This document shows, piece after piece, positions 1 through 64,000 of a stretch of 64,000 nucleotides of DNA. The translations under genes and the position numbers were made by a program. The stretch's first letter is position 1. The number at the start of each line of letters is the position of its first letter. The notes under the pieces were generated by a model, which did not search any database, had not been told where the DNA came from, and saw only the letters and a list, made by a program, of their open reading frames with translations. The DNA comes from Treponema sp. (lineage in GTDB: Bacteria; Spirochaetota; Spirochaetia; Treponematales; Treponemataceae): positions 62,001 to 126,000 of the forward strand of contig JAEELR010000225.1 of the NCBI GenBank assembly GCA_016282835.1, read 5' to 3'.

Positions 1-618
1 AGAGAATTCGATGTAATTTATTATCAAACAGAAGACATGGAAGTTGCTGAAAATCTTGTTAATCATGATTTAGGCATTACAAAAACTTTTATAATAAATA
101 AAAATGGAAAATCAGGAGAAGTACGTTATTCTCTTTTTACAGATTGTGGCGGAAAAAAAGATTATCTGGATTTTCAATATGCAGCAACGACGTTATTGTT
201 TTTATATAACATTGCCGGATTTGAAGTTCCATGGCAACTTATCGATGAATATAAAGACAAGGATGTAAAAAAAGAATTTAATGGAGATTTTGGGTGTATA
301 GCTTTTATTCAAGATCCTAAATCTGAATATGCAGCTGGATTTAAATATATGATTGTAGAGTCCTTTTATAAAAAAAAGCAGGGTCTGGTAGTTAGAACAT
401 TTCTCTTTAATGATATTGATTTTGTTGGAGTAAATCCAAACGGCTCAATTTCACCAGACAGCCCTCTCTTTTCAAATTATCATACATTTAGATTTATGGA
501 AAAAGATAAAGCTGGGAATTATGATGTAACAAATTCTGGGAATTATTATGATGCATCAAAATCTGGAAATTTAAAGAAAACAGGCTTTGTTATAGTCAGT
601 CAGGTTGAGTTTGACTGA
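1..618 (+). CDS. hypothetical protein, 5' end probably outside the window
   Basis: The reading frame stays open from base 1 (REFDVIYYQTED-M...) to TGA at 616-618; no family recognised. Confidence 0.6.
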   Translation, partial: REFDVIYYQTEDMEVAENLVNHDLGITKTFIINKNGKSGEVRYSLFTDCGGKKDYLDFQYAATTLLFLYNIAGFEVPWQLIDEYKDKDVKKEFNGDFGCIAFIQDPKSEYAAGFKYMIVESFYKKKQGLVVRTFLFNDIDFVGVNPNGSISPDSPLFSNYHTFRFMEKDKAGNYDVTNSGNYYDASKSGNLKKTGFVIVSQVEFD

Positions 619-735
619 TTTAAGAAGTCTCTAATATTTTAGCTTTTTGAGTTTTATTGAAAACCCCCGCAAAGAAATCATTCATATTGACAGGAACTAT
701 TTGCGTTTTTATTTAACAGATTATATATTGTATGA

Positions 736-2505
736 ATGACTAAATCGAATAAATTAAATTTGTTTCATTATTTTAAAAAATATATTCCGCTTTATTTTAT
801 TGCGCTCGTTTCTATTACTGCGAGTATTTTGCTCGATATGATTGCGCCAGTTATTGTTCAGCATATTGTTGATGATGTTTTGATTGCACGAAATATGTCT
901 ATCCTGCATTTACTGCTTTTGGGAATTCTTGGAATTGGTGTTGGGCGTTTTATTTTTCAGTATGCGAAGGAACTTATCTGTGATTACTGTGGAAGTAAAA
1001 TGGCATCTGAAATCCGTATAAATCTTTTTAATAAAATACAAAGCCTTTCTGCAAACTTTTTTGACGGAATAAACTCCGGTGAACTTATGTCCCGCGTAAA
1101 AGATGATGTTGACAGAATCTGGGAAGTGGCAGCCTACATGGGAATCCTTATGGCAGAAGTTTTTATCCGCACGATTTTTGCTATGTACTTTATGTACAGA
1201 ATCAGCTGGAAGCTTTCTATAATTCCATCTGTGGGAATGATTATTGCAGGAATTGTTGCTGTATTGATGGAGAAAAAATTAGACGGCTTGTTTGAAGAAG
1301 CAGCTCAGGAAAATTCTGAAATGAATAACACTGCTGCAGAAAATTTAGCCGGAGTTCGAACCGTAAAAGCTTTTGCCCGCGAAGGTTTTGAAATCAATAA
1401 GTTTCATAAGCACAATCAAAAGTATTATGAACTAAACATAAACTTGAGCCGCGTATTTGTAAAATATAATCCAATCATAGAAATTGTAACCCGCCTTCTT
1501 ACAGTGGTTACTTTGCTTGCCGGCGGTATCCTTATCATTAAGGAAAAAAATGCCGGGGCAGTTTCAACACTCTCTGTCGGTGCGTTAATGGCAATGCTTC
1601 AATATACGAGCGGAATTGTCTGGCCTATGGAAATGCTCGGCTGGCTTACAAATGGAATTTCTTCGGCAAGGGCTTCTCTAAAACGAATAAATAAAATCTA
1701 TGAAGAAACTCCTGACATTCACGATGAATCGGCTTTATCACAAAATGAATTTGCAGAAAACATAGTAACTCCTTTCGACATAAACGGAGATGTTGAGTTC
1801 AGTCATGTCTGCTATTCTTCCGGTGAGCGAAAAATTTTAGATGATGTCAGTTTTGAAATTCAGGCAGGAAAGACCTTGGGAATAATGGGTGCAACCGGCT
1901 CTGGAAAAACTACAATCATCAATTTACTAAAGCGAATGTACAACATTGATTCGGGAGAAATAAAACTTGACGGCGTTAACATTCGAGAGTATCCGCTTCC
2001 GGTTTTGCGGCAGTCAATTGCCTGTGTAATGCAGGACATCTTTTTGTTTTCAGACACGATTGAAGGAAATATAAAGCTTGGTGCACGCGACACAATTTCT
2101 TCGCCGGAGGTTCGTTCTGCTTTGATTAAATCGCACTCGGCAGAGTTTGTAGATAAAATGGAAAGCAAGGAACAGACAGTTATTGGTGAACGAGGCGTGG
2201 GACTTTCCGGCGGTCAAAAGCAGCGCATTACAATTGCACGAGCCTTAGCAAGAAAGACACCAATCTTAGTTTTAGACGATTCGACTTCGGCTTTGGATGC
2301 AGAGACTGAACTTGAAATTCAAAATGAACTTTCTGAATTAAAGGGAATGACTAAAATAATTATTGCACACAGAATAAGCGCCGTCCGTAAAGCAGATAAA
2401 ATCATTGTGCTTGATAAAGGAAAGGTTTGTGAATGTGGTACACACGATGAACTTTTGAAACTGAAAGGTCTTTATTGGGAAACCTGGAAAACCCAGTGTA
2501 ATTAG
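736..2505 (+). CDS. ABC transporter, permease-ATPase half-transporter (exporter type)
   Basis: N-terminal TM segments; Walker A GATGSGKTT, signature LSGGQKQR, Walker B ILVLDDSTSALD. Confidence 0.93.
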   Translation: MTKSNKLNLFHYFKKYIPLYFIALVSITASILLDMIAPVIVQHIVDDVLIARNMSILHLLLLGILGIGVGRFIFQYAKELICDYCGSKMASEIRINLFNKIQSLSANFFDGINSGELMSRVKDDVDRIWEVAAYMGILMAEVFIRTIFAMYFMYRISWKLSIIPSVGMIIAGIVAVLMEKKLDGLFEEAAQENSEMNNTAAENLAGVRTVKAFAREGFEINKFHKHNQKYYELNINLSRVFVKYNPIIEIVTRLLTVVTLLAGGILIIKEKNAGAVSTLSVGALMAMLQYTSGIVWPMEMLGWLTNGISSARASLKRINKIYEETPDIHDESALSQNEFAENIVTPFDINGDVEFSHVCYSSGERKILDDVSFEIQAGKTLGIMGATGSGKTTIINLLKRMYNIDSGEIKLDGVNIREYPLPVLRQSIACVMQDIFLFSDTIEGNIKLGARDTISSPEVRSALIKSHSAEFVDKMESKEQTVIGERGVGLSGGQKQRITIARALARKTPILVLDDSTSALDAETELEIQNELSELKGMTKIIIAHRISAVRKADKIIVLDKGKVCECGTHDELLKLKGLYWETWKTQCN

Positions 2506-2532
2506 AAAGAATTTTTTGCGGAGAGAAAATAT

Positions 2533-4296
2533 ATGAACAGTTACAAGACAGATGAACAGCAGGTGCAAAAATCAAACTTTGAAACAATGCCTCGCCTGTT
2601 CAAATATCTTTTAAAATACAAAGGAAAAATTGCGCTCGTATTTTTGCTTATGGCACTTGGTACAGTAATTGATTTGGTAAATCCGCTCATAAACGAAAAT
2701 GCAATCGACAACTATATTTTAAAATCAAATCTTCCGGGGCTTATAAAAATAATCATTCTTGCTGTGAGCATAAATGTTATCGCTGTAATTGCAATAAAAA
2801 CCCGTATGCTCTTGATGTCAAAAATCAGCAACAAGGTTATTCAGGAATTAAGGCAGGAGCTTTATAATCACATTCAAAAATTAGATTTAGCTTTTTTCGA
2901 TTCGCGCCCTTCAGGAAAAATTCTTGCAAGAATTATTGGAGATACAAACTCTCTGAAAGACATTATTGAAAATGCAGTTACAACTTTAATCCCAAGCTTT
3001 ATCACTGTAGTTGCCGTAATGGTCATAATGTTTATAAAAAACTGGAAGCTCGCTTTTGCAGCCTTATGCAGTTTACCGGTTATGATAGCCGGCGTTTTTA
3101 TAATTTCTGCAATGGCCGAAAAATACTGGAAAGCAAAGAGACAAAAGTCTTCCAATATGAATGCGTTTATAAACGAAGATTTATCGGGAATCAAAATTAT
3201 CCAGAGCTTTAGGGCAGAAAAAGAAACTGATAAGACTTTCCAGCAGTTAGTGTGGGCCGACAGAAAAGAATTTATGAAAGCCGTTTCGTGGTGCGACAGT
3301 TTTACTTCGTGGATTGATTTGTGCTGGAGTGTAGGAACTGCAGCCTTGTACCTGGTGGGTATAAAAGTTTTGGGAATTGAAAATGTTTCGATTGGAACTT
3401 ATGTAGCGTTTGCAACTTATGTAGGAATGTTCTGGCAGCCAATTATGAACCTGAGCAATTTCTACAATCAGTTTGTAAATGCAGCAAGTGGGGCCGAGCG
3501 CATTTTTGAAATAATAGATAGAGAGCCAACTGTTGTAAGTTGTATTGATGCAAAACCAATGCCAGAAATAAAAGGCGAGGTCGAGTTTAAAAATGTTACC
3601 TTTGGTTATGATGAAGAAGAAGTTTTAACTGATGTAAGTTTTAAAGTGAACGCCGGAGAAACAATCGCACTTGTAGGTCCTACAGGAGCGGGTAAATCTA
3701 CAATCGTAAATTTAATAAGCCGTTTCTATGATGTAAAAAGCGGTTCTATTTTAATTGATGATGTTGATATAAAATCCGTAGAGATTGAAAGCTTAAGAAC
3801 TCAAATGGGCGTAATGACTCAGGACAACTATATTTTCAGCGGGACAATCCGCGATAATATTCTGTACGGAAAACTTGATGCAACGGAAGAAGAATTGATT
3901 GCCGCTTCAAAAGCCGTTCATGCTCACGATTTTATTTCTACCCTGGAAAAAGGCTATGATACAGAATTGACTGCTCGTGGCGGTGAACTTTCAAACGGAC
4001 AGAGACAGCTTGTAGCGTTTGCAAGAACAATGCTTTCGAATCCAAAAATTTTAATCTTAGACGAAGCAACTTCAAGCATTGATACAAAGACCGAGCAAAT
4101 GGTTCAGGCAGGAATTGCAAATATCCTGAAGGGAAGAACAAGTTTTGTAATTGCACATAGACTTTCAACAATTCAAAATGCATCCCGAATTTTTGTAATC
4201 GATAAAAAGCAGATTGTAGAAAGCGGAACCCCGGATGAATTAATTGCAAAGAAAGGATTTTATTACGAATTAAAGAAAGCTCAATTTGGTGAATAA
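2533..4296 (+). CDS. ABC transporter, permease-ATPase half-transporter (exporter type)
   Basis: Walker A GPTGAGKST, signature LSNGQRQL, Walker B ILILDEATSSID; adjacent to the first half-transporter, so probably a heterodimer. Confidence 0.93.
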   Translation: MNSYKTDEQQVQKSNFETMPRLFKYLLKYKGKIALVFLLMALGTVIDLVNPLINENAIDNYILKSNLPGLIKIIILAVSINVIAVIAIKTRMLLMSKISNKVIQELRQELYNHIQKLDLAFFDSRPSGKILARIIGDTNSLKDIIENAVTTLIPSFITVVAVMVIMFIKNWKLAFAALCSLPVMIAGVFIISAMAEKYWKAKRQKSSNMNAFINEDLSGIKIIQSFRAEKETDKTFQQLVWADRKEFMKAVSWCDSFTSWIDLCWSVGTAALYLVGIKVLGIENVSIGTYVAFATYVGMFWQPIMNLSNFYNQFVNAASGAERIFEIIDREPTVVSCIDAKPMPEIKGEVEFKNVTFGYDEEEVLTDVSFKVNAGETIALVGPTGAGKSTIVNLISRFYDVKSGSILIDDVDIKSVEIESLRTQMGVMTQDNYIFSGTIRDNILYGKLDATEEELIAASKAVHAHDFISTLEKGYDTELTARGGELSNGQRQLVAFARTMLSNPKILILDEATSSIDTKTEQMVQAGIANILKGRTSFVIAHRLSTIQNASRIFVIDKKQIVESGTPDELIAKKGFYYELKKAQFGE

Positions 4297-4318
4297 AAAA
4301 GAGGGTTGAAATTAGATT

Positions 4319-5698
4319 ATGAATAACTCAAAGAATCAAATTGATATGACAAGCGGAAGTATTTTTCCAAAGCTGATGAAGTTTTCAATTCCGCTTATTC
4401 TTTCAAGTCTTTTACAGCTTTTATTTAATGCAGCAGATGTTATTGTTGTAGGACGGTTTGCCGGGGACAATTCTTTGGCAGCCGTAGGATCAACAACTTC
4501 TTTAATAAATTTAATCATCAATCTTTTTATGGGACTTTCTATAGGAACAAATGTTGTTGCAGCGCATTATCTTGGTGCCCAGAAAAAAGAAGAGCTTCAC
4601 GATACAGTACAGACTGCAATAATTCTTTCTGTTATAAGCGGTTTAATTTTAACTTTGATAGGAGTTTTTGCTACAAAACAGATTCTGGTTTTAATGAAAG
4701 CTCCTGAACCGGTTCTTCCACTTGCAGCGTTGTATTTAAGAATTTATTTTTCAGGCATAATTTCTACAATGATTTTTAATTTTGGAAGTGCACTGTTAAG
4801 GGCTAAGGGAGACACGAAGCGTCCCTTATACATTTTATTTTTTTCCGGAATTATAAATGTAATCCTGAATTTATTTTTTGTTATTGTACTAAAGCTTGAT
4901 GTTGCAGGCGTAAGTATTGCTACGATTATTTCGCAAACAATAAGTGCAGTTTGTATTATTGTAATTCTGTTAAAAGAAAAAGATGAATTTCATCTGGACT
5001 TAAAGCATTTAAAAATCAACTACACAGTTTTACTCCGCATCTTAAAGATTGGTCTTCCTGCAGGATTTCAGGGAATAGTCTTTTCGCTTTCAAATGTAAT
5101 AATCCAGTCCTCAATAAATTCTTACGGAGAAATAATTGTTGCCGGAAGTGCTGCTGCTGCAAATGTAGAAACTTTTGTTTATACAGCAATGAACGGCTTT
5201 AGTCAGGGAACGCTTACCTTTGTGTCTCAGAACAGGGGCGCAGGAAATTTCACGCGAATAAAAAAAGTTACTTTGATTTCGCTTTTGACAGTCAGTGCAA
5301 TCGGAATTGTTTTTGGCAATGCAGTTATACTTTTTTCAAGGCACGTATTAAGTGCATTTACAAAAAGTCAGGCCGTTATAGAGCAGGGCAGAGTCCGTTT
5401 AATTTATGTGTGCTCGCTTTATCTTTTGTGCGGAATTATGGATACAATGTCAAACGCCATAAGGGGAATGGGACACTCTGTTCTTCCAATGATTGTAAGT
5501 TTAACAGGTGCGTGCGGCGTAAGGCTTTTGTGGCTTGCTACAGTCTGGAGAAATACGCGCTTTCATACAATCGGAGTGATTTATTCGTCTTATCCAATTT
5601 CCTGGTTTATAACTTTTATAGCACATGTAATTTGTTTCTTAGTGATTTATAACACAATGAAGAAAGGAAAAAAATTAACTGAATCTTCTGGCCGTTAA
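4319..5698 (+). CDS. MATE family efflux transporter
   Basis: Polytopic; MATE-like N-terminus (PLILSSLLQLLFNAADVIVVGRFAGDNSLAAVGSTTSL). Confidence 0.9.
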   Translation: MNNSKNQIDMTSGSIFPKLMKFSIPLILSSLLQLLFNAADVIVVGRFAGDNSLAAVGSTTSLINLIINLFMGLSIGTNVVAAHYLGAQKKEELHDTVQTAIILSVISGLILTLIGVFATKQILVLMKAPEPVLPLAALYLRIYFSGIISTMIFNFGSALLRAKGDTKRPLYILFFSGIINVILNLFFVIVLKLDVAGVSIATIISQTISAVCIIVILLKEKDEFHLDLKHLKINYTVLLRILKIGLPAGFQGIVFSLSNVIIQSSINSYGEIIVAGSAAAANVETFVYTAMNGFSQGTLTFVSQNRGAGNFTRIKKVTLISLLTVSAIGIVFGNAVILFSRHVLSAFTKSQAVIEQGRVRLIYVCSLYLLCGIMDTMSNAIRGMGHSVLPMIVSLTGACGVRLLWLATVWRNTRFHTIGVIYSSYPISWFITFIAHVICFLVIYNTMKKGKKLTESSGR

Positions 5699-7816
5699 TG
5701 CGTCTGCTAAGTTCTGTGCCTTGCGGATTGTCTGCAGTAAAAGCGGAACGAGGAATGTAGTGAAAACAAAAAACTTTTTAATTCCTTTCACTTTAGAATA
5801 AGAGCCGCGAATAAGCTGTGTTTTTATAATGCAGGAGAGCTCGTCAAAAAGCAGCGGGATAAACCTGAAAATGATTTCGAGAATAATAATAAAATATCGC
5901 ACAGGAATTTTTATAAGTGATAATGGATAAAGTAAAATTTTTACCCCGTCAATCAGTTCCCTTTCAGTTGTAGTAAAAGCATAAGAAGTTATACATAGAA
6001 TTACGCTGAGTGAACGCATCATAAAAAATATAAACTGATTTATTGCGGTGTCTGTAATTCTAAAAATACCCCACTCCCACAGGATGTATCCAATGTCCCT
6101 GTAAACAAAGGCTTCTATAATTCCAAAAATTAAAATCCAGGGTAAAAATATTTTTAAAGAAATACCGAATTTCTTCGGAGAAATTTTACACAGAAATGAA
6201 TAAGCGATATTTGAAAACAATAAAATTGAAAGCGGCAGAAGATTTTTTATAAACATTGCACAGATGAAAAGCGATGTAAATAAAATGAGTTTCAAAAGTG
6301 AAGGAAGCTTCCATACCGGTTCATCTTTGTCTTTGTTTTTTATATCAGAAGAAACTGAAAGAATAGACATAGATTTTTTTAATGTAGATAAAAGCTTGGA
6401 ATTAGAAAAAGCTTCTATTGGTTTAAGCTGGTTCTCTGCTTTAGCATCATCATTTTCTGGAACTGCATTTTCTTTTTTGCAATAATTTATTTCTTCCCAG
6501 TTTAAATGAAAATCTGCAATGCGGATTTCGTCCATTCGGTGTGTACTGAAAAGAATTGTTTTTCCTTCGTCTGCAAGCTGGCGTAAAGTAGAAAGTACTT
6601 TTATTTTTGACTTTGAATCAAGGCCTGCTGTGGGTTCATCAAAAATCATTATGTCTTTATTTAGTGCAATTAAACCTGCGAGAGAAAGCTTTCGTTTTTC
6701 ACCGCCGCTTAACTGAAAGGTTCCTCTGTTTGCGTAATCTTTAAACGGAAGGCCTGCGAGGTTCATGGATTTTTTTACGGTCTCTAAAAGCTCCTTGTTT
6801 TTTACGCCATTGTTTATGGGACCAAAAGCAACATCATCACCAGCGAAGGTTCTGTATAAAGCGGCTTCACTTTCCTGCAATGCAAGGACGGGTCTTTCCA
6901 GCGCAGAAATTTTTCCGTCCATAGGTTTTTGAAGCCCGGCAAGAATTTCAAACAGTGTAGATTTTCCGCAGCCGCTGGAACCTGTGAGGGCAGTAACTGT
7001 TCCTTTTTTCAGTGTAAATGAAAGATTCTTTATAAGCGGATTTTCATCATAATTAAAACAGAGATTTTCTACAGAGAGTGAAGTTTCATTTTTTGTTTTG
7101 TCATCTCCGTCAGTTTTTTTGTGCATAGGAATTGCTTCTGGTGAAAAGATTTTTTCGAAAGTTTTTTTGTCATTCATAAAATCAGCTGATGTGCCGTCAA
7201 AAATTATTTTTCCTTTTTCTAAAGCAATTACTCTGTTACATCTTAAAACTTCTGATTCGTCATGTGTTATGTGAATAATCGTGTGTCCTTTTTTATTCCA
7301 CTGATTCACGCACATCATCAGTTCATCTTTTGAAACGGGGTCAAGCATTGCGGTAACTTCATCCAAAATCATTATGGAAGGGAACAGCGCTAGAATTCCT
7401 GCAAAGGCAAGCCGCTGTGTTTGCCCGAGCGATAGTTCATTTGTTCTGCTTAAAGCTTTATGTGAAAGAGAAACTAAAGAAAGACACTCAATTGTCCTGA
7501 GTTCAATTTCTGCTTTGCTAAGTCCTAAATTTTCCGGGCCGAATGCTGTGTCGCAATTTACAATGCTCGAAACAATCTGTTCCTTAGGTGACTGAAATAC
7601 AATGCCGGGAATTTCTTTGTCATACAAATTATAAGTACCGCTTGTCGTTTCATAAAATTTTGCAAGGATTCGCGCCAGGGTGCTTTTGCCTGAACCGTTT
7701 GTCCCGACAATTGCAATGTACTCGCCCTGCTCTATAGAAAACGAAATATCACTTAACGCATTTGTTTTTGACTGAGGATAAGAAAAAGAAACATGTTCTA
7801 GTTGAACTTGAGTCAT
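5675..7816 (-). CDS. ECF-type ABC transporter, fused ATPase-ATPase-EcfT transmembrane protein
   Basis: Two ABC ATPase domains (GTNGSGKST...LSLGQTQR and GSSGCGKST...LSGGEKRK) followed by an EcfT-like membrane domain ending RKAQNLADALTARRF. Confidence 0.88.
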   Translation of the reverse strand: MTQVQLEHVSFSYPQSKTNALSDISFSIEQGEYIAIVGTNGSGKSTLARILAKFYETTSGTYNLYDKEIPGIVFQSPKEQIVSSIVNCDTAFGPENLGLSKAEIELRTIECLSLVSLSHKALSRTNELSLGQTQRLAFAGILALFPSIMILDEVTAMLDPVSKDELMMCVNQWNKKGHTIIHITHDESEVLRCNRVIALEKGKIIFDGTSADFMNDKKTFEKIFSPEAIPMHKKTDGDDKTKNETSLSVENLCFNYDENPLIKNLSFTLKKGTVTALTGSSGCGKSTLFEILAGLQKPMDGKISALERPVLALQESEAALYRTFAGDDVAFGPINNGVKNKELLETVKKSMNLAGLPFKDYANRGTFQLSGGEKRKLSLAGLIALNKDIMIFDEPTAGLDSKSKIKVLSTLRQLADEGKTILFSTHRMDEIRIADFHLNWEEINYCKKENAVPENDDAKAENQLKPIEAFSNSKLLSTLKKSMSILSVSSDIKNKDKDEPVWKLPSLLKLILFTSLFICAMFIKNLLPLSILLFSNIAYSFLCKISPKKFGISLKIFLPWILIFGIIEAFVYRDIGYILWEWGIFRITDTAINQFIFFMMRSLSVILCITSYAFTTTERELIDGVKILLYPLSLIKIPVRYFIIILEIIFRFIPLLFDELSCIIKTQLIRGSYSKVKGIKKFFVFTTFLVPLLLQTIRKAQNLADALTARRFS

Positions 7817-7822
7817 ATCTTT

Positions 7823-8737
7823 CTAGAATGAATTCCTTGAAAGCGGAGAACCAATCCAGACACCTTCGCTGCCCAGATAGTCGCGTTTCTCTCCGTCGAT
7901 TAAGAATTGTACGTTGCTGACTGTCGGGAATGCAGTTGCTGTGAAAACAATTTGCTGAAGCTGTCCGCGGGTGCCTTCAATTCCGTACTGATTGAATTCG
8001 AACTCGCCGCTGAAATTTAATGTAGCAGTTCCATCTTTTACAGACGCGCCGATTAATTTTGTGCCGTTAGAAATTAAAGTTCTGCAGCCAAGATTTTCTT
8101 CGCTCACATTTGGTCCCTGGATTAGTGCATTTACTGCATCGACTAAAGGTGAATCACTTTTTTTCATTGCACGGGTTACTTCTTTTCTAGCAACAGAGCC
8201 GTCTGCATTTATAGCCATATAATATAGTTTTAGCGACATTGTTTTTTCAGGAACAGGAGCTTCTGTTTTAGCCGGTGTATTTTCTTTTTTCTCCTGCGCA
8301 GCTTTTTCTTTTTCACCTGATTTTTCTTCATCAGCTTTTTTTGCAGTTTCCTGAGCTTGTTTTTTTTCCTGTGTATTTTTTTCTTTTTCTTCTAATTTTT
8401 CGCGGGCAACTTTTTGCTGCTGTTGTTCTGTAATTTCATTTTGGGAAATAAGGTTAGTATTAGAAGAAGAATTTGTATTTGAATTAGTTAAATCAATTTG
8501 AACAGATTCAAGCGGCTGAACATCATTTTCAACAGGCTCTTCAGGAACAGAAGCATTTTGAATTACAGATGGAGTTTTAGTTCCGAGCTTTTCAAAAAAT
8601 CCTGTGGTCTTTAAGTTTTTAATAATAGTGGAAGAATTTTTTATGAATAGAATTAAAAGGACAAGAGCTGCAACTGTCCAGAGAGCAAGTCCAATTCCTG
8701 AGTTTTTTTTATTATTCGCTTTTTTCTTTTCTGCCAT
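7823..8737 (-). CDS. GerMN domain-containing protein
   Basis: N-terminal TM anchor, K/E-rich linker, C-terminal GerMN-like domain (LYYMAINADG...LVDAVNALIQGP...GTATLNFSGEF); start taken at MAEKKK. Confidence 0.75.
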   Translation of the reverse strand: MAEKKKANNKKNSGIGLALWTVAALVLLILFIKNSSTIIKNLKTTGFFEKLGTKTPSVIQNASVPEEPVENDVQPLESVQIDLTNSNTNSSSNTNLISQNEITEQQQQKVAREKLEEKEKNTQEKKQAQETAKKADEEKSGEKEKAAQEKKENTPAKTEAPVPEKTMSLKLYYMAINADGSVARKEVTRAMKKSDSPLVDAVNALIQGPNVSEENLGCRTLISNGTKLIGASVKDGTATLNFSGEFEFNQYGIEGTRGQLQQIVFTATAFPTVSNVQFLIDGEKRDYLGSEGVWIGSPLSRNSF

Positions 8738-8779
8738 AATGTGTTTATTATATTCAAAAAACACTCGCCCCGCTAGTGC

Positions 8780-8905
8780 GTTTCAGAATCTGTCTGTGCA
8801 GGGATGCTGAAGCAAGCTCGAAATAACGAGCTACAAATTCAGCATGACAGCTTTGGTTGAAGAATCGCCTGTCATTCTGAACTCGTTTCAGAATCTGTCT
8901 GTGCA
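8780..8905. repeat. composite dispersed intergenic repeat (family B)
   Basis: TTTCAGAATCTGTCTGTGCA occurs twice here; GATGCTGAAGCAAGCTCGAAATAACGAGCT.CAAATTCAGCATGACA recurs at 21934-21980 and inverted at 53328-53377. Confidence 0.88.
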
Positions 8906-9801
8906 CGTAATAATTCTGTTTCGGTTGTTGTGGTTTCGACCCTTCGACTACGCTCAGGTACCGCAGGTTCAACCACCGCATTTATTATTTCATTCACTGA
9001 ATCCTTTTTTATATCCAATGATTTATTCACCAGCGAATTGATTTTATTTTTTTCGTTGTAGAAAAATTCATTCTTGAAAGACAGATTGAGTTTGAAAAAT
9101 GAAAATTGCATTATAAACGAAAGAAAAGCACTTACCAGATAAATTACTGCATTAAAGCCCATCGCGTTTTCAAGGCTTATCATGCGCGAAATGCTCAGAA
9201 TAAAAATTGCAATCCAAATCACAATGCTTGCTGAACTTATTCCCAGCCAGCTGAATATTACTGCAAAAATTAAAAATGTCTGGTTATCAAGATTTAAAAA
9301 TGGAATAGGCCAGGGTTCATTGTTGCACAGGACATTTAAAAATGTAGAAATAAAAATAGTGTCTAAAGCAATTAAAATGTAGAAAAGAACATTGGAATTT
9401 TTTGCAAAGCGGTTCCTGACTAAAACGGCTGTAACTAAAGCGATTGAAAATAAAGTTGAACGCAAAGAAGGGCGGATAGATTCATTTATTCTTTCGGTCC
9501 AGTGAATGACTAAAAACGATTTTTCTATAACGCCTGACCAGTTCCTGAAGCTTATAATAATCGGGATAAGAATTAAAACCACAGAAGCAGTTTTTATGTT
9601 AAAGAAAACTTCACACGCCTTTTTAAAAGTTTTGCATTTCCCATAAACTAAAAACGCAAAAAGTAAAAGGTCAAAAACTAAAATAAAACTGAATACAGAA
9701 ATCTGCCCGATGTTTAAGAGTCGGAAGAAAACTAAAAGTGAAAATAAAATTACGAGAGGAAAACTAAGATAAAATAAAACGTTCTTTAAAACTTTGTTCA
9801 T
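8872..9801 (-). CDS. hypothetical polytopic membrane protein with repeat-derived C-terminus
   Basis: Hydrophobic ORF; the last ~35 residues (VEPAVPERSRRVETTTTETELLRAQTDSETSSE) are encoded by dispersed repeats. Confidence 0.65.
   Translation of the reverse strand: MNKVLKNVLFYLSFPLVILFSLLVFFRLLNIGQISVFSFILVFDLLLFAFLVYGKCKTFKKACEVFFNIKTASVVLILIPIIISFRNWSGVIEKSFLVIHWTERINESIRPSLRSTLFSIALVTAVLVRNRFAKNSNVLFYILIALDTIFISTFLNVLCNNEPWPIPFLNLDNQTFLIFAVIFSWLGISSASIVIWIAIFILSISRMISLENAMGFNAVIYLVSAFLSFIMQFSFFKLNLSFKNEFFYNEKNKINSLVNKSLDIKKDSVNEIINAVVEPAVPERSRRVETTTTETELLRAQTDSETSSE
8930..8978 (-). repeat. dispersed palindromic repeat (family A), within the 3' end of a CDS
   Basis: gtggtttcgacccttcgactacgctcaggtaccgcaggttcaaccac. 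Confidence 0.8.
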
Positions 9802-9818
9802 TCATTCACCTCGAATTT

Positions 9819-10325
9819 TTATAACCAGAAAAATTTAAAAAGAAAATCCAGCAAGCCCTGCGGTTTAAAATCTGTATCATAAAATTCTATCTGAGCAGAA
9901 GGTGTTTCAAAGAAAAAATACTCTTCTTCATCAGTTCCTTCTATGTAGAAAGATTTTCCCTTTGAATAGCGGTGATGCTTTGAATCAATTACATCAATCC
10001 TGTACTTTTCATTTTTTTGAATTTCAAAGTAATCAGTTTCACCGCGCTTTATGGATACAGTTCTAAAATCAGCATTTTTATTTGGCCTGTAAAAAACAAC
10101 TGTTACCACTTCATTCTCCGTGTGATTCGTAATCTGAAGCTTTACAGGAGTTTCATCCTTTTGCTTAGAACTGGATTTTTCTGATTTTTGTTTTGTGCCT
10201 GTACTTGTGCTTTCTTCAACAGATTCTGTTTTCATCCCTACATGATGAACCGTAGATTCTTCTTCGCAGGAAATTAAAATTGAGAGTAGTAAAACTGAAA
10301 TACACGCAAAAAATTTTTTTTTCAT
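9819..10325 (-). CDS. hypothetical lipoprotein
   Basis: Signal peptide with lipobox LISC. Confidence 0.7.
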   Translation of the reverse strand: MKKKFFACISVLLLSILISCEEESTVHHVGMKTESVEESTSTGTKQKSEKSSSKQKDETPVKLQITNHTENEVVTVVFYRPNKNADFRTVSIKRGETDYFEIQKNEKYRIDVIDSKHHRYSKGKSFYIEGTDEEEYFFFETPSAQIEFYDTDFKPQGLLDFLFKFFWL

Positions 10326-10388
10326 CGCCTTTCAATTATATACCAGTTTCATAGTTTTTGCTTGAACTTTAGTGAATAGTTTTCCGTG

Positions 10389-10443
10389 TGGTGGTTGAGC
10401 GTGTACTCACCATGCCTGTGGTGGTTGAGTTCATCGAAACCAC
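10389..10443 (+). repeat. two family A repeats, first degenerate
   Basis: ggtggttgagcgtgtactcacc and gtggttgagttcatcgaaaccac. Confidence 0.75.
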
Positions 10444-10561
10444 GTATTTCACACTGACCACAGCCTCTTATGATGTCGATTGAATTTATACTTTTTTCTA
10501 TATAGTATATAAAAGTCTTTTTAGATGATGAAAGTAAATTTATAAATAAGAGGGACTTTAT

Positions 10562-11434
10562 ATGGAAGCGTTAAAAATTCTTTTAGCAAAGGGTAGAATT
10601 TATGAATCAGTATATTCACTTTTAAATGATGTTGGCATTAGTTTGTATTTACCGGACAGAACATATTTTCCTATTACTAATCAGAAGGATTTAGCGTTTC
10701 AGGTTGTAAAGCCACAAATTACAAGTGCTCTTCTTGCGCAGAATAAAGCTGATGTAGGTTTCAGCGGCAAAGACTGGGTTTACGAAAATGGTGTTGAAAA
10801 TAAAGTTGTAGAAATTATGGACTTAGGTTTTGACCCTGTAAGAATCGTTGCAGCAATACCGGAAACTGTTGACTATAAAAAATTGATTAAAGGCGAGATT
10901 ACAGTTGCTACAGAATATCAGAATCTTACTAAGAAGTGGATTAAAGAAAATAAAATAAAGGGCGAAGTATTCAGAACCTGGGGAACAAGTGAAGGCTTTG
11001 TGCAGGATTCAAAAGATGCCCTTGCTCAGGTTTTAATTGATAACACTTCAACTGGTTCTTCACTAAAAGCAAACCGCTTAAAGATTGTAGATACATTAAT
11101 GGAATCAAGCACAAGAATGTATGCATCAAAAGAAGCTATGAAGGATCCGGCTAAAAAGCAGAAGATAATGGAATTGAAAATGCTTTTTGAAACTGTATTA
11201 AATGCCAGAAGCCGCGTAATGCTTGAAATGAATGTAAGCGAAAAAGATTTTGACAAGCTTATAAAAGGAATTCCTTCTATGAAGAGCCCGACTGTTTCTA
11301 CACTGTTTGGTGGAAATGGATACGCGGTTAAAATTGCTGTAGAAAAAAGTGAAGTTCCAACCTTACTTCCAAAGTTACATTCTTTAGGCGCAACAGACAT
11401 TGTAGAGTACGGTTTACGCAAAGTGTTAATGTAG
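10562..11434 (+). CDS. hisG: ATP phosphoribosyltransferase (long form)
   Basis: HisG-like N-terminus (LKILLAKGRIYESVYSLL) and HisG-type body; C-terminal regulatory-type domain; hisB follows. Confidence 0.85.
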   Translation: MEALKILLAKGRIYESVYSLLNDVGISLYLPDRTYFPITNQKDLAFQVVKPQITSALLAQNKADVGFSGKDWVYENGVENKVVEIMDLGFDPVRIVAAIPETVDYKKLIKGEITVATEYQNLTKKWIKENKIKGEVFRTWGTSEGFVQDSKDALAQVLIDNTSTGSSLKANRLKIVDTLMESSTRMYASKEAMKDPAKKQKIMELKMLFETVLNARSRVMLEMNVSEKDFDKLIKGIPSMKSPTVSTLFGGNGYAVKIAVEKSEVPTLLPKLHSLGATDIVEYGLRKVLM

Positions 11435-11493
11435 AATCGGCTGTGTGAAAATCTGTATGTATACAGAGGGGATGTCTAAAAAGAGAGAAGTAC

Positions 11494-11518
11494 GGTGGTT
11501 GAGCTAGTCGAAACCACC
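11494..11518 (+). repeat. family A palindromic repeat
   Basis: ggtggttgagctagtcgaaaccacc, perfect 7-bp arms. Confidence 0.9.
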
Positions 11519-11609
11519 ATATAGTGCTAATGGTCATTCCAATCACCATGTTGTTGAACAGAGGAATTTCTGCCGATAAATTAAAAAAGTATTTTTAAAG
11601 AGGAATAGT

Positions 11610-12227
11610 ATGCGAACTGCAACAATAGAAAGAAACACGAGTGAAACACAAATAAATTTAACATTGAATTTGGACGGAACGGGTAAGTGCGATTTAAAAA
11701 ATCCAATTGGCTTTTTCGATCATATGTTAAAGTCATTTTGTAAACACGGACTTTTTGATTTGTCAGGTGAAATAAAAGGCGATTTAGAAGTAGACCAGCA
11801 TCATTTAATTGAAGATACGGGAATTGCTTTAGGAATGGCTTTCAATAAGGCTTTAGGCGATTGCGCAGGAATTTACAGAGCCGGATGTTTTAACTACCCT
11901 ATGGATGAAAGTCTTTTGCAGGCAAGCGTTGATTTTGGCGGCCGTGCATTTTTAGTTTGCGATGCAAAGCTTACAGGCGCTCCTTTAGTAAGTCTGGGAC
12001 AGGACGGAAAACAGTCAAGCTTCCAGACAGATTGCTTTGAAGATTTCTGGCAGGGATTTGTTTCTGGTGCAAAGTGTAATCTGTATTTGAACACAGTTTG
12101 TGGAAGAAGTGATCATCATAAAATGGAAGGGCTATTTAAAGCCGCGGCCCGCTCAATTCGTCAGGCGGTAGAAGTTGACCCTAGAAGAAACGGGGAAGTA
12201 CCTTCTACAAAAGGCTACATTTGCTAA
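11610..12227 (+). CDS. hisB: imidazoleglycerol-phosphate dehydratase
   Basis: GFFDHMLKSFCKHG, DQHHLIEDTGIALG, GRSDHHKMEGLFKAAARSIRQA are HisB-typical motifs. Confidence 0.96.
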   Translation: MRTATIERNTSETQINLTLNLDGTGKCDLKNPIGFFDHMLKSFCKHGLFDLSGEIKGDLEVDQHHLIEDTGIALGMAFNKALGDCAGIYRAGCFNYPMDESLLQASVDFGGRAFLVCDAKLTGAPLVSLGQDGKQSSFQTDCFEDFWQGFVSGAKCNLYLNTVCGRSDHHKMEGLFKAAARSIRQAVEVDPRRNGEVPSTKGYIC

Positions 12228-12257
12228 GAAAAAAATAAAACTAATGGGGAATAAATT

Positions 12258-12752
12258 ATGGACGTTTCTGAAGAGATATTAAATTTGTTAAGGGAAAATG
12301 CCCGAATCAGTATAGAAGATATTTCAAGTATGACAAAAAAAACTGAGAGCGAAGTAAAGGCTATTATTAAAAAGCTTGAAGATGATGGCGTTATAATGAA
12401 GTACTGTGCAATCGTAAATCCGCAGAAAGATTTGGTGAACAAAGAAAAAGTTTGTGCTGAAATTGAAATTCAGGTTGCTCCGGAAAGAGAACACGGCTTT
12501 GATGGAATTGCAGACAGAATCTACAGATTCCCGCAGGTTAAGTCGCTTTATTTGATGAGTGGCGGCTACGATTTAAAAGTGATTATTGAAGGCGACACTT
12601 TGCAGGAAGTTGCAGGCTTTGTTGCAAGAAAACTTTCTACACTCGAAGGTGTTCGTTCTACTAAGACACACTTTATTTTGAAAACATATAAAGAAAATGA
12701 AATAGTTTATGTTGAACAGAATCGTGATAACCGCGAAGGAGTAATAGCATAA
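12258..12752 (+). CDS. Lrp/AsnC family transcriptional regulator
   Basis: N-terminal HTH and C-terminal RAM/AsnC-like domain; overlaps the aminotransferase start by 1 nt. Confidence 0.85.
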   Translation: MDVSEEILNLLRENARISIEDISSMTKKTESEVKAIIKKLEDDGVIMKYCAIVNPQKDLVNKEKVCAEIEIQVAPEREHGFDGIADRIYRFPQVKSLYLMSGGYDLKVIIEGDTLQEVAGFVARKLSTLEGVRSTKTHFILKTYKENEIVYVEQNRDNREGVIA

Positions 12753-13930
12753 TGAATACAAGAAGCGACAAATTCAGTAAAGCAATGGTAGATACTCCTC
12801 CAAGTGGAATCAGAAAATTTTTTGAAATGCTTATTGGTCACGATGATGTAATTTCACTTTCTGTAGGAGAGCCGGATTTTCCAACTCCATGGATAATGAG
12901 GGAAGAAGCTTTTTATCATTTGGAAAAAGGACATACAAGCTATACAAGTAACTGGGGACTTTTAGAATTGCGCCAGGAAATTGCAAAGTATTTGACCCGC
13001 TACAATATGACCTATTCTCCGGAAAATGAAATTCTTGTAACAGTAGGAGCAAGTGAAGGCGTTGATGCAGTATTGAGAGCAATATTAAATCCTGGGGATG
13101 AAATTATTGTAAGCCAGCCCTGCTATGTAAACTATGTTCCTCTAGCAAATTTAACCGGTGCAAAAGTTGTGCCTCTAGATTCAAGCAAAAACGGATTCTA
13201 CCCGACTGCTGAACAGGTAGAAAGCTTGTGCACAGAAAAAACAAAGGCCTTAATGATTTGTTCACCAAACAACCCTACAGGCACAATGATTCCAAAAGAG
13301 GAACTGGAGAAAATAGCAGAAGTTGTAAAGAAGCATCAGATATGGTGTATAAGCGATGAAATCTACTGCGAGCTTGCTTATGATGATGCAGTGCATACTT
13401 CAATCGGAAGCTTTGACGGACTCAAGGATTACACAATCATCTTAAACGGCTTTTCTAAATCGTTTGCAATGACTGGATGGAGAATTGGTTACATTGCAGC
13501 ACCAAAAGATTTAATGGCAGAGATTGTAAAGCTTCATCAGTATAATACAATTTGTGCACCAATCATGAGTCAGTATGCAGCAATTGAAGGCTTAAAGAAC
13601 GGCTGGTCAGAAGTTGAAAAAATGCGCATAAGCTACAAACAGAGAAGAAACTTAATGTATAAAGCATTTTGCGAGATGGGCTTAAATGTTCCTGAACCAA
13701 CAGGAGCTTTCTATATGTTCCCGGACATTACTCCAAGCGGTTTAAGCGATGAAGATTTTGCAACTCAGCTTTTCCAGAAATATGGTGTTGCTGTAGTTCC
13801 GGGAAGTGTTTTTGGTGAAGGCGGTAAAGGTCATATCCGCTGCTGCTATGCAACTGCTGTGGATAAGATAAAAACTGCCCTGGAAAAAATTGCCCTGTTC
13901 CTGGAAGAGTGTAAAAAGCAAAAAAGATAA
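12752..13930 (+). CDS. pyridoxal-phosphate-dependent aminotransferase class I/II
   Basis: CSPNNPTGTM, GFSKSFAMTGWRIGY PLP-Lys motif. Confidence 0.93.
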   Translation: MNTRSDKFSKAMVDTPPSGIRKFFEMLIGHDDVISLSVGEPDFPTPWIMREEAFYHLEKGHTSYTSNWGLLELRQEIAKYLTRYNMTYSPENEILVTVGASEGVDAVLRAILNPGDEIIVSQPCYVNYVPLANLTGAKVVPLDSSKNGFYPTAEQVESLCTEKTKALMICSPNNPTGTMIPKEELEKIAEVVKKHQIWCISDEIYCELAYDDAVHTSIGSFDGLKDYTIILNGFSKSFAMTGWRIGYIAAPKDLMAEIVKLHQYNTICAPIMSQYAAIEGLKNGWSEVEKMRISYKQRRNLMYKAFCEMGLNVPEPTGAFYMFPDITPSGLSDEDFATQLFQKYGVAVVPGSVFGEGGKGHIRCCYATAVDKIKTALEKIALFLEECKKQKR

Positions 13931-14011
13931 ACTTTAAAATCTGCCCTTTCAAATTTCAGGAATAGGGTAGATAATATATGTATAGGTTTTTTGGAAAGGA
14001 TTATTAGTCAG

Positions 14012-15370
14012 ATGGAAGATTTCTTTTCTTATATTATTGCTGCAGTAATCGTTCTTGCTGTAATTGCGATTTTAGTAGTTGTTCTTACTCGAAAAAAAGC
14101 AGATCCAAATGCTAAAGCTACCAGAAAAGGAAAAACAAAAACTCCTGCACAAATCTTAAAGGAAGCAAATAAAAGGCTGGAAAAAAATCCTCATGATCCT
14201 ATTGCATTATTAGACTTAGGTGAAATCTATTACAATTCAAAACTGTGGGATAAAGCCTATACTGTTTACGATGAGCTTTCGAAACTTGCGGCAGACCATT
14301 CTGATATAAACATTTTTAAATGCACGCTTAGAATGGGTATCTGTGCGATTCAGCTGGAAAAATTAAGGGAAGCACTTACAGCCTTAACGATTGCACTGAA
14401 AATTGATCCTATAAATTTCGAAGTAAATTATTATCTTGGTGTTGCCTGCTATATTAATCAGCAGTATGAAAAAGCAATTCCTTGTTTTAAGAAAGCACTG
14501 GTTGCAAGTCCTGACGCTGAAAATGTCTATTCTTATTTAGGACAGAGTTTATATAAAAGCAGAAGATTTAAAGACAGCCTTTCGTGTTTTAAAAAAGCAC
14601 TTGATGAAGACCCTTCGAATAAAGAGCTTTTGTATTGTATGGCAGATGCAATGTCTCAGGGCGGTCATGGTGACAAGGCAATAAAAATATTCATGCACTT
14701 GCGTCCCGACCCGACCTATGGTTCAAGAGCTTCCTTAAATGCGGGTTTATATCATGTAAAGATGAAGGATATAGAAACTGCAATTCAGGACTTTGAAATT
14801 GGATTAAAGCATGATAACATTCCTGCAGATTTGAAAATGGAAATTCAATACTACCTTGCGCGCTGTTACTTTGAAAAAAATCAAATCGCAACCGGTTTAA
14901 ATATCCTGAAAGAAATCCGTGTACTTAATTCGAGCTATAAAGATGTTAACTCGCTCATAAACACATACCAGGAATTGAGCCAGAATAAAAACTTGCAGAT
15001 TTATATTTCTTCAAACAGCAGTGACTTCGTTGCCTTGTGCAGAAGAATCATTATAACAAAGTTTTCTGATGCTACAGTTAAATTTGAAAGCATAGATGTA
15101 TCGCCTATTTTTACTGATATTTTAGCGCAGGTATTTTCAAGTAAATGGGAAGATTTAGTTTTGTTCAGATTCTTCAGAACGACTGGCTCTACCGGAGAAA
15201 TGTTTGTCAGGGAATTCCACGCAGCAATGCAGGATATAAAAGCTTCTCGCGGATTCTGTATAAGCGCCGGAACTTTCTCGGAAGAAGGACACAAATACAT
15301 TGAAGGCCGTCCGTTAGATTTAGTTGAAAAAACTGATTTGAATAAAATCTTGAAGAAGATTACTTTTTAA
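14012..15370 (+). CDS. tetratricopeptide repeat protein, membrane anchored
   Basis: N-terminal TM segment followed by multiple TPR units (NVYSYLGQSLYKSRRFKDSLSCFKKALDEDPSN); ATG at 14012 preferred over TTG at 13991. Confidence 0.8.
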   Translation: MEDFFSYIIAAVIVLAVIAILVVVLTRKKADPNAKATRKGKTKTPAQILKEANKRLEKNPHDPIALLDLGEIYYNSKLWDKAYTVYDELSKLAADHSDINIFKCTLRMGICAIQLEKLREALTALTIALKIDPINFEVNYYLGVACYINQQYEKAIPCFKKALVASPDAENVYSYLGQSLYKSRRFKDSLSCFKKALDEDPSNKELLYCMADAMSQGGHGDKAIKIFMHLRPDPTYGSRASLNAGLYHVKMKDIETAIQDFEIGLKHDNIPADLKMEIQYYLARCYFEKNQIATGLNILKEIRVLNSSYKDVNSLINTYQELSQNKNLQIYISSNSSDFVALCRRIIITKFSDATVKFESIDVSPIFTDILAQVFSSKWEDLVLFRFFRTTGSTGEMFVREFHAAMQDIKASRGFCISAGTFSEEGHKYIEGRPLDLVEKTDLNKILKKITF

Positions 15371-16352
15371 TCTCTATCCATTCCCAGATTCCAGGGTCTT
15401 CCTGTCCGATTCGCCAGAAACCTATTTTGTCAATGTTGTCATTTTTATAGGAGCGCATTTTTTCTATTAATGAATATGCGTCATCAAAGTAGCCTTTTAC
15501 TTTTACTTTTGCTTCAAACTCAAAGCAGCCGATTGTGTCTTCGCGTTTAACTTTTGCTTTGTTTTCACGAACGATTCTGTTTATGCCGGAATTTAACCAC
15601 GCTTTACCGTACGAATTGTCCTGCCAGCTTCTGCCGTAAAAAGGAAGTCCCATAACAAGCTTTTCCTGCGGAATCACATTTACAGCATAAGAGGAAATTT
15701 TTTTGCACCAGTCTAAGCCTGCAACGGGGCCTGAGACACTTGTTGACCAGTGCTGATCGTAAGCCATAATAAAAATATAATCTGCAAGCGAAGAAATTGT
15801 TTCATAGTCAAAGATATCATTTTGCAGGGTTTTCATTCTTGCAGGAACGCACACGCTGAAAATTTTATTCTTGCCGATTTTAGTCCTGACATCCTTTAAG
15901 AAAGAATGAAACTGCTCCCTGTCATTTTTTGGAATCGTTTCAAAATCAATTTGTATTCCATCGTAAAGCAAAGAAGCTTTTTTAATTTCTTCTATGAGTT
16001 CTTTTCTTTCCCTTGATTTTTTTAAAATGAAATGAGTAAGTGAGTATGAAGAGCAGGTAATAACTAAATGCTTTCTGCAGTCGAGTGAAGAAAATTTTGA
16101 AGGGTTAGGAATTGATTCAAGTTTTCCGTAGCAGTTTACATCGGCACTAAAGTAACATAAATCTGTTATTGGAAAGCTGTCATTGAATGTGTTTTCATAG
16201 CCTTGTAAAACATAGCTCCAGACCTGGGAAAAACTTTCGGCAGTACCTTCTATTTTTTCAAGCTCATATGAATAATAGTCTTTTTCAGTTTCACCTATTG
16301 CACAAAAGATGCAAAAAAACAAAGTAATTAGCTGTACAATTTTTTTCTTCAT
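15360..16352 (-). CDS. glycoside hydrolase family 18-like protein (YaaH-type)
   Basis: DGIQIDFE catalytic motif, ADYIFIMAYDQHW, LVMGLPFYGRSW; signal peptide. Confidence 0.85.
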   Translation of the reverse strand: MKKKIVQLITLFFCIFCAIGETEKDYYSYELEKIEGTAESFSQVWSYVLQGYENTFNDSFPITDLCYFSADVNCYGKLESIPNPSKFSSLDCRKHLVITCSSYSLTHFILKKSRERKELIEEIKKASLLYDGIQIDFETIPKNDREQFHSFLKDVRTKIGKNKIFSVCVPARMKTLQNDIFDYETISSLADYIFIMAYDQHWSTSVSGPVAGLDWCKKISSYAVNVIPQEKLVMGLPFYGRSWQDNSYGKAWLNSGINRIVRENKAKVKREDTIGCFEFEAKVKVKGYFDDAYSLIEKMRSYKNDNIDKIGFWRIGQEDPGIWEWIEIKK

Positions 16353-16361
16353 AGAATTTCC

Positions 16362-19300
16362 TTAAGGCATATGAATTATTTCGCGAGGTTTACTTCCGTT
16401 TGCTGGACCTACAATTCCTCTTTCTTCCATTTCTTCTACTAAACGGGCAGCTCTGTTGTAACCGATTTTCAGGCGGCGCTGAATGTAACTGGCACTTGCT
16501 TTTCCTGCCTGTACAACGATTTCAAGAGCTTTTTCGTATAAAGGGTCATCTCCATTTTCTGAGAATAAAGACATCTGGCTGCCGTCTTCATCATCTTCAT
16601 CATCAACGAAAATTTCATCATCAATGTATTCCGGCTCGCCCCATTCTTTAACGGCGGTAACAGCATTTTCTACTTCCTGGTCACTAATGAAAGCACCCTG
16701 AATTCGAACTGGGAAAGGATCTGTTGAACTTGCATAGAGCATATCGCCTTTTCCTAAAAGCTTGTCTGCTCCCACCTGGTCTATAATGATTCGGCTGTCC
16801 ATTTTTGAAGCAACCATAAATGCAATTCGGCTAGGAATGTTTGCTTTAATTAAACCGGTGATTACATCGATTGAAGGACGCTGTGTTGCGAGTACCAGGT
16901 GAATTCCAACTGCACGGCTCATAGCTGCTAAACGGGCAATTACGCTTTCGAGCTGCTTTCCTGTTGTTGCCATTAAGTCTGCATATTCATCAATTATGAT
17001 TATAAGGTAAGGCAATTTTTCTGTTGCAATATGATGTTCCTGAATTTTTTTGTTATAGCTTGAAATGTCCCTGCAGCCCATTCCGTCTAAAACTGCGTAG
17101 CGTCTTTCCATTTCACACAGACAATATTGAAGTGCCTGCATTGCTCTTTTTGGTTCAGTGATTACCGGTGTCAAAAGATGAGGGATTCCGTTGTAAAGTT
17201 TTAATTCAACGATTTTCGGGTCTATTAAAATCAGTTTTACTTCGCTTGGACTTCTCTTGTACAGAATGCTTAAGATCATGCTGTTAACACAAACTGATTT
17301 TCCTGCACCTGTAGAACCTGCAATAAGTAAGTGAGGAGTTTTTACTAAATCCATAATTTGATTTTCACCCTGAATGTCTTTTCCTAAAATTACAGGGACT
17401 GCCATTTTTTTCCATTCGCTTCTCTGCTGTTCAATACATTCCCTGAAAGAAACAATTGCTCTGTTCTGGTTTGGAACTTCAATACCGACAGCTCTTTTTC
17501 CAGGGATTGGAGCAACGATACGAACTGAACTTGCAGCAAGCCTTAAGGCAATGTTGTCCTGAAGCGCTACGATTTTACTAAGCTTAACGCCGGGAGCCGG
17601 GAGAATTTCAAACATTGTTACAACAGGACCTTTTCTGATTCCTGTAACTTCTGCTTCAATTTTAAATTCACTCAAAGTTTCTTTTAATGTATTTGCTGCA
17701 TTTTGTGTTTCTTCATCAATTATCCAGTAAGGATTTTCATCGTATGCAACAAGCAAGTCTGTAGGAATTTTATAAGGGCCTTTTCGTTTTGGTTTTTTAA
17801 CTTCTACAGGTTTTGTATTTCCATTTTCATCTGTAATAACTGCTCTGTTTTCAGGAAGTTCACTTGTCTGCTGCAGTGGATCAAATTCATCATTTTCCAG
17901 AACATCAGATTCTGCATCAGCGTCCATGCGTGAAAATAAAGCGCTTAGGGGTGAGTTATAATCCTGCGAGTGTAATTCAATTGTTTTATTTGTGCTGTCA
18001 GTTTTTTCTTCAGCATTATCAGCAAGGTCATTTTCATCATCAGTAATTTCGCTTTCATCAAAGGAATCAGGAACTTCATCGCTTTCATTTGTTTCGTTTT
18101 CCTGTGTTTCTGAAATGATAATGTCGCTTTCATCATTTAAATTTATTTCATCATCATCAAATTCAGCTGAGCCGATTTCTTCAGACTCCGGATAATCTTC
18201 TACATCTTTTTCATCTGTTACTTCATCTGCTGCAATTATTTCGTCCGGTAAATCATTTGTAAGGGAATTAAAATCCATTTCTTCTAACGAAATATCTTCG
18301 TTGTTTTCTGCAATTTTTTCTGAATCAGTTTCTTCTTCATCGCTTTCAAAATTTATTTCCGGAGTAAAATCTTCTTCAGTGTTTTCTTCATCGAATTGAA
18401 TTTCGTATTCTAATTTTTCCTGGTTTTCAATTTTTGTATTTTCATCGAAGCCAATTGAATCGCGTTCGAAATTGTCTATTACATCATCAGGATTTTCTTC
18501 TGCATATTGTTCAGTGATTTCAGAAGGAGTTTCTGTTGAAGTGGCAGGAATTTCAGCTTCGGTATTCTGAGGTGCTTCTGCCGGAGTTTCTGCCTGAGCG
18601 TCTTGTGTTGCCCGGGACTCTTCTTTAGCTTTGTTTGCTGCAATCTGAGACACAACTGCTGCTGTTACGATTGGAGCTGCAACGGCTGCAACTTTTTTTG
18701 CTGTTTCAATTATATTTTCCTGCGAGTCATTTTTCTCTTCTGTTTCAGTTTGAGTAGAAACCTGAGACTGGGTGATTTCTTCAGTCTGTTGTGCAGATTC
18801 ATTTGCTGCAGTTGTTTCCTGTGGATTTAAATCAACTTCCTGTTCGGGAATGTATGAATTGTCTAAGTCACTTAAATCTTCATTGTATAAATTTTTTGTG
18901 CCGGAATTCTTCTTTCTTCCTTCATTGTCCAGCGACCAGATTGAGTCATCAACTTTTGCAGGTTCAGGAGCTGTTTCATAATCGTCTTCGGTATAATCTT
19001 CTTCTGTCTCTTCTTCCAGTTCTTCAATTTCTTCGTAATCGTCTCGCTCGAAATTTTCTGATTTATGTAATTCCCTATACTTTTTTTCAGCGATTTTTCC
19101 GGCAATAATTAAGCCTAAAAGATATTCAGTTGAAATCAAAAGCAAAGTTAAAACGATAAGAATTGAAAGCTTTGAATAAACTAAGGCACTTGTATCCTGG
19201 GTTAAAATTTTTCTTGAAGTATGTTCTGCAATTACTAAAGTAAAAAATGCTGCAATGCTTGTTATAAGAATTGAAGCTTTTTGAGGGGTAAAGTTTTCTA

Positions 19301-19517
19301 CGAAACAGAAAGTAGCTGCAATAAATAAATATAACGGGATTAAGACAGAGCAGAATCCGTAGGTTGCTTTAAGCATTGAGCCAAATATATAAAATAAACT
19401 TCCTGAATTTGTTCCGTAATCAAATACGACGCTTAAAAGTGAAATAGAAAAAAATGCTGCCAGTGCAAATAATAAAATTCCTAAAAAGATTGAGGAACCT
19501 TTTTCCTTTTTAACCAT
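16362..19517 (-). CDS. ftsK: DNA translocase FtsK/SpoIIIE
   Basis: Four N-terminal TMs, long acidic linker, motor domain (HLLIAGSTGAGKSVCVNSMI, IIIDEYADLM), C-terminal gamma winged helix; start taken at MVKKEKG. Confidence 0.93.
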   Translation of the reverse strand: MVKKEKGSSIFLGILLFALAAFFSISLLSVVFDYGTNSGSLFYIFGSMLKATYGFCSVLIPLYLFIAATFCFVENFTPQKASILITSIAAFFTLVIAEHTSRKILTQDTSALVYSKLSILIVLTLLLISTEYLLGLIIAGKIAEKKYRELHKSENFERDDYEEIEELEEETEEDYTEDDYETAPEPAKVDDSIWSLDNEGRKKNSGTKNLYNEDLSDLDNSYIPEQEVDLNPQETTAANESAQQTEEITQSQVSTQTETEEKNDSQENIIETAKKVAAVAAPIVTAAVVSQIAANKAKEESRATQDAQAETPAEAPQNTEAEIPATSTETPSEITEQYAEENPDDVIDNFERDSIGFDENTKIENQEKLEYEIQFDEENTEEDFTPEINFESDEEETDSEKIAENNEDISLEEMDFNSLTNDLPDEIIAADEVTDEKDVEDYPESEEIGSAEFDDDEINLNDESDIIISETQENETNESDEVPDSFDESEITDDENDLADNAEEKTDSTNKTIELHSQDYNSPLSALFSRMDADAESDVLENDEFDPLQQTSELPENRAVITDENGNTKPVEVKKPKRKGPYKIPTDLLVAYDENPYWIIDEETQNAANTLKETLSEFKIEAEVTGIRKGPVVTMFEILPAPGVKLSKIVALQDNIALRLAASSVRIVAPIPGKRAVGIEVPNQNRAIVSFRECIEQQRSEWKKMAVPVILGKDIQGENQIMDLVKTPHLLIAGSTGAGKSVCVNSMILSILYKRSPSEVKLILIDPKIVELKLYNGIPHLLTPVITEPKRAMQALQYCLCEMERRYAVLDGMGCRDISSYNKKIQEHHIATEKLPYLIIIIDEYADLMATTGKQLESVIARLAAMSRAVGIHLVLATQRPSIDVITGLIKANIPSRIAFMVASKMDSRIIIDQVGADKLLGKGDMLYASSTDPFPVRIQGAFISDQEVENAVTAVKEWGEPEYIDDEIFVDDEDDEDGSQMSLFSENGDDPLYEKALEIVVQAGKASASYIQRRLKIGYNRAARLVEEMEERGIVGPANGSKPREIIHMP

Positions 19518-19614
19518 ATTTTCCCCTTCCAAAATTTTTAAAATAAAGGTTACTCTATGATTATCGGTTTTTTATTTTTTAATTTTAGTATTTTCTACAG
19601 GAGTGAACAGTGAG

Positions 19615-20487
19615 TTACAAAAGAAACTTCTTAATTCTTTCCAGATACTTTTCAGCGGTTTTTTTGCCTTCATTGTAAGTCTCAATGATTTTACCGGCGT
19701 CTTTTTCTGTTCGGCCGGCGCTTAGGGAAGCTTCTGGCCTTATGATTAAAACACTTCCTTCTTTTTCTTTTTGTTCCAGGTTCCTTAAAGTCTGATTGTA
19801 AACATTATGTCTTTCACCCATTGTTTTTAAAAGCGACGGATTTTTTCTGAAAAACAATTTCATTAAGGGCAGGAGTGAGTTTTTCTTTTTAGCATAGTCT
19901 TTGGGCTGCGTCAGAATCACTATATTTTTTTCGTAGCCTAAAGCTCTGAATGCTTCTTCCGGGATTGAATCTGAAATACCGCCGTCAAGCATCTGATATA
20001 GTTTGCCGTTATCATCTTCGCATAGAACAGGCTTAGAAACTAAAGGCATGGAAGCAGACGCCTGGAGCCAGTTCATATTTTTTTCTCTAAGCGAAGTTAA
20101 TTTTTTTACAAAAGGCTTTCCGTCTTCTACATTTGTGCAGACAACATAATATTCAATTGATGAAGCTTCAAACGTTTCGTTATCGAAAACATCTATTTCT
20201 TCCGGCAGCGTGTGATAGCAGAATTCTGCATTAAATAAATCACCAGTTGTTATGAGGGATTTCAGGCTCATATAGCGCTTGTCGCTGCAGTATTTTGATG
20301 TATAGCGGACAGAGCGGCCCTTTTGCCTGGAAATATAATTTACCGCGTGGATTGCACCGGCAGAAACACCGATTACTCCGTCAACGAAAATGTTATTCTC
20401 TAAAAGCACATCTAAAACACCGGCAGTAAAAATTCCTCTGTGACCGCCGCCTTCTAAAACTAATCCGCATTTCTTTTTTGAGTTCAT
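19615..20487 (-). CDS. patatin-like phospholipase family protein
   Basis: LVLEGGGHRGIFTAGVLD oxyanion hole, GVSAG nucleophile elbow, DGGISDSIP; start taken at MNSKKKC. Confidence 0.9.
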   Translation of the reverse strand: MNSKKKCGLVLEGGGHRGIFTAGVLDVLLENNIFVDGVIGVSAGAIHAVNYISRQKGRSVRYTSKYCSDKRYMSLKSLITTGDLFNAEFCYHTLPEEIDVFDNETFEASSIEYYVVCTNVEDGKPFVKKLTSLREKNMNWLQASASMPLVSKPVLCEDDNGKLYQMLDGGISDSIPEEAFRALGYEKNIVILTQPKDYAKKKNSLLPLMKLFFRKNPSLLKTMGERHNVYNQTLRNLEQKEKEGSVLIIRPEASLSAGRTEKDAGKIIETYNEGKKTAEKYLERIKKFLL

Positions 20488-20581
20488 AGTCCACCTTTTT
20501 CTATAGGTTATACAATTATACAAATAATGTAAACTTGTAAAACAGGTTGTTTGAACTAAAATAAAATGGTTTAATAAAAGC

Positions 20582-21847
20582 ATGAAAGTTTCTATAAAAA
20601 AAATAATCGGTCTGTCTGTTTTTATTCTGGTATTTTTCTCACTTGCTGCATTACAGCTTTTTATAATTGATTCAGTTCCTGCCGGCTGGGTTTCATTTTT
20701 TCTATTGCTTGCAGGCTTTATCTGGTTTTCGTTTTCAAAGTACTGGGAAATGTTTACGGAAGGTTCTTTCTCTTTTCTAAAAAAATTATTTTTCCTTGCA
20801 GTCTGTGCCGTTGCTTTACAGGTAAATTGTGTGCTGTCTAAACCTCAAAGAGAAGTATCTTATCTGGGTACTCTTTACAGGGAAGCCTTTCGTGAAATGA
20901 GGAATTTTGATTTTATGAAAGGCGACAAAATGCTTGAAGCTGGAGCTGCAAATGCTAAAACAGAATCAAAATGGAAGGCACCAAAGGGATATACTTATTC
21001 AAAAATAAACTGTGGTGTTCCGCTTGAACTGCTGGAAAAAGATTCACAAAATTCAGGCGAAAAATCCCGTGAAAAAGAAAAGCTCATTTTTATAATTCAT
21101 GGAGGCGCTTATGTAATCGGCTTAAACGATTATTACAGAGATGAAGCGCTGAAATTTTCAAAGCTTGCAAACGGGGCTTCTGCAATAAATATTGATTACA
21201 GGGTTGCTCCCGAATATGTTTATCCTGCAGCTCTCGAAGACGCTTTAGCTGCCTGGGACTGGATTTTAAAATCAGGCTGGAAAGAAGAAAATATAACTGT
21301 TGTCGGCGATAGTGCAGGCGGTAACCTGTTGATTTCCATGTGTTTGATTTTACGCAATCAGGGTAAAAAAATGCCTGGTAAAATTATATGTATGTCGCCG
21401 TGGCTTGATTTAACTGGAAGCGGGGAATCATATAAAACTAATCTGTATAAGGATGTGATGTTTGGAATCGGCAAGCATTCAGTTAAGGAAGAAGGAAAAA
21501 ATATTCCGGCACAAAACAAAACAGAGGAAGGCGAAACATTGGAAGGCGGAGAAAATAAAAAGCCTATGGTTGCCTGGTATGCAGATGATAATGATTTGTA
21601 TGATGAATATTTGTCTCCGGTATTTGCACAGTTTTACGGCTTTCCAAAAATGCTTGTGCAGGTAGGAACCTGGGAACTTTTGCAGAGTGACAGCAGGACT
21701 TTATATGAAAAGGCAAAAGCTAGTGGCGTTGATGTAACGCTCCAGGAATACGAGGGAATGTTCCATGTGTTCCAGCTTACTCTTGAAATAATTCCGGAAG
21801 TAAAAAATGCCTGGAAAGAAATACAGAAATTTGTTCTGGAAGGATAA
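20582..21847 (+). CDS. alpha/beta hydrolase (HSL-type esterase/lipase)
   Basis: HGGAYVIG, VVGDSAGGNL, C-terminal His in GMFHVFQL; N-terminal TM segments. Confidence 0.9.
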   Translation: MKVSIKKIIGLSVFILVFFSLAALQLFIIDSVPAGWVSFFLLLAGFIWFSFSKYWEMFTEGSFSFLKKLFFLAVCAVALQVNCVLSKPQREVSYLGTLYREAFREMRNFDFMKGDKMLEAGAANAKTESKWKAPKGYTYSKINCGVPLELLEKDSQNSGEKSREKEKLIFIIHGGAYVIGLNDYYRDEALKFSKLANGASAINIDYRVAPEYVYPAALEDALAAWDWILKSGWKEENITVVGDSAGGNLLISMCLILRNQGKKMPGKIICMSPWLDLTGSGESYKTNLYKDVMFGIGKHSVKEEGKNIPAQNKTEEGETLEGGENKKPMVAWYADDNDLYDEYLSPVFAQFYGFPKMLVQVGTWELLQSDSRTLYEKAKASGVDVTLQEYEGMFHVFQLTLEIIPEVKNAWKEIQKFVLEG

Positions 21848-21861
21848 AAGTCATTCACCAC

Positions 21862-21980
21862 TCTGTCATTCTGAATACTTCGACAGGCTCAGTACATCGC
21901 TCGTTTCGGAATCTGTACGTGCAGAGACTGACAGATGCTGAAGCAAGCTCGAAATAACGAGCTGCAAATTCAGCATGACA
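21862..21980 (+). repeat. family B composite repeat containing a family A-like core (cttcgacaggctcag)
   Basis: tgtcattctgaatacttcgacaggctcagtacatcgctcgtttcggaatctgtacgtgcagag...gatgctgaagcaagctcgaaataacgagctgcaaattcagcatgaca. Confidence 0.88.
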
Positions 21981-22140
21981 AAAATATCTGCATAACATAT
22001 TTCCCTGTCTCAACCACCAAATTTTCACTTAAAATTCGCTGAAAAAAAATCCTAAAATTATCTTGAAAAAAATTTGACAAATCAGAAAAACGCATTTATC
22101 ATTTTAATAATTAAAGATAAATTTCAGAGGAGGAAATTTA

Positions 22141-23460
22141 ATGAAAAAATTACTTTCAGCTGTATTTGCTGCAACAATTCTGGCAGGTTCAGTCTTTGCT
22201 TTAGGTGGCAAGGATGACAAACCTATCGTTCTTACTGTTTTGGATTATCAGGATGCAACCGCTCCTAACACATTTGACGACAATAAGATTATTTGGGAAG
22301 CATTTGAAAAAGCACATCCTGAGATTAAAATCGAACGCGAAGTTCTTTTTAATGAACCATATCATCAGAAAGCTGCTGCTTATGCTGCAAGCGGAAAGCT
22401 TCCAGATGTAATCTATATGTTCCCTGCAGGACGTTCATCTCCGATTCATATGAAACATCTTACAAAGGATTTAACTCCATTCTTAAAGAAAGATGGAATT
22501 TATGATGATTATAACCCTGCATGTTTAGATCCAAAATCACAGGCTTCAGGTTATGTTGCTGAATTCCCTATGGGACTTACAGTTTCTCATATGATGTATG
22601 TAAATACAGATGTGTTGAAAGCATGTGGACTTGAAATTCCAAAAACATATGAAGAATTGAAAGCTCAGGTTCCAGTTCTTAAAGCTAAGGGCTATGAAAC
22701 AGTTATCATGGCAAATATGGACGACTGGGTTATGCAGTCATGCTTGTTCTCTACAGTTGTAGGTCGTTTTGGCGGAACAGAATGGACTAGTGCAGTAAAA
22801 AAGGGAAAGGCTAAATTTACAGATGGATTCTTCTTGGATTCTGTAAAATTCATCAAAACACTTTATGATGATGGTGTAATTTCTGCAAAAACTTTAAGCA
22901 CACCTTACGGAGATGTTCCTGGACAGTTCGCTGCTAAAAAAGGTGCATATCTTATCGACGGTGACTGGAGAGTTGGTGCATTCATTACAGACCAGTCTAC
23001 AGGAAAAGCATTAATTTCTGTAAAAGATCAGAAAGAAAAAGTTGAACTTATTAATTTCCCAGCAATCCCTGGTGAAAAATTCCATAATTCAAACTCAGGT
23101 ACTTTAGGTGTAGGTTATGGTATGAACGCTAAAATCAAGAAGGGTTCAAAGAAAGAAGCTGCAGCTTGGGAACTTATCAAATGGTTACAGAGCCCTGTTG
23201 TACAGCAGAGAAGACTTGATACAGGAAACTCATTCCCTTCATTGGTTAGAGGAGTTTCATACGATGGTCTTGAACCACTTGCTGCAAAACGTGCTGAATT
23301 CTACAGCAAAACAGCTGTAACAACACCAATATTTGACAGTGACTTTAATGCAGATGTAGCAAGCGTATTGAACCGCGATTTACAGGCATTAGGCTTGGGT
23401 AAAATTACTCCAGAAGATGTTTGTAAGAATGTTCAGGCTGCTTACGAAGCATCTAAATAA
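22141..23460 (+). CDS. extracellular solute-binding protein of sugar ABC transporter
   Basis: Signal peptide, family 1 solute-binding protein features; followed by two permease genes. Confidence 0.9.
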   Translation: MKKLLSAVFAATILAGSVFALGGKDDKPIVLTVLDYQDATAPNTFDDNKIIWEAFEKAHPEIKIEREVLFNEPYHQKAAAYAASGKLPDVIYMFPAGRSSPIHMKHLTKDLTPFLKKDGIYDDYNPACLDPKSQASGYVAEFPMGLTVSHMMYVNTDVLKACGLEIPKTYEELKAQVPVLKAKGYETVIMANMDDWVMQSCLFSTVVGRFGGTEWTSAVKKGKAKFTDGFFLDSVKFIKTLYDDGVISAKTLSTPYGDVPGQFAAKKGAYLIDGDWRVGAFITDQSTGKALISVKDQKEKVELINFPAIPGEKFHNSNSGTLGVGYGMNAKIKKGSKKEAAAWELIKWLQSPVVQQRRLDTGNSFPSLVRGVSYDGLEPLAAKRAEFYSKTAVTTPIFDSDFNADVASVLNRDLQALGLGKITPEDVCKNVQAAYEASK

Positions 23461-23488
23461 GCTGCATAGTTAAAGCTATGTGAATTCG

Positions 23489-23533
23489 CTGTTAATCCGG
23501 CTGAATAAAGTTAGGGTTTAGCCGGGTTAGCAG
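23489..23533 (+). promoter_or_regulatory. stem-loop between solute-binding protein and permease genes
   Basis: CTGTTAATCCGGCT - 17 nt - AGCCGGGTTAGCAG, 14-bp stem with two G-U pairs. Confidence 0.7.
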
Positions 23534-23682
23534 TATGAGTTTGTTTGTTAAGAATCAGTTTCTTTTTTTTTAAGGACAGTCTTAACACAATATTAAAATC
23601 TTAAATTTAAAAAAATTTAGAGAGTTTTTTGAATCAAGAATTTTTGATGAGATAAACTAAAATAAAATTTGAGGTTTGTTTT

Positions 23683-25014
23683 ATGGAAAAAAAATGTCTT
23701 ATCGCGGCATCAAAAGTTGTTTTGATTTTAGGCATAATCGGAATGTTCATTCCTTTTTTTGACGAGTCAAATATTTTTGAAGCCATCGGTTATTTTTTTA
23801 GTGTAAAATCATTCAGATATATTTTTACAGGTATAAACTGTCTTTTACTTGTAATTACATATTTAGTGAATTTGATTTATTCGATTATAGTTTTATCGTC
23901 TACATTTTCATCTAAAAAGCTTAACGAAGAATATTACAAAGGATGTATAAGACTTGATGTACTGCTTCTTGCTTTAGGTTATGTTTTTGTTATTTGCGCT
24001 GCAATTCTTGCGACACACTTAGGTGAAGAAGAAGTAAAAATTGCTTTCGGCTTAAAGCTTGTAATAATTGCACAAGTTATTAGTACCATCCTTTATTTAT
24101 ATACATCACTTTATAAAGAGGAAATTTCAACTGCAAGGGAAGAAAGAAAAGCATATTGGTTCTTGAGTTTACCTGCTATTCTCTTCTACTTTGCAGTTAT
24201 GACTTTCCCTTCAATCTTTTCTGTTTTCTTAAGTTTTACAAATTATGATGGCGGCAATCTTTTTGAAAAGGGTGCTTTAGGCTTTGTAGGTTTTAAGAAC
24301 TACATTAAAGTATTTAAGGACCAGTATTTTTATCTTTCTTTGAAAAACAACTTATGGATAGTTTTTGTTTCAGTATTCGGACAGCTTCCATTGGGATTTT
24401 TCCTTGCATACATTATTTCACGCGGACTTATTAAGGGAAAAGATTTTTTCCAGACAATGATTTATCTTCCTTGTGTAATTTCAACTGTTGTAATTGGTGT
24501 TTTGTTCCAGTCCTTCTTTAGTCCAAATGGAGCCTGGACAGAAATTATTTCCATATTCAACCGCTCTTATGAATGGCATACTCCAGAACACCCGATTATA
24601 CCGGTTCTCTTTGTAATTCTGTGGATGTATACGGGAACCTATTTGATTATCTTCCTGTCGAACCTGCAGAAAATTGACCCTGAAATTATTGAAGCTGCAA
24701 CAATTGACGGTGCAACAGAATGGCAGAGTTTGTGGCACATTATTTTCCCACAGCTTTCTGGAGTTTTTGTTATAAGTGCAATCCTGGCAATTTCCGGTTC
24801 ATTAAAATCATTTGACTTGATTTACGTTATGACGGGTGGTGGTCCTGCTAAACAAACTTATGTATTGTCACTGTACATGTTTGATAAAGCATTCAAGGGA
24901 GCCGCAGATTATCCTATGGCAAATACTATTTCTACAATCATGGTTATTATCAGTTTGATTTTAATCGTAATTGTAAAATCTCTTGAAAAGAAATTTGGTG
25001 CAAAGGAGGAATAG
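23683..25014 (+). CDS. carbohydrate ABC transporter permease (MalF-like)
   Basis: EAATIDGATEWQSLWHIIFPQL EAA loop; N-terminal TM extension. Confidence 0.92.
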   Translation: MEKKCLIAASKVVLILGIIGMFIPFFDESNIFEAIGYFFSVKSFRYIFTGINCLLLVITYLVNLIYSIIVLSSTFSSKKLNEEYYKGCIRLDVLLLALGYVFVICAAILATHLGEEEVKIAFGLKLVIIAQVISTILYLYTSLYKEEISTAREERKAYWFLSLPAILFYFAVMTFPSIFSVFLSFTNYDGGNLFEKGALGFVGFKNYIKVFKDQYFYLSLKNNLWIVFVSVFGQLPLGFFLAYIISRGLIKGKDFFQTMIYLPCVISTVVIGVLFQSFFSPNGAWTEIISIFNRSYEWHTPEHPIIPVLFVILWMYTGTYLIIFLSNLQKIDPEIIEAATIDGATEWQSLWHIIFPQLSGVFVISAILAISGSLKSFDLIYVMTGGGPAKQTYVLSLYMFDKAFKGAADYPMANTISTIMVIISLILIVIVKSLEKKFGAKEE

Positions 25015-25017
25015 TAT

Positions 25018-25869
25018 ATGAACGTATTTGAAAAGAAAGGTGCCGGTCATCACATTAAAAATATTTTTATATATGCAATATTAATATTTTTTACATTTAT
25101 GGCTCTATATCCTTTGTTCTGGCTTTTTATTTCATCATTTAAAACCACACAGGAATATCAGTTAACAAGTAAACTCGCTTTTCCTCAGCAGTGGTGGCCA
25201 AAAAACTATTCTGATGCATGGGTTCGCGGTGATTTTACTACCTTGTTCTTTAACAGCATTGTTTATACAGCTGTTTCAACCTTTGCAATTTTGATTTGTT
25301 CTGTTGCAGCGGGCTTTGCATTTGCTAAACTTAAATCTAAAGCAACAAATTTCTTCTATAAATCATTTGTTATAGGAATTTTGATTACCCTTCAGTGTAT
25401 TATGATTCCGTTGTTCTTTATGGCAAACTGGACGGGCCTTTACGATACGCGCTTAGGTGTAATTATCTGTTACATAGGTATTGGAATGCCGATGGGTGTT
25501 TATCTTGCGACTGAGTACATTAAGAGTATTCCTGATTCATTGATTGAGTCTGCGCGAATTGACGGTGCTCCATTCATGAAGATTTTCACAGACATCATTT
25601 TCCCAATGGCAAAACCTGTAGGCGTTACTCTGGCAATTATTACAATCACCGGTACCTGGAATGAATTCATGCTCGTTAACATTTTAGCTTCAAGTGAAAA
25701 GATTAAATCACTTCCTGTCGGAGTACAAAAGTTCTCCGGTGCCTTAGCTTCTGACTTCGGAAAACAATATGCAGCTTTGATGATTAGTATAATTCCAATT
25801 ATTATCTTCTATTTAATCTTCAGAAAGCAAATAACAAAAGGAGTTGCGGCAGGTGCTGTTAAAGGCTAA
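25018..25869 (+). CDS. carbohydrate ABC transporter permease (MalG-like)
   Basis: ESARIDGAPFMKIFTDIIFPMAKP EAA loop. Confidence 0.93.
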   Translation: MNVFEKKGAGHHIKNIFIYAILIFFTFMALYPLFWLFISSFKTTQEYQLTSKLAFPQQWWPKNYSDAWVRGDFTTLFFNSIVYTAVSTFAILICSVAAGFAFAKLKSKATNFFYKSFVIGILITLQCIMIPLFFMANWTGLYDTRLGVIICYIGIGMPMGVYLATEYIKSIPDSLIESARIDGAPFMKIFTDIIFPMAKPVGVTLAIITITGTWNEFMLVNILASSEKIKSLPVGVQKFSGALASDFGKQYAALMISIIPIIIFYLIFRKQITKGVAAGAVKG

Positions 25870-25878
25870 TATTCTAAT

Positions 25879-27501
25879 ATGGCTATAAAATTTAGAATAT
25901 TTTTTCTTTTGATTAGTATATTTGGTTTTTCATTTATTTCTTGTGACTTAGAAAAGCATTCAGAAATAGATGAAAAACCATCTTCATTTAGTACAGACGA
26001 ATCAACAGATTCTTCCACTAACACAACTGCTAATGAAAAAATTCTTTTCCAGAACGGCGAAGACTCAGCTGAAATTTTTTATAATCCGCATCAGGGATTT
26101 TACAGGCCTATAGTTTTTACAGTAAACACAAATGGAATCACTCTGGAAGGGGAAAGCATTTCGACACTCTCTACTTCATGGCAAATTAGAAACTGGGATG
26201 ATTATAAAGATTTAGAAAGTCATGCCTGGTCAGAAGCTGAAAGGGCAGATTATGAATACACACAGCTTTATCATTTGCGATTTGATTTAAGTGCGTTTTC
26301 TAAAGGAATAAATGGTGAAGAGGATTTAGAATTAACACCGGCAGTAGTCAGCGATTTAAATTCAATTCTTCAGGTTTTTCTAGAGAAGGGCTTAAATGTA
26401 ATAGTAAGATTTTGTTATTGCCCGGAATTTAATTATGATGCAGCAACATATACACATCCAACAAATTTTGAGCCGTCACTTGAAATTATGGAAAGTCATA
26501 TCGCTTCAGTCTGCGGGGTTTTAAAAAATTATGAAGATACAGTAACAGCAATTGAAGTTGGTATGGTTGGTCCTTGGGGCGAAATGCATACAACAGAAAA
26601 AGCTGAAAATGATGTGAGCATAATTCCTTCCCTTATGGAAAAATTCAGGGCAGAAACAGAAGGCACAAATATTCCGCTTTTAGTCCGCACGCCAGACAGA
26701 ATCTATGCATATATTTATAAATACATTCAGAATAAAAACTTTACAAAAGGTTCCGGAAAGCGAATTAAACTGAAGGATATTAATAGTGCTAAAATCCCTG
26801 CAGAAAGTGATGCTGCAAGATTTGGAATGTACAATGACGGCTACTTAGGTTCTGAGTCTGATGAAGGAACTTATAGTAATCGTCCGCAGGAAGTTGAGTG
26901 GCTTAAAGAAATCACTGAACGCACTCCTTATGGCGGGGAAGTTATTAATTATGAAGACAACGTTCACTATCTGCTTTCAAACACAATAGATTTTAATACT
27001 CACCAGGAAATGTTTGATTTAAATCTTTCTTATCTTGATGTTGAATGGGATAATCAGATTGTTGCCTGGTGGAATGCGACTAAATTTAATGGCTCTGTTT
27101 CAGATCCTCTTTTTGCACAGAAGTCCTGCTATGAATATTTAAAAGCTCATATGGGATACAGACTTTATGTAACTAAAGCAGCTTATGAAACTGATGATAA
27201 TTTTAAACTAAAGATTAGTCTTGGAAATTCTGGATTTGGAAACTTCATTCATAAGTCTAATGTTTCACTTTTGTTTGTTAAGAATAATAAACTTGTTAAA
27301 GAAGAAAAAAATTTATGCGTATACACAGGGCGTGTCGGTGAAAATGCAATTTGCATAGAGACAAAGCTTCCTGAAGAAAAAGGAACTTATAGTGTTTACC
27401 TAAAGCTTGATAACGGAAACGGAAAATATCCTGTTCGTTTTTCAAATGCACAGAGATGGAACGAAAAGCTAAGTGCTAATTTAATCGGTGAAATAAAGTA
27501 A
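25879..27501 (+). CDS. lipoprotein resembling the DUF4874/DUF4832 family
   Basis: Lipobox FISC; NPHQGFYRP..., EVGMVGPWGEMH; overlaps the next gene by 1 nt. Confidence 0.7.
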   Translation: MAIKFRIFFLLISIFGFSFISCDLEKHSEIDEKPSSFSTDESTDSSTNTTANEKILFQNGEDSAEIFYNPHQGFYRPIVFTVNTNGITLEGESISTLSTSWQIRNWDDYKDLESHAWSEAERADYEYTQLYHLRFDLSAFSKGINGEEDLELTPAVVSDLNSILQVFLEKGLNVIVRFCYCPEFNYDAATYTHPTNFEPSLEIMESHIASVCGVLKNYEDTVTAIEVGMVGPWGEMHTTEKAENDVSIIPSLMEKFRAETEGTNIPLLVRTPDRIYAYIYKYIQNKNFTKGSGKRIKLKDINSAKIPAESDAARFGMYNDGYLGSESDEGTYSNRPQEVEWLKEITERTPYGGEVINYEDNVHYLLSNTIDFNTHQEMFDLNLSYLDVEWDNQIVAWWNATKFNGSVSDPLFAQKSCYEYLKAHMGYRLYVTKAAYETDDNFKLKISLGNSGFGNFIHKSNVSLLFVKNNKLVKEEKNLCVYTGRVGENAICIETKLPEEKGTYSVYLKLDNGNGKYPVRFSNAQRWNEKLSANLIGEIK

Positions 27502-28847
27502 TGGAAATGCAAAAAACAAATTTTTTAGAAGGCAGGATTTTTCTGCCAATGTTGAAATTTTCAATTCCCATAATGCTCTCAATCTTTTTTCAGCAGATGT
27601 ATAACACTGTTGATACAATGATTGTAGGCTATACTTTGGGTGAAGAAACTCTTGCAGCAATCGGTGTTTCCTCTCCTATATTTGAGCTTTTTGTCGGCTT
27701 CGCTTTAGGTTTTGGAAACGGTCTTTCAATTATAATAGCCCGCTCTTACGGAACCCGCGATGAAAGGCTTTTGAAAAACAGTGTTGCCGGTTCAATTATT
27801 GTAGGCCTGATTGTTTCCATAGTAGTTACTGTTCTTTCAGCAGTTTTTATGTCACCGCTTTTAAAGCTTTTGAAAACACCGCAGGAAACTTTTGCACTTT
27901 CATATTCGTACATCAGAAAAATTACTTTATTTACAATAGTTTTATTTATGTACAACTTGTGTGCCGGAATGTTGAGGGCTGTTGGAAATAGTTTTATGCC
28001 TCTCGTATTTTTAATCGTTTCTTCTGTGTTAAACATCGGGCTGGATTTTTTATTCATCACAGTTTTCAAGCGCGGAATAGATGGAGCAGCAGAAGCAACT
28101 GTTATTTCTCAGGGAGTTTCTGTTGCTTTGTGTATCATTTATATTTATAAAGCAGTTCCTTCACTTATACCTTCGAAAGAAAATTTTGTAGAAGGAAAAT
28201 CGATGCACAAACAATTAACCGTGCAGGGACTTTCAATGGGTTTTATGAGTTGCATAGTTTCTGCAGGAACTGTAATTTTACAGTCGGCAATAAACGGTTT
28301 CGGGTATTTGATTATTGCAGGTCATACAGCAGCAAGAAGACTTTTCCAGGTTACTCTCATGCCATATTCTGCAATGGGACAATCAGTAAATACTTTCGTT
28401 TCACAAAACTATGGTGCAAACAATGCAAAGCGAATTCGAAAGGGAATGCTCGAGTCATATATTTATGATGGCGTTATAACGATTGTAATGACTGCCTTAA
28501 TCTGGCTTTTTGCTCCGGCTATAATCAAATTTATTTCGGGTTCAAGCGAAGCAGAGTTAGTATCTTATGGCTCGCGATACATTAAGTTTATGGTTCCGTT
28601 TTATTTTGTACTGGGGCTTTTAACAATTACCCGCACTTCCTTACAGGCAATCGACAGCAAAATACTTCCGGTTCTTTCAAGCGTAATGGAACTAATCGGA
28701 AAAATTTTATTCACCATAATTTTAATTCCCCGCTTTGGCATTAATGCGGTTATTGTCTGTGAGCCTTTAATCTGGTGCTTTATGGTTGTTGAACTTTTAA
28801 TTTCTTTCTGGACAAATAAATATATCAGAACAGGGAAAATGGAATAA
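27501..28847 (+). CDS. MATE family efflux transporter
   Basis: MATE-like N-terminus (PIMLSIFFQQMYNTVDTMIVGYTLGEETLAAIG), polytopic. Confidence 0.9.
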   Translation: MEMQKTNFLEGRIFLPMLKFSIPIMLSIFFQQMYNTVDTMIVGYTLGEETLAAIGVSSPIFELFVGFALGFGNGLSIIIARSYGTRDERLLKNSVAGSIIVGLIVSIVVTVLSAVFMSPLLKLLKTPQETFALSYSYIRKITLFTIVLFMYNLCAGMLRAVGNSFMPLVFLIVSSVLNIGLDFLFITVFKRGIDGAAEATVISQGVSVALCIIYIYKAVPSLIPSKENFVEGKSMHKQLTVQGLSMGFMSCIVSAGTVILQSAINGFGYLIIAGHTAARRLFQVTLMPYSAMGQSVNTFVSQNYGANNAKRIRKGMLESYIYDGVITIVMTALIWLFAPAIIKFISGSSEAELVSYGSRYIKFMVPFYFVLGLLTITRTSLQAIDSKILPVLSSVMELIGKILFTIILIPRFGINAVIVCEPLIWCFMVVELLISFWTNKYIRTGKME

Positions 28848-28890
28848 ATCCTTACTTGCGAATTAGCCAAAAACCTAATACAATTTCACT

Positions 28891-29541
28891 ATGTCTAATT
28901 ACGAAAATATTTTGTTTGATTTTGATGGAACAGTTTGCGATACATCTGAAGGAGTTTTTAAAGGCTTCGATTATGTTGTTGATTATTATAAATTAAATAT
29001 AGATAAATCGATTTATAAAAAAATGATGGGACCTCCACTAAGGGAAAGCTTCGTTAACTGTCTGCATCTTCCTGAAAGTGAAATAAAAAATGCAATTGCA
29101 AAGCATCGTGAATATTATAATGCGGGTGGAATGTATGAGCTTGAGATTTACGATGGAGTTGTTGATTTAATAAAAAATTTGAAGCGGGCAGGAAAAAAAG
29201 TTTATATCGCTACAAGTAAGCCTGAACACTATACAGTAAAAATCCTTGAAAAAATTGGCCTTAAAGATTTATTTGATTTTGTCGGCGGCAGTGATATTTC
29301 AGAAAGCAACCGTGTAGAAAAAATCGATGTACTTAAATATGTAATGAAAGAAAACAATTTGACTTCAGAAAATTCCATAATGATAGGTGACAGATTTTAT
29401 GATGTTCGTGGGGCACATTCTGTCGGCTTAAAGTGCATAGGAATTCTCTGGGGCTTTGGTGATTTACAGGAGATGCAGGAATGTGGAGCAGATTATATAA
29501 AAGCTACTCCAAAGGATGTCGAAGAGTTTTTATTGAAGTAA
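28891..29541 (+). CDS. HAD family hydrolase (phosphoglycolate phosphatase-like)
   Basis: LFDFDGTVCDTSEG, ATSKPEHY, MIGDRFYDVRGA. Confidence 0.9.
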   Translation: MSNYENILFDFDGTVCDTSEGVFKGFDYVVDYYKLNIDKSIYKKMMGPPLRESFVNCLHLPESEIKNAIAKHREYYNAGGMYELEIYDGVVDLIKNLKRAGKKVYIATSKPEHYTVKILEKIGLKDLFDFVGGSDISESNRVEKIDVLKYVMKENNLTSENSIMIGDRFYDVRGAHSVGLKCIGILWGFGDLQEMQECGADYIKATPKDVEEFLLK

Positions 29542-30123
29542 ATTCTTAATAACAAATTTGATTGAATCGCCTGCAACCTGTAAGTTAGGAGTTTCTGTGA
29601 TTCCTACATTATAGATTCCATAATAAAGACTGCTAAAAAGTAAATCGTTGATTTCCTTGACTGGCAGTTTTTTTATTTCACCTTTATTCTGTCCGCGAAT
29701 AATTACCGTGCTGATAATGTGTCTTATTCTTATTGTTCTTCTGTTAAGCCTGCGGTTTATATCAATTCCGGTTTTCTGCAATTGAAGTAAATGATCTAAA
29801 ACGACTCTAAAAATTCTATAGTAATGTGTACAGATTTTAATTGTTTCATCAAATATTTTTTCAAGGCATTCAGTAGAAGAAAGATTTTTGTCATTCATAA
29901 AGATTGCAATATTGTTTTCAAGTTCATCTGTTACCTGCTTTATACATTCTATAAAAACCTGCTGCTTGTTTTCATAATAAATGTATAGAGTAGTTCTGGT
30001 AATTCCACAGCGGTCTGCAATTTTCTGAAAGGTAACATCAGCGTATCCGTCTTTAATAAAGAGGTCTCTGGCTTTTTCCAGAATTTCTTTTTTTCTTTTT
30101 TCGTGTTCTACTTGAATTGCCAT
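29530..30123 (-). CDS. TetR/AcrR family transcriptional regulator
   Basis: N-terminal HTH KILEKARDLFIKDGYADVTFQKIADRCGITRTTLYIYYENKQQVF. Confidence 0.92.
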   Translation of the reverse strand: MAIQVEHEKRKKEILEKARDLFIKDGYADVTFQKIADRCGITRTTLYIYYENKQQVFIECIKQVTDELENNIAIFMNDKNLSSTECLEKIFDETIKICTHYYRIFRVVLDHLLQLQKTGIDINRRLNRRTIRIRHIISTVIIRGQNKGEIKKLPVKEINDLLFSSLYYGIYNVGITETPNLQVAGDSIKFVIKNLLQ

Positions 30124-31283
30124 TATTTATCTCCAAAGATATAAAAGACAGTGTCTAAGTTTCCGGCTTTAATATTTTTTTTGCTTTCAACTTTTTTGTT
30201 TATACATTCAAGGAATTTGCTCTGACTTGTAATTACACCAATCTTCCAGTCAGGGAAATCTGTAAAGAGGGAGTTCATCTGTTTGTATAAAGAAAGAGCT
30301 TCTTCTTCATCGCCTAAGCGCTCACCGTATGGAGGATTACAGATTAAATTTCCTTCATCATAAGGAGCTTTTAGATCGGCAAAATCGCTTACAACAAATT
30401 CAGGGCGTTCAATATGATAACTGATATCGATTAACTGAAGTGCACGGCCGGCTGTAACACAGGCATGCTCTGCATTTAGTTTTGCTCTTTCTACAGCTTC
30501 CGGATTTATATCGCTTCCTGTGATTCTGCATTCTACATCAGTCCTGATTTTTGACGCTTCAATTTTTTTTATTTCAAGTGCTTTCTGCTGATTATAAATT
30601 GCGAGGTTTTCGTACGCAAAGTGTCTTCCAAGACCGGGTGCAACATTGTGTGCATAAAGACACGCTTCTATAGGGATTGTTCCGCTGCCGCAAAACGGGT
30701 CGTGCAAAGGTGTTTTTCTTCTCCACATCATTTCCTGTAAAAGAATTGCTGCAGTTGTTTCCCTGAGAGGGGCTTCTCCGCCGTTTGTTCTGTAGCCTCG
30801 TTTATGCAGAGCCTCGCCGGAAGTGTCCAGCAGAATAGTAACTGTGTCCTGTTCAATATAAACCCTGATATCACATTCGTTTCCGCTTTCCGGTAAATTG
30901 TGAATGTGCCATACATCACCAAGTTTAGAATAAATTGCTTTGTGAATCATTTTTTGCACTGTGTGTTCACTATTTAATTTACTGCGGTGACAGCGAACTT
31001 TATCAACAATTACTCTTGAATCCTTCTTTAAATAATCCTGCCAGCAGACAGCATAGCAGCCGTCAAATAATGCATCGAAATTATCTGCCCTATATTTCGC
31101 CATTTGCAAATAGATTCTGTCGCTTGTCCTTACGCAATAATTTACTCTGTATAAAGCATCTTCATCACCAAAAAAAGAAACGCGTCCGGGAGCATTTGAT
31201 TCAAGCTTGTATCCCAAAAGTTTGAGTTCATTTCCTAAAATTTTTTCTGCACCTATAGCACATAAAGCAACATAAGTATTCAT
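30123..31283 (-). CDS. THUMP-domain class I SAM-dependent RNA methyltransferase (RlmL/YpsC-like)
   Basis: LLDTSGEALHKRGYR, LHDPFCGSGTIPIEA, LICNPPYGERLGD; start taken at MNTYVAL. Confidence 0.9.
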   Translation of the reverse strand: MNTYVALCAIGAEKILGNELKLLGYKLESNAPGRVSFFGDEDALYRVNYCVRTSDRIYLQMAKYRADNFDALFDGCYAVCWQDYLKKDSRVIVDKVRCHRSKLNSEHTVQKMIHKAIYSKLGDVWHIHNLPESGNECDIRVYIEQDTVTILLDTSGEALHKRGYRTNGGEAPLRETTAAILLQEMMWRRKTPLHDPFCGSGTIPIEACLYAHNVAPGLGRHFAYENLAIYNQQKALEIKKIEASKIRTDVECRITGSDINPEAVERAKLNAEHACVTAGRALQLIDISYHIERPEFVVSDFADLKAPYDEGNLICNPPYGERLGDEEEALSLYKQMNSLFTDFPDWKIGVITSQSKFLECINKKVESKKNIKAGNLDTVFYIFGDK

Positions 31284-31367
31284 AAAACTGATTATAGCAA
31301 GTCGTGACAAAATCTACAAGTTTGTCATAATGTCTATATGGAAAAAATGCAAATACAGAATTAGAAT

Positions 31368-33215
31368 ATGTGTATGAAGCAAAAACTTTCTATATTATTA
31401 GTGCTGATTATTGTTCAGTTTCAAAGCTGTATATTCTTCCCATTCGATATATTTTATAGCGGAGAATCATCAAGTATTGGTTCGCAGAAAGGCTGTGATG
31501 AGTCAACAAGCGTTAAGTTTTTACGCGAAGGTTCAGCAATTGATTTAGAAGGTGTACGCGGTAAAAAAATTTATTATGCCGTAATTAATTATAAATCAGA
31601 AAAAATAAATCCAAGTGGCTATGTTCTTAATTTTAATGCCAATATAAATGAGCCTAAGGCAGAGGAAGTTTCAAAAGATAGTATTAGATTAGATACTTCT
31701 GCTTCATCTGGTAAGCCGCATGGACCTGTACATTGTATTTCACCTTTATTGTCTTCTGTGCCTGAAATTGAAGTTCATTCCAGAAACGCACGGGCGGTTG
31801 ATTTGTCGCAAAAACAGAAATTTAACAGGACAAAAGAATTTTATACTTCTTATAAAGAAAATCCGGATAGAGCAAATCATGATTATTTTTATGTTGATGT
31901 CGATTCAAGTATAACGGGCAAAAATCCCAGGTTAGAGAAAAAAGAAGCAACACTATATGCAAAGGGAATTGATAAAGACTCAGGTGAATTAGTTTGTCTT
32001 GTCTGGGTTATTAACGAATATGCTAAAGAATTAAGTAATGGAGAAACTTCTGAGACAAAGGTTTCTGTACAGGTTGCACAGGATATTGCAGACAGTTTTG
32101 CAGAAAACTATAAACTTGAAAGGGCTGTGTTGGGCGAGGAATACGAGGGGCTTTTGGGAAATGATGGAAGTATAGATGAAAGCTTTACGCTAAAAGAATA
32201 TGGGCCACACGGAAACTATATCAATTTTATTATTTATGATATTGGAAATGATTTTTCATCTGAAAACAAAACTGGTATTGCAGCGTATTTTTATTCAAAG
32301 GACTATTATGACAGTGATTCAATGCAATCAAACCGGGGAAAGTTTTTGTATTTAGATTCGCATTATTGTAATCATAGTGGAGTTGATGATTCAGGAAATG
32401 ATATTTTTGATGCTGATAATGATGAGTGCAGTAAAATTATGCTGAGCACTATTTTTCACGAGTACCAGCACATGATAAATTTTTCAAATAAAGATATTAG
32501 AAATAAATTAGAAAAAAAAGATACCTGGTACGACGAGATGCTTTCCATGTTAACCGAAGATTTTTTTATGGAACATTTAGGCATTGCAGGAGAAGCGGGA
32601 TCAGTTGTAAATCAAAGGGTTCCGGGATTTAATGATTTCTATTGGGCTTGTGGCGTAGGAGAAAATCTGAGCGGGGACCTTGCAATTCTTTCTTACTTTA
32701 CTTCATATACATTCGGAGCATTTCTTGTAAGAAATTTCGGCGGCATAAAACTGATGAAAGAAATGAGTCAAAATCCTTATGTGAACTGGGATTCAATTAT
32801 TGATGCCATAAAAAAAGTTACCGGAACAACTTACACGCAGAAGCAATTGCTGGAATTATTTGTTCAGTCCTGCATATTTAAATCTGATTATGCACTTAAA
32901 AAGAATTATCCTTCATTTAATAAAACCTGCGATTATATAGAAGAATTCAGCAGCTTAAAGTTTAATCCCTTTGATTTATACAGCCAGGAATTAAATTCAA
33001 CTTATACAAAAGAAGCTGCTGAAGAAGCTCCGTCAGGAATTGCACTTATAGAAAACGGTCCATTATTTTTTGCACGGAATAATTTTTCAGAAACTATTCC
33101 TCCACTGGGCTTTAATTTACATTATGCTGGTGTTTCTAACTCTTCGTCGTTAAGGTTGGAATTTGCTACCAGCTTAGATGAGTCTGTGAATATAATGGTG
33201 ATTGTTCAGGATTAA
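31368..33215 (+). CDS. lipoprotein with M30 (hyicolysin)-like metallopeptidase domain
   Basis: STIFHEYQHMINF (HExxH) with WYDEMLSMLTEDFF downstream; N-terminal signal, FQSC possible lipobox. Confidence 0.7.
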   Translation: MCMKQKLSILLVLIIVQFQSCIFFPFDIFYSGESSSIGSQKGCDESTSVKFLREGSAIDLEGVRGKKIYYAVINYKSEKINPSGYVLNFNANINEPKAEEVSKDSIRLDTSASSGKPHGPVHCISPLLSSVPEIEVHSRNARAVDLSQKQKFNRTKEFYTSYKENPDRANHDYFYVDVDSSITGKNPRLEKKEATLYAKGIDKDSGELVCLVWVINEYAKELSNGETSETKVSVQVAQDIADSFAENYKLERAVLGEEYEGLLGNDGSIDESFTLKEYGPHGNYINFIIYDIGNDFSSENKTGIAAYFYSKDYYDSDSMQSNRGKFLYLDSHYCNHSGVDDSGNDIFDADNDECSKIMLSTIFHEYQHMINFSNKDIRNKLEKKDTWYDEMLSMLTEDFFMEHLGIAGEAGSVVNQRVPGFNDFYWACGVGENLSGDLAILSYFTSYTFGAFLVRNFGGIKLMKEMSQNPYVNWDSIIDAIKKVTGTTYTQKQLLELFVQSCIFKSDYALKKNYPSFNKTCDYIEEFSSLKFNPFDLYSQELNSTYTKEAAEEAPSGIALIENGPLFFARNNFSETIPPLGFNLHYAGVSNSSSLRLEFATSLDESVNIMVIVQD

Positions 33216-33328
33216 TAAGAACGGGAAAGACAGGCGTTAAGCTAAACGACTTTTTGATTGAATAAACAGAAACATTTGCTATAAGATTAAAACGATAAAA
33301 TGTAGGAAATACAGGAGCGCTTTGATTT

Positions 33329-33751
33329 ATGTATATAAAGAGAATAATATTTATTGTGTTAAGTTTAACTGTTCTGTCATCACTTTATGCAAAGACTTCG
33401 GACTCTATTGTTGAAGTTTCAGAAGAAGCATTTGAAAAGCTCGGGAAATTTGTAAATGACGGGGTAGGAAAAATTGGAGCCGGAATTGCAAATACAAAAG
33501 CTGTAATTGTCCGCGGAAAACTTTGTGTAAAGGGAAAAGGCGAAAAGCAGATTATTTTTGTAAAGACAGATGATAACAAAAAAATAACTGTAAAAACTAT
33601 AACCGGAAACGAAGCGTCTATGAATAAGCTGGCTGTCTTTAAGGGAAAAAATGTAAAACTTACCGGCATTTACAATAAAGAAAAAGAGACCCTGACAGTA
33701 ATTGACTATCAGTTGTGGAACAAAAAAGAAGAAAAGGAAATAGAACTCTAG
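33329..33751 (+). CDS. hypothetical exported protein
   Basis: Signal peptide; no family recognised. Confidence 0.6.
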   Translation: MYIKRIIFIVLSLTVLSSLYAKTSDSIVEVSEEAFEKLGKFVNDGVGKIGAGIANTKAVIVRGKLCVKGKGEKQIIFVKTDDNKKITVKTITGNEASMNKLAVFKGKNVKLTGIYNKEKETLTVIDYQLWNKKEEKEIEL

Positions 33752-34098
33752 CTTTTGTTTTGTAATGCAAGGCGCTGATTTAAAAGAGTTTCTAAAGCAT
33801 TAAGGTTTTCACAAAAATCATTTTCGCTTCCTGTAAGTGCCATGTCGCAGGCAAAACTTGTTGAAGTGATTTTTGTAAGAAGCTCTTGTTCCATTTTAGC
33901 AGAAAGGATTTCTTCTATAGGAACTAAGAGTTTTGATTTTTCATTCATTGTCTGAAGTTTATTTTTTTCTTCATTAAAGTTTTCGTTTAAAGTAGTGGAT
34001 TTTTCTAATAGCAGTTCCAGTGACGAACAAATTTTTATAATTAAAGTGTCAGAACTTGTCTGCTTTTTTTTCTTATTAAATAAATTTTTAAAAAACAT
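33748..34098 (-). CDS. hypothetical coiled-coil protein
   Basis: Helical/charged ORF, convergent with the preceding gene. Confidence 0.5.
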   Translation of the reverse strand: MFFKNLFNKKKKQTSSDTLIIKICSSLELLLEKSTTLNENFNEEKNKLQTMNEKSKLLVPIEEILSAKMEQELLTKITSTSFACDMALTGSENDFCENLNALETLLNQRLALQNKS

Positions 34099-34234
34099 AT
34101 AGTGATTATATAACTCTTTCTAAACTCTAACAATAGAAGATTTTTTTGGGGGAACGCAAACCACTACACCACATGTTTTACTATAATCATTTATACTGAT
34201 ACAGGGCGATGTGATGCAGTTATTTGCGGTATAT

Positions 34235-34260
34235 GGTGGTTTCGATTGGACTCAACCACC
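34235..34260 (-). repeat. family A palindromic repeat
   Basis: ggtggtttcgattggactcaaccacc; half copy gattggactcaaccacca at 34321-34338. Confidence 0.88.
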
Positions 34261-34645
34261 ACAGGCTTTGTGAATTATGAATAACACTTTACGCGAGTTC
34301 GTGATGGAGGGCGTTGCCCCGATTGGACTCAACCACCACATTTCTTGCGAGTTCAGCCACAATAATTATGCATTATTAATTATTAATTCTATATTACAAT
34401 GAGCACGCCACGGAGCCCCTTTAGTTCCGGAGCGAAGGCGGAGGAATGAGCGAAATCGCGAAGGGCGGAGCGGCGGATGATGCTCAGAGTGTTTTCTTAG
34501 CAGAAATAACTTTCGTGTAGAAGAAACTTGCGTCCAAAACTCCCCTTGTGAATGTCCTTGTAAAATTCTATGCAGGTTATTAAAATATTTTTCTGTTAGA
34601 TTTTATTTTGTTTTATATAGAAAGCAAAAATGGTAGGATGCAAAA

Positions 34646-36475
34646 ATGGAATCAAGTAAAAGAACTGTAACTTGTGGTGATTTAAGAAAAAGTGATGTAG
34701 GAAAAAAAGTTGTACTTAACGGATGGGTTAGCCGCTCAAGAAATTTAGGCGGATTAATTTTCATCAGCTTAAGAGACCGTTACGGAATTACACAAATAAT
34801 GGTTGGTGAAAAAGCCAATGATGAAGTTAAAAAAATTGCTGCTTCATTAAAGAGCGAATATTGTATTGCTGTAAGCGGTGTAGTTGCTGCCCGAAGTGAA
34901 AAAGACATTAATACCGAAATGCCAACCGGTGAAGTTGAAGTTGAAGCAGACGATATAGAAATTTTTACAACAAGCCAGGAGCTTCCATTCTCTATAGAAG
35001 AAGTTCGCCAGAAGGACGGCACTGTTGTAATTCCAAATGAGGACCTTCGCTTAAAATACCGCTACCTTGATTTGCGCCGTGATCCAATGCAGAAAAACAT
35101 TATTTTGCGTTCACAGGTAACTTTTGCAACCCGTGAATTTTTAACACAAAACGGATTCTTAGAGATTGAAACTCCAACCTTTATAAAAAGCACTCCTGAA
35201 GGCGCCCGTGACTATCTGGTTCCAAGCCGCGTACACCCTGGAAAGTTTTATTCTTTGCCACAGAGCCCTCAGCTTTATAAACAGCTTTTAATGGTTTCTG
35301 GCTTCGACAAATATTTCCAGATTGCAAGATGCTATCGTGATGAAGATGCCCGCGGAGACAGACAGCCTGAGTTTACACAGATTGATATGGAAATGAGTTT
35401 TACAAACCGCGAAGAAGTTTTAACAACAACAGAACAGATGATGCAGTACATTTTCAAAAAGACTTTGGGCTACGAGCTTCCTGCAAAATTTGACCGGTTA
35501 AGCTGGGATGATGCATTTGATTTATACGGAAGTGATAAGCCGGATTTGAGATTCGATTTAAAAATTCAGGATGCATCTTTCATGGCAGGTTTAAGTGATT
35601 TTAATGCATTTAAAGCCGGAGCCGCAAACAGCAGCCGTGAAATTGAGAGACACAAAAGAAGCGGATTAAAAGCTCTGGTTGTAAAAAATGCTGCAGATAA
35701 ATACAGTCGTAAAATGATTGAAGCACTTGAAGAAGTTGCAAAAATAAATCACGCGAAAGGTCTTGCCTGGATGAAGATTGATTCTGAAGGAAAATTTGAA
35801 GGCGGAATCAGTAAGTTCTTTGCAGGAAAAGAAAATGAAATCTGTTCAAAACTGAATGCAGAAAAAAATGACCTTCTGCTTTTTGTAAGTGATGAAAAAT
35901 GGCAGACAGCCTGTGTTGCGCTTGGTGCCGTAAGAAAGCAGCTTGGAAAAGATTTAAATCTATATAATCCGAAAGATGAATTCCATTTCGCATGGATTAT
36001 TGACTTCCCGTATTTTGCATGGAATGAAGATGAGAACAAGTGGGAAACAGAACACCATATGTTTACTTTACCACAGAAAAAATACTGGGACACACTTGAA
36101 TCTGATCCGGGTTCAGTAAAGGGCGACTTATATGATCTTGTCCTGAACGGATATGAACTTGCTTCTGGAAGTATGCGTATTAATGACCCTGCATTGCAGC
36201 AGCGAATATTTAAAATTGTAGGATACAGTCAGGAGCGCGCAGAAAAAGCATTTGGATTCTTAGTTCAGGCATTTAAGTTTGGTGCGCCGCCACATGGAGG
36301 AATTGCTCCGGGACTTGACCGCCTGATTATGTTGATGAGACACGAAGAAAGTATTCACGAAGTAATTGCTTTTCCTAAGAATAATCTTGCTGTGTCTCCA
36401 ATGGATAACTGTCCAAGTGAAGTTGAGCAGAATCAGCTTGATGATTTACATATTCAGTGTACTGAAAAGGAATAA
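34646..36475 (+). CDS. aspS: aspartyl-tRNA synthetase
   Basis: Class II aaRS: GWVSRSRNLGGLIFISLRDRYGITQ, FLEIETPTFIKSTPEGARDYLVPSR, GAPPHGGIAPGLDRLIMLM. Confidence 0.98.
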   Translation: MESSKRTVTCGDLRKSDVGKKVVLNGWVSRSRNLGGLIFISLRDRYGITQIMVGEKANDEVKKIAASLKSEYCIAVSGVVAARSEKDINTEMPTGEVEVEADDIEIFTTSQELPFSIEEVRQKDGTVVIPNEDLRLKYRYLDLRRDPMQKNIILRSQVTFATREFLTQNGFLEIETPTFIKSTPEGARDYLVPSRVHPGKFYSLPQSPQLYKQLLMVSGFDKYFQIARCYRDEDARGDRQPEFTQIDMEMSFTNREEVLTTTEQMMQYIFKKTLGYELPAKFDRLSWDDAFDLYGSDKPDLRFDLKIQDASFMAGLSDFNAFKAGAANSSREIERHKRSGLKALVVKNAADKYSRKMIEALEEVAKINHAKGLAWMKIDSEGKFEGGISKFFAGKENEICSKLNAEKNDLLLFVSDEKWQTACVALGAVRKQLGKDLNLYNPKDEFHFAWIIDFPYFAWNEDENKWETEHHMFTLPQKKYWDTLESDPGSVKGDLYDLVLNGYELASGSMRINDPALQQRIFKIVGYSQERAEKAFGFLVQAFKFGAPPHGGIAPGLDRLIMLMRHEESIHEVIAFPKNNLAVSPMDNCPSEVEQNQLDDLHIQCTEKE

Positions 36476-36486
36476 GTGCATAAAAA

Positions 36487-36521
36487 AGGCAGCCTCATAA
36501 GGGAATCTCATGGGACTGCCT
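36487..36521 (+). terminator. stem-loop downstream of aspS
   Basis: AGGCAGCCTCAT / ATGGGACTGCCT inverted repeat with mismatches, no strong T tract. Confidence 0.45.
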
Positions 36522-36543
36522 GGAGTTTAATTATGTATTGGAA

Positions 36544-36574
36544 GCGGAGAGCACGGGCCCTCTGCTTTTTTTTT
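36544..36574 (+). terminator. rho-independent terminator between convergent genes
   Basis: GCGGAG...CTCTGC stem followed by T9. Confidence 0.7.
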
Positions 36575-37949
36575 AGATTCCGGCTCTGACTCCTACAGAA
36601 GCTTTTAAACCGCCAATCTGCAGGCTGCTCTGGAAATCTGTACCGCTGGAATATATATTTGCATTAACCTGAACGGCTCTTATATTAAGTCCAATACCAA
36701 AGCCTGTTGTGAATACCTTGTTAACATATTCAGTATAAACATTAAGATGAAGAAGATATAAAAGTTCCATATTGCATGAAAAACCGTATTCAGCAAAGAA
36801 ACTTGTTTTAAAGTCAAAGTCTTCGCCGAAAGGATTTCTTGCTGCAATACCAAACATTGGTCTGAGAGTAAACCACTTTCCGAAAGGTCTCCATGCAGCC
36901 TGAACATTTATTCTTAACGGCCTGAACACATTGTATGGCTCAACTTCTGCAGGGGCTCCAAGCTCATAGTAATAGAATTCGCTGTCACCGGAGGTAGAAG
37001 TAGACGCACTTCCTTCTTCAATAGAATTTGTATTTTCTGTTTCATTAGGATTTACTGATTCTGTTCCGCTTCCGTTTCCACTTTCACTAGCGCTGTTCAT
37101 CAAATCACTGAGTGAACCTGATTCAAAATTAACTCCGGCTGTCAAAGAAGCTTTGTATTTTAATTTTGCAGGCATAATAGGAACATCAGCAAAAATACCT
37201 ACATCCAATGTTTTAAATATTGAGTATTCTGCTAAAACTCCTACACTAAAACCGCTGCTCTGCCAGAAGTCATAAAGTGTATTCCAGATATTACTTCCGA
37301 GCGATTCAAGATAATCCTGTCCAATGAAGTTGAACTCCTGGTCAAAAAGCTTTGAAGTAGGGATTGTACTGTAAACAGAAAAATCAGCATCACCTTTTAC
37401 GGCAATTAAATTTTCTTCATCATTAATTACATTTAAGCTTACTGCAGAATATGGCATATAAACTAAAGGCATATAAACGGTAGGAGTAGTTCTAACCCTG
37501 AGTCTTCCAAAGCCTAATTTTATTGTGGCAGAAATTTCAGCAGATAAATCCATTTCCAGAGAAACTTTACTGCTTAAGAGACTTCCGTTATCAGCGTCTG
37601 TTCCATATGCAAGGAAATTGAAGAACTCTTTTCCAATTCCAAAGTTTGTGTAGCCGCTTACACCTGCGCTTATTCCTGTAGAAAATTTGCTTCCAAAGTT
37701 TAAGTTCACGAAGGCATCGGCAGCGAAATTCAGATTTGTAATAAATCCTTCATCGGAAAATGAATCTGCTATTTTACAGAAATCAATTACAAGTTCATCT
37801 ACTAAAAAATCAGTTACTGAAGCAAGGTTTTGACTTAATCCAACTTCTGAATCTACACCAACTTCAACAATTCGCTTTGCAGGATATAATTCAGCAAAAG
37901 AGAAAAATGTGGTAAATGATAAGGCAAGAATTAATATATATTTCTTCAT
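36573..37949 (-). CDS. hypothetical outer-membrane-like protein
   Basis: Signal peptide, Ala/Ser/aromatic-rich beta pattern; start taken at MKKYILI. Confidence 0.65.
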   Translation of the reverse strand: MKKYILILALSFTTFFSFAELYPAKRIVEVGVDSEVGLSQNLASVTDFLVDELVIDFCKIADSFSDEGFITNLNFAADAFVNLNFGSKFSTGISAGVSGYTNFGIGKEFFNFLAYGTDADNGSLLSSKVSLEMDLSAEISATIKLGFGRLRVRTTPTVYMPLVYMPYSAVSLNVINDEENLIAVKGDADFSVYSTIPTSKLFDQEFNFIGQDYLESLGSNIWNTLYDFWQSSGFSVGVLAEYSIFKTLDVGIFADVPIMPAKLKYKASLTAGVNFESGSLSDLMNSASESGNGSGTESVNPNETENTNSIEEGSASTSTSGDSEFYYYELGAPAEVEPYNVFRPLRINVQAAWRPFGKWFTLRPMFGIAARNPFGEDFDFKTSFFAEYGFSCNMELLYLLHLNVYTEYVNKVFTTGFGIGLNIRAVQVNANIYSSGTDFQSSLQIGGLKASVGVRAGI

Positions 37950-37953
37950 AGTC

Positions 37954-40833
37954 TTACTCTCCTGTAATGCCTGCGAATAAAGATTCTTCGAATGGATAAA
38001 CCGTAATCGGCTCATCATTCATCTTTAAGAACACCGAAAGGCCTACTTCTAAAGGAGCACTGTCAGTTTGTTCAGTAATGGAACGCGGAATAAAAAGCTC
38101 TCCCTGTCCAATTTTAAGTGCAACATCAGGATGGAACGGATATTTTGTAAGAATGTTTTTTATTTCATCTCTGGTAAACTGCAAAGTATTGTATTCATTT
38201 GAAATAATAGTAACATCTTTATCGAGATAGGTTCCATTTTTTACATTAAGACCTAAATTTAAGCCTGAAAGAAGTGATGATTTTATTTTGTATTTTACTC
38301 CCATAGAATCAATTGCATTTGCATATTCAGCGTATTGTTCTAACGAAGAAGCATCTTCACGGCCGAAAAGGTCTGAATTAGAAGAACTCCATTCGCTGTC
38401 AACTAAGTCCATTACGCTTAAGGAAATATCTTCTTTAACGGTGAGGTTGAAAATAAGTTTCAGAAGTAAATCGATTGTAATGTTTGCAGAAGTTTCTCCA
38501 CTCGCTTTCATATCTTCTATCATTTGATTGTAAATTCTTGCTCCGTTCAAGCCCACTGAGTAATTAAATGAAATTTTATCCGGTTTAGAATTAAAGATTG
38601 GTGCTAAATCAATAGGGGGGAATGTAGGTGTATTAATTTCTGTATTTAAAAGATCATCTGTGTCTTTAATGAGTATGTCTGAATTTTTTGCAGGCCAGGT
38701 AATTTTGTCTGCATACTGTAAAGTGCCATTAGATGATTCAGTTCCGAGAAGATAATTACTTGTTACTACATCATTTTTAGTTGTATCAATTGAAATCTTT
38801 CCTGAAATATTTAATGAGTTCATAAGGGCAGCTAATTCAGGTGAAGAAGAAGCATCTGGTTTTTGTGCATAGAATGAAGCAGGAAGTGTTGCAATTTCTA
38901 TTTTGTTTATATCTTCTTCAGGAATTGGAAGCGATTTCATAACGGAAGAAATATCCAGCCCCTCTAAGTCCTGATTGCCTGAGAATGCATCTGAAGTTTT
39001 TAGTTTTGCAGAGTCCCAGTCAAATACGAAGTTATCAACATCAACTGCTAAATTGTATGTTTCGCCTAAAACGAAATGGTTGATTGTAATAAGAGTATCT
39101 GTAATTTCAAAAGAAAAATCAACATAACCTGGGGTGTTTTCGTTAAACACAAGAGTATCATAGGTAATCCAGTTGTGTTCAGTTTCGTCCTCGCCTGGTG
39201 TAATTGAATCATCAATATCCAGACCAAAAATATTTGATGAAATATGTAAAGGAATTGTTGTGTTCAAATCATTTGTAATTACACACTTTATTCCAAGTCC
39301 CTTTCCTTCGGTTGAAGAAACATTTCCGGCAGCATCTGATTTGTAATACTTTCCTCCGGCTTCTGTTCCAAAGGTAATTTCTTCAATATAATCTTTTATT
39401 TCTTCAGGAAGCTGTATTGCACTGTCTCCGCTTGAAGGCAAGGAATATGAAGTCTGCATTCCTGAAAAGGCAGGAGAGGCTAAATCAACTTTTACATTCT
39501 TAAGGCTTTCAATATGGGCATCGTAATTTACATCAATTGAAACATCATCATCTGTAAAATCAAGTGTAGAGCCTTCAACTTCTATGTGGATTAAACCGTT
39601 TACAGTAAGATGCGGATTTGCTGGATCTAAAGGCTTGTCGCTTAAATCTAATTCTTTATCAAAAATTGAAGTGGCAGCATCCGGTCCGTCAGTAAATTCA
39701 TCTTTATCTGCAGAAATTAAACCTGTAACCGAAAGGCTTTTTATGTCAACATCTAAATTAGACCAGCCCTGTGGAAGTGGACTTGAAAACCTTAAAGAAC
39801 CTTGTTCAATAGTTGCTTCGGTAAAATAATCTCCAACATCCAAGTCCTGGTTCATATCAGTAATTTCATAATCTTCAATACCAAGCTGCTCGGATGTCTT
39901 TTTTAAATTCACAATTTTTTTAACCTTTGACTGGCTTCCGATTTCAAATTCAATTCTATATGTATGAATTATCAAAGGGTTATTTCCGGATATAGAACCA
40001 TTAAGAGCTAAAGAAAATTTTTCCGGCAGATATTCACCTTCAATTACATCATAACCAAGAGGAATTACAATTGTTCCTCCGTTTTTATATTCAGCAGGCG
40101 GAACTGTGCACAATATATTATCACTTTTATCCTTTAATTGAGTTCCTATAAGAAAAGTATAATCGTCGCTGGTAGATAAAGAATCTGTTTTTGTAATTAT
40201 TATGTTCAAAGAAGAATTTTCTTTATATGACAATTGATCTGCAGGAATTTCGATATCAAAACTATCAGATATATTTAATCCACTATTCGCAATGGTATGT
40301 GTAATTTCTGACATAGAAAAATCAGATTCCGGAACATAAAGGGGAGATATTGTTCTTAAATCAATTGTTTCAAGATATTCTGTAAGTTTTGCTGCGATGT
40401 CATCTATTACAGTTTCTGTTCCTGAATAGTTAATAGCGTCAATTTTTAATTCCTGATTAAAATTCATTCCGCTTGAGTTAGAAGATAAAGCTGCATCCAG
40501 ATCGAGCTGGGACAAATAGCTTCCAACATCAATAGGCAGTTCATAAATAGGGTAATGCATTAAATAAGCGAGAGTGTTAGGGCTGGCAGAATATTCGTAA
40601 TCCCATAAATCAACACCATCACCTAAATTCTCACTGATTGAAGACTTTATGCTGCTTAAATCAAACTGGTCTCCTAAATCTGGTTTTATTTCTCCAAGAT
40701 TAAAACTGAATGCGGCTTCTGTTTTAACCTTTACTTTTTTAGGATATGGAATTGATGAAGGATCTGTAAACCACTCGCACGAAATCAGAGAAATGGAAAT
40801 AAGTGCTAGAATTGATAGCCATATTTTTTTCAT
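37954..40833 (-). CDS. large hypothetical lipoprotein
   Basis: Signal peptide with lipobox LISC; 4 bp before the next co-directional gene. Confidence 0.7.
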   Translation of the reverse strand: MKKIWLSILALISISLISCEWFTDPSSIPYPKKVKVKTEAAFSFNLGEIKPDLGDQFDLSSIKSSISENLGDGVDLWDYEYSASPNTLAYLMHYPIYELPIDVGSYLSQLDLDAALSSNSSGMNFNQELKIDAINYSGTETVIDDIAAKLTEYLETIDLRTISPLYVPESDFSMSEITHTIANSGLNISDSFDIEIPADQLSYKENSSLNIIITKTDSLSTSDDYTFLIGTQLKDKSDNILCTVPPAEYKNGGTIVIPLGYDVIEGEYLPEKFSLALNGSISGNNPLIIHTYRIEFEIGSQSKVKKIVNLKKTSEQLGIEDYEITDMNQDLDVGDYFTEATIEQGSLRFSSPLPQGWSNLDVDIKSLSVTGLISADKDEFTDGPDAATSIFDKELDLSDKPLDPANPHLTVNGLIHIEVEGSTLDFTDDDVSIDVNYDAHIESLKNVKVDLASPAFSGMQTSYSLPSSGDSAIQLPEEIKDYIEEITFGTEAGGKYYKSDAAGNVSSTEGKGLGIKCVITNDLNTTIPLHISSNIFGLDIDDSITPGEDETEHNWITYDTLVFNENTPGYVDFSFEITDTLITINHFVLGETYNLAVDVDNFVFDWDSAKLKTSDAFSGNQDLEGLDISSVMKSLPIPEEDINKIEIATLPASFYAQKPDASSSPELAALMNSLNISGKISIDTTKNDVVTSNYLLGTESSNGTLQYADKITWPAKNSDILIKDTDDLLNTEINTPTFPPIDLAPIFNSKPDKISFNYSVGLNGARIYNQMIEDMKASGETSANITIDLLLKLIFNLTVKEDISLSVMDLVDSEWSSSNSDLFGREDASSLEQYAEYANAIDSMGVKYKIKSSLLSGLNLGLNVKNGTYLDKDVTIISNEYNTLQFTRDEIKNILTKYPFHPDVALKIGQGELFIPRSITEQTDSAPLEVGLSVFLKMNDEPITVYPFEESLFAGITGE

Positions 40834-41231
40834 AAAGACCTCCTGAAAGTAAAAATTGGTCTGATAAGTTTATTTAATAGTCAGAGAAAATAATTAAAAT
40901 ATTTCTCCCTTTAAATTAATCTTTCTCAAATTTAATTATAGTACATCTGGTGTGTAAATTCCAATGTTCTATTAATAATAAAAAAATGATGTGAAGATAA
41001 AGTTACAGGCGGGAATGGCATCTCTATACTAAAAATTTAAATTTTGCACTAATCGTTTTTGTACAATATAATAGATGTATATGCACAAAAATTTCTTGCT
41101 TCTTATAGCGAATCGAAATTTCAGATATTTAGAGATATTGGAGAAATTTAAAGAAATTTAAATATTCGGCCGATAATGAATAGTCAAGTTGTAAAATAAT
41201 TTTAATTCTTTGCAAAATTAATGGGGGCAGT

Positions 41232-44200
41232 ATGATTAAAAAAATTAGTATTTCTCTTTTTATGTTGTTAGTAATAATTTCAACCGCATATTCTAAAAGA
41301 TTTACTATAGATAAATCTCTTGGAGATGAAAGCAGCTGGCAGGAGACATTCAATATTGACGGTAAAAAGAATGGAAAATATAACATTCTTGTAACTGCAG
41401 AAGACGACGCAGAAAATAAAGTTGTTGCAGGTCCGTATAATATTATTATAGATGCCGAGTCCGACTTACCTATTCCGAGTATAACAAACCCTACGGAAAA
41501 TATGCGCATTATCGGTAACTTAAATATTGTAGGTACTTGTATAGATGATGATGAAGTTGATGAAGTGTGGCTCATTCTGGATGGCGATGAAAAAAATCCT
41601 GTAAAAGCAAAAGGTACTGAATACTGGTCATACGATTTAGATACTTCAAATTTGCCAGAAGGTCCCCATACAATTGAAGTATATGGAATTGATAACGGTA
41701 ATATAGAAGCTTACATAGATGAAGAAGGAAACATTGATGAAAGCAAGTTAAAGCCTAAAATCGGATACTACAGAGATGAAAAAGGCAAGCGAAAAGTTTT
41801 AACCTGGCAGTTAGACAGACGCGCTCCAGTTATTGGAATTAAATCTGATAACCACTACATGGGAGAACTTGTAAGCGGAAAAATCAATTTAATTGGAACT
41901 GTAACAGACGGAAACGGAATTGCAGACTTAGAGTACTCTCTTGACGGAGGAACTTATTATACAAGATTAAAGTCAAAGCAGGAAAAAATGTCCCGCCCGG
42001 ATGAAAACGGAAATACTTCATTCTGGAGTTTTAACATTCCTGTAGATACTACAAAATTCAACGATGGTCCTGTAACCTGTAGAATTAAGGCAACAGATAA
42101 TGCTGGTTCAATTGGCCGCTACACCTTCCTTTTCTTCGTTGACAATACAAAACCAGAAGTAAAAATTATTACTCCACAAGTTGATGAAGTATGCTACGGA
42201 AAGATTGTAATTTCCGGCTATGTACAGGATGCAAACGGAATCGAAAGCATTAAGTGGAAATGGGGTGATGAAACAGGCGAGTTCCCTCTTACTCCGGGAA
42301 ATCCATATTGGGTAAAAGAAGTTGATTCAACAGGCAAAAATAAATCAGAAACCTTTGTTATTACCGCAACAGATACAATGGGTAATACAGTAAATGTTTC
42401 CAGAGTAATTCCGTTAGACCAGGAATTAGATAAACCTGTAGTACAAATACTTTATCCTCAGGATGGAGTAAATATTGAAAGCGATGAAGACTTCTTGTAC
42501 TTGAGAGGTATTGCAACAGATTCAGAAGGAGTTGCAAAAGTTACCTGGACCTTAGATGGCGGCGAAGAACATGTTGTTGAATGTAACGGAGTTTTCTACG
42601 ATAAAATTGACACCCTGCTTTCAAACGGTTCACACACAATTTCTGTTTGGGCAGAAGATAAAAACGGCATTAAAGGAAATGTCGTAAGCTCAAAATTTAA
42701 TGCAAAGGGAACAGCTCCTACATTTAAAGAGCCTGTTTTAGTTACAGGAAAAGCAACACCACAGGAATTCAAAGACGGTGTTTTAATAAATCCTGAATCA
42801 GATACTGCTTATGAAATTGCAATCAATTCAACCTGCGGACTTGCTGTAATTGAATACGAAATAAAGAATGATGCAGCAACTTATGCAAAGGCAGTTCCAA
42901 TCGCAAACGGTGCAAATGATGCAAGCCTGAAAATTCCTCTTAACCTGCCTGAAATTCCTTGGGGTGTCGTAACAATAAATGTAAAGGCAAGAGATATTTT
43001 TGACCGCGAAACAGTTAAAACTTCAATCTTAAAGCTGCAGGATTTAACTTCCATGCACACAGAAACTCCGGGAGTTTATTTTAATGATTCAACAATTGAT
43101 GAAGACGGCGGTGTATTCGTAAATGAAAATGCTCCGTTAACAGGATACTTTGCCGGCGGAAAAATTGCAGGCACTCCGGAAATAGTTCCTTCAATTCGTG
43201 GCGTTAAGGTAAGCGTTCAGGAAAATTCTATTATCATTGAGTCCCCTAATAAAACAAATGAATTTACTGTCAGGGTAACAACAACTACAGGCGCAGTTTA
43301 TGAATCTCGCAAATTACACTTTAAGGTTCCGGAAACACCTCCTGTAATTGCTATAGATGAAAACCCATTGTTCGATTCAGAAAAAGGAATTCCATTTACC
43401 TTTGAAACTCCAGATGATTCACTTAAAATTTCCGGTTCTGTTACAGCAGATTCTGATGTAAAGCTTCAGTATAGAATTTTAAGCGTTAAGGCAGATGTAA
43501 ATGACTGGGGCTTTGTTACATCATCTGAAGTACAGGAACCAACTGAATACACAAGAGTAAGTTTAAATAGAAAAAATCAGTTTAATATTACAAACTTAAA
43601 CTTTAATACATTCGTGGACGGCGTAAGTGTAATTGAACTTGTAGCAACAAACTCTGCAGGACTTTCAAGCGCTTACGGTGTATTTGTTAGAAAAATTCCA
43701 TACGCTCCTGTAAAAGAAGTTATTGGCGATGACGGAAAACCTTTAACAAAAGCAAACCCTAAACTGTACTGGCTCCAGGGCTTAGACTACTATGGTGTTT
43801 GTATTTATCAGGGAACAACAGATAATGACATTTACTATGTAAGGGCAGAGTCTTTATCAGCAGACCCGGCTCCACTTCTTTATAATGCAACACCAACAGA
43901 TTTGGAAAGCAAAAAGAAACTTACTTCTTACGGTGCTGAACCTTTAACTGTACACGCTCCGGTTGATTTAAATGCCCACATAAAATCAGTGGCAGGAATT
44001 GATTACTGCAGCGGTATGAATGTGGTTGTAGAAAAAGGCGTTCAGAAAGATAAGATTCCGGTTGCAACCTTTACTGTAGAAACTAATGCAGCTTTAGACA
44101 GTGCAGCTTATACACTTACAGGCGAAAAAATTTCAGAAACAGATGTGCCTCAGACTGGAAAAGCTTCTATAAGAACAATTGAAGAAGGCAGATTATATGA

Positions 44201-47200
44201 AATTGATGTTCCGCTTAATAATCTTGCTGCATGCATAACTGAGGTTGCTGTAAATGTAAAATGTTCAAACGGTTATGAACAGGAATGCAAAGGCTTTATA
44301 AATGTAGTAAGAAAAGAGCATCCTGCTGACAATGAACCTAAAGTATACTGGGCACCATTAAAGACAGCATACTTCGATAAAGAAAAGAATTCTTATGTTT
44401 TGAATGACGGTGAAAGCTTGTACGGCTATATCAATATGTCCGGTTCACTTAAGGTTGTTCAGAGTGCAGGTTATAAATCAATCAGTGCTTCCTGTGACGG
44501 CCAGATGTTAAAGCTTGATGCTGCTTCAGACGGTGTATTTAAGGATGTAGTTGTAGCTGTTACCGGAGATAATGGTGCTGCATTTAATTCATCAAAAGTT
44601 GCTCTCATTGTAGACACTTCAAAACCAAAGCTTGATCTTGCTGCCGTAAACAATATGGCTTATGTTGGAAATTCTTTGAGCCTTTCAGGTAAAGTAAGTG
44701 ATGGAAACGGAATTGCAAAACTTGAATACAGTGTAGTAGATAAAAAGCCTTCTGTAAAAAATAGTGACGGCGTATTCGTTGATCCTGAACAGGAGTGGAT
44801 TCCTTTAGAGTTTACAAAAAACGGAAACTTCAGCACAAAGTTGAATTTCTCTATTTACGATGACGGATATATTCCGCTTTCAGTTCGCGTAATGGACTTA
44901 GCAGGAAAAACAAATCAGTATAATTATGTATTCTTTAAGGATATAACACCTCCACAGGTTGAAGTAATTTTACCTGTTGCAGAAATTAAGAAGGATGTCA
45001 GAAACGTCATTAACGGTGAAAATACAATCGTATTTAAAGTAACTGATAATGGCGAAAGGGCTACGGCAAAATATGTAAGTGCTGACGGAAAAAATTCTTC
45101 AGACTTTACAATCAATATGCCTTATTCATTAGTGCCTGAAAAAACAAAGACTAATGCAGAGGGCGAAGAGATTCCTCTTCCTGATGAAGAAAATCCTGTA
45201 AAGACAATGAATCAGCGCCTGCCAAACATGAGAATCGGTACACCGGATCATCCTATAAATAACAGAATGCGCTATGTGTTCACAGATACTGCTGGAAATG
45301 AAACTGCCGTAAATGCATGGGACTTCAGTGTTAACCAGGAAAGTGATATGCCGGTTTCAGAGATTCATTTACCGCTTCCAAACCAGGTAATTACTACAGA
45401 CTTTGTTATTTCGGGAATTATCAGCGATGATGACGGCGGCTGTCAGATTTACTATAAAATTGATGACAGTCCTTATGTTCAGTATGAAAACGGAATGTTT
45501 ACCTCAAGCTTTAAGATTAACAAGAGCTTAATGGATTTGTCAGACAACGAACATAAAATTTCAGTTTATGCCGTTGACCGCAATGGTGTTAAGGGAAATG
45601 CCGTAACTATTCCAATTCGTGTAAGTATGGAACAGCCTAAGGGTGGAATTATCAGTCCTTTACTTATTGAAACAATCAACGGTTCATCAACAATTTCCGG
45701 CTGGGCAGCAGATAAGAACGGAGTTAAGGATGTAAAAGTTTCTGTAGATAACGGTACAACTTATAATGATGCTACAGGTAACGAAAGATGGACATATAAA
45801 TTTGATACACGCGTAATTAAGGACGGAACTCATGTAGTATTCGTTAAGATTGTAGACAACTACGATGTAGAATCAATGTATTCTTACCTTATCAACATTG
45901 ATAACACTCCACCAAATTTAGTTCTTGAACTTCCTCTTGATGACTCTAAGACTTCTAAGAATTTATTCTTTAGCGGACAGACAACAGATAACATCGGCTT
46001 AACTGATTTATACATTACAGTGCGTTCTCTTGAAGGAAAAACAATTCCAAAAGCTTTACAGAAAATGAATCTTGTTCCTGGTGAAATTATTTCTCAGGTT
46101 CTTGATATTAGCTCACTTGATAACGGCTTCTACAACATAGAACTTACTGGACGCGATTCAGCCGGAAACATAACACACGTAAGCCGTAACATAGAACTTG
46201 ATAAAGCACGACCGCTTTCTAAACTTGATTTATTGTATCCGTTAAACGGTCAGCATTTACAGGGTGAGTTCAATGTTTACGGACAGGCCTTAAGTGATAA
46301 AGAAGACGAAATTACAAAGATTGAACTTTATCTTGACGGCAAGGTTTTAACAAAGATTAATGCAGAGGATTTAACTACCAGCAATTACTTTAAGTTCACG
46401 CTAAAGAATTCTATGGAAGCAGAAAATCCTGATGATCCTCCATTTATTTTGAAGGAAGGAAAGCATACTTATAAAACTGTAGCAACAACAACAAAGGGAA
46501 AGACTGTAACTTCTAACGAACAGACCTTCGTATACGATTCTTATGGTCCTTGGATTAAGCTCGATAACTTTACTTATGGTGATTACGCTGTAAACAGACC
46601 TCTGTTAAAGGGAAGTGCAGGTTACAGTTTAACTGATGAAGAAAAAGCAAAACTAAAGGATAAAGCAACTCCAAGTGAAGAGAGAAAAGCAATTGAAGGA
46701 AAACGCTTAAAGCAGATCTGGTTAAGCTTTGATAACGGTAAAACTTTTGAACCTGTTGCAAAACCTGGAAAATCAAACTGGGAATATCGTGTAGAAAATC
46801 TTGATATTGCAGATGGTATTTATTTTATGCTTGTAAAGGCTGAAATGTATAACGGTGAAAATGCAGTAACAAGAACAGTTGTACAGGTAGACAAGCAGGC
46901 ACCTTCTATCAGGCTTCTTTCTCCTGGTGAAGGCGGACACTATAACCAGGTACTTACATTTGAAGGACTTTCGAGCGATAATGTTGCCCTTAAAGACGTT
47001 AAGATTGAGCTTCGTCAGGGTGATAAAAATACTTATGAAGTTCCGGAATTTATTCAGGGTCTGTACTTTGATGTAAATGTCTGGGGTGCAACTTTATACA
47101 GCGTTGGTGCGGGTTTAACCTTCTTTAATGATGCGGTAAAAGTTCAGGTTCAGTACGGACAGTTCACAAAAGAACAGCGATACTTTATATGTGACTTATT

Positions 47201-47585
47201 CGGAGTTCCTCGTACAGATTATCGATTTGGTGGAACCGCAATTGGTGGAAAGATTATTGCACAGATTGGTTATGTACCATTCAGATACTTCTTTGGTCGT
47301 GACTGGGACTGGCTTTCTGCAACCTTTGCTTTGGGTGCTAACTTCCAGTACTTCAGCGATTCAAGTGCGTCAAAGATTACGGGTGAACCGGTTCCTCAGA
47401 TTATGTCTGCTGCCTTTGTTCAGATTGAGTTCCCTAGAATTACAATCTCTAAGAACAAATTATTCCGTACCAGTTCGTTCTACTTAGAGCCTCAGGTATG
47501 GTTTATTCCATCTGATATTGCAGGAGAAGATGCAAAGAAACAGGTATTCACAATGTCCGGTGGTATTAGATTAAACGTATTCTAA
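41232..47585 (+). CDS. giant multi-domain Ig-like repeat protein with beta-rich C-terminal domain
   Basis: 2117 aa; signal peptide; recurrent pattern 'I.SP....V.G.I.I.G...D..G...V..S.D.G' ending NGxHxI.V.A.D..G; aromatic-rich C-terminal ~180 aa. Confidence 0.8.
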   Translation: MIKKISISLFMLLVIISTAYSKRFTIDKSLGDESSWQETFNIDGKKNGKYNILVTAEDDAENKVVAGPYNIIIDAESDLPIPSITNPTENMRIIGNLNIVGTCIDDDEVDEVWLILDGDEKNPVKAKGTEYWSYDLDTSNLPEGPHTIEVYGIDNGNIEAYIDEEGNIDESKLKPKIGYYRDEKGKRKVLTWQLDRRAPVIGIKSDNHYMGELVSGKINLIGTVTDGNGIADLEYSLDGGTYYTRLKSKQEKMSRPDENGNTSFWSFNIPVDTTKFNDGPVTCRIKATDNAGSIGRYTFLFFVDNTKPEVKIITPQVDEVCYGKIVISGYVQDANGIESIKWKWGDETGEFPLTPGNPYWVKEVDSTGKNKSETFVITATDTMGNTVNVSRVIPLDQELDKPVVQILYPQDGVNIESDEDFLYLRGIATDSEGVAKVTWTLDGGEEHVVECNGVFYDKIDTLLSNGSHTISVWAEDKNGIKGNVVSSKFNAKGTAPTFKEPVLVTGKATPQEFKDGVLINPESDTAYEIAINSTCGLAVIEYEIKNDAATYAKAVPIANGANDASLKIPLNLPEIPWGVVTINVKARDIFDRETVKTSILKLQDLTSMHTETPGVYFNDSTIDEDGGVFVNENAPLTGYFAGGKIAGTPEIVPSIRGVKVSVQENSIIIESPNKTNEFTVRVTTTTGAVYESRKLHFKVPETPPVIAIDENPLFDSEKGIPFTFETPDDSLKISGSVTADSDVKLQYRILSVKADVNDWGFVTSSEVQEPTEYTRVSLNRKNQFNITNLNFNTFVDGVSVIELVATNSAGLSSAYGVFVRKIPYAPVKEVIGDDGKPLTKANPKLYWLQGLDYYGVCIYQGTTDNDIYYVRAESLSADPAPLLYNATPTDLESKKKLTSYGAEPLTVHAPVDLNAHIKSVAGIDYCSGMNVVVEKGVQKDKIPVATFTVETNAALDSAAYTLTGEKISETDVPQTGKASIRTIEEGRLYEIDVPLNNLAACITEVAVNVKCSNGYEQECKGFINVVRKEHPADNEPKVYWAPLKTAYFDKEKNSYVLNDGESLYGYINMSGSLKVVQSAGYKSISASCDGQMLKLDAASDGVFKDVVVAVTGDNGAAFNSSKVALIVDTSKPKLDLAAVNNMAYVGNSLSLSGKVSDGNGIAKLEYSVVDKKPSVKNSDGVFVDPEQEWIPLEFTKNGNFSTKLNFSIYDDGYIPLSVRVMDLAGKTNQYNYVFFKDITPPQVEVILPVAEIKKDVRNVINGENTIVFKVTDNGERATAKYVSADGKNSSDFTINMPYSLVPEKTKTNAEGEEIPLPDEENPVKTMNQRLPNMRIGTPDHPINNRMRYVFTDTAGNETAVNAWDFSVNQESDMPVSEIHLPLPNQVITTDFVISGIISDDDGGCQIYYKIDDSPYVQYENGMFTSSFKINKSLMDLSDNEHKISVYAVDRNGVKGNAVTIPIRVSMEQPKGGIISPLLIETINGSSTISGWAADKNGVKDVKVSVDNGTTYNDATGNERWTYKFDTRVIKDGTHVVFVKIVDNYDVESMYSYLINIDNTPPNLVLELPLDDSKTSKNLFFSGQTTDNIGLTDLYITVRSLEGKTIPKALQKMNLVPGEIISQVLDISSLDNGFYNIELTGRDSAGNITHVSRNIELDKARPLSKLDLLYPLNGQHLQGEFNVYGQALSDKEDEITKIELYLDGKVLTKINAEDLTTSNYFKFTLKNSMEAENPDDPPFILKEGKHTYKTVATTTKGKTVTSNEQTFVYDSYGPWIKLDNFTYGDYAVNRPLLKGSAGYSLTDEEKAKLKDKATPSEERKAIEGKRLKQIWLSFDNGKTFEPVAKPGKSNWEYRVENLDIADGIYFMLVKAEMYNGENAVTRTVVQVDKQAPSIRLLSPGEGGHYNQVLTFEGLSSDNVALKDVKIELRQGDKNTYEVPEFIQGLYFDVNVWGATLYSVGAGLTFFNDAVKVQVQYGQFTKEQRYFICDLFGVPRTDYRFGGTAIGGKIIAQIGYVPFRYFFGRDWDWLSATFALGANFQYFSDSSASKITGEPVPQIMSAAFVQIEFPRITISKNKLFRTSSFYLEPQVWFIPSDIAGEDAKKQVFTMSGGIRLNVF

Positions 47586-47613
47586 TAGAAGACTGGTATA
47601 AGTAGAAAATAAT

Positions 47614-47652
47614 AAAAGCTGTCTGTACACTTCAAATACAGGCAGCTTTTTT
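47614..47652 (+). terminator. rho-independent terminator
   Basis: AAAGCTGTCTG...CAGGCAGCTTT followed by TTT, ~11-bp stem. Confidence 0.8.
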
Positions 47653-47672
47653 GTTGTTGAATGAAAAAACGC

Positions 47673-47697
47673 GGTGGTTGAGGCTCTCGAAACCACC
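47673..47697 (+). repeat. family A palindromic repeat
   Basis: ggtggttgaggctctcgaaaccacc. Confidence 0.9.
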
Positions 47698-47710
47698 ATG
47701 TCGGGTAAGT

Positions 47711-48958
47711 TTATTTATTATTTATAATCATTTTTTTTAGTTCCTGCGTAAAATTAAAAACCTGTGAACTTGTTGTAAAGGCTGAATTGTAAACTGGAAC
47801 TATCGGAGCGTTTCCTGAAGCAATCCAGAAGCGTGCATCATCTGCCTGTAAGTCCGGCGTGTGGCAGCGGGCAAGCACAGGGGCAAGTCCTGTAGAGTAA
47901 GAGAGTGATTCCTGAGTTTCTACAGAAATTAATTTTTTTGCAATATATTTAACATGCTTTTTGCCGGAAAGCGGAACTTCGCAGATTGTATTTGCTATAC
48001 AGCAGCGCTCGTCATTACTTCTTCTTGAAGGAAAGAACGAAAGTCTCTGGTTTGTATACTGTGGAACTGAAACATAATGTGTTAAAGCCTTAGAAGAAAG
48101 CTCTCTGTGTTCACCAAGAGTTGTAATTACAATAGAAGCAATTTCATCTTCCATAAAAAACTCAACATCAGCAGAAGTCATATGATATACATTTCGTGGA
48201 AGTACATTATCATTTGTCAGTTTTGAAAGAAATCTAATCCCGTCTTTAAAAGGGAAATCAACTCTATTAAACAAAGGTGCATAATCTGAATCTTTATAAT
48301 CTGCTATTACACTTGAAATCTCTTCTGTTTCTGCTTTTCCGCAATAAACTTCATTAAAGGCTGTTAATACATTGAGAAGCATATTGTTGTCAGCGCCTGC
48401 AAAAACAACCGGGAACTGTGACTTGCCAACGAGGCTATACATGTATTTTTCTAAATCACCAAAAGATGTAAATATAGGCTCATTCTGCTTTTTTAAATCT
48501 TTTGTATTTAAAAGAATTTCTACATTATCCATAAGAAGCGGAACAGCATTTACTTTATTTGAATTCAAGAAGACTGCATTTGAAGCGGCATTAGTTGTTG
48601 TTCCTTCGAGAATTGAAGAGTCGAGTGCAAACTTTTCTTTCTTAGATTCATTTATTACTTCGTAAGTGTTTTTACCTTTATACATAATCAGTAAATCAAC
48701 TTTGTTTGAAAGAATATTTACAGCGGGAACACTTGTATCAAAAGAAACATATTTATAGCGGAACGGCTTTCCGTTTTTGTCAGTTATTTTTTCTAACTCG
48801 CCGGCAAATTTTTCCTGCAGAGAAGAACTTATTCCATAAAATCCTATATTTACTTTTGTGCCTAATGCAGCTTTTGTAATTGAAGCTGTAAGTAATACCA
48901 GTATTACACAGATGATGCTTATAAAAGCGATTTTAAGTGATTTATTCATTTTACTCAT
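47711..48958 (-). CDS. hypothetical periplasmic solute-binding-like protein
   Basis: N-terminal TM/signal; type II SBP-like fold pattern, weak. Confidence 0.5.
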   Translation of the reverse strand: MSKMNKSLKIAFISIICVILVLLTASITKAALGTKVNIGFYGISSSLQEKFAGELEKITDKNGKPFRYKYVSFDTSVPAVNILSNKVDLLIMYKGKNTYEVINESKKEKFALDSSILEGTTTNAASNAVFLNSNKVNAVPLLMDNVEILLNTKDLKKQNEPIFTSFGDLEKYMYSLVGKSQFPVVFAGADNNMLLNVLTAFNEVYCGKAETEEISSVIADYKDSDYAPLFNRVDFPFKDGIRFLSKLTNDNVLPRNVYHMTSADVEFFMEDEIASIVITTLGEHRELSSKALTHYVSVPQYTNQRLSFFPSRRSNDERCCIANTICEVPLSGKKHVKYIAKKLISVETQESLSYSTGLAPVLARCHTPDLQADDARFWIASGNAPIVPVYNSAFTTSSQVFNFTQELKKMIINNK

Positions 48959-49047
48959 AGAGCGAATTTTACCACATTTGTTTTGTAATGAGAAGAAAAA
49001 ACTTGTGCTCGTTGTATAAACCTTTTTTTTGATGTATATTCCTTGCT

Positions 49048-50220
49048 ATGAAAGAACTTGAGTTAAAGTATGGTTGTAACCCTAATCAAAAACCTGCTAG
49101 GGTTTATATGGAAGATGGCGACTTACCTATTACTGTATTGAATGGTAAGCCAGGATTTATTAACCTTCTTGACGCATTGAATGGCTGGCAACTTGTTAAA
49201 GAACTGGAAGAGGCTACAGGAGTTGTTGCTGCAACTTCATTCAAGCATGTTTCTCCTGCTGGAGCTGCAATAGGACGACCTCTTTCTGATACACTAAAGA
49301 AAATTTACTACACAGATGATGTTGAACTTACACCAATGGCTTGTGCTTATGCCCGTGCAAGAGGTGCAGACAGAATGTCTTCTTTTGGAGATTTTATTGC
49401 TTTAAGTTCAAAGTGCGATAAAGCAACAGCTCTCTTAATTAAGAAAGAAGTTTCTGACGGAATTATTGCTCCTGCTTATGATGATGATGCCCTGGAAATT
49501 TTAAAGGAAAAGAAAAAGGGCGGTTATTGTGTTCTTCAGATTGATGCAAACTATGTTCCTGCTGCCGTTGAAAAGAAACAGGTATTTGGAGTTACTTTTG
49601 AACAGGGTCATAACTTTATTAAACTTGATGATGAATGTTTAAAAAATATTGTTTCTGAAAACAAGACACTTTCAAAAGAAGAAAGAGACAATCTTTTGAT
49701 TTCACTGATTATCTTAAAGTACACACAGTCTAATTCAGTATGCTATGTTAAAGACGGACAGGCTATAGGAATTGGTGCTGGACAGCAGAGCCGCATTCAC
49801 TGTACCCGTCTTGCAGGCGATAAAGCAGATAAATGGTGGTTAAGACAGAGTCCAAAAGTTTTAGGCCTACAGTTTAAGGATGACATAAAGAGAGCCGACC
49901 GCGACAACACAATCGATATTTATACAAGTGATGACTACGATGATGTTTTAGCTGAAGGCGTATGGCAGAATTTCTTTAAGGTAAAGCCGGAAGTATTTAC
50001 CCGCGAGGAAAGACGCGAATGGATTAAGAAGAATACTGATGTTGCTGTAGGCAGTGACGCATTCTTCCCGTTTGGTGACAATATCGAAAGAGCACATAGA
50101 AGCGGTGCAAAAGTTGTTGCTCAGCCAGGCGGTTCAATCCGTGACGACAATGTTATTGAAACCTGTAACAAGTATGGAATGGTAATGGCCTTTACAGGAG
50201 TAAGACTTTTCCATCACTAA
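49048..50220 (+). CDS. phosphoribosylaminoimidazolecarboxamide formyltransferase (stand-alone PurH AICARFT-type)
   Basis: LKYGCNPNQKPA, SFKHVSPAGAAIG, GAGQQSRIHCTRLAGDKAD; no N-terminal MGS-like IMP cyclohydrolase domain. Confidence 0.85.
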   Translation: MKELELKYGCNPNQKPARVYMEDGDLPITVLNGKPGFINLLDALNGWQLVKELEEATGVVAATSFKHVSPAGAAIGRPLSDTLKKIYYTDDVELTPMACAYARARGADRMSSFGDFIALSSKCDKATALLIKKEVSDGIIAPAYDDDALEILKEKKKGGYCVLQIDANYVPAAVEKKQVFGVTFEQGHNFIKLDDECLKNIVSENKTLSKEERDNLLISLIILKYTQSNSVCYVKDGQAIGIGAGQQSRIHCTRLAGDKADKWWLRQSPKVLGLQFKDDIKRADRDNTIDIYTSDDYDDVLAEGVWQNFFKVKPEVFTREERREWIKKNTDVAVGSDAFFPFGDNIERAHRSGAKVVAQPGGSIRDDNVIETCNKYGMVMAFTGVRLFHH

Positions 50221-50223
50221 GAT

Positions 50224-50361
50224 TTAGCCCGGTATGGAGCCCCGAAGTGGGAATGTCTAAAAAGTAATTTCATCCTGGACTTGTTTCAGGTTGGGAAGAA
50301 TACAAGGTCTCAAACTGACCTGACATTCCCATGACCGCAAGGGAAGGGCGAAACACCGGAT
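50224..50361. repeat. nested inverted-repeat intergenic element
   Basis: CCGGT/ACCGG, GCCC/GGGC and TGGGAATGTC/GACATTCCCA arms nested around a family B-like core (catcctggacttgtttcagg). Confidence 0.7.
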
Positions 50362-50498
50362 TAAGTTTTAATAAATTCTTTTCATATTAAATTGTCTGCC
50401 GGGAAAAAAACTGGCGGACAAAATTTAAAAAAATCTAAAAATCTATAAACCCTGCCTGCTACTTTTTAATCCGATTTAAGTATGTTATAATTTTTTTT

Positions 50499-51635
50499 AT
50501 GCAGATAATTCCAATAGCAAGCGGTAAAGGTGGAGTTGGTAAAAGTCTTTTGAGCGCAAACCTTGCAATCGCTTTAGGTCAAGCTGGTAAAAAAGTTTTA
50601 TTGGTGGATTTAGATTTAGGTGCCTCAAATTTACATTTAGTAATTGGACAGACCTCTCCAAGAGTAGGAATCGGGACTTTTCTTACGGGGCAGTCTACTT
50701 TTGACCAGATAATTATTCCTACTGATTACGAAAATGTTTCTTTTATTGCCGGGGACTCTGAAATTCCGGGGCTTACTTCATTAAAGCAGTCACAGAAAAA
50801 TGAACTTATAAAACACTTTAATAATGCAAACTACGACTATTTGATTTTAGATTTGGGCGCGGGAACTCACTTGACGATTCTTGATATGTTCCTTCTTTCA
50901 CCGCAGGGAATAATCGTTACGGCTCCAACTGTTACGGCTACCCTTAACGGATATCTTTTCTTAAAGAATGTTACTTTCAGGATGATGTACAACACATTTA
51001 AAAAAGATACTCCGGCTTACAAATATCTTGAACAGTTAAAGAAAGATTCTGCTTCTTTACAGAGACTTTATCTTCCAAAGCTGATAGAAAATCTTGAAAG
51101 CGTAGATCCTGAAAACACAAAAATTTTTAAGAGCCGAATGAAAGAGTTCAGGCCGCGTTTGATTCTAAATATGATTGATGATCCGAAAGACACAGACCGT
51201 GCACAAAAAATCAGGCGTTCGTGCCAGCAGTATCTGGGTGTGGATCTGGAGCATCTTGGAGTGATTTACAGGGACACAATGCAGGATAAGGCACTGGCTT
51301 CCCGTCTTCCGGTAATTATTTATAAACCGCAGTCAGTTATAGGTCAGGGCATTTACAGGGTTGCAGAAAAAATCCTTCAGTCGGAAACACTTAAATTTGA
51401 TGACGATTACGATTTGACTCAGGCTTCAGAAACTTCATTTGAAATTGCAACTGAAGAAGCAAATGATGATTTCTCTCAGAAGATGCAATATATAGAAGAA
51501 TTAACTGGAACCGGCGCGCTGACAATGGGCGAACTTGCTGAAATAATTAAACAGCAGCAGTATGAAATAAAGCAGTTAAAAACAGAAAATACATTCTTAA
51601 AGAAAAAATTAGTTGAGGCTTTGCAGAGACGATGA
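50499..51635 (+). CDS. MinD/FlhG-like P-loop ATPase with C-terminal coiled coil
   Basis: IASGKGGVGKSLLSANLAIALGQAGKKVLLVDLDLGASNLH deviant Walker A. Confidence 0.85.
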   Translation: MQIIPIASGKGGVGKSLLSANLAIALGQAGKKVLLVDLDLGASNLHLVIGQTSPRVGIGTFLTGQSTFDQIIIPTDYENVSFIAGDSEIPGLTSLKQSQKNELIKHFNNANYDYLILDLGAGTHLTILDMFLLSPQGIIVTAPTVTATLNGYLFLKNVTFRMMYNTFKKDTPAYKYLEQLKKDSASLQRLYLPKLIENLESVDPENTKIFKSRMKEFRPRLILNMIDDPKDTDRAQKIRRSCQQYLGVDLEHLGVIYRDTMQDKALASRLPVIIYKPQSVIGQGIYRVAEKILQSETLKFDDDYDLTQASETSFEIATEEANDDFSQKMQYIEELTGTGALTMGELAEIIKQQQYEIKQLKTENTFLKKKLVEALQRR

Positions 51636-52654
51636 ACAGTTTACTTTACATTCAATATCCTTCGTGGATTCATCCGGAGATTTTCCCGGGCGTACCATTT
51701 CTTTCGCTTTTGAGATGGTATGGACTTATGTACATTTTTGCTTTTACCACAGCATATTTTGTACTTAAGAGACAGGTAAAAGAAGGCGCTTTAAACACTG
51801 AGGGATACGAAGCAACAGAGGACGACATTTTCAGTTTTATTGCCTGCGGAATTGTTTTCCTGCTGATTGGTGCACGCGTTTTTTCAACATTAGTTTATGA
51901 TACTTCGGGTTTATATTTGAGGAAGCCATGGTTAATCTTCTGGCCGTTTGATACAGAAACACACAGGTTTACAGGGCTTGCTGGAATGAGCTATCACGGA
52001 GGATTTATTGGCGGTCTTATAGGAATGATTGTCTGGTGCGCATGGCATAAAAAGCCTTTCGGTAAATGGATTGATGCAATGTCTGTTGCGATTCCTTTAG
52101 GATACACTTTTGGCCGTATAGGAAATTTTATGAACGGCGAATTATTTGGCCGAATTACGACTATGCCTTGGGGAATTGTATTTCCTCACGCAGAAAGAAT
52201 TCCTGCTTCGCTTGACTGGGTGAAGCCTTTTGTTGAATCAATAGGAATGACTTTGTATGAAGGTCAGCGTTCAGTAAATCTTCCGCGACATCCGAGTCAG
52301 TTATATGAAGCATTTTTCGAAGGAATTTTCCTGTTCATCATTTTGTGGAATCTTAGAAAGAGAAAGCCTTTTGACGGTTTCATAGGCTGCTGTTATGCAA
52401 TAGGATACGGACTTGTTCGCTTTGTAATAGAGTATTTCAGGGAGCCGGATTCTGATTTGGGCTTCAGATTAAGCAAGGACGGTTCGCAGGTTTTGTATAC
52501 AAATACTTCGCTTTTAAATATTTCTACGGGGCAGATTTTCTGTTTCATTATGATTGCCCTTGGAACTGCAATGATGATTTTCCTGGCAGTAAGAAATAAA
52601 AAGAAGAGCGGGCTTTTGTCTAAGGCTGAAAAAATAAAAGACAGTGAAAATTAA
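51632..52654 (+). CDS. lgt: prolipoprotein diacylglyceryl transferase
   Basis: GRIGNFMNGELFGRIT, RHPSQLYEAFFEG, GLVRFVIEYFREPD are Lgt signature motifs. Confidence 0.95.
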   Translation: MNSLLYIQYPSWIHPEIFPGVPFLSLLRWYGLMYIFAFTTAYFVLKRQVKEGALNTEGYEATEDDIFSFIACGIVFLLIGARVFSTLVYDTSGLYLRKPWLIFWPFDTETHRFTGLAGMSYHGGFIGGLIGMIVWCAWHKKPFGKWIDAMSVAIPLGYTFGRIGNFMNGELFGRITTMPWGIVFPHAERIPASLDWVKPFVESIGMTLYEGQRSVNLPRHPSQLYEAFFEGIFLFIILWNLRKRKPFDGFIGCCYAIGYGLVRFVIEYFREPDSDLGFRLSKDGSQVLYTNTSLLNISTGQIFCFIMIALGTAMMIFLAVRNKKKSGLLSKAEKIKDSEN

Positions 52655-52705
52655 AAACTGTGTTATAATTAAATACATAAACAAAAAGAGGAGAGAAGAT
52701 AAGGT

Positions 52706-53326
52706 ATGAAAAAGTTATCAGTTTTATTCTTGATCGCAGGACTTTTGTGTGTTTCGTGTACTTCAGCACGATATGTTGATGTAAGCAGTAAGAATGGGTT
52801 TGATGTTGTTTCAAATGTATATGAAATTCAAGTTGCAAGTAAGAGCGGAGATTTTTTTAGAGTATATAAATTAAATGACACTGATTATGCAATTTGCGAA
52901 TCAGGAATTCCTTCGTTTTTGTCTTCTGATTTAGCTGTAGAAGATTTAGAAAAGTGCCTCATTCTTTCAGAAGAAGAAGCTTTAGAGTTTAAGGACAAGT
53001 TGATTGCATTCCAGGAAACCTGTTCTAATTTTGATTCATCAAAGGGCTTACTCGCAGAAGTTGTTGTTGCAGAGAAGAAAGGTGACGGCGATGCAGAAAA
53101 AACAATTTCAAATCTTCTTGAATATACTGAAAAAGCTTTAATTGATTATACTACATTTAAGACTTATAAGAAAAATGAAAACGCTTTTAAGATTCAGGCA
53201 GTTTCTAAAAAAACTATGTTCTCTAAAAATAAGCTTGAATATTTTTATTTGAATAAGCAGTCAGGAGCAATACAGAAAATTAAAGCGGCTGCTGTTGCAG
53301 ATTTAGTTGCTGCATTAGAAAAATAA
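52706..53326 (+). CDS. hypothetical lipoprotein
   Basis: Signal peptide with lipobox (LLCVSC). Confidence 0.7.
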   Translation: MKKLSVLFLIAGLLCVSCTSARYVDVSSKNGFDVVSNVYEIQVASKSGDFFRVYKLNDTDYAICESGIPSFLSSDLAVEDLEKCLILSEEEALEFKDKLIAFQETCSNFDSSKGLLAEVVVAEKKGDGDAEKTISNLLEYTEKALIDYTTFKTYKKNENAFKIQAVSKKTMFSKNKLEYFYLNKQSGAIQKIKAAAVADLVAALEK

Positions 53327-53327
53327 T

Positions 53328-53415
53328 TGTCATGCTGAATTTGCAGCTCGATATTTCGAGCTTGCTTCAGCATCTCAACAGGTACAGATTCGAAAGCCAT
53401 GCTTAGAATGACAGA
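53328..53415 (-). repeat. family B composite repeat, inverted orientation
   Basis: tgtcatgctgaatttgcagctcgatatttcgagcttgcttcagcatctcaacaggtacagattcgaaagccatgcttagaatgacag. Confidence 0.85.
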
Positions 53416-53432
53416 GTATTTGGCTTTCCCCA

Positions 53433-53470
53433 AAAGTCAGTTTGCATTCATTGTGAACTGGCTTTTTTTT
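53433..53470 (+). terminator. rho-independent terminator
   Basis: AAAGTCAGTT...AACTGGCTTT followed by T run. Confidence 0.75.
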
Positions 53471-53688
53471 GTTTAAAAAAATCTTTAAAAAAATTTGGCG
53501 TTTTAACTTAAACCATGTTAAAATTAAAATGTAAATGACCTTTAAAAGCTTAAACTATAAAATGGTTATTCAAAATCTCTATTTGCAACTGAAAAGAAAA
53601 AATTCCAGCTACAATTCTATTACTCTCGTTTTCTTTAGGAGAAGTTATTCTCTAAGGAAATAAATACTTAATTTTTAAGGGGGATAGT

Positions 53689-55671
53689 ATGAAAAAAGTA
53701 AAGTTTACTTTTTTGGCTACGATGGTTCTGGCGTTAGTTTTAACTGGCTGTCAGGGGATTTCTGCTCCGGAATTTAAAGAAAGTTCTACGGCTGCAAGAG
53801 CTGCTGCTACTGAAAGCTCTAAGCGTGTTGTAGGATACTTTTGTGAATGGGGTATTTATGCTGCTCATGACAGCTATTACGCTACTTCTATTCCGGCGGA
53901 TAAGTTGACGCATATTAACTATGCTTTTATCGGTTTAAATGAATCAAATCAATCTGTAGAAATTTATGATCCATGGGCATCAACCGACATTGTATATCCT
54001 GGTGACAGTTGGGATACAGAGTACAAGGGAAATCTTGGACAACTGCGAAAACTAAAGAAACAATACCCGCACTTAAAAGTATTGATTTCTGTTGGCGGCT
54101 GGACAAAAGGTCACGGTTTCCATGCTGCTGCTGCAACAAGTTCAACAAGAGCAAGAGCTGCTTCAAATCTTGTTAAATTTGTTGTTGATTATGGTCTTGA
54201 CGGTATAGACATTGACTGGGAATATCCTGGAGTTCATAGAAATAAAGACCCTGGTGATGAATATGATAAAGGCTGCCCGGGTGGAATTGAAGATAAGAAA
54301 AACTTTACTTATTTCTTAAAAGCTATTCGTGAAGAATTAGATAAACAGGGTGCAAAAGACGGAAAATATTATGAATTGACTGCTGCTATTGGTATTGGAT
54401 ACGACAAAATTGCTGTAACTGAACCAGGAGAATATTCAAAATATTTGGATGCTATTAACTTAATGGCATATGATATGCACGGTGCATTTGAAAGCACTGT
54501 AGGACATCAGGCTCCTTTGTATGCAAATCCAAACTGCAAGGTTTATGATGCAGAGATGCAGGAAAAATATAATATAGACTGGTCTGTAAAAAAATTCATT
54601 TCAGAAGGTGTTCCTGCAAGTAAGATTGTAATTGGTTTACCATTCTACAGTCGCGGATGGAATAATGTTTCTGGCGGTTATGACTTTGACGGAGACGGAG
54701 TTTCAGATGGTATGTTTGGAAAAGGCGGTTCAACATTAGCTGGAAAGTGGGGTGTTGGCGGTCAGAGTCCTTACTTTGCAATGAAGGAACTGGAAAAAAC
54801 TTCAGGCTGGGTAAAATATCGTGATAACATTACAAAGGCTTGCTGGCTTTACAACAGAAGCAAGAAAGAACTTTATACTTATGATGATGCAGACACAATT
54901 AAAATCAAGTGTGACTATATTAACCAGAATAATCTCGGTGGAGCTATGTACTGGGAAATTGACGGAGATGACTGGAAAAACGGTTATGACCTTGTAAACA
55001 TTATTCATGAATCAGTTTTGAACGGCGTTGTATTTGAAGAAAATCCAGATATTGGAGGAAGTGGAAGCGGCGGAACTCCTGTAGATCCTGAAATTCCAGA
55101 AACACCGGTTATTCCAGAAATTCCAGAAACTCCTGCAGCAACCGGAATCCCGGGAACACCAGCAATTGAACAGACAACCTGGAACGGTGAAGCTACCTTT
55201 GGAATCAAAATGAATATGTGGTGGGGTAACAATGGCACTCTCGCTGAACTTTATGAAAATGGTGTTTTGATTGATTCAAAAACATTTACTGACAATACTC
55301 CATCTGCACAAAGTTATACATTCACACTCTCAAATAAAGCAAATGGAATTTATTCTTATAAAGTAAAGCTTTCAAACTCAAGCGGATCTTCTACTTCTAA
55401 CACAGTTAAATACACTGTAACAAAAGGAGATGCTGCCGGAGATATTGTTGTTGTTCCTGAAGAACCTGAAATACCGGAAGAGCCTGAAGAACCAGAGACT
55501 CCTGAAATTCCAGAAAATCCATCATCAGCAGAATGGGGAACTTATGTAAGCTATACAGCCGGCGATGTTGTTTCATACAAGGGCAGCAGCTATGTTTGTT
55601 TAGTAACACATGTTTCATATTCAGACACCTGGAATCCAAAAGACGCTCCAACACTCTGGTCTAAAAAATAA
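53689..55671 (+). CDS. GH18 chitinase lipoprotein with Ig-like domain and C-terminal CBM5/12-like domain
   Basis: Lipobox LTGC; DGIDIDWE catalytic motif; C-terminal W-rich chitin-binding pattern (YTAGDVVSYKGSSYVCLVTHVSYSDTWNPKDAPTLWS). Confidence 0.93.
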   Translation: MKKVKFTFLATMVLALVLTGCQGISAPEFKESSTAARAAATESSKRVVGYFCEWGIYAAHDSYYATSIPADKLTHINYAFIGLNESNQSVEIYDPWASTDIVYPGDSWDTEYKGNLGQLRKLKKQYPHLKVLISVGGWTKGHGFHAAAATSSTRARAASNLVKFVVDYGLDGIDIDWEYPGVHRNKDPGDEYDKGCPGGIEDKKNFTYFLKAIREELDKQGAKDGKYYELTAAIGIGYDKIAVTEPGEYSKYLDAINLMAYDMHGAFESTVGHQAPLYANPNCKVYDAEMQEKYNIDWSVKKFISEGVPASKIVIGLPFYSRGWNNVSGGYDFDGDGVSDGMFGKGGSTLAGKWGVGGQSPYFAMKELEKTSGWVKYRDNITKACWLYNRSKKELYTYDDADTIKIKCDYINQNNLGGAMYWEIDGDDWKNGYDLVNIIHESVLNGVVFEENPDIGGSGSGGTPVDPEIPETPVIPEIPETPAATGIPGTPAIEQTTWNGEATFGIKMNMWWGNNGTLAELYENGVLIDSKTFTDNTPSAQSYTFTLSNKANGIYSYKVKLSNSSGSSTSNTVKYTVTKGDAAGDIVVVPEEPEIPEEPEEPETPEIPENPSSAEWGTYVSYTAGDVVSYKGSSYVCLVTHVSYSDTWNPKDAPTLWSKK

Positions 55672-55689
55672 TGTAGAGTGAAGTTGTGC

Positions 55690-55841
55690 GGTGGTTGAGT
55701 AGCGTAGCGTATCGAAACCACCCTGAAAGGATAAAACATAGGGGGTAGTTTCGACTAAGCTCAACCACCCCCTGATTATTTGCTGTGAAAGGTTATTGGG
55801 TTTAATTTTAAATTGTGGTGGTTGAGCCTGTCGAAACCACC
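55690..55841. repeat. three family A palindromic repeats between the chitinase genes
   Basis: 55690-55722 (+), 55741-55772 (-), 55817-55841 (+). Confidence 0.92.
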
Positions 55842-55889
55842 TAATATACTCAGTAACCTTTGAGTCCATGCTTTTATTAAGAGGAAATA

Positions 55890-58643
55890 ATGAAAAAAAT
55901 TTCTAAAATAATCACAGGTTTAATTTTGGGCCTGGGATTAATTTTTTCTGGTTGTAACAATCAGTTTACAAACGCAGAATTTGAATCAACAGTTTCAGCC
56001 CGATCAGCAGTTTCAGGCTGGAGTATTGGAACTTCATACAAAATAGGTGACACAGTTTCTTATAATGGAAAAGTTTATGAGTGTTTACTTGCTCATACTG
56101 CAATCACAGGCTGGTACCCTGATGTTGTTCCTGCCCTGTGGAAATATGTTTCAGCTGATACTTCAGGTACAAATACTGAAAATCCAACAGACGATCCTGT
56201 AGTTCCTCCAGAAAATAATGAGGATCCTTCTACAGGAGAAGATGAACCAGTTACAGTTCCTGGCCTTCCGACACACATTCTTACCGGATACTGGCAGAAT
56301 TTTAACAATGGTGCAAAAGTTCTTCGCATAAGTGAAGTACCGGCAGAATATAATTTGATCGTAGTTTCTTTCGCAGACGCAACTGAAAAAACCGGAGAAG
56401 TTACCTTCAATTTAGACGGCTCGCTTGGATTCGATGAAACAGTATTTATAGCAGATATTAAAACTGTTCAAAAGCGTGGTCAGCACGTTATTATTTCTGT
56501 AGGTGGAGAAAAAGGTAATGTTACAATTGCTTCTTCTTCTGATGCAAAACGATTCTCTGATTCAGTAAAAGCTTTAATGAAGAAATACGGCTTTGAAGGA
56601 GTTGATATTGATTTAGAGCACGGTCTTAATTCTAAATACATTGCAGAAGCATTACGCGCTTTACCAAAAGGTTCTATCATCACCTTTGCACCACAGACTA
56701 TAGATATGCAGAACACAGGCACTGAGTATTTTAAACTTGCTCTTGCCATAAAAGATATTCTTACTGTAAACAACACTCAGTACTATAACTCTGGTTCAAT
56801 GCTCGGCTACGACGGAAATATCTATTCTCAGGGAAGTTATAAATTCTTAACCGAGCTTGCAAAGATTCAGTTAAAGAATGGCCTTAGAGCTGATCAGGTA
56901 GGAATTGGTGTTCCTGCAAGCGTAAAAGGTGCAAGTTCTGGCTATGTAGATCCTTCTGTAGTAATTCAGGCTCTTGATACTTTATACAAAGACTACCCAA
57001 CTATCCGCGGTGCAATGACCTGGTCTATAAACTGGGACGCTTCCAACAACTGGAACTTCTCTAAAAAAGTTGGTGCAAAATTAAAAGCAATGAATGAAGC
57101 TTCTGGCAGTACAGTAATTGAAACTCCTATAGATGATCCAGTGATTCCAACCGATGACCCTGTAATTCCAACAGATGACCCAGTAATTCCAACAGATGAT
57201 CCTGTAACTCCAATTGAAAATCCGGAAACTCCAGAAGCTGGTGAAACTGTTAAAGCAACAGGAATCCCGGGAACTCCTGCAATAGAGCAGTCAAAGTGGA
57301 ACGGAGACGCAACCTTCGGCATTAAAATGAATATGTGGTGGGGCAACAATGGAACCCTTGCAAAGCTTTATGAAAACGGAAAAGAAATTCAGTCAACAGC
57401 TTTAACTGACAATTCGCCAAATGCACAAAGCTATGTATTCAATTTAACAGACAAACCAAACGGAACTTATGCTTATGTAGTAAAACTGACAAATAAGTTT
57501 GGAACCGTTACATCGAATACTGTTAATTACACAGTAACACAGGGAACAGCATCTACACAGACTCCAAGTGGAACCACAGAAGATCCTGTTGTAATTCCTG
57601 AAGACCCTGTAGTAATCCCGGAAGACCCTGTTGTAATTGATGAGCCTGGAGAAGTTGTAATCAATACATCACTTCCAAAGCGCATTATGAGCGGATACTG
57701 GCACACCTGGAATGCTGGCGTTCCATACATCAGACTTAAGGATGTAGACCCTGCGTGGGATGTAATCAATGTTTCATTTGCTGTTCCTGTTCAACCTGGC
57801 AGCGGAGATGGAAAAATGATGTTTGAAGTAGTTGATGATGATGCTACATTTATTTCTGATATTAAAACACTTCAGGCAAAAGGCAAAAAAATTGTTCTTT
57901 CTATTGGTGGATATGAGGGATATTTCTATCTTGAAAATTCTAACAGTGTAAAAACATTTGTTAACGACATCAAAGGCTTTATCGACAAGTACGGATTCGA
58001 CGGAATTGATATTGACCTCGAACAAAGCTCAGTTTCAATGAACAGCGGTGCAGACCCTGATTTCGCTCATCCAAAGACTCCTCGCATTGTAAATATGATA
58101 AATGCAATCAGACAGATTTGCGATTCATACGATGACGACTTCATTCTTTCATGGGCACCGGAAACTTTCTACATGCAGCTGGGACACACATATTACGGTG
58201 GTATAAACAGCTATGTAGATTCAAGAGCCGGCGGATACCTCGCAATGATTTACGCATTACGCGACAAGACAACTTATGTGCAGACTCAATTGTATAATTC
58301 TTCATCAATTCAGGGAAATGACGGTAAGTGGTATACAATGGGAACAGAAGAAGGCATTGTTGAAATGTGTAAAATGCTTATGGATGGTTTCTATTTGAAC
58401 GGCGGAACAACATACTTCTGGCCGGGACTCAGACCTGATCAAGTTGTAATTGCAGTTCCTTCTTCAAGCAGTGCAGCTGGTTCCGGACAGATTTCAAATT
58501 CCGGCTTGCAGAATGCATTTAAGAAACTCGAAAAAGATTATCCTGGTATCCGTGGATTTATGGCATGGTCTATAAACTGGGACGCTTATCAGAATAATAA
58601 CAGCTTTGTAAGAGAGAACAGAAGCTTCTTGAACAAGTACTAG
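55890..58643 (+). CDS. lipoprotein with N-terminal CBM5/12-like domain and two GH18 chitinase domains separated by Ig-like domain
   Basis: Lipobox FSGC; two catalytic motifs FEGVDIDLE and FDGIDIDLE; shared Ig-like module ATGIPGTPAIEQ..WNG.ATFGIKMNMWWGNNGTLA.LYENG. Confidence 0.93.
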   Translation: MKKISKIITGLILGLGLIFSGCNNQFTNAEFESTVSARSAVSGWSIGTSYKIGDTVSYNGKVYECLLAHTAITGWYPDVVPALWKYVSADTSGTNTENPTDDPVVPPENNEDPSTGEDEPVTVPGLPTHILTGYWQNFNNGAKVLRISEVPAEYNLIVVSFADATEKTGEVTFNLDGSLGFDETVFIADIKTVQKRGQHVIISVGGEKGNVTIASSSDAKRFSDSVKALMKKYGFEGVDIDLEHGLNSKYIAEALRALPKGSIITFAPQTIDMQNTGTEYFKLALAIKDILTVNNTQYYNSGSMLGYDGNIYSQGSYKFLTELAKIQLKNGLRADQVGIGVPASVKGASSGYVDPSVVIQALDTLYKDYPTIRGAMTWSINWDASNNWNFSKKVGAKLKAMNEASGSTVIETPIDDPVIPTDDPVIPTDDPVIPTDDPVTPIENPETPEAGETVKATGIPGTPAIEQSKWNGDATFGIKMNMWWGNNGTLAKLYENGKEIQSTALTDNSPNAQSYVFNLTDKPNGTYAYVVKLTNKFGTVTSNTVNYTVTQGTASTQTPSGTTEDPVVIPEDPVVIPEDPVVIDEPGEVVINTSLPKRIMSGYWHTWNAGVPYIRLKDVDPAWDVINVSFAVPVQPGSGDGKMMFEVVDDDATFISDIKTLQAKGKKIVLSIGGYEGYFYLENSNSVKTFVNDIKGFIDKYGFDGIDIDLEQSSVSMNSGADPDFAHPKTPRIVNMINAIRQICDSYDDDFILSWAPETFYMQLGHTYYGGINSYVDSRAGGYLAMIYALRDKTTYVQTQLYNSSSIQGNDGKWYTMGTEEGIVEMCKMLMDGFYLNGGTTYFWPGLRPDQVVIAVPSSSSAAGSGQISNSGLQNAFKKLEKDYPGIRGFMAWSINWDAYQNNNSFVRENRSFLNKY
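57132..57215 (+). repeat. in-frame tandem repeat, 4 x 21 bp, encoding DDPVIPT linker
   Basis: gatgatccagtgattccaacc / gatgaccctgtaattccaaca / gatgacccagtaattccaaca / gatgatcctgtaactccaatt. Confidence 0.92.
57579..57641 (+). repeat. in-frame tandem repeat, 3 x 21 bp, encoding EDPVVIP linker
   Basis: gaagatcctgttgtaattcct x3 with substitutions. Confidence 0.88.
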
Positions 58644-58901
58644 TTTAAATGTATTTTTGGGGGAACGACAATCACTACCTGCGAAGCGTGGTTTTCTTTC
58701 CCCCAAGCCCCTAATCTTTCCCGCACGCTTTAAAAATTTTTTTTCTGTCAGAATCTGTTCTGTATAGATGTCGAACTAAATTTTGCATGACGAACAATCT
58801 GTCACCTTGAACTTGTATTTTATTAGGGCATCCTTTATTTTATTTAAATTAAAGTATAACGAACGGCAGCTTTTTGTGGTGCATCATACTAAGGGAAAGA
58901 A

Positions 58902-60967
58902 ATGAAAAAAGACAAGAAAAAAAGTATTTATGCATTAATTGTGTTAAGCTTATTATCATTAATGAGTATAAGTTGTAATAACTTATATAAGAATGATTTG
59001 ATTAATGATGGTAATAAAAAAAATAGCGAACAAAAAATTTGTATTGAAGATCCTCAAATAATCTTGGGTGAGAAAATTGAAAATCCATTTTCATTAAAAA
59101 GTTTAATGCATCACGAAATGCAACAGGAAGGGAAGTTGTTGAAGCAAATGCATATTATTTTAAAGCATATCCTTCAGATGCAACAAAATTGAATTATCTT
59201 CTTAATAATTATCCAGAAGCCAGTACAATACCTCTAGATCGGGATATTATTAGTGGTGGTGATCCTTATTATGGAAAAGAAGACGATGTTAAAAACTTCA
59301 AAATGGAATATTATCTTGCAGGTCCGTTAGACAAGTACAAAGACATTTCAAAAAAAATGGAAACAGAAATTCTTGATGAAATGTATGTTAAGAATATTGA
59401 AGAAGAATTTGAAAATTTTGTTTTTGAGGGAAACCAAGAAAATAATAACTCTGCACGATGGATTAAATATGTGACTCCAAAAGGTAGGATAACAATATAT
59501 GATCCAATCACAAAAACATATATTCCTTCAGGTTCTGTTCGTATTTGTATTTATAATTTTGCACATGGTGTTATATTAACAACAAATTCTGACGGAACAT
59601 TTAGTAGTCCACTTAAATTTGAAAAAGGTTGGTGGGGTACTCCTAAAATCAAAATTTATTTTGAAAATGATTATTGTAATTTAAAGAGTATGGGATCGAT
59701 GTTTATTCTTACAGATTATTATGAAGGAGGTTCTATAAATTGGGATAATTTTGAAAAAATAAATATCCAGATTAAAGATAAAAAAGCTGTAAACGGAATT
59801 AATATCACTCGTATTACAGAAGGTATGACTAAGGCAAAATTCATTGATTTTGTAAAACCAAAATTAAATATGTGGTACATTAATTCTAAAGATTCTATAC
59901 AAACTGCTTTTACATCTTTGTTAGGTTTAGGCTGTAATACAGGTTTTGCAACACCTGCATATGCATATGATGTAATTAAAAGTTATACTAATGATTTTTT
60001 AGGTGTGAGCGTGGCAACATTGGTTGCATTATTAGATCCCTTATTAACATTTGCTGCTCCTGATTTTGTTTTTATAAATTGGCCTGATTGTTCAACAATG
60101 GATGGTTTTTCTGAATCATGTGGTGTTGTAATTCATGAATTATGTCATTTAAAGCATTATCAAATGATCGGTAAAAATAATAATAAAGGCGCAGCCTGGT
60201 CATCATGGAATAAAGTCTGTCGTTATTATAGTTCAAATCCGAATAATCCAAATAGAGGTGATGAAGGCCTTTCTTCTGCAATAGAATCTTTTGCAACATT
60301 TTATGGCACAATATATAATTATGAATTAAATGAATATTTTAGAAATCAATCAGGATATCCTGGTAATTATTTAAATATGGCTTTTAAAACTCAATACCAG
60401 AAAGATCTGCAATATGTTGAAAATTATTTGACAACAGGACTATTATCACCATCAGACGCAATGCGTAAAACCTATAATACAAAGGTTATTAATATTACAG
60501 ATGATCAGGTAAGGGAAAAGTTTTATTCTCTTGATAAAGCAAATTACATAATGGCTTGTCTGTATTCTGGACATACTGGTAATTATTCTTCTAATACAGC
60601 AGGTCGTCTTATGAATGTTTTATATAACAATGGAATTGAAGAATCAAAGATTACGGAGGCCTTTTATAAAGAAGGAAGTAATTCTGGTTTCTTTTGTATC
60701 GCCAGCGATGAAGAATGGATTGATTATATGATTGATAATGAATATCTTTCAAAAGATGATTTTAATAATAAGTTTAGATATGAAGGATATAAAATGAAAT
60801 ATAAAGATCCTGTTGGAAGCAAACTTAAGAATAGTAGTAAAACGAAATATTGTTTAAGTAATAAGGATAAAAATTATTACTATTTTACAGATCCTTTTTC
60901 TTTAATGATTTATTCGACATCAAGAAGTAAAACTTCCAATCAATTTGTTTATGGAGAACGCAATTAA
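58902..60967 (+). pseudogene. zincin-type metallopeptidase lipoprotein split by an apparent frameshift
   Basis: 58902-59192 carries signal and lipobox (SISC); the -1 frame continues KFNASRNATGREVVEANAYYFKAYPSDATKLNYLLNNYPEAS into the 592-aa ORF with VVIHELCHLKHYQM (HExxH); frames meet at AAAAA 59096-59100. Confidence 0.75.
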
Positions 60968-61519
60968 ATGAATTTAAAAATATTTAATATTCTAATAATT
61001 TTTGCTGCTTTTACTTTTAACAGCTGTCCAATGTTTTCTGATTATAAGGTTGATGGAGAAATAAATGTAAAAAGTTATTGGATTGATAGTTTAAATAAAA
61101 TTCCAGATTATGAATTAATAAATAATGACGCTGGAAATAATTATTATGTAATTGAGATTGAATACCTTATAACCAATTATGAAGTTGAATTTGGACGAAA
61201 GCTGGAAGATTATTTGTGTGAAATAAGTTTAGAATTTCCACCTTATATATTTAAGAAAAAAGTGGGTTTTAAAAAGAATAATAAAGGTGAGTATGTACTA
61301 AAGCTAAATATGGTAACATCTATTGCAGATGAAAATATGTATACTACATTTTTTCATAATTATTATTCAGTAGAGATATATGATATTACTACATTTAACT
61401 TTGGAAATAAAAAGTATATATTTCCGGTAGATGAATATTCAGATGAAAATAAGTTTAGATTTACTTACCCAGACGGTACAACCCCAGATGACTGGATAGT
61501 TTTTGATAGTGAATTGTAA
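60968..61519 (+). CDS. hypothetical lipoprotein, paralogue 1
   Basis: Lipobox NSC; aligns over full length with the 61636-62175 product. Confidence 0.75.
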   Translation: MNLKIFNILIIFAAFTFNSCPMFSDYKVDGEINVKSYWIDSLNKIPDYELINNDAGNNYYVIEIEYLITNYEVEFGRKLEDYLCEISLEFPPYIFKKKVGFKKNNKGEYVLKLNMVTSIADENMYTTFFHNYYSVEIYDITTFNFGNKKYIFPVDEYSDENKFRFTYPDGTTPDDWIVFDSEL

Positions 61520-61545
61520 TAGATAAGTAATAATGAATTAAATCT

Positions 61546-61608
61546 GTTCTATTAATGTAGCAGGTCGACTTATGAATGTTTTATATAATAATGGAATTGA
61601 AGAATCTA
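61546..61608 (+). repeat. remnant duplicate of an internal segment of the upstream metallopeptidase gene
   Basis: A 47-nt core starting gcaggtcg at 61560 matches the segment starting at 60599 at 45 of 47 positions (counted by eye). Confidence 0.85.
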
Positions 61609-61635
61609 ATTCACTTTTTGAATGCAGGTAAAACT

Positions 61636-62175
61636 ATGAAAATCAGATTATTGTTTTTAAATTTATGTCTCTTAATTTTATTTATTTTTAATAGCTGTAC
61701 AATGTTTGCAAGATATAGTGTTGATGGTGAATGTACAGTCACTACAAAGTGGGTTGAAAATCCAGAAGGTTATTCTGATTATGATGATTTTATGATTAAT
61801 GAGGGGAAAAATTATCTGGCTATAGATATAATCTATGAAACTACAGAATACAGCGTTTCCACAGGATCAAAACTTGAAGATTTTAACTGTAGAATTAAAA
61901 TGCTTCTGCCCTATGGAGAATATGAAAAAGAAGCCAAATTCCAAAAGGATAAAAATGGTAATTATTTTATATCTTTTAGGGTTATTACTTCAATTAGAGA
62001 CAGCGATATGTATAACCCGAAATTTTCTGGACAGTATTCTTTTTACATATATGATGTCTCAATGATGAATATGAATCAACCATATCAGATATATCCTGAA
62101 AGACCATTTAGGGAATATATTCAATTTACTTACCCTGACGGCTCAACCCCAGAAGACTATATAGAGGAGCAATAA
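61636..62175 (+). CDS. hypothetical lipoprotein, paralogue 2
   Basis: Lipobox NSC; conserved ..VDGE..V...W, KLED..C.I, TSI.D..MY, FTYPDG.TP.D; ATG at 61636 preferred because the ORF-caller start lies in the duplication remnant. Confidence 0.75.
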   Translation: MKIRLLFLNLCLLILFIFNSCTMFARYSVDGECTVTTKWVENPEGYSDYDDFMINEGKNYLAIDIIYETTEYSVSTGSKLEDFNCRIKMLLPYGEYEKEAKFQKDKNGNYFISFRVITSIRDSDMYNPKFSGQYSFYIYDVSMMNMNQPYQIYPERPFREYIQFTYPDGSTPEDYIEEQ

Positions 62176-62244
62176 TTATTTCAGCTTTCTGCTTTTCTTC
62201 GCGCTACAACATTTTTGAGTCTCTATTGAAATCGCAAGAGTCTT

Positions 62245-62280
62245 CGGTTTCTGAGCGTAGTCGAAGGGATCGAAACCACC
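62245..62280 (+). repeat. family A-like repeat with inserted CTGAGCGTAGTCGAAGG core
   Basis: cggtttctgagcgtagtcgaagggatcgaaaccacc. Confidence 0.8.
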
Positions 62281-62385
62281 CCACATTCTTTTTATCAAAT
62301 AAATAAAATCCATTATTCCAATTTGAAGCAATTTATAGTATAGTAAATGCGACGTGCAGGTAACTAAGCGTTAAGGAAAGAATGG

Positions 62386-63240
62386 ATGAATAAAATATTA
62401 GAAAAAAGACAGCTGTCTGAGAATGTCTTTTATATGAAATTTGATGCTCCAGACATCGCTAAAAATCGTAAGGCTGGTCAATTTTTAATCGTTCAGGTTG
62501 ATCAGGATTTATCTGAACGCATTCCACTTACAATTGCAGATGCTAATGCCGAAGAAGGCTGGGTTGCAATTGCTTTTCAACCAGTTGGTGCTTCAACTTA
62601 TAAACTTTCATTGCTTAATGAAGGTGACTATTTAGGCGGAGTTTTAGGACCTTTAGGAACTCCAAGTACAATTAGAAAATATGACAGACCTGTAGTTTGT
62701 GTAGGCGGCGGTTTTGGAACAGCTCCTCTTTATCCAATTGTTCAGGCATTAAAAGAAGCAGGAAATAAAGTAATCTTAATCGAAGGAGCCCGCACTAAAG
62801 ATTTACTTATTTTCGTTGACGAAATGAAAGCAGTTTGCGATGAAGTAATTATCTGTACAGATGACGGTACTGCAGGAGAGAAATGCGTTACAACAGTTCC
62901 TCTTGAGCGCCTGTGCCAGAGTGATGTTCCTCCTGCAGAAGTAATTGCAATTGGCCCTCCAATCATGATGAAGTTCTGCGCTTTAACTACACAAAAATAT
63001 AACATCCCTACAACAGTTTCATTAAATACAATTATGATTGACGGAACCGGTATGTGCGGTGGTTGTCGTGTTTCAGTTGGCGGTGAAACAAAATTTGTTT
63101 GTGTTGATGGTCCAGATTTTGACGCTCATAAAGTTGACTGGAACAATATGATGATGCGTATGAAATCCTTCAAAGATTTAGAAACAGAAGCTTATCATAA
63201 GTGTAAAATGGAAGCAGAAGCTGAAAAACTTGCAAAGTAA
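62386..63240 (+). CDS. sulfide/dihydroorotate dehydrogenase-like FAD/NAD-binding protein (NfnA-like)
   Basis: GGGFGTAPLYPIVQAL nucleotide-binding, DGTGMCGGCRVSVGGETKFVCVDGPDFDAHKVDW 2Fe-2S cysteine cluster; NfnB/GltA-like gene follows. Confidence 0.88.
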   Translation: MNKILEKRQLSENVFYMKFDAPDIAKNRKAGQFLIVQVDQDLSERIPLTIADANAEEGWVAIAFQPVGASTYKLSLLNEGDYLGGVLGPLGTPSTIRKYDRPVVCVGGGFGTAPLYPIVQALKEAGNKVILIEGARTKDLLIFVDEMKAVCDEVIICTDDGTAGEKCVTTVPLERLCQSDVPPAEVIAIGPPIMMKFCALTTQKYNIPTTVSLNTIMIDGTGMCGGCRVSVGGETKFVCVDGPDFDAHKVDWNNMMMRMKSFKDLETEAYHKCKMEAEAEKLAK

Positions 63241-63265
63241 TAAGGGGATTATGAGAAAAGCCCAC

Positions 63266-63290
63266 GGTCATTGAGCTTGTCGAAATGACC
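63266..63290 (+). repeat. family A palindromic repeat with alternative arms
   Basis: ggtcattgagcttgtcgaaatgacc; GGTCATT/AATGACC arms fully complementary. Confidence 0.92.
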
Positions 63291-63307
63291 ATTATTGTTG
63301 GAGTAAA

Positions 63308-63625
63308 ATGTCGGCTTATATGTATATTTTGAAGTGCAGTGATAATTCTTATTATGTTGGAAGCACTAAGGATTTACAATTGAGATTTGAACAACATTCT
63401 AATGGAATGGGATCTGAATATACAAAACGGCGTTTACCAGTTGAACTTGTGTATTATGAAGAATGCTTAAGTATAAAAGAGGCATTTCTTAGAGAAAAAC
63501 AGGTTCAAGGTTGGAGTAGAAAAAAAAGAGAGGCTTTGATAAATGGTGATTATAAAAATTTACCTGAATTAGCAAAGTCTAAAAATAACATGGTGGTTTC
63601 GACAGGCTCAACCACCGGGGAGTAA
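63308..63625 (+). CDS. GIY-YIG nuclease family protein
   Basis: MYILKCSDNSYYVGSTKDLQLRFEQHSNG...YTKRRLPVELVYYEE...AFLREKQVQGWSRKKREALI; C-terminus encoded by a dispersed repeat. Confidence 0.92.
   Translation: MSAYMYILKCSDNSYYVGSTKDLQLRFEQHSNGMGSEYTKRRLPVELVYYEECLSIKEAFLREKQVQGWSRKKREALINGDYKNLPELAKSKNNMVVSTGSTTGE
63592..63616 (-). repeat. family A palindromic repeat at the 3' end of the GIY-YIG CDS
   Basis: ggtggtttcgacaggctcaaccacc, exact reverse complement of the 25-mer at 55817-55841. Confidence 0.95.
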
Positions 63626-63628
63626 ATT

Positions 63629-64000
63629 ATGTCAGACGCAGTAAAAATATTAGATGAATTAAAAGCAAAAGGCGAACTTACAAATAAAGACCGCATGGCT
63701 ATTCCACAGCAGGAAATGCCAACCCGCGAGCCATTAGTTCGTGCCCGCCAGATGGATGAAGTTGCTCTGGGTTATACAAAAGAACAGGCAATTGTAGAAG
63801 CAAACCGCTGTCTTCAGTGTAAAAATCAGCCTTGTGTTTCAGGCTGTCCTGTAAATGTACGCATTCCTGATTTTATCGCAGAAGTTGCAAAGGGTGAATT
63901 CAAGAAAGCTGTTGATGTAATCAAGACAACAAATCTTTTGCCTGCAATCTGTGGTCGTGTTTGTCCTCAGGAAAAGCAGTGCCAGGCTCAGTGTACTGTA
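63629..64000 (+). CDS. NfnB/GltA-like glutamate synthase small-subunit family protein, truncated by window end
   Basis: MSDAVKILDELKAKGELTNKDRMAIPQQEMPTREP...CLQCKNQPCVSGCPVNVRIPDFI...CGRVCPQEKQCQAQC. Confidence 0.9.
   Translation, partial: MSDAVKILDELKAKGELTNKDRMAIPQQEMPTREPLVRARQMDEVALGYTKEQAIVEANRCLQCKNQPCVSGCPVNVRIPDFIAEVAKGEFKKAVDVIKTTNLLPAICGRVCPQEKQCQAQCTV

Follow-up and report, generated by a model that had tools for sequence, protein, structure and literature searches.

A small GIY-YIG nuclease gene framed by inverted palindromes in Treponema: a candidate enzyme partner for dispersed bacterial repeats

Why does a small GIY-YIG nuclease gene lie between the genes for NfnA- and NfnB-like subunits in a Treponema genome, framed by two inverted copies of a palindrome? 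The window (the whole stretch of DNA analysed, 64,000 nt) comes from a genome assembly of 2.77 Mb that is 93% complete, with 5.9% contamination. The left neighbour of the gene (62386-63240, + strand) lies outside the unit considered here and encodes an NfnA-like FAD/NAD-binding subunit (PRK06222, 385 bits), while the right neighbour (63629-64000, +), recognised by sequence matches and cut by the window end, encodes an NfnB/GltA-like subunit. The putative unit (63266-63616, +, 351 bp) consists of a family A palindrome in + orientation (63266-63290, GGTCATTGAGCTTGTCGAAATGACC), a gene for a single-domain GIY-YIG nuclease of 105 aa (63308-63625, +; PF01541 match) and an inverted family A palindrome (63592-63616, -; GGTGGTTGAGCCTGTCGAAACCACC when read on its own strand). 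The upstream 25-bp palindrome ends 17 bp before the start of the gene, and the downstream palindrome overlaps the gene's 3' end, where it encodes the tail VVSTGSTT. Dispersed family A palindromes are found in the window at 10420-10444, 11494-11518, 47673-47697 and 55817-55841 (all +), the last having the same sequence as the unit's downstream copy read on its own strand. A preliminary description of this DNA had reported the 105-aa ORF between inverted repeats, the downstream copy that supplies part of the protein tail, and the identity of this copy with the repeat at 55817-55841; all are borne out, and its coordinates proved correct.

Inverted ends are present at both sides of the unit, no classical transposase lies within its 351 bp, and no target-site duplication is readable against relatives. 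A search of the locus against Rfam returned nothing relevant. An anti-phage function or a phage origin of the gene is unsupported, because PADLOC gave no match at the locus and PHROGs gave endonuclease matches only, all weak.

The 105-aa protein matches the Pfam GIY-YIG domain (PF01541) with 63.8 bits (cut-off 22.6), and its alignment columns are invariant at the Y..Y-G, R, H and E positions of I-TevI/UvrC-type active sites. By domain and catalytic residues it is a predicted GIY-YIG nuclease. It is the product of the one small GIY-YIG gene in the window's genome; the other PF01541 match lies in a frame of 695 aa, which is as long as UvrC. No HUH family match was found for the protein. The nearest solved structures are 1zg2 and 1ywl (UPF0213), single-domain proteins with the same domain and the same length, which are themselves uncharacterised; SLX1 is among the weak PDB matches. 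Compared with homing endonucleases of the I-TevI type, the protein shares the catalytic fold, and its gene is likewise absent at syntenic sites in relatives, but it is the catalytic domain alone, without the long separate DNA-binding region of those enzymes, and it is associated with a dispersed palindrome family rather than with an intron or a conserved host-gene target.

Family A is strongly over-represented in the window and in the genome. Its core (TGAGNNNNTCGAAA) occurs six times in the window against 0.12 expected, a count reached in 0 of 100 shuffles. Genome-wide there are 94 copies of TTGAGNNNNTCGAAA against 4 for the reversed control pattern, and 44 copies of the strict 25-mer against 0 for the control. 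The copies are mainly intergenic, mostly singles or tandem pairs and less often head-to-head doublets. In the full genome-wide list of cores, the only + then - pair spaced 200-600 bp apart is the pair around the GIY-YIG gene. Among the strict copies listed, 13 of 17 close pairs of family A are head-to-head, with mixed orientations around the nuclease genes, and a count of doublet orientation over 27 loci did not confirm a bias for this family; a head-to-head arrangement is therefore claimed only for these strict copies and for family B, described below, in which it is found in 14 of 15 close pairs among the matches listed.

Other repeats were seen in the same genome. Three family A palindromes form a head-to-tail array with an exact 23-bp period at L253 (G000:C118:3392-3452; G000 is the window's genome). 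The window carries a further repeat family at 8779-8905 and 21902-21980 (CGTTTCAGAATCTG..., GATGCTGAAGCAAGCTCG...CAGCATGACA), which resembles the GCTGAA/TTCAGC type that accompanies a different GIY-YIG subfamily in other genomes of the genus. A 164-nt repeat (55099-55262 and 57216-57379) is common to two neighbouring chitinase-like secreted proteins, GH18-looking, with repetitive proline-rich linkers.

The arrangement is general. A search of 98 genomes of the genus gave 27 small GIY-YIG genes, with palindromes on both flanks, of families that differ between genes. In a family-blind test, the 200 bp upstream of each gene were compared with the reverse complement of the 200 bp at its 3' end (score at least 15), and flanking inverted repeats were detected for 21 of 25 GIY-YIG genes (84%) against 0 of 251 other genes at the same loci. 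In named genomes of many phyla, scanned for subfamily B only, the corresponding values were 40/75 (53%) and 5/395 control genes (1.3%), so that about half of the distant genes have no detectable inverted pair. Bacteroidota relatives of the window's subfamily showed flanking inverted repeats in 13 of 29 cases against 2 of 728 random windows; some of these relatives share as much as 67% identity with the window protein, an indication that genes of this subfamily have been exchanged between phyla. The flanking repeat is dispersed in 20 of 24 named genomes outside the genus, with up to 59 matches, and control matches were zero.

Unbiased word counts, taken in the frame of the gene, gave the same picture in the worldwide set. 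The most enriched 6-letter word upstream is TGTCAT (52/80 against 26/409) and downstream it is ATGACA (51/78 against 35/430), so the tags of the repeats point outward. Conserved GIY-YIG genes of a group named Brachyspira-like from the look of its sequences served as a negative control; none of 20 carries the upstream TGTCAT tag, and the inverted-repeat score of the group barely exceeds its AT-rich, slightly raised background (median 12 against 11). Unlike the genes described above, this group thus shows no association with repeats. As a test of prediction, two + then - repeat pairs 300-520 bp apart that no GIY-YIG search had led to (G392:C6 and G405:C23) were picked from the dispersed repeats of these genomes, and both contained a GIY-YIG ORF.

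A small intergenic gene could fall among palindromes by chance where these are common between genes, and the repeats of the window's genome are indeed abundant and mostly intergenic. However, the absence of a flanking pair from all 251 neighbouring genes, p values of 1e-28 to 1e-31, the Brachyspira-like control and the success of both blind predictions leave this reading with a negligible probability; the matched controls already refute it. The association of small GIY-YIG genes with palindromes is practically certain, and the enrichment of repeats near such genes, which the preliminary description had proposed to look for, is present at both gene ends within the genus and beyond it.

That description had spoken of a single repeat family. 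Family A is real, but at least four families exist, and they are matched to subfamilies of the nuclease. Type A (GGT-nnn-TGAG-nnnn-TCGA-nnn-ACC) is partnered by the subfamily of the window (KGYMYILKCSDNSYYVGST). Type B/G1 (TGTCATTnnCnnn-CTTGA-nnnGnnAATC or TGTCATTCCCGCG-nnn-GCGGGAATCC) is partnered by YYVYILTN or YYVYILAS proteins, and type D (CGTCATTGCGAG...GAAGCAATC) by SYIYI and GYVYIMTNKNN proteins; type G2 comprises TGTCAT-GCTGAAC-TTG-TTTCAGC and similar sequences. Of 24 genes of the window's subfamily, 11 are clearly flanked by TGAG-TCGA and none by a GTCAT-type repeat, whereas in the other subfamilies 62 flanks are GTCAT-type, 8 are GCGA-type and one is TGAG-TCGA (plus three with both types), giving a Fisher value of 3e-12 for subfamily against repeat type. 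The nuclease tree shows 16 changes of repeat type, compared with 38 when the types are shuffled (minimum 32), a contrast inflated by near relatives, and the clusters of repeat type cross phyla. The strongest control for specificity is provided by paralogues inside single genomes (G074, G019 and G058), which carry different repeat families. In G058 the A gene and the B gene each lie among repeats of their own family, and a type D gene is present in addition in G019 and G074.

The stems of the repeats are maintained by compensatory change. The 48 distinct B repeats analysed are paired in 94% of cells, and their covariation is 0.442, compared with 0.145 in shuffled sets (0/500 reaching it) and no more than 0.12 when slid. 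Family A has three variable stem positions beside the fixed TGAG...TCGA core whose partners are kept; they are paired in 85, 83 and 86 of 88 repeats, compared with shuffle maxima of 57, 55 and 74. Folding as DNA gave a hairpin for each of three repeats tested. Conservation of the hairpin form while the letters of the stem drift is as expected of a structure-recognising enzyme, and a role in RNA would give the same signal.

Presence of the gene varies at two chromosomal sites. The nfnA-nfnB gap measures 388 bp in the window; among 14 relatives in the genus it is mostly 10-47 bp (exceptions are 96 and 119 bp in two, and 100 bp in one broken reading), in agreement with the earlier view that the two genes are normally adjacent. 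The empty site that had been sought is thus present: all 14 relatives lack the gene there, and the unit occupies this gap only in the window's genome. One relative (G015) has a lone type A repeat within the gap. In the nearest relative on the tree (G036), and likewise in G055, G058, G065 and G074, the GIY-YIG gene lies between two genes that we take to be serC and serA, the downstream one reading as phosphoglycerate dehydrogenase. The same gap holds a GIY-YIG gene of the other subfamily (B) in G029 and G046, and most other genomes have only a short gap there, with no such gene. In the window's genome it measures 160 bp (G000:C126, before serA, L307) and contains inverted type A repeats only; G013 also has type A repeats only. 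Since occupancy of the two sites differs, the gene appears to have changed place in this lineage, in either direction, or to have disappeared from one of the sites and been acquired at the second. Any movement is rare, because the gene stays at one site in several genomes.

The serC-serA gaps of G000 and G013, with repeats and without the gene, could be read as target sites of a selfish, homing-type nuclease gene that lands between the halves of a doublet, the repeats themselves being spread by other means. Homing endonucleases do belong to the GIY-YIG family, and in some genomes the repeats outlive the gene. This explanation is nevertheless quite unlikely: a protein reduced to the catalytic domain has no I-TevI-type DNA-binding region, the correlation with copy number described next is left unexplained, and no alternative mobiliser was found, a Y1 transposase being undetected in 10 of 12 genomes tested.

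Presence of the gene is accompanied by abundance of its own repeat. Each of the 11 genomes that carry the A gene contains 20 or more A cores (median 124), compared with 26 of 87 genomes without it (median 9; p=2e-6). A close B gene is accompanied by at least 20 B repeats in 6 of 6 genomes (median 81.5), compared with 10 of 92 where it is absent (median 1; p=7e-5). Pairing each gene with the repeats of the other family gave no significant difference (0.82 and 0.26). In these p values the genomes of the genus were treated without phylogenetic correction. Exceptions were also seen. There are 143 B repeats in G021 (99% complete) and 68 near-identical ones, some in tandem arrays of 112-122 bp, in G001 (97% complete), and no small GIY-YIG gene was found in either; the same holds for the less complete genomes G072, G005 and G097, which have many repeats. 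For these genomes either a loss of the gene after spread, a recent one in G021 and G001, or the action of another enzyme must be assumed.

The copy numbers also bear on an opposite role, in which the nuclease would bind or cut the palindromes to limit them, or would serve the host through hairpin removal, replication-fork processing, mRNA ends or chromosome organisation, with co-evolution keeping the match and no spreading involved. Structure-specific GIY-YIG enzymes do exist (SLX1 is among the weak structural matches), and the gene is stable at serC-serA in several species. Such a guarding or housekeeping role is nonetheless unlikely, as carriers of the gene have more repeats rather than fewer, and it explains neither the place of the gene between two inverted copies in fixed orientation nor the horizontal spread of gene and cognate repeats across phyla.

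The closest parallel is the REP/RAYT system, in which a gene between two inverted palindromes co-evolves with them and correlates with their copy number (Nunvar 2010, PMC2817692). The likenesses (PMC2817692, PMC3116915) are a usually low-copy gene between inverted palindromes with the same palindrome dispersed, a correlation of gene presence with repeat abundance (exceptions G001 and G021), and co-evolution of enzyme and palindrome, in which compensatory change keeps the stems and repeats can outlast the gene. The enzyme differs, being a GIY-YIG nuclease (PF01541) without homology to RAYT rather than a Y1/HUH protein (PF01797). The tag also differs, since the enriched words are TGTCAT/ATGACA (GTCAT/TGTC tags) or the TGAG-TCGA core in place of GTAG, and the GIY-YIG pairing spans many phyla. 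The similar architecture (PMC2817692) might suggest ordinary REPs moved by a tyrosine transposase, with the nuclease incidental. This is highly improbable, as PF01797 was undetected in 10 of the 12 repeat-bearing genomes tested, the window's genome among them, and of four Y1 loci in the other two, three are without repeats and the fourth has two B repeats away from the gene ends. The best reading is a REP/RAYT-like partnership that would be built on a non-homologous nuclease.

A second class of REPs, tagged CGTC, includes the neisserial dRS3 and the rickettsial RPE-4 and RPE-6, and "apparently lack[s] a dedicated transposase" (Di Nocera 2013, PMC3733652). These repeats have a TGTC/CGTC tag, an 8-9 bp stem beginning with AT, a 4-5 nt loop, and head-to-head dimers (PMC3733652). 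The GTCAT-type families beside GIY-YIG genes agree with this definition in tag, stem, loop and dimers, and the GIY-YIG genes would fill the place of the dedicated enzyme; the window's family A (TGAG-TCGA) has no CGTC tag. The small GIY-YIG nucleases are thus the best candidate for the enzyme missing behind a large class of bacterial repeats. We consider it somewhat better than an even chance that they are the partners of CGTC-type REPs and of further palindrome families, including TGAG-TCGA, in many phyla, and that they constitute a second REP/enzyme system without homology to RAYT, whose single-domain enzyme would spread the palindromes by recognising hairpins. A search of the open literature, with preprints and subscription journals outside its range, turned up none in which GIY-YIG genes are connected to REPs; a Moraxella paper reports RayT and a GIY-YIG gene as both clade-specific and does not relate the two.

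For the locus in the window, the explanation we favour, and hold to be reasonably probable, is that the gene encodes a dedicated enzyme partner of the flanking and dispersed palindromes, which would cut them as hairpins and so lead to their spread. Its observed basis is fixed inverted co-location, specificity between subfamily and repeat, copy-number correlation, stem covariation, and presence or absence at two sites. The nuclease would recognise its cognate hairpin, either extruded or single-stranded during replication, or as duplex, and nick or cut at or beside the palindrome; repair or copying would then spread solo or paired palindromes, and the gene between two palindromes would be the autonomous version. 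GIY-YIG enzymes do not hold a DNA end covalently, so cutting alone fails to explain insertion, and the joining step would have to be supplied by host repair or replication. This proposed mode resembles an IS with its MITEs, with an unrelated nuclease. Mobilisation of the repeats by the nuclease, which would include binding and cutting, is on balance the more probable outcome. Besides the repeat-rich genomes without the gene, the distant genes with no inverted pair, the absence of a readable target-site duplication, the rarity of head-to-head doublets of family A in the window's genome and the fixed position of the gene in several genomes speak against this explanation. The idea of a RAYT analogue put forward in the preliminary description is accordingly divided: its association part is strongly supported by the flank enrichment, the empty nfn site and the failure to detect a RAYT in the genome, while the repeat-rich, near-complete genomes without the gene weigh against its mobilising or processing part.

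In many bacteria, among them Neisseria (dRS3) and Rickettsia (RPEs), the space between genes is filled with short palindromic repeats. RAYT accounts only for the GTAG class, and no enzyme was assigned to the CGTC class in the 2013 survey (PMC3733652). The consistent and specific link to GIY-YIG genes puts a name to a protein and to its candidate substrate and makes a simple assay possible, and it offers a hypothesis of function for a large set of genes annotated merely as 'GIY-YIG nuclease family protein'. It also allows the position of such genes to be predicted from a widely spaced inverted repeat pair.

A recurrent setting was noticed for the window's subfamily. At L102 (G101) and L265 (G520), in two phyla, its GIY-YIG ORFs run in-frame into the helicase part of an hsdR-looking gene (type I restriction, DECH box), and other ORFs of the subfamily lie directly before HsdS-like ORFs; loci L100, L107 and L117 were also noted. 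Type I restriction-modification loci may be a recurrent insertion target for these genes.
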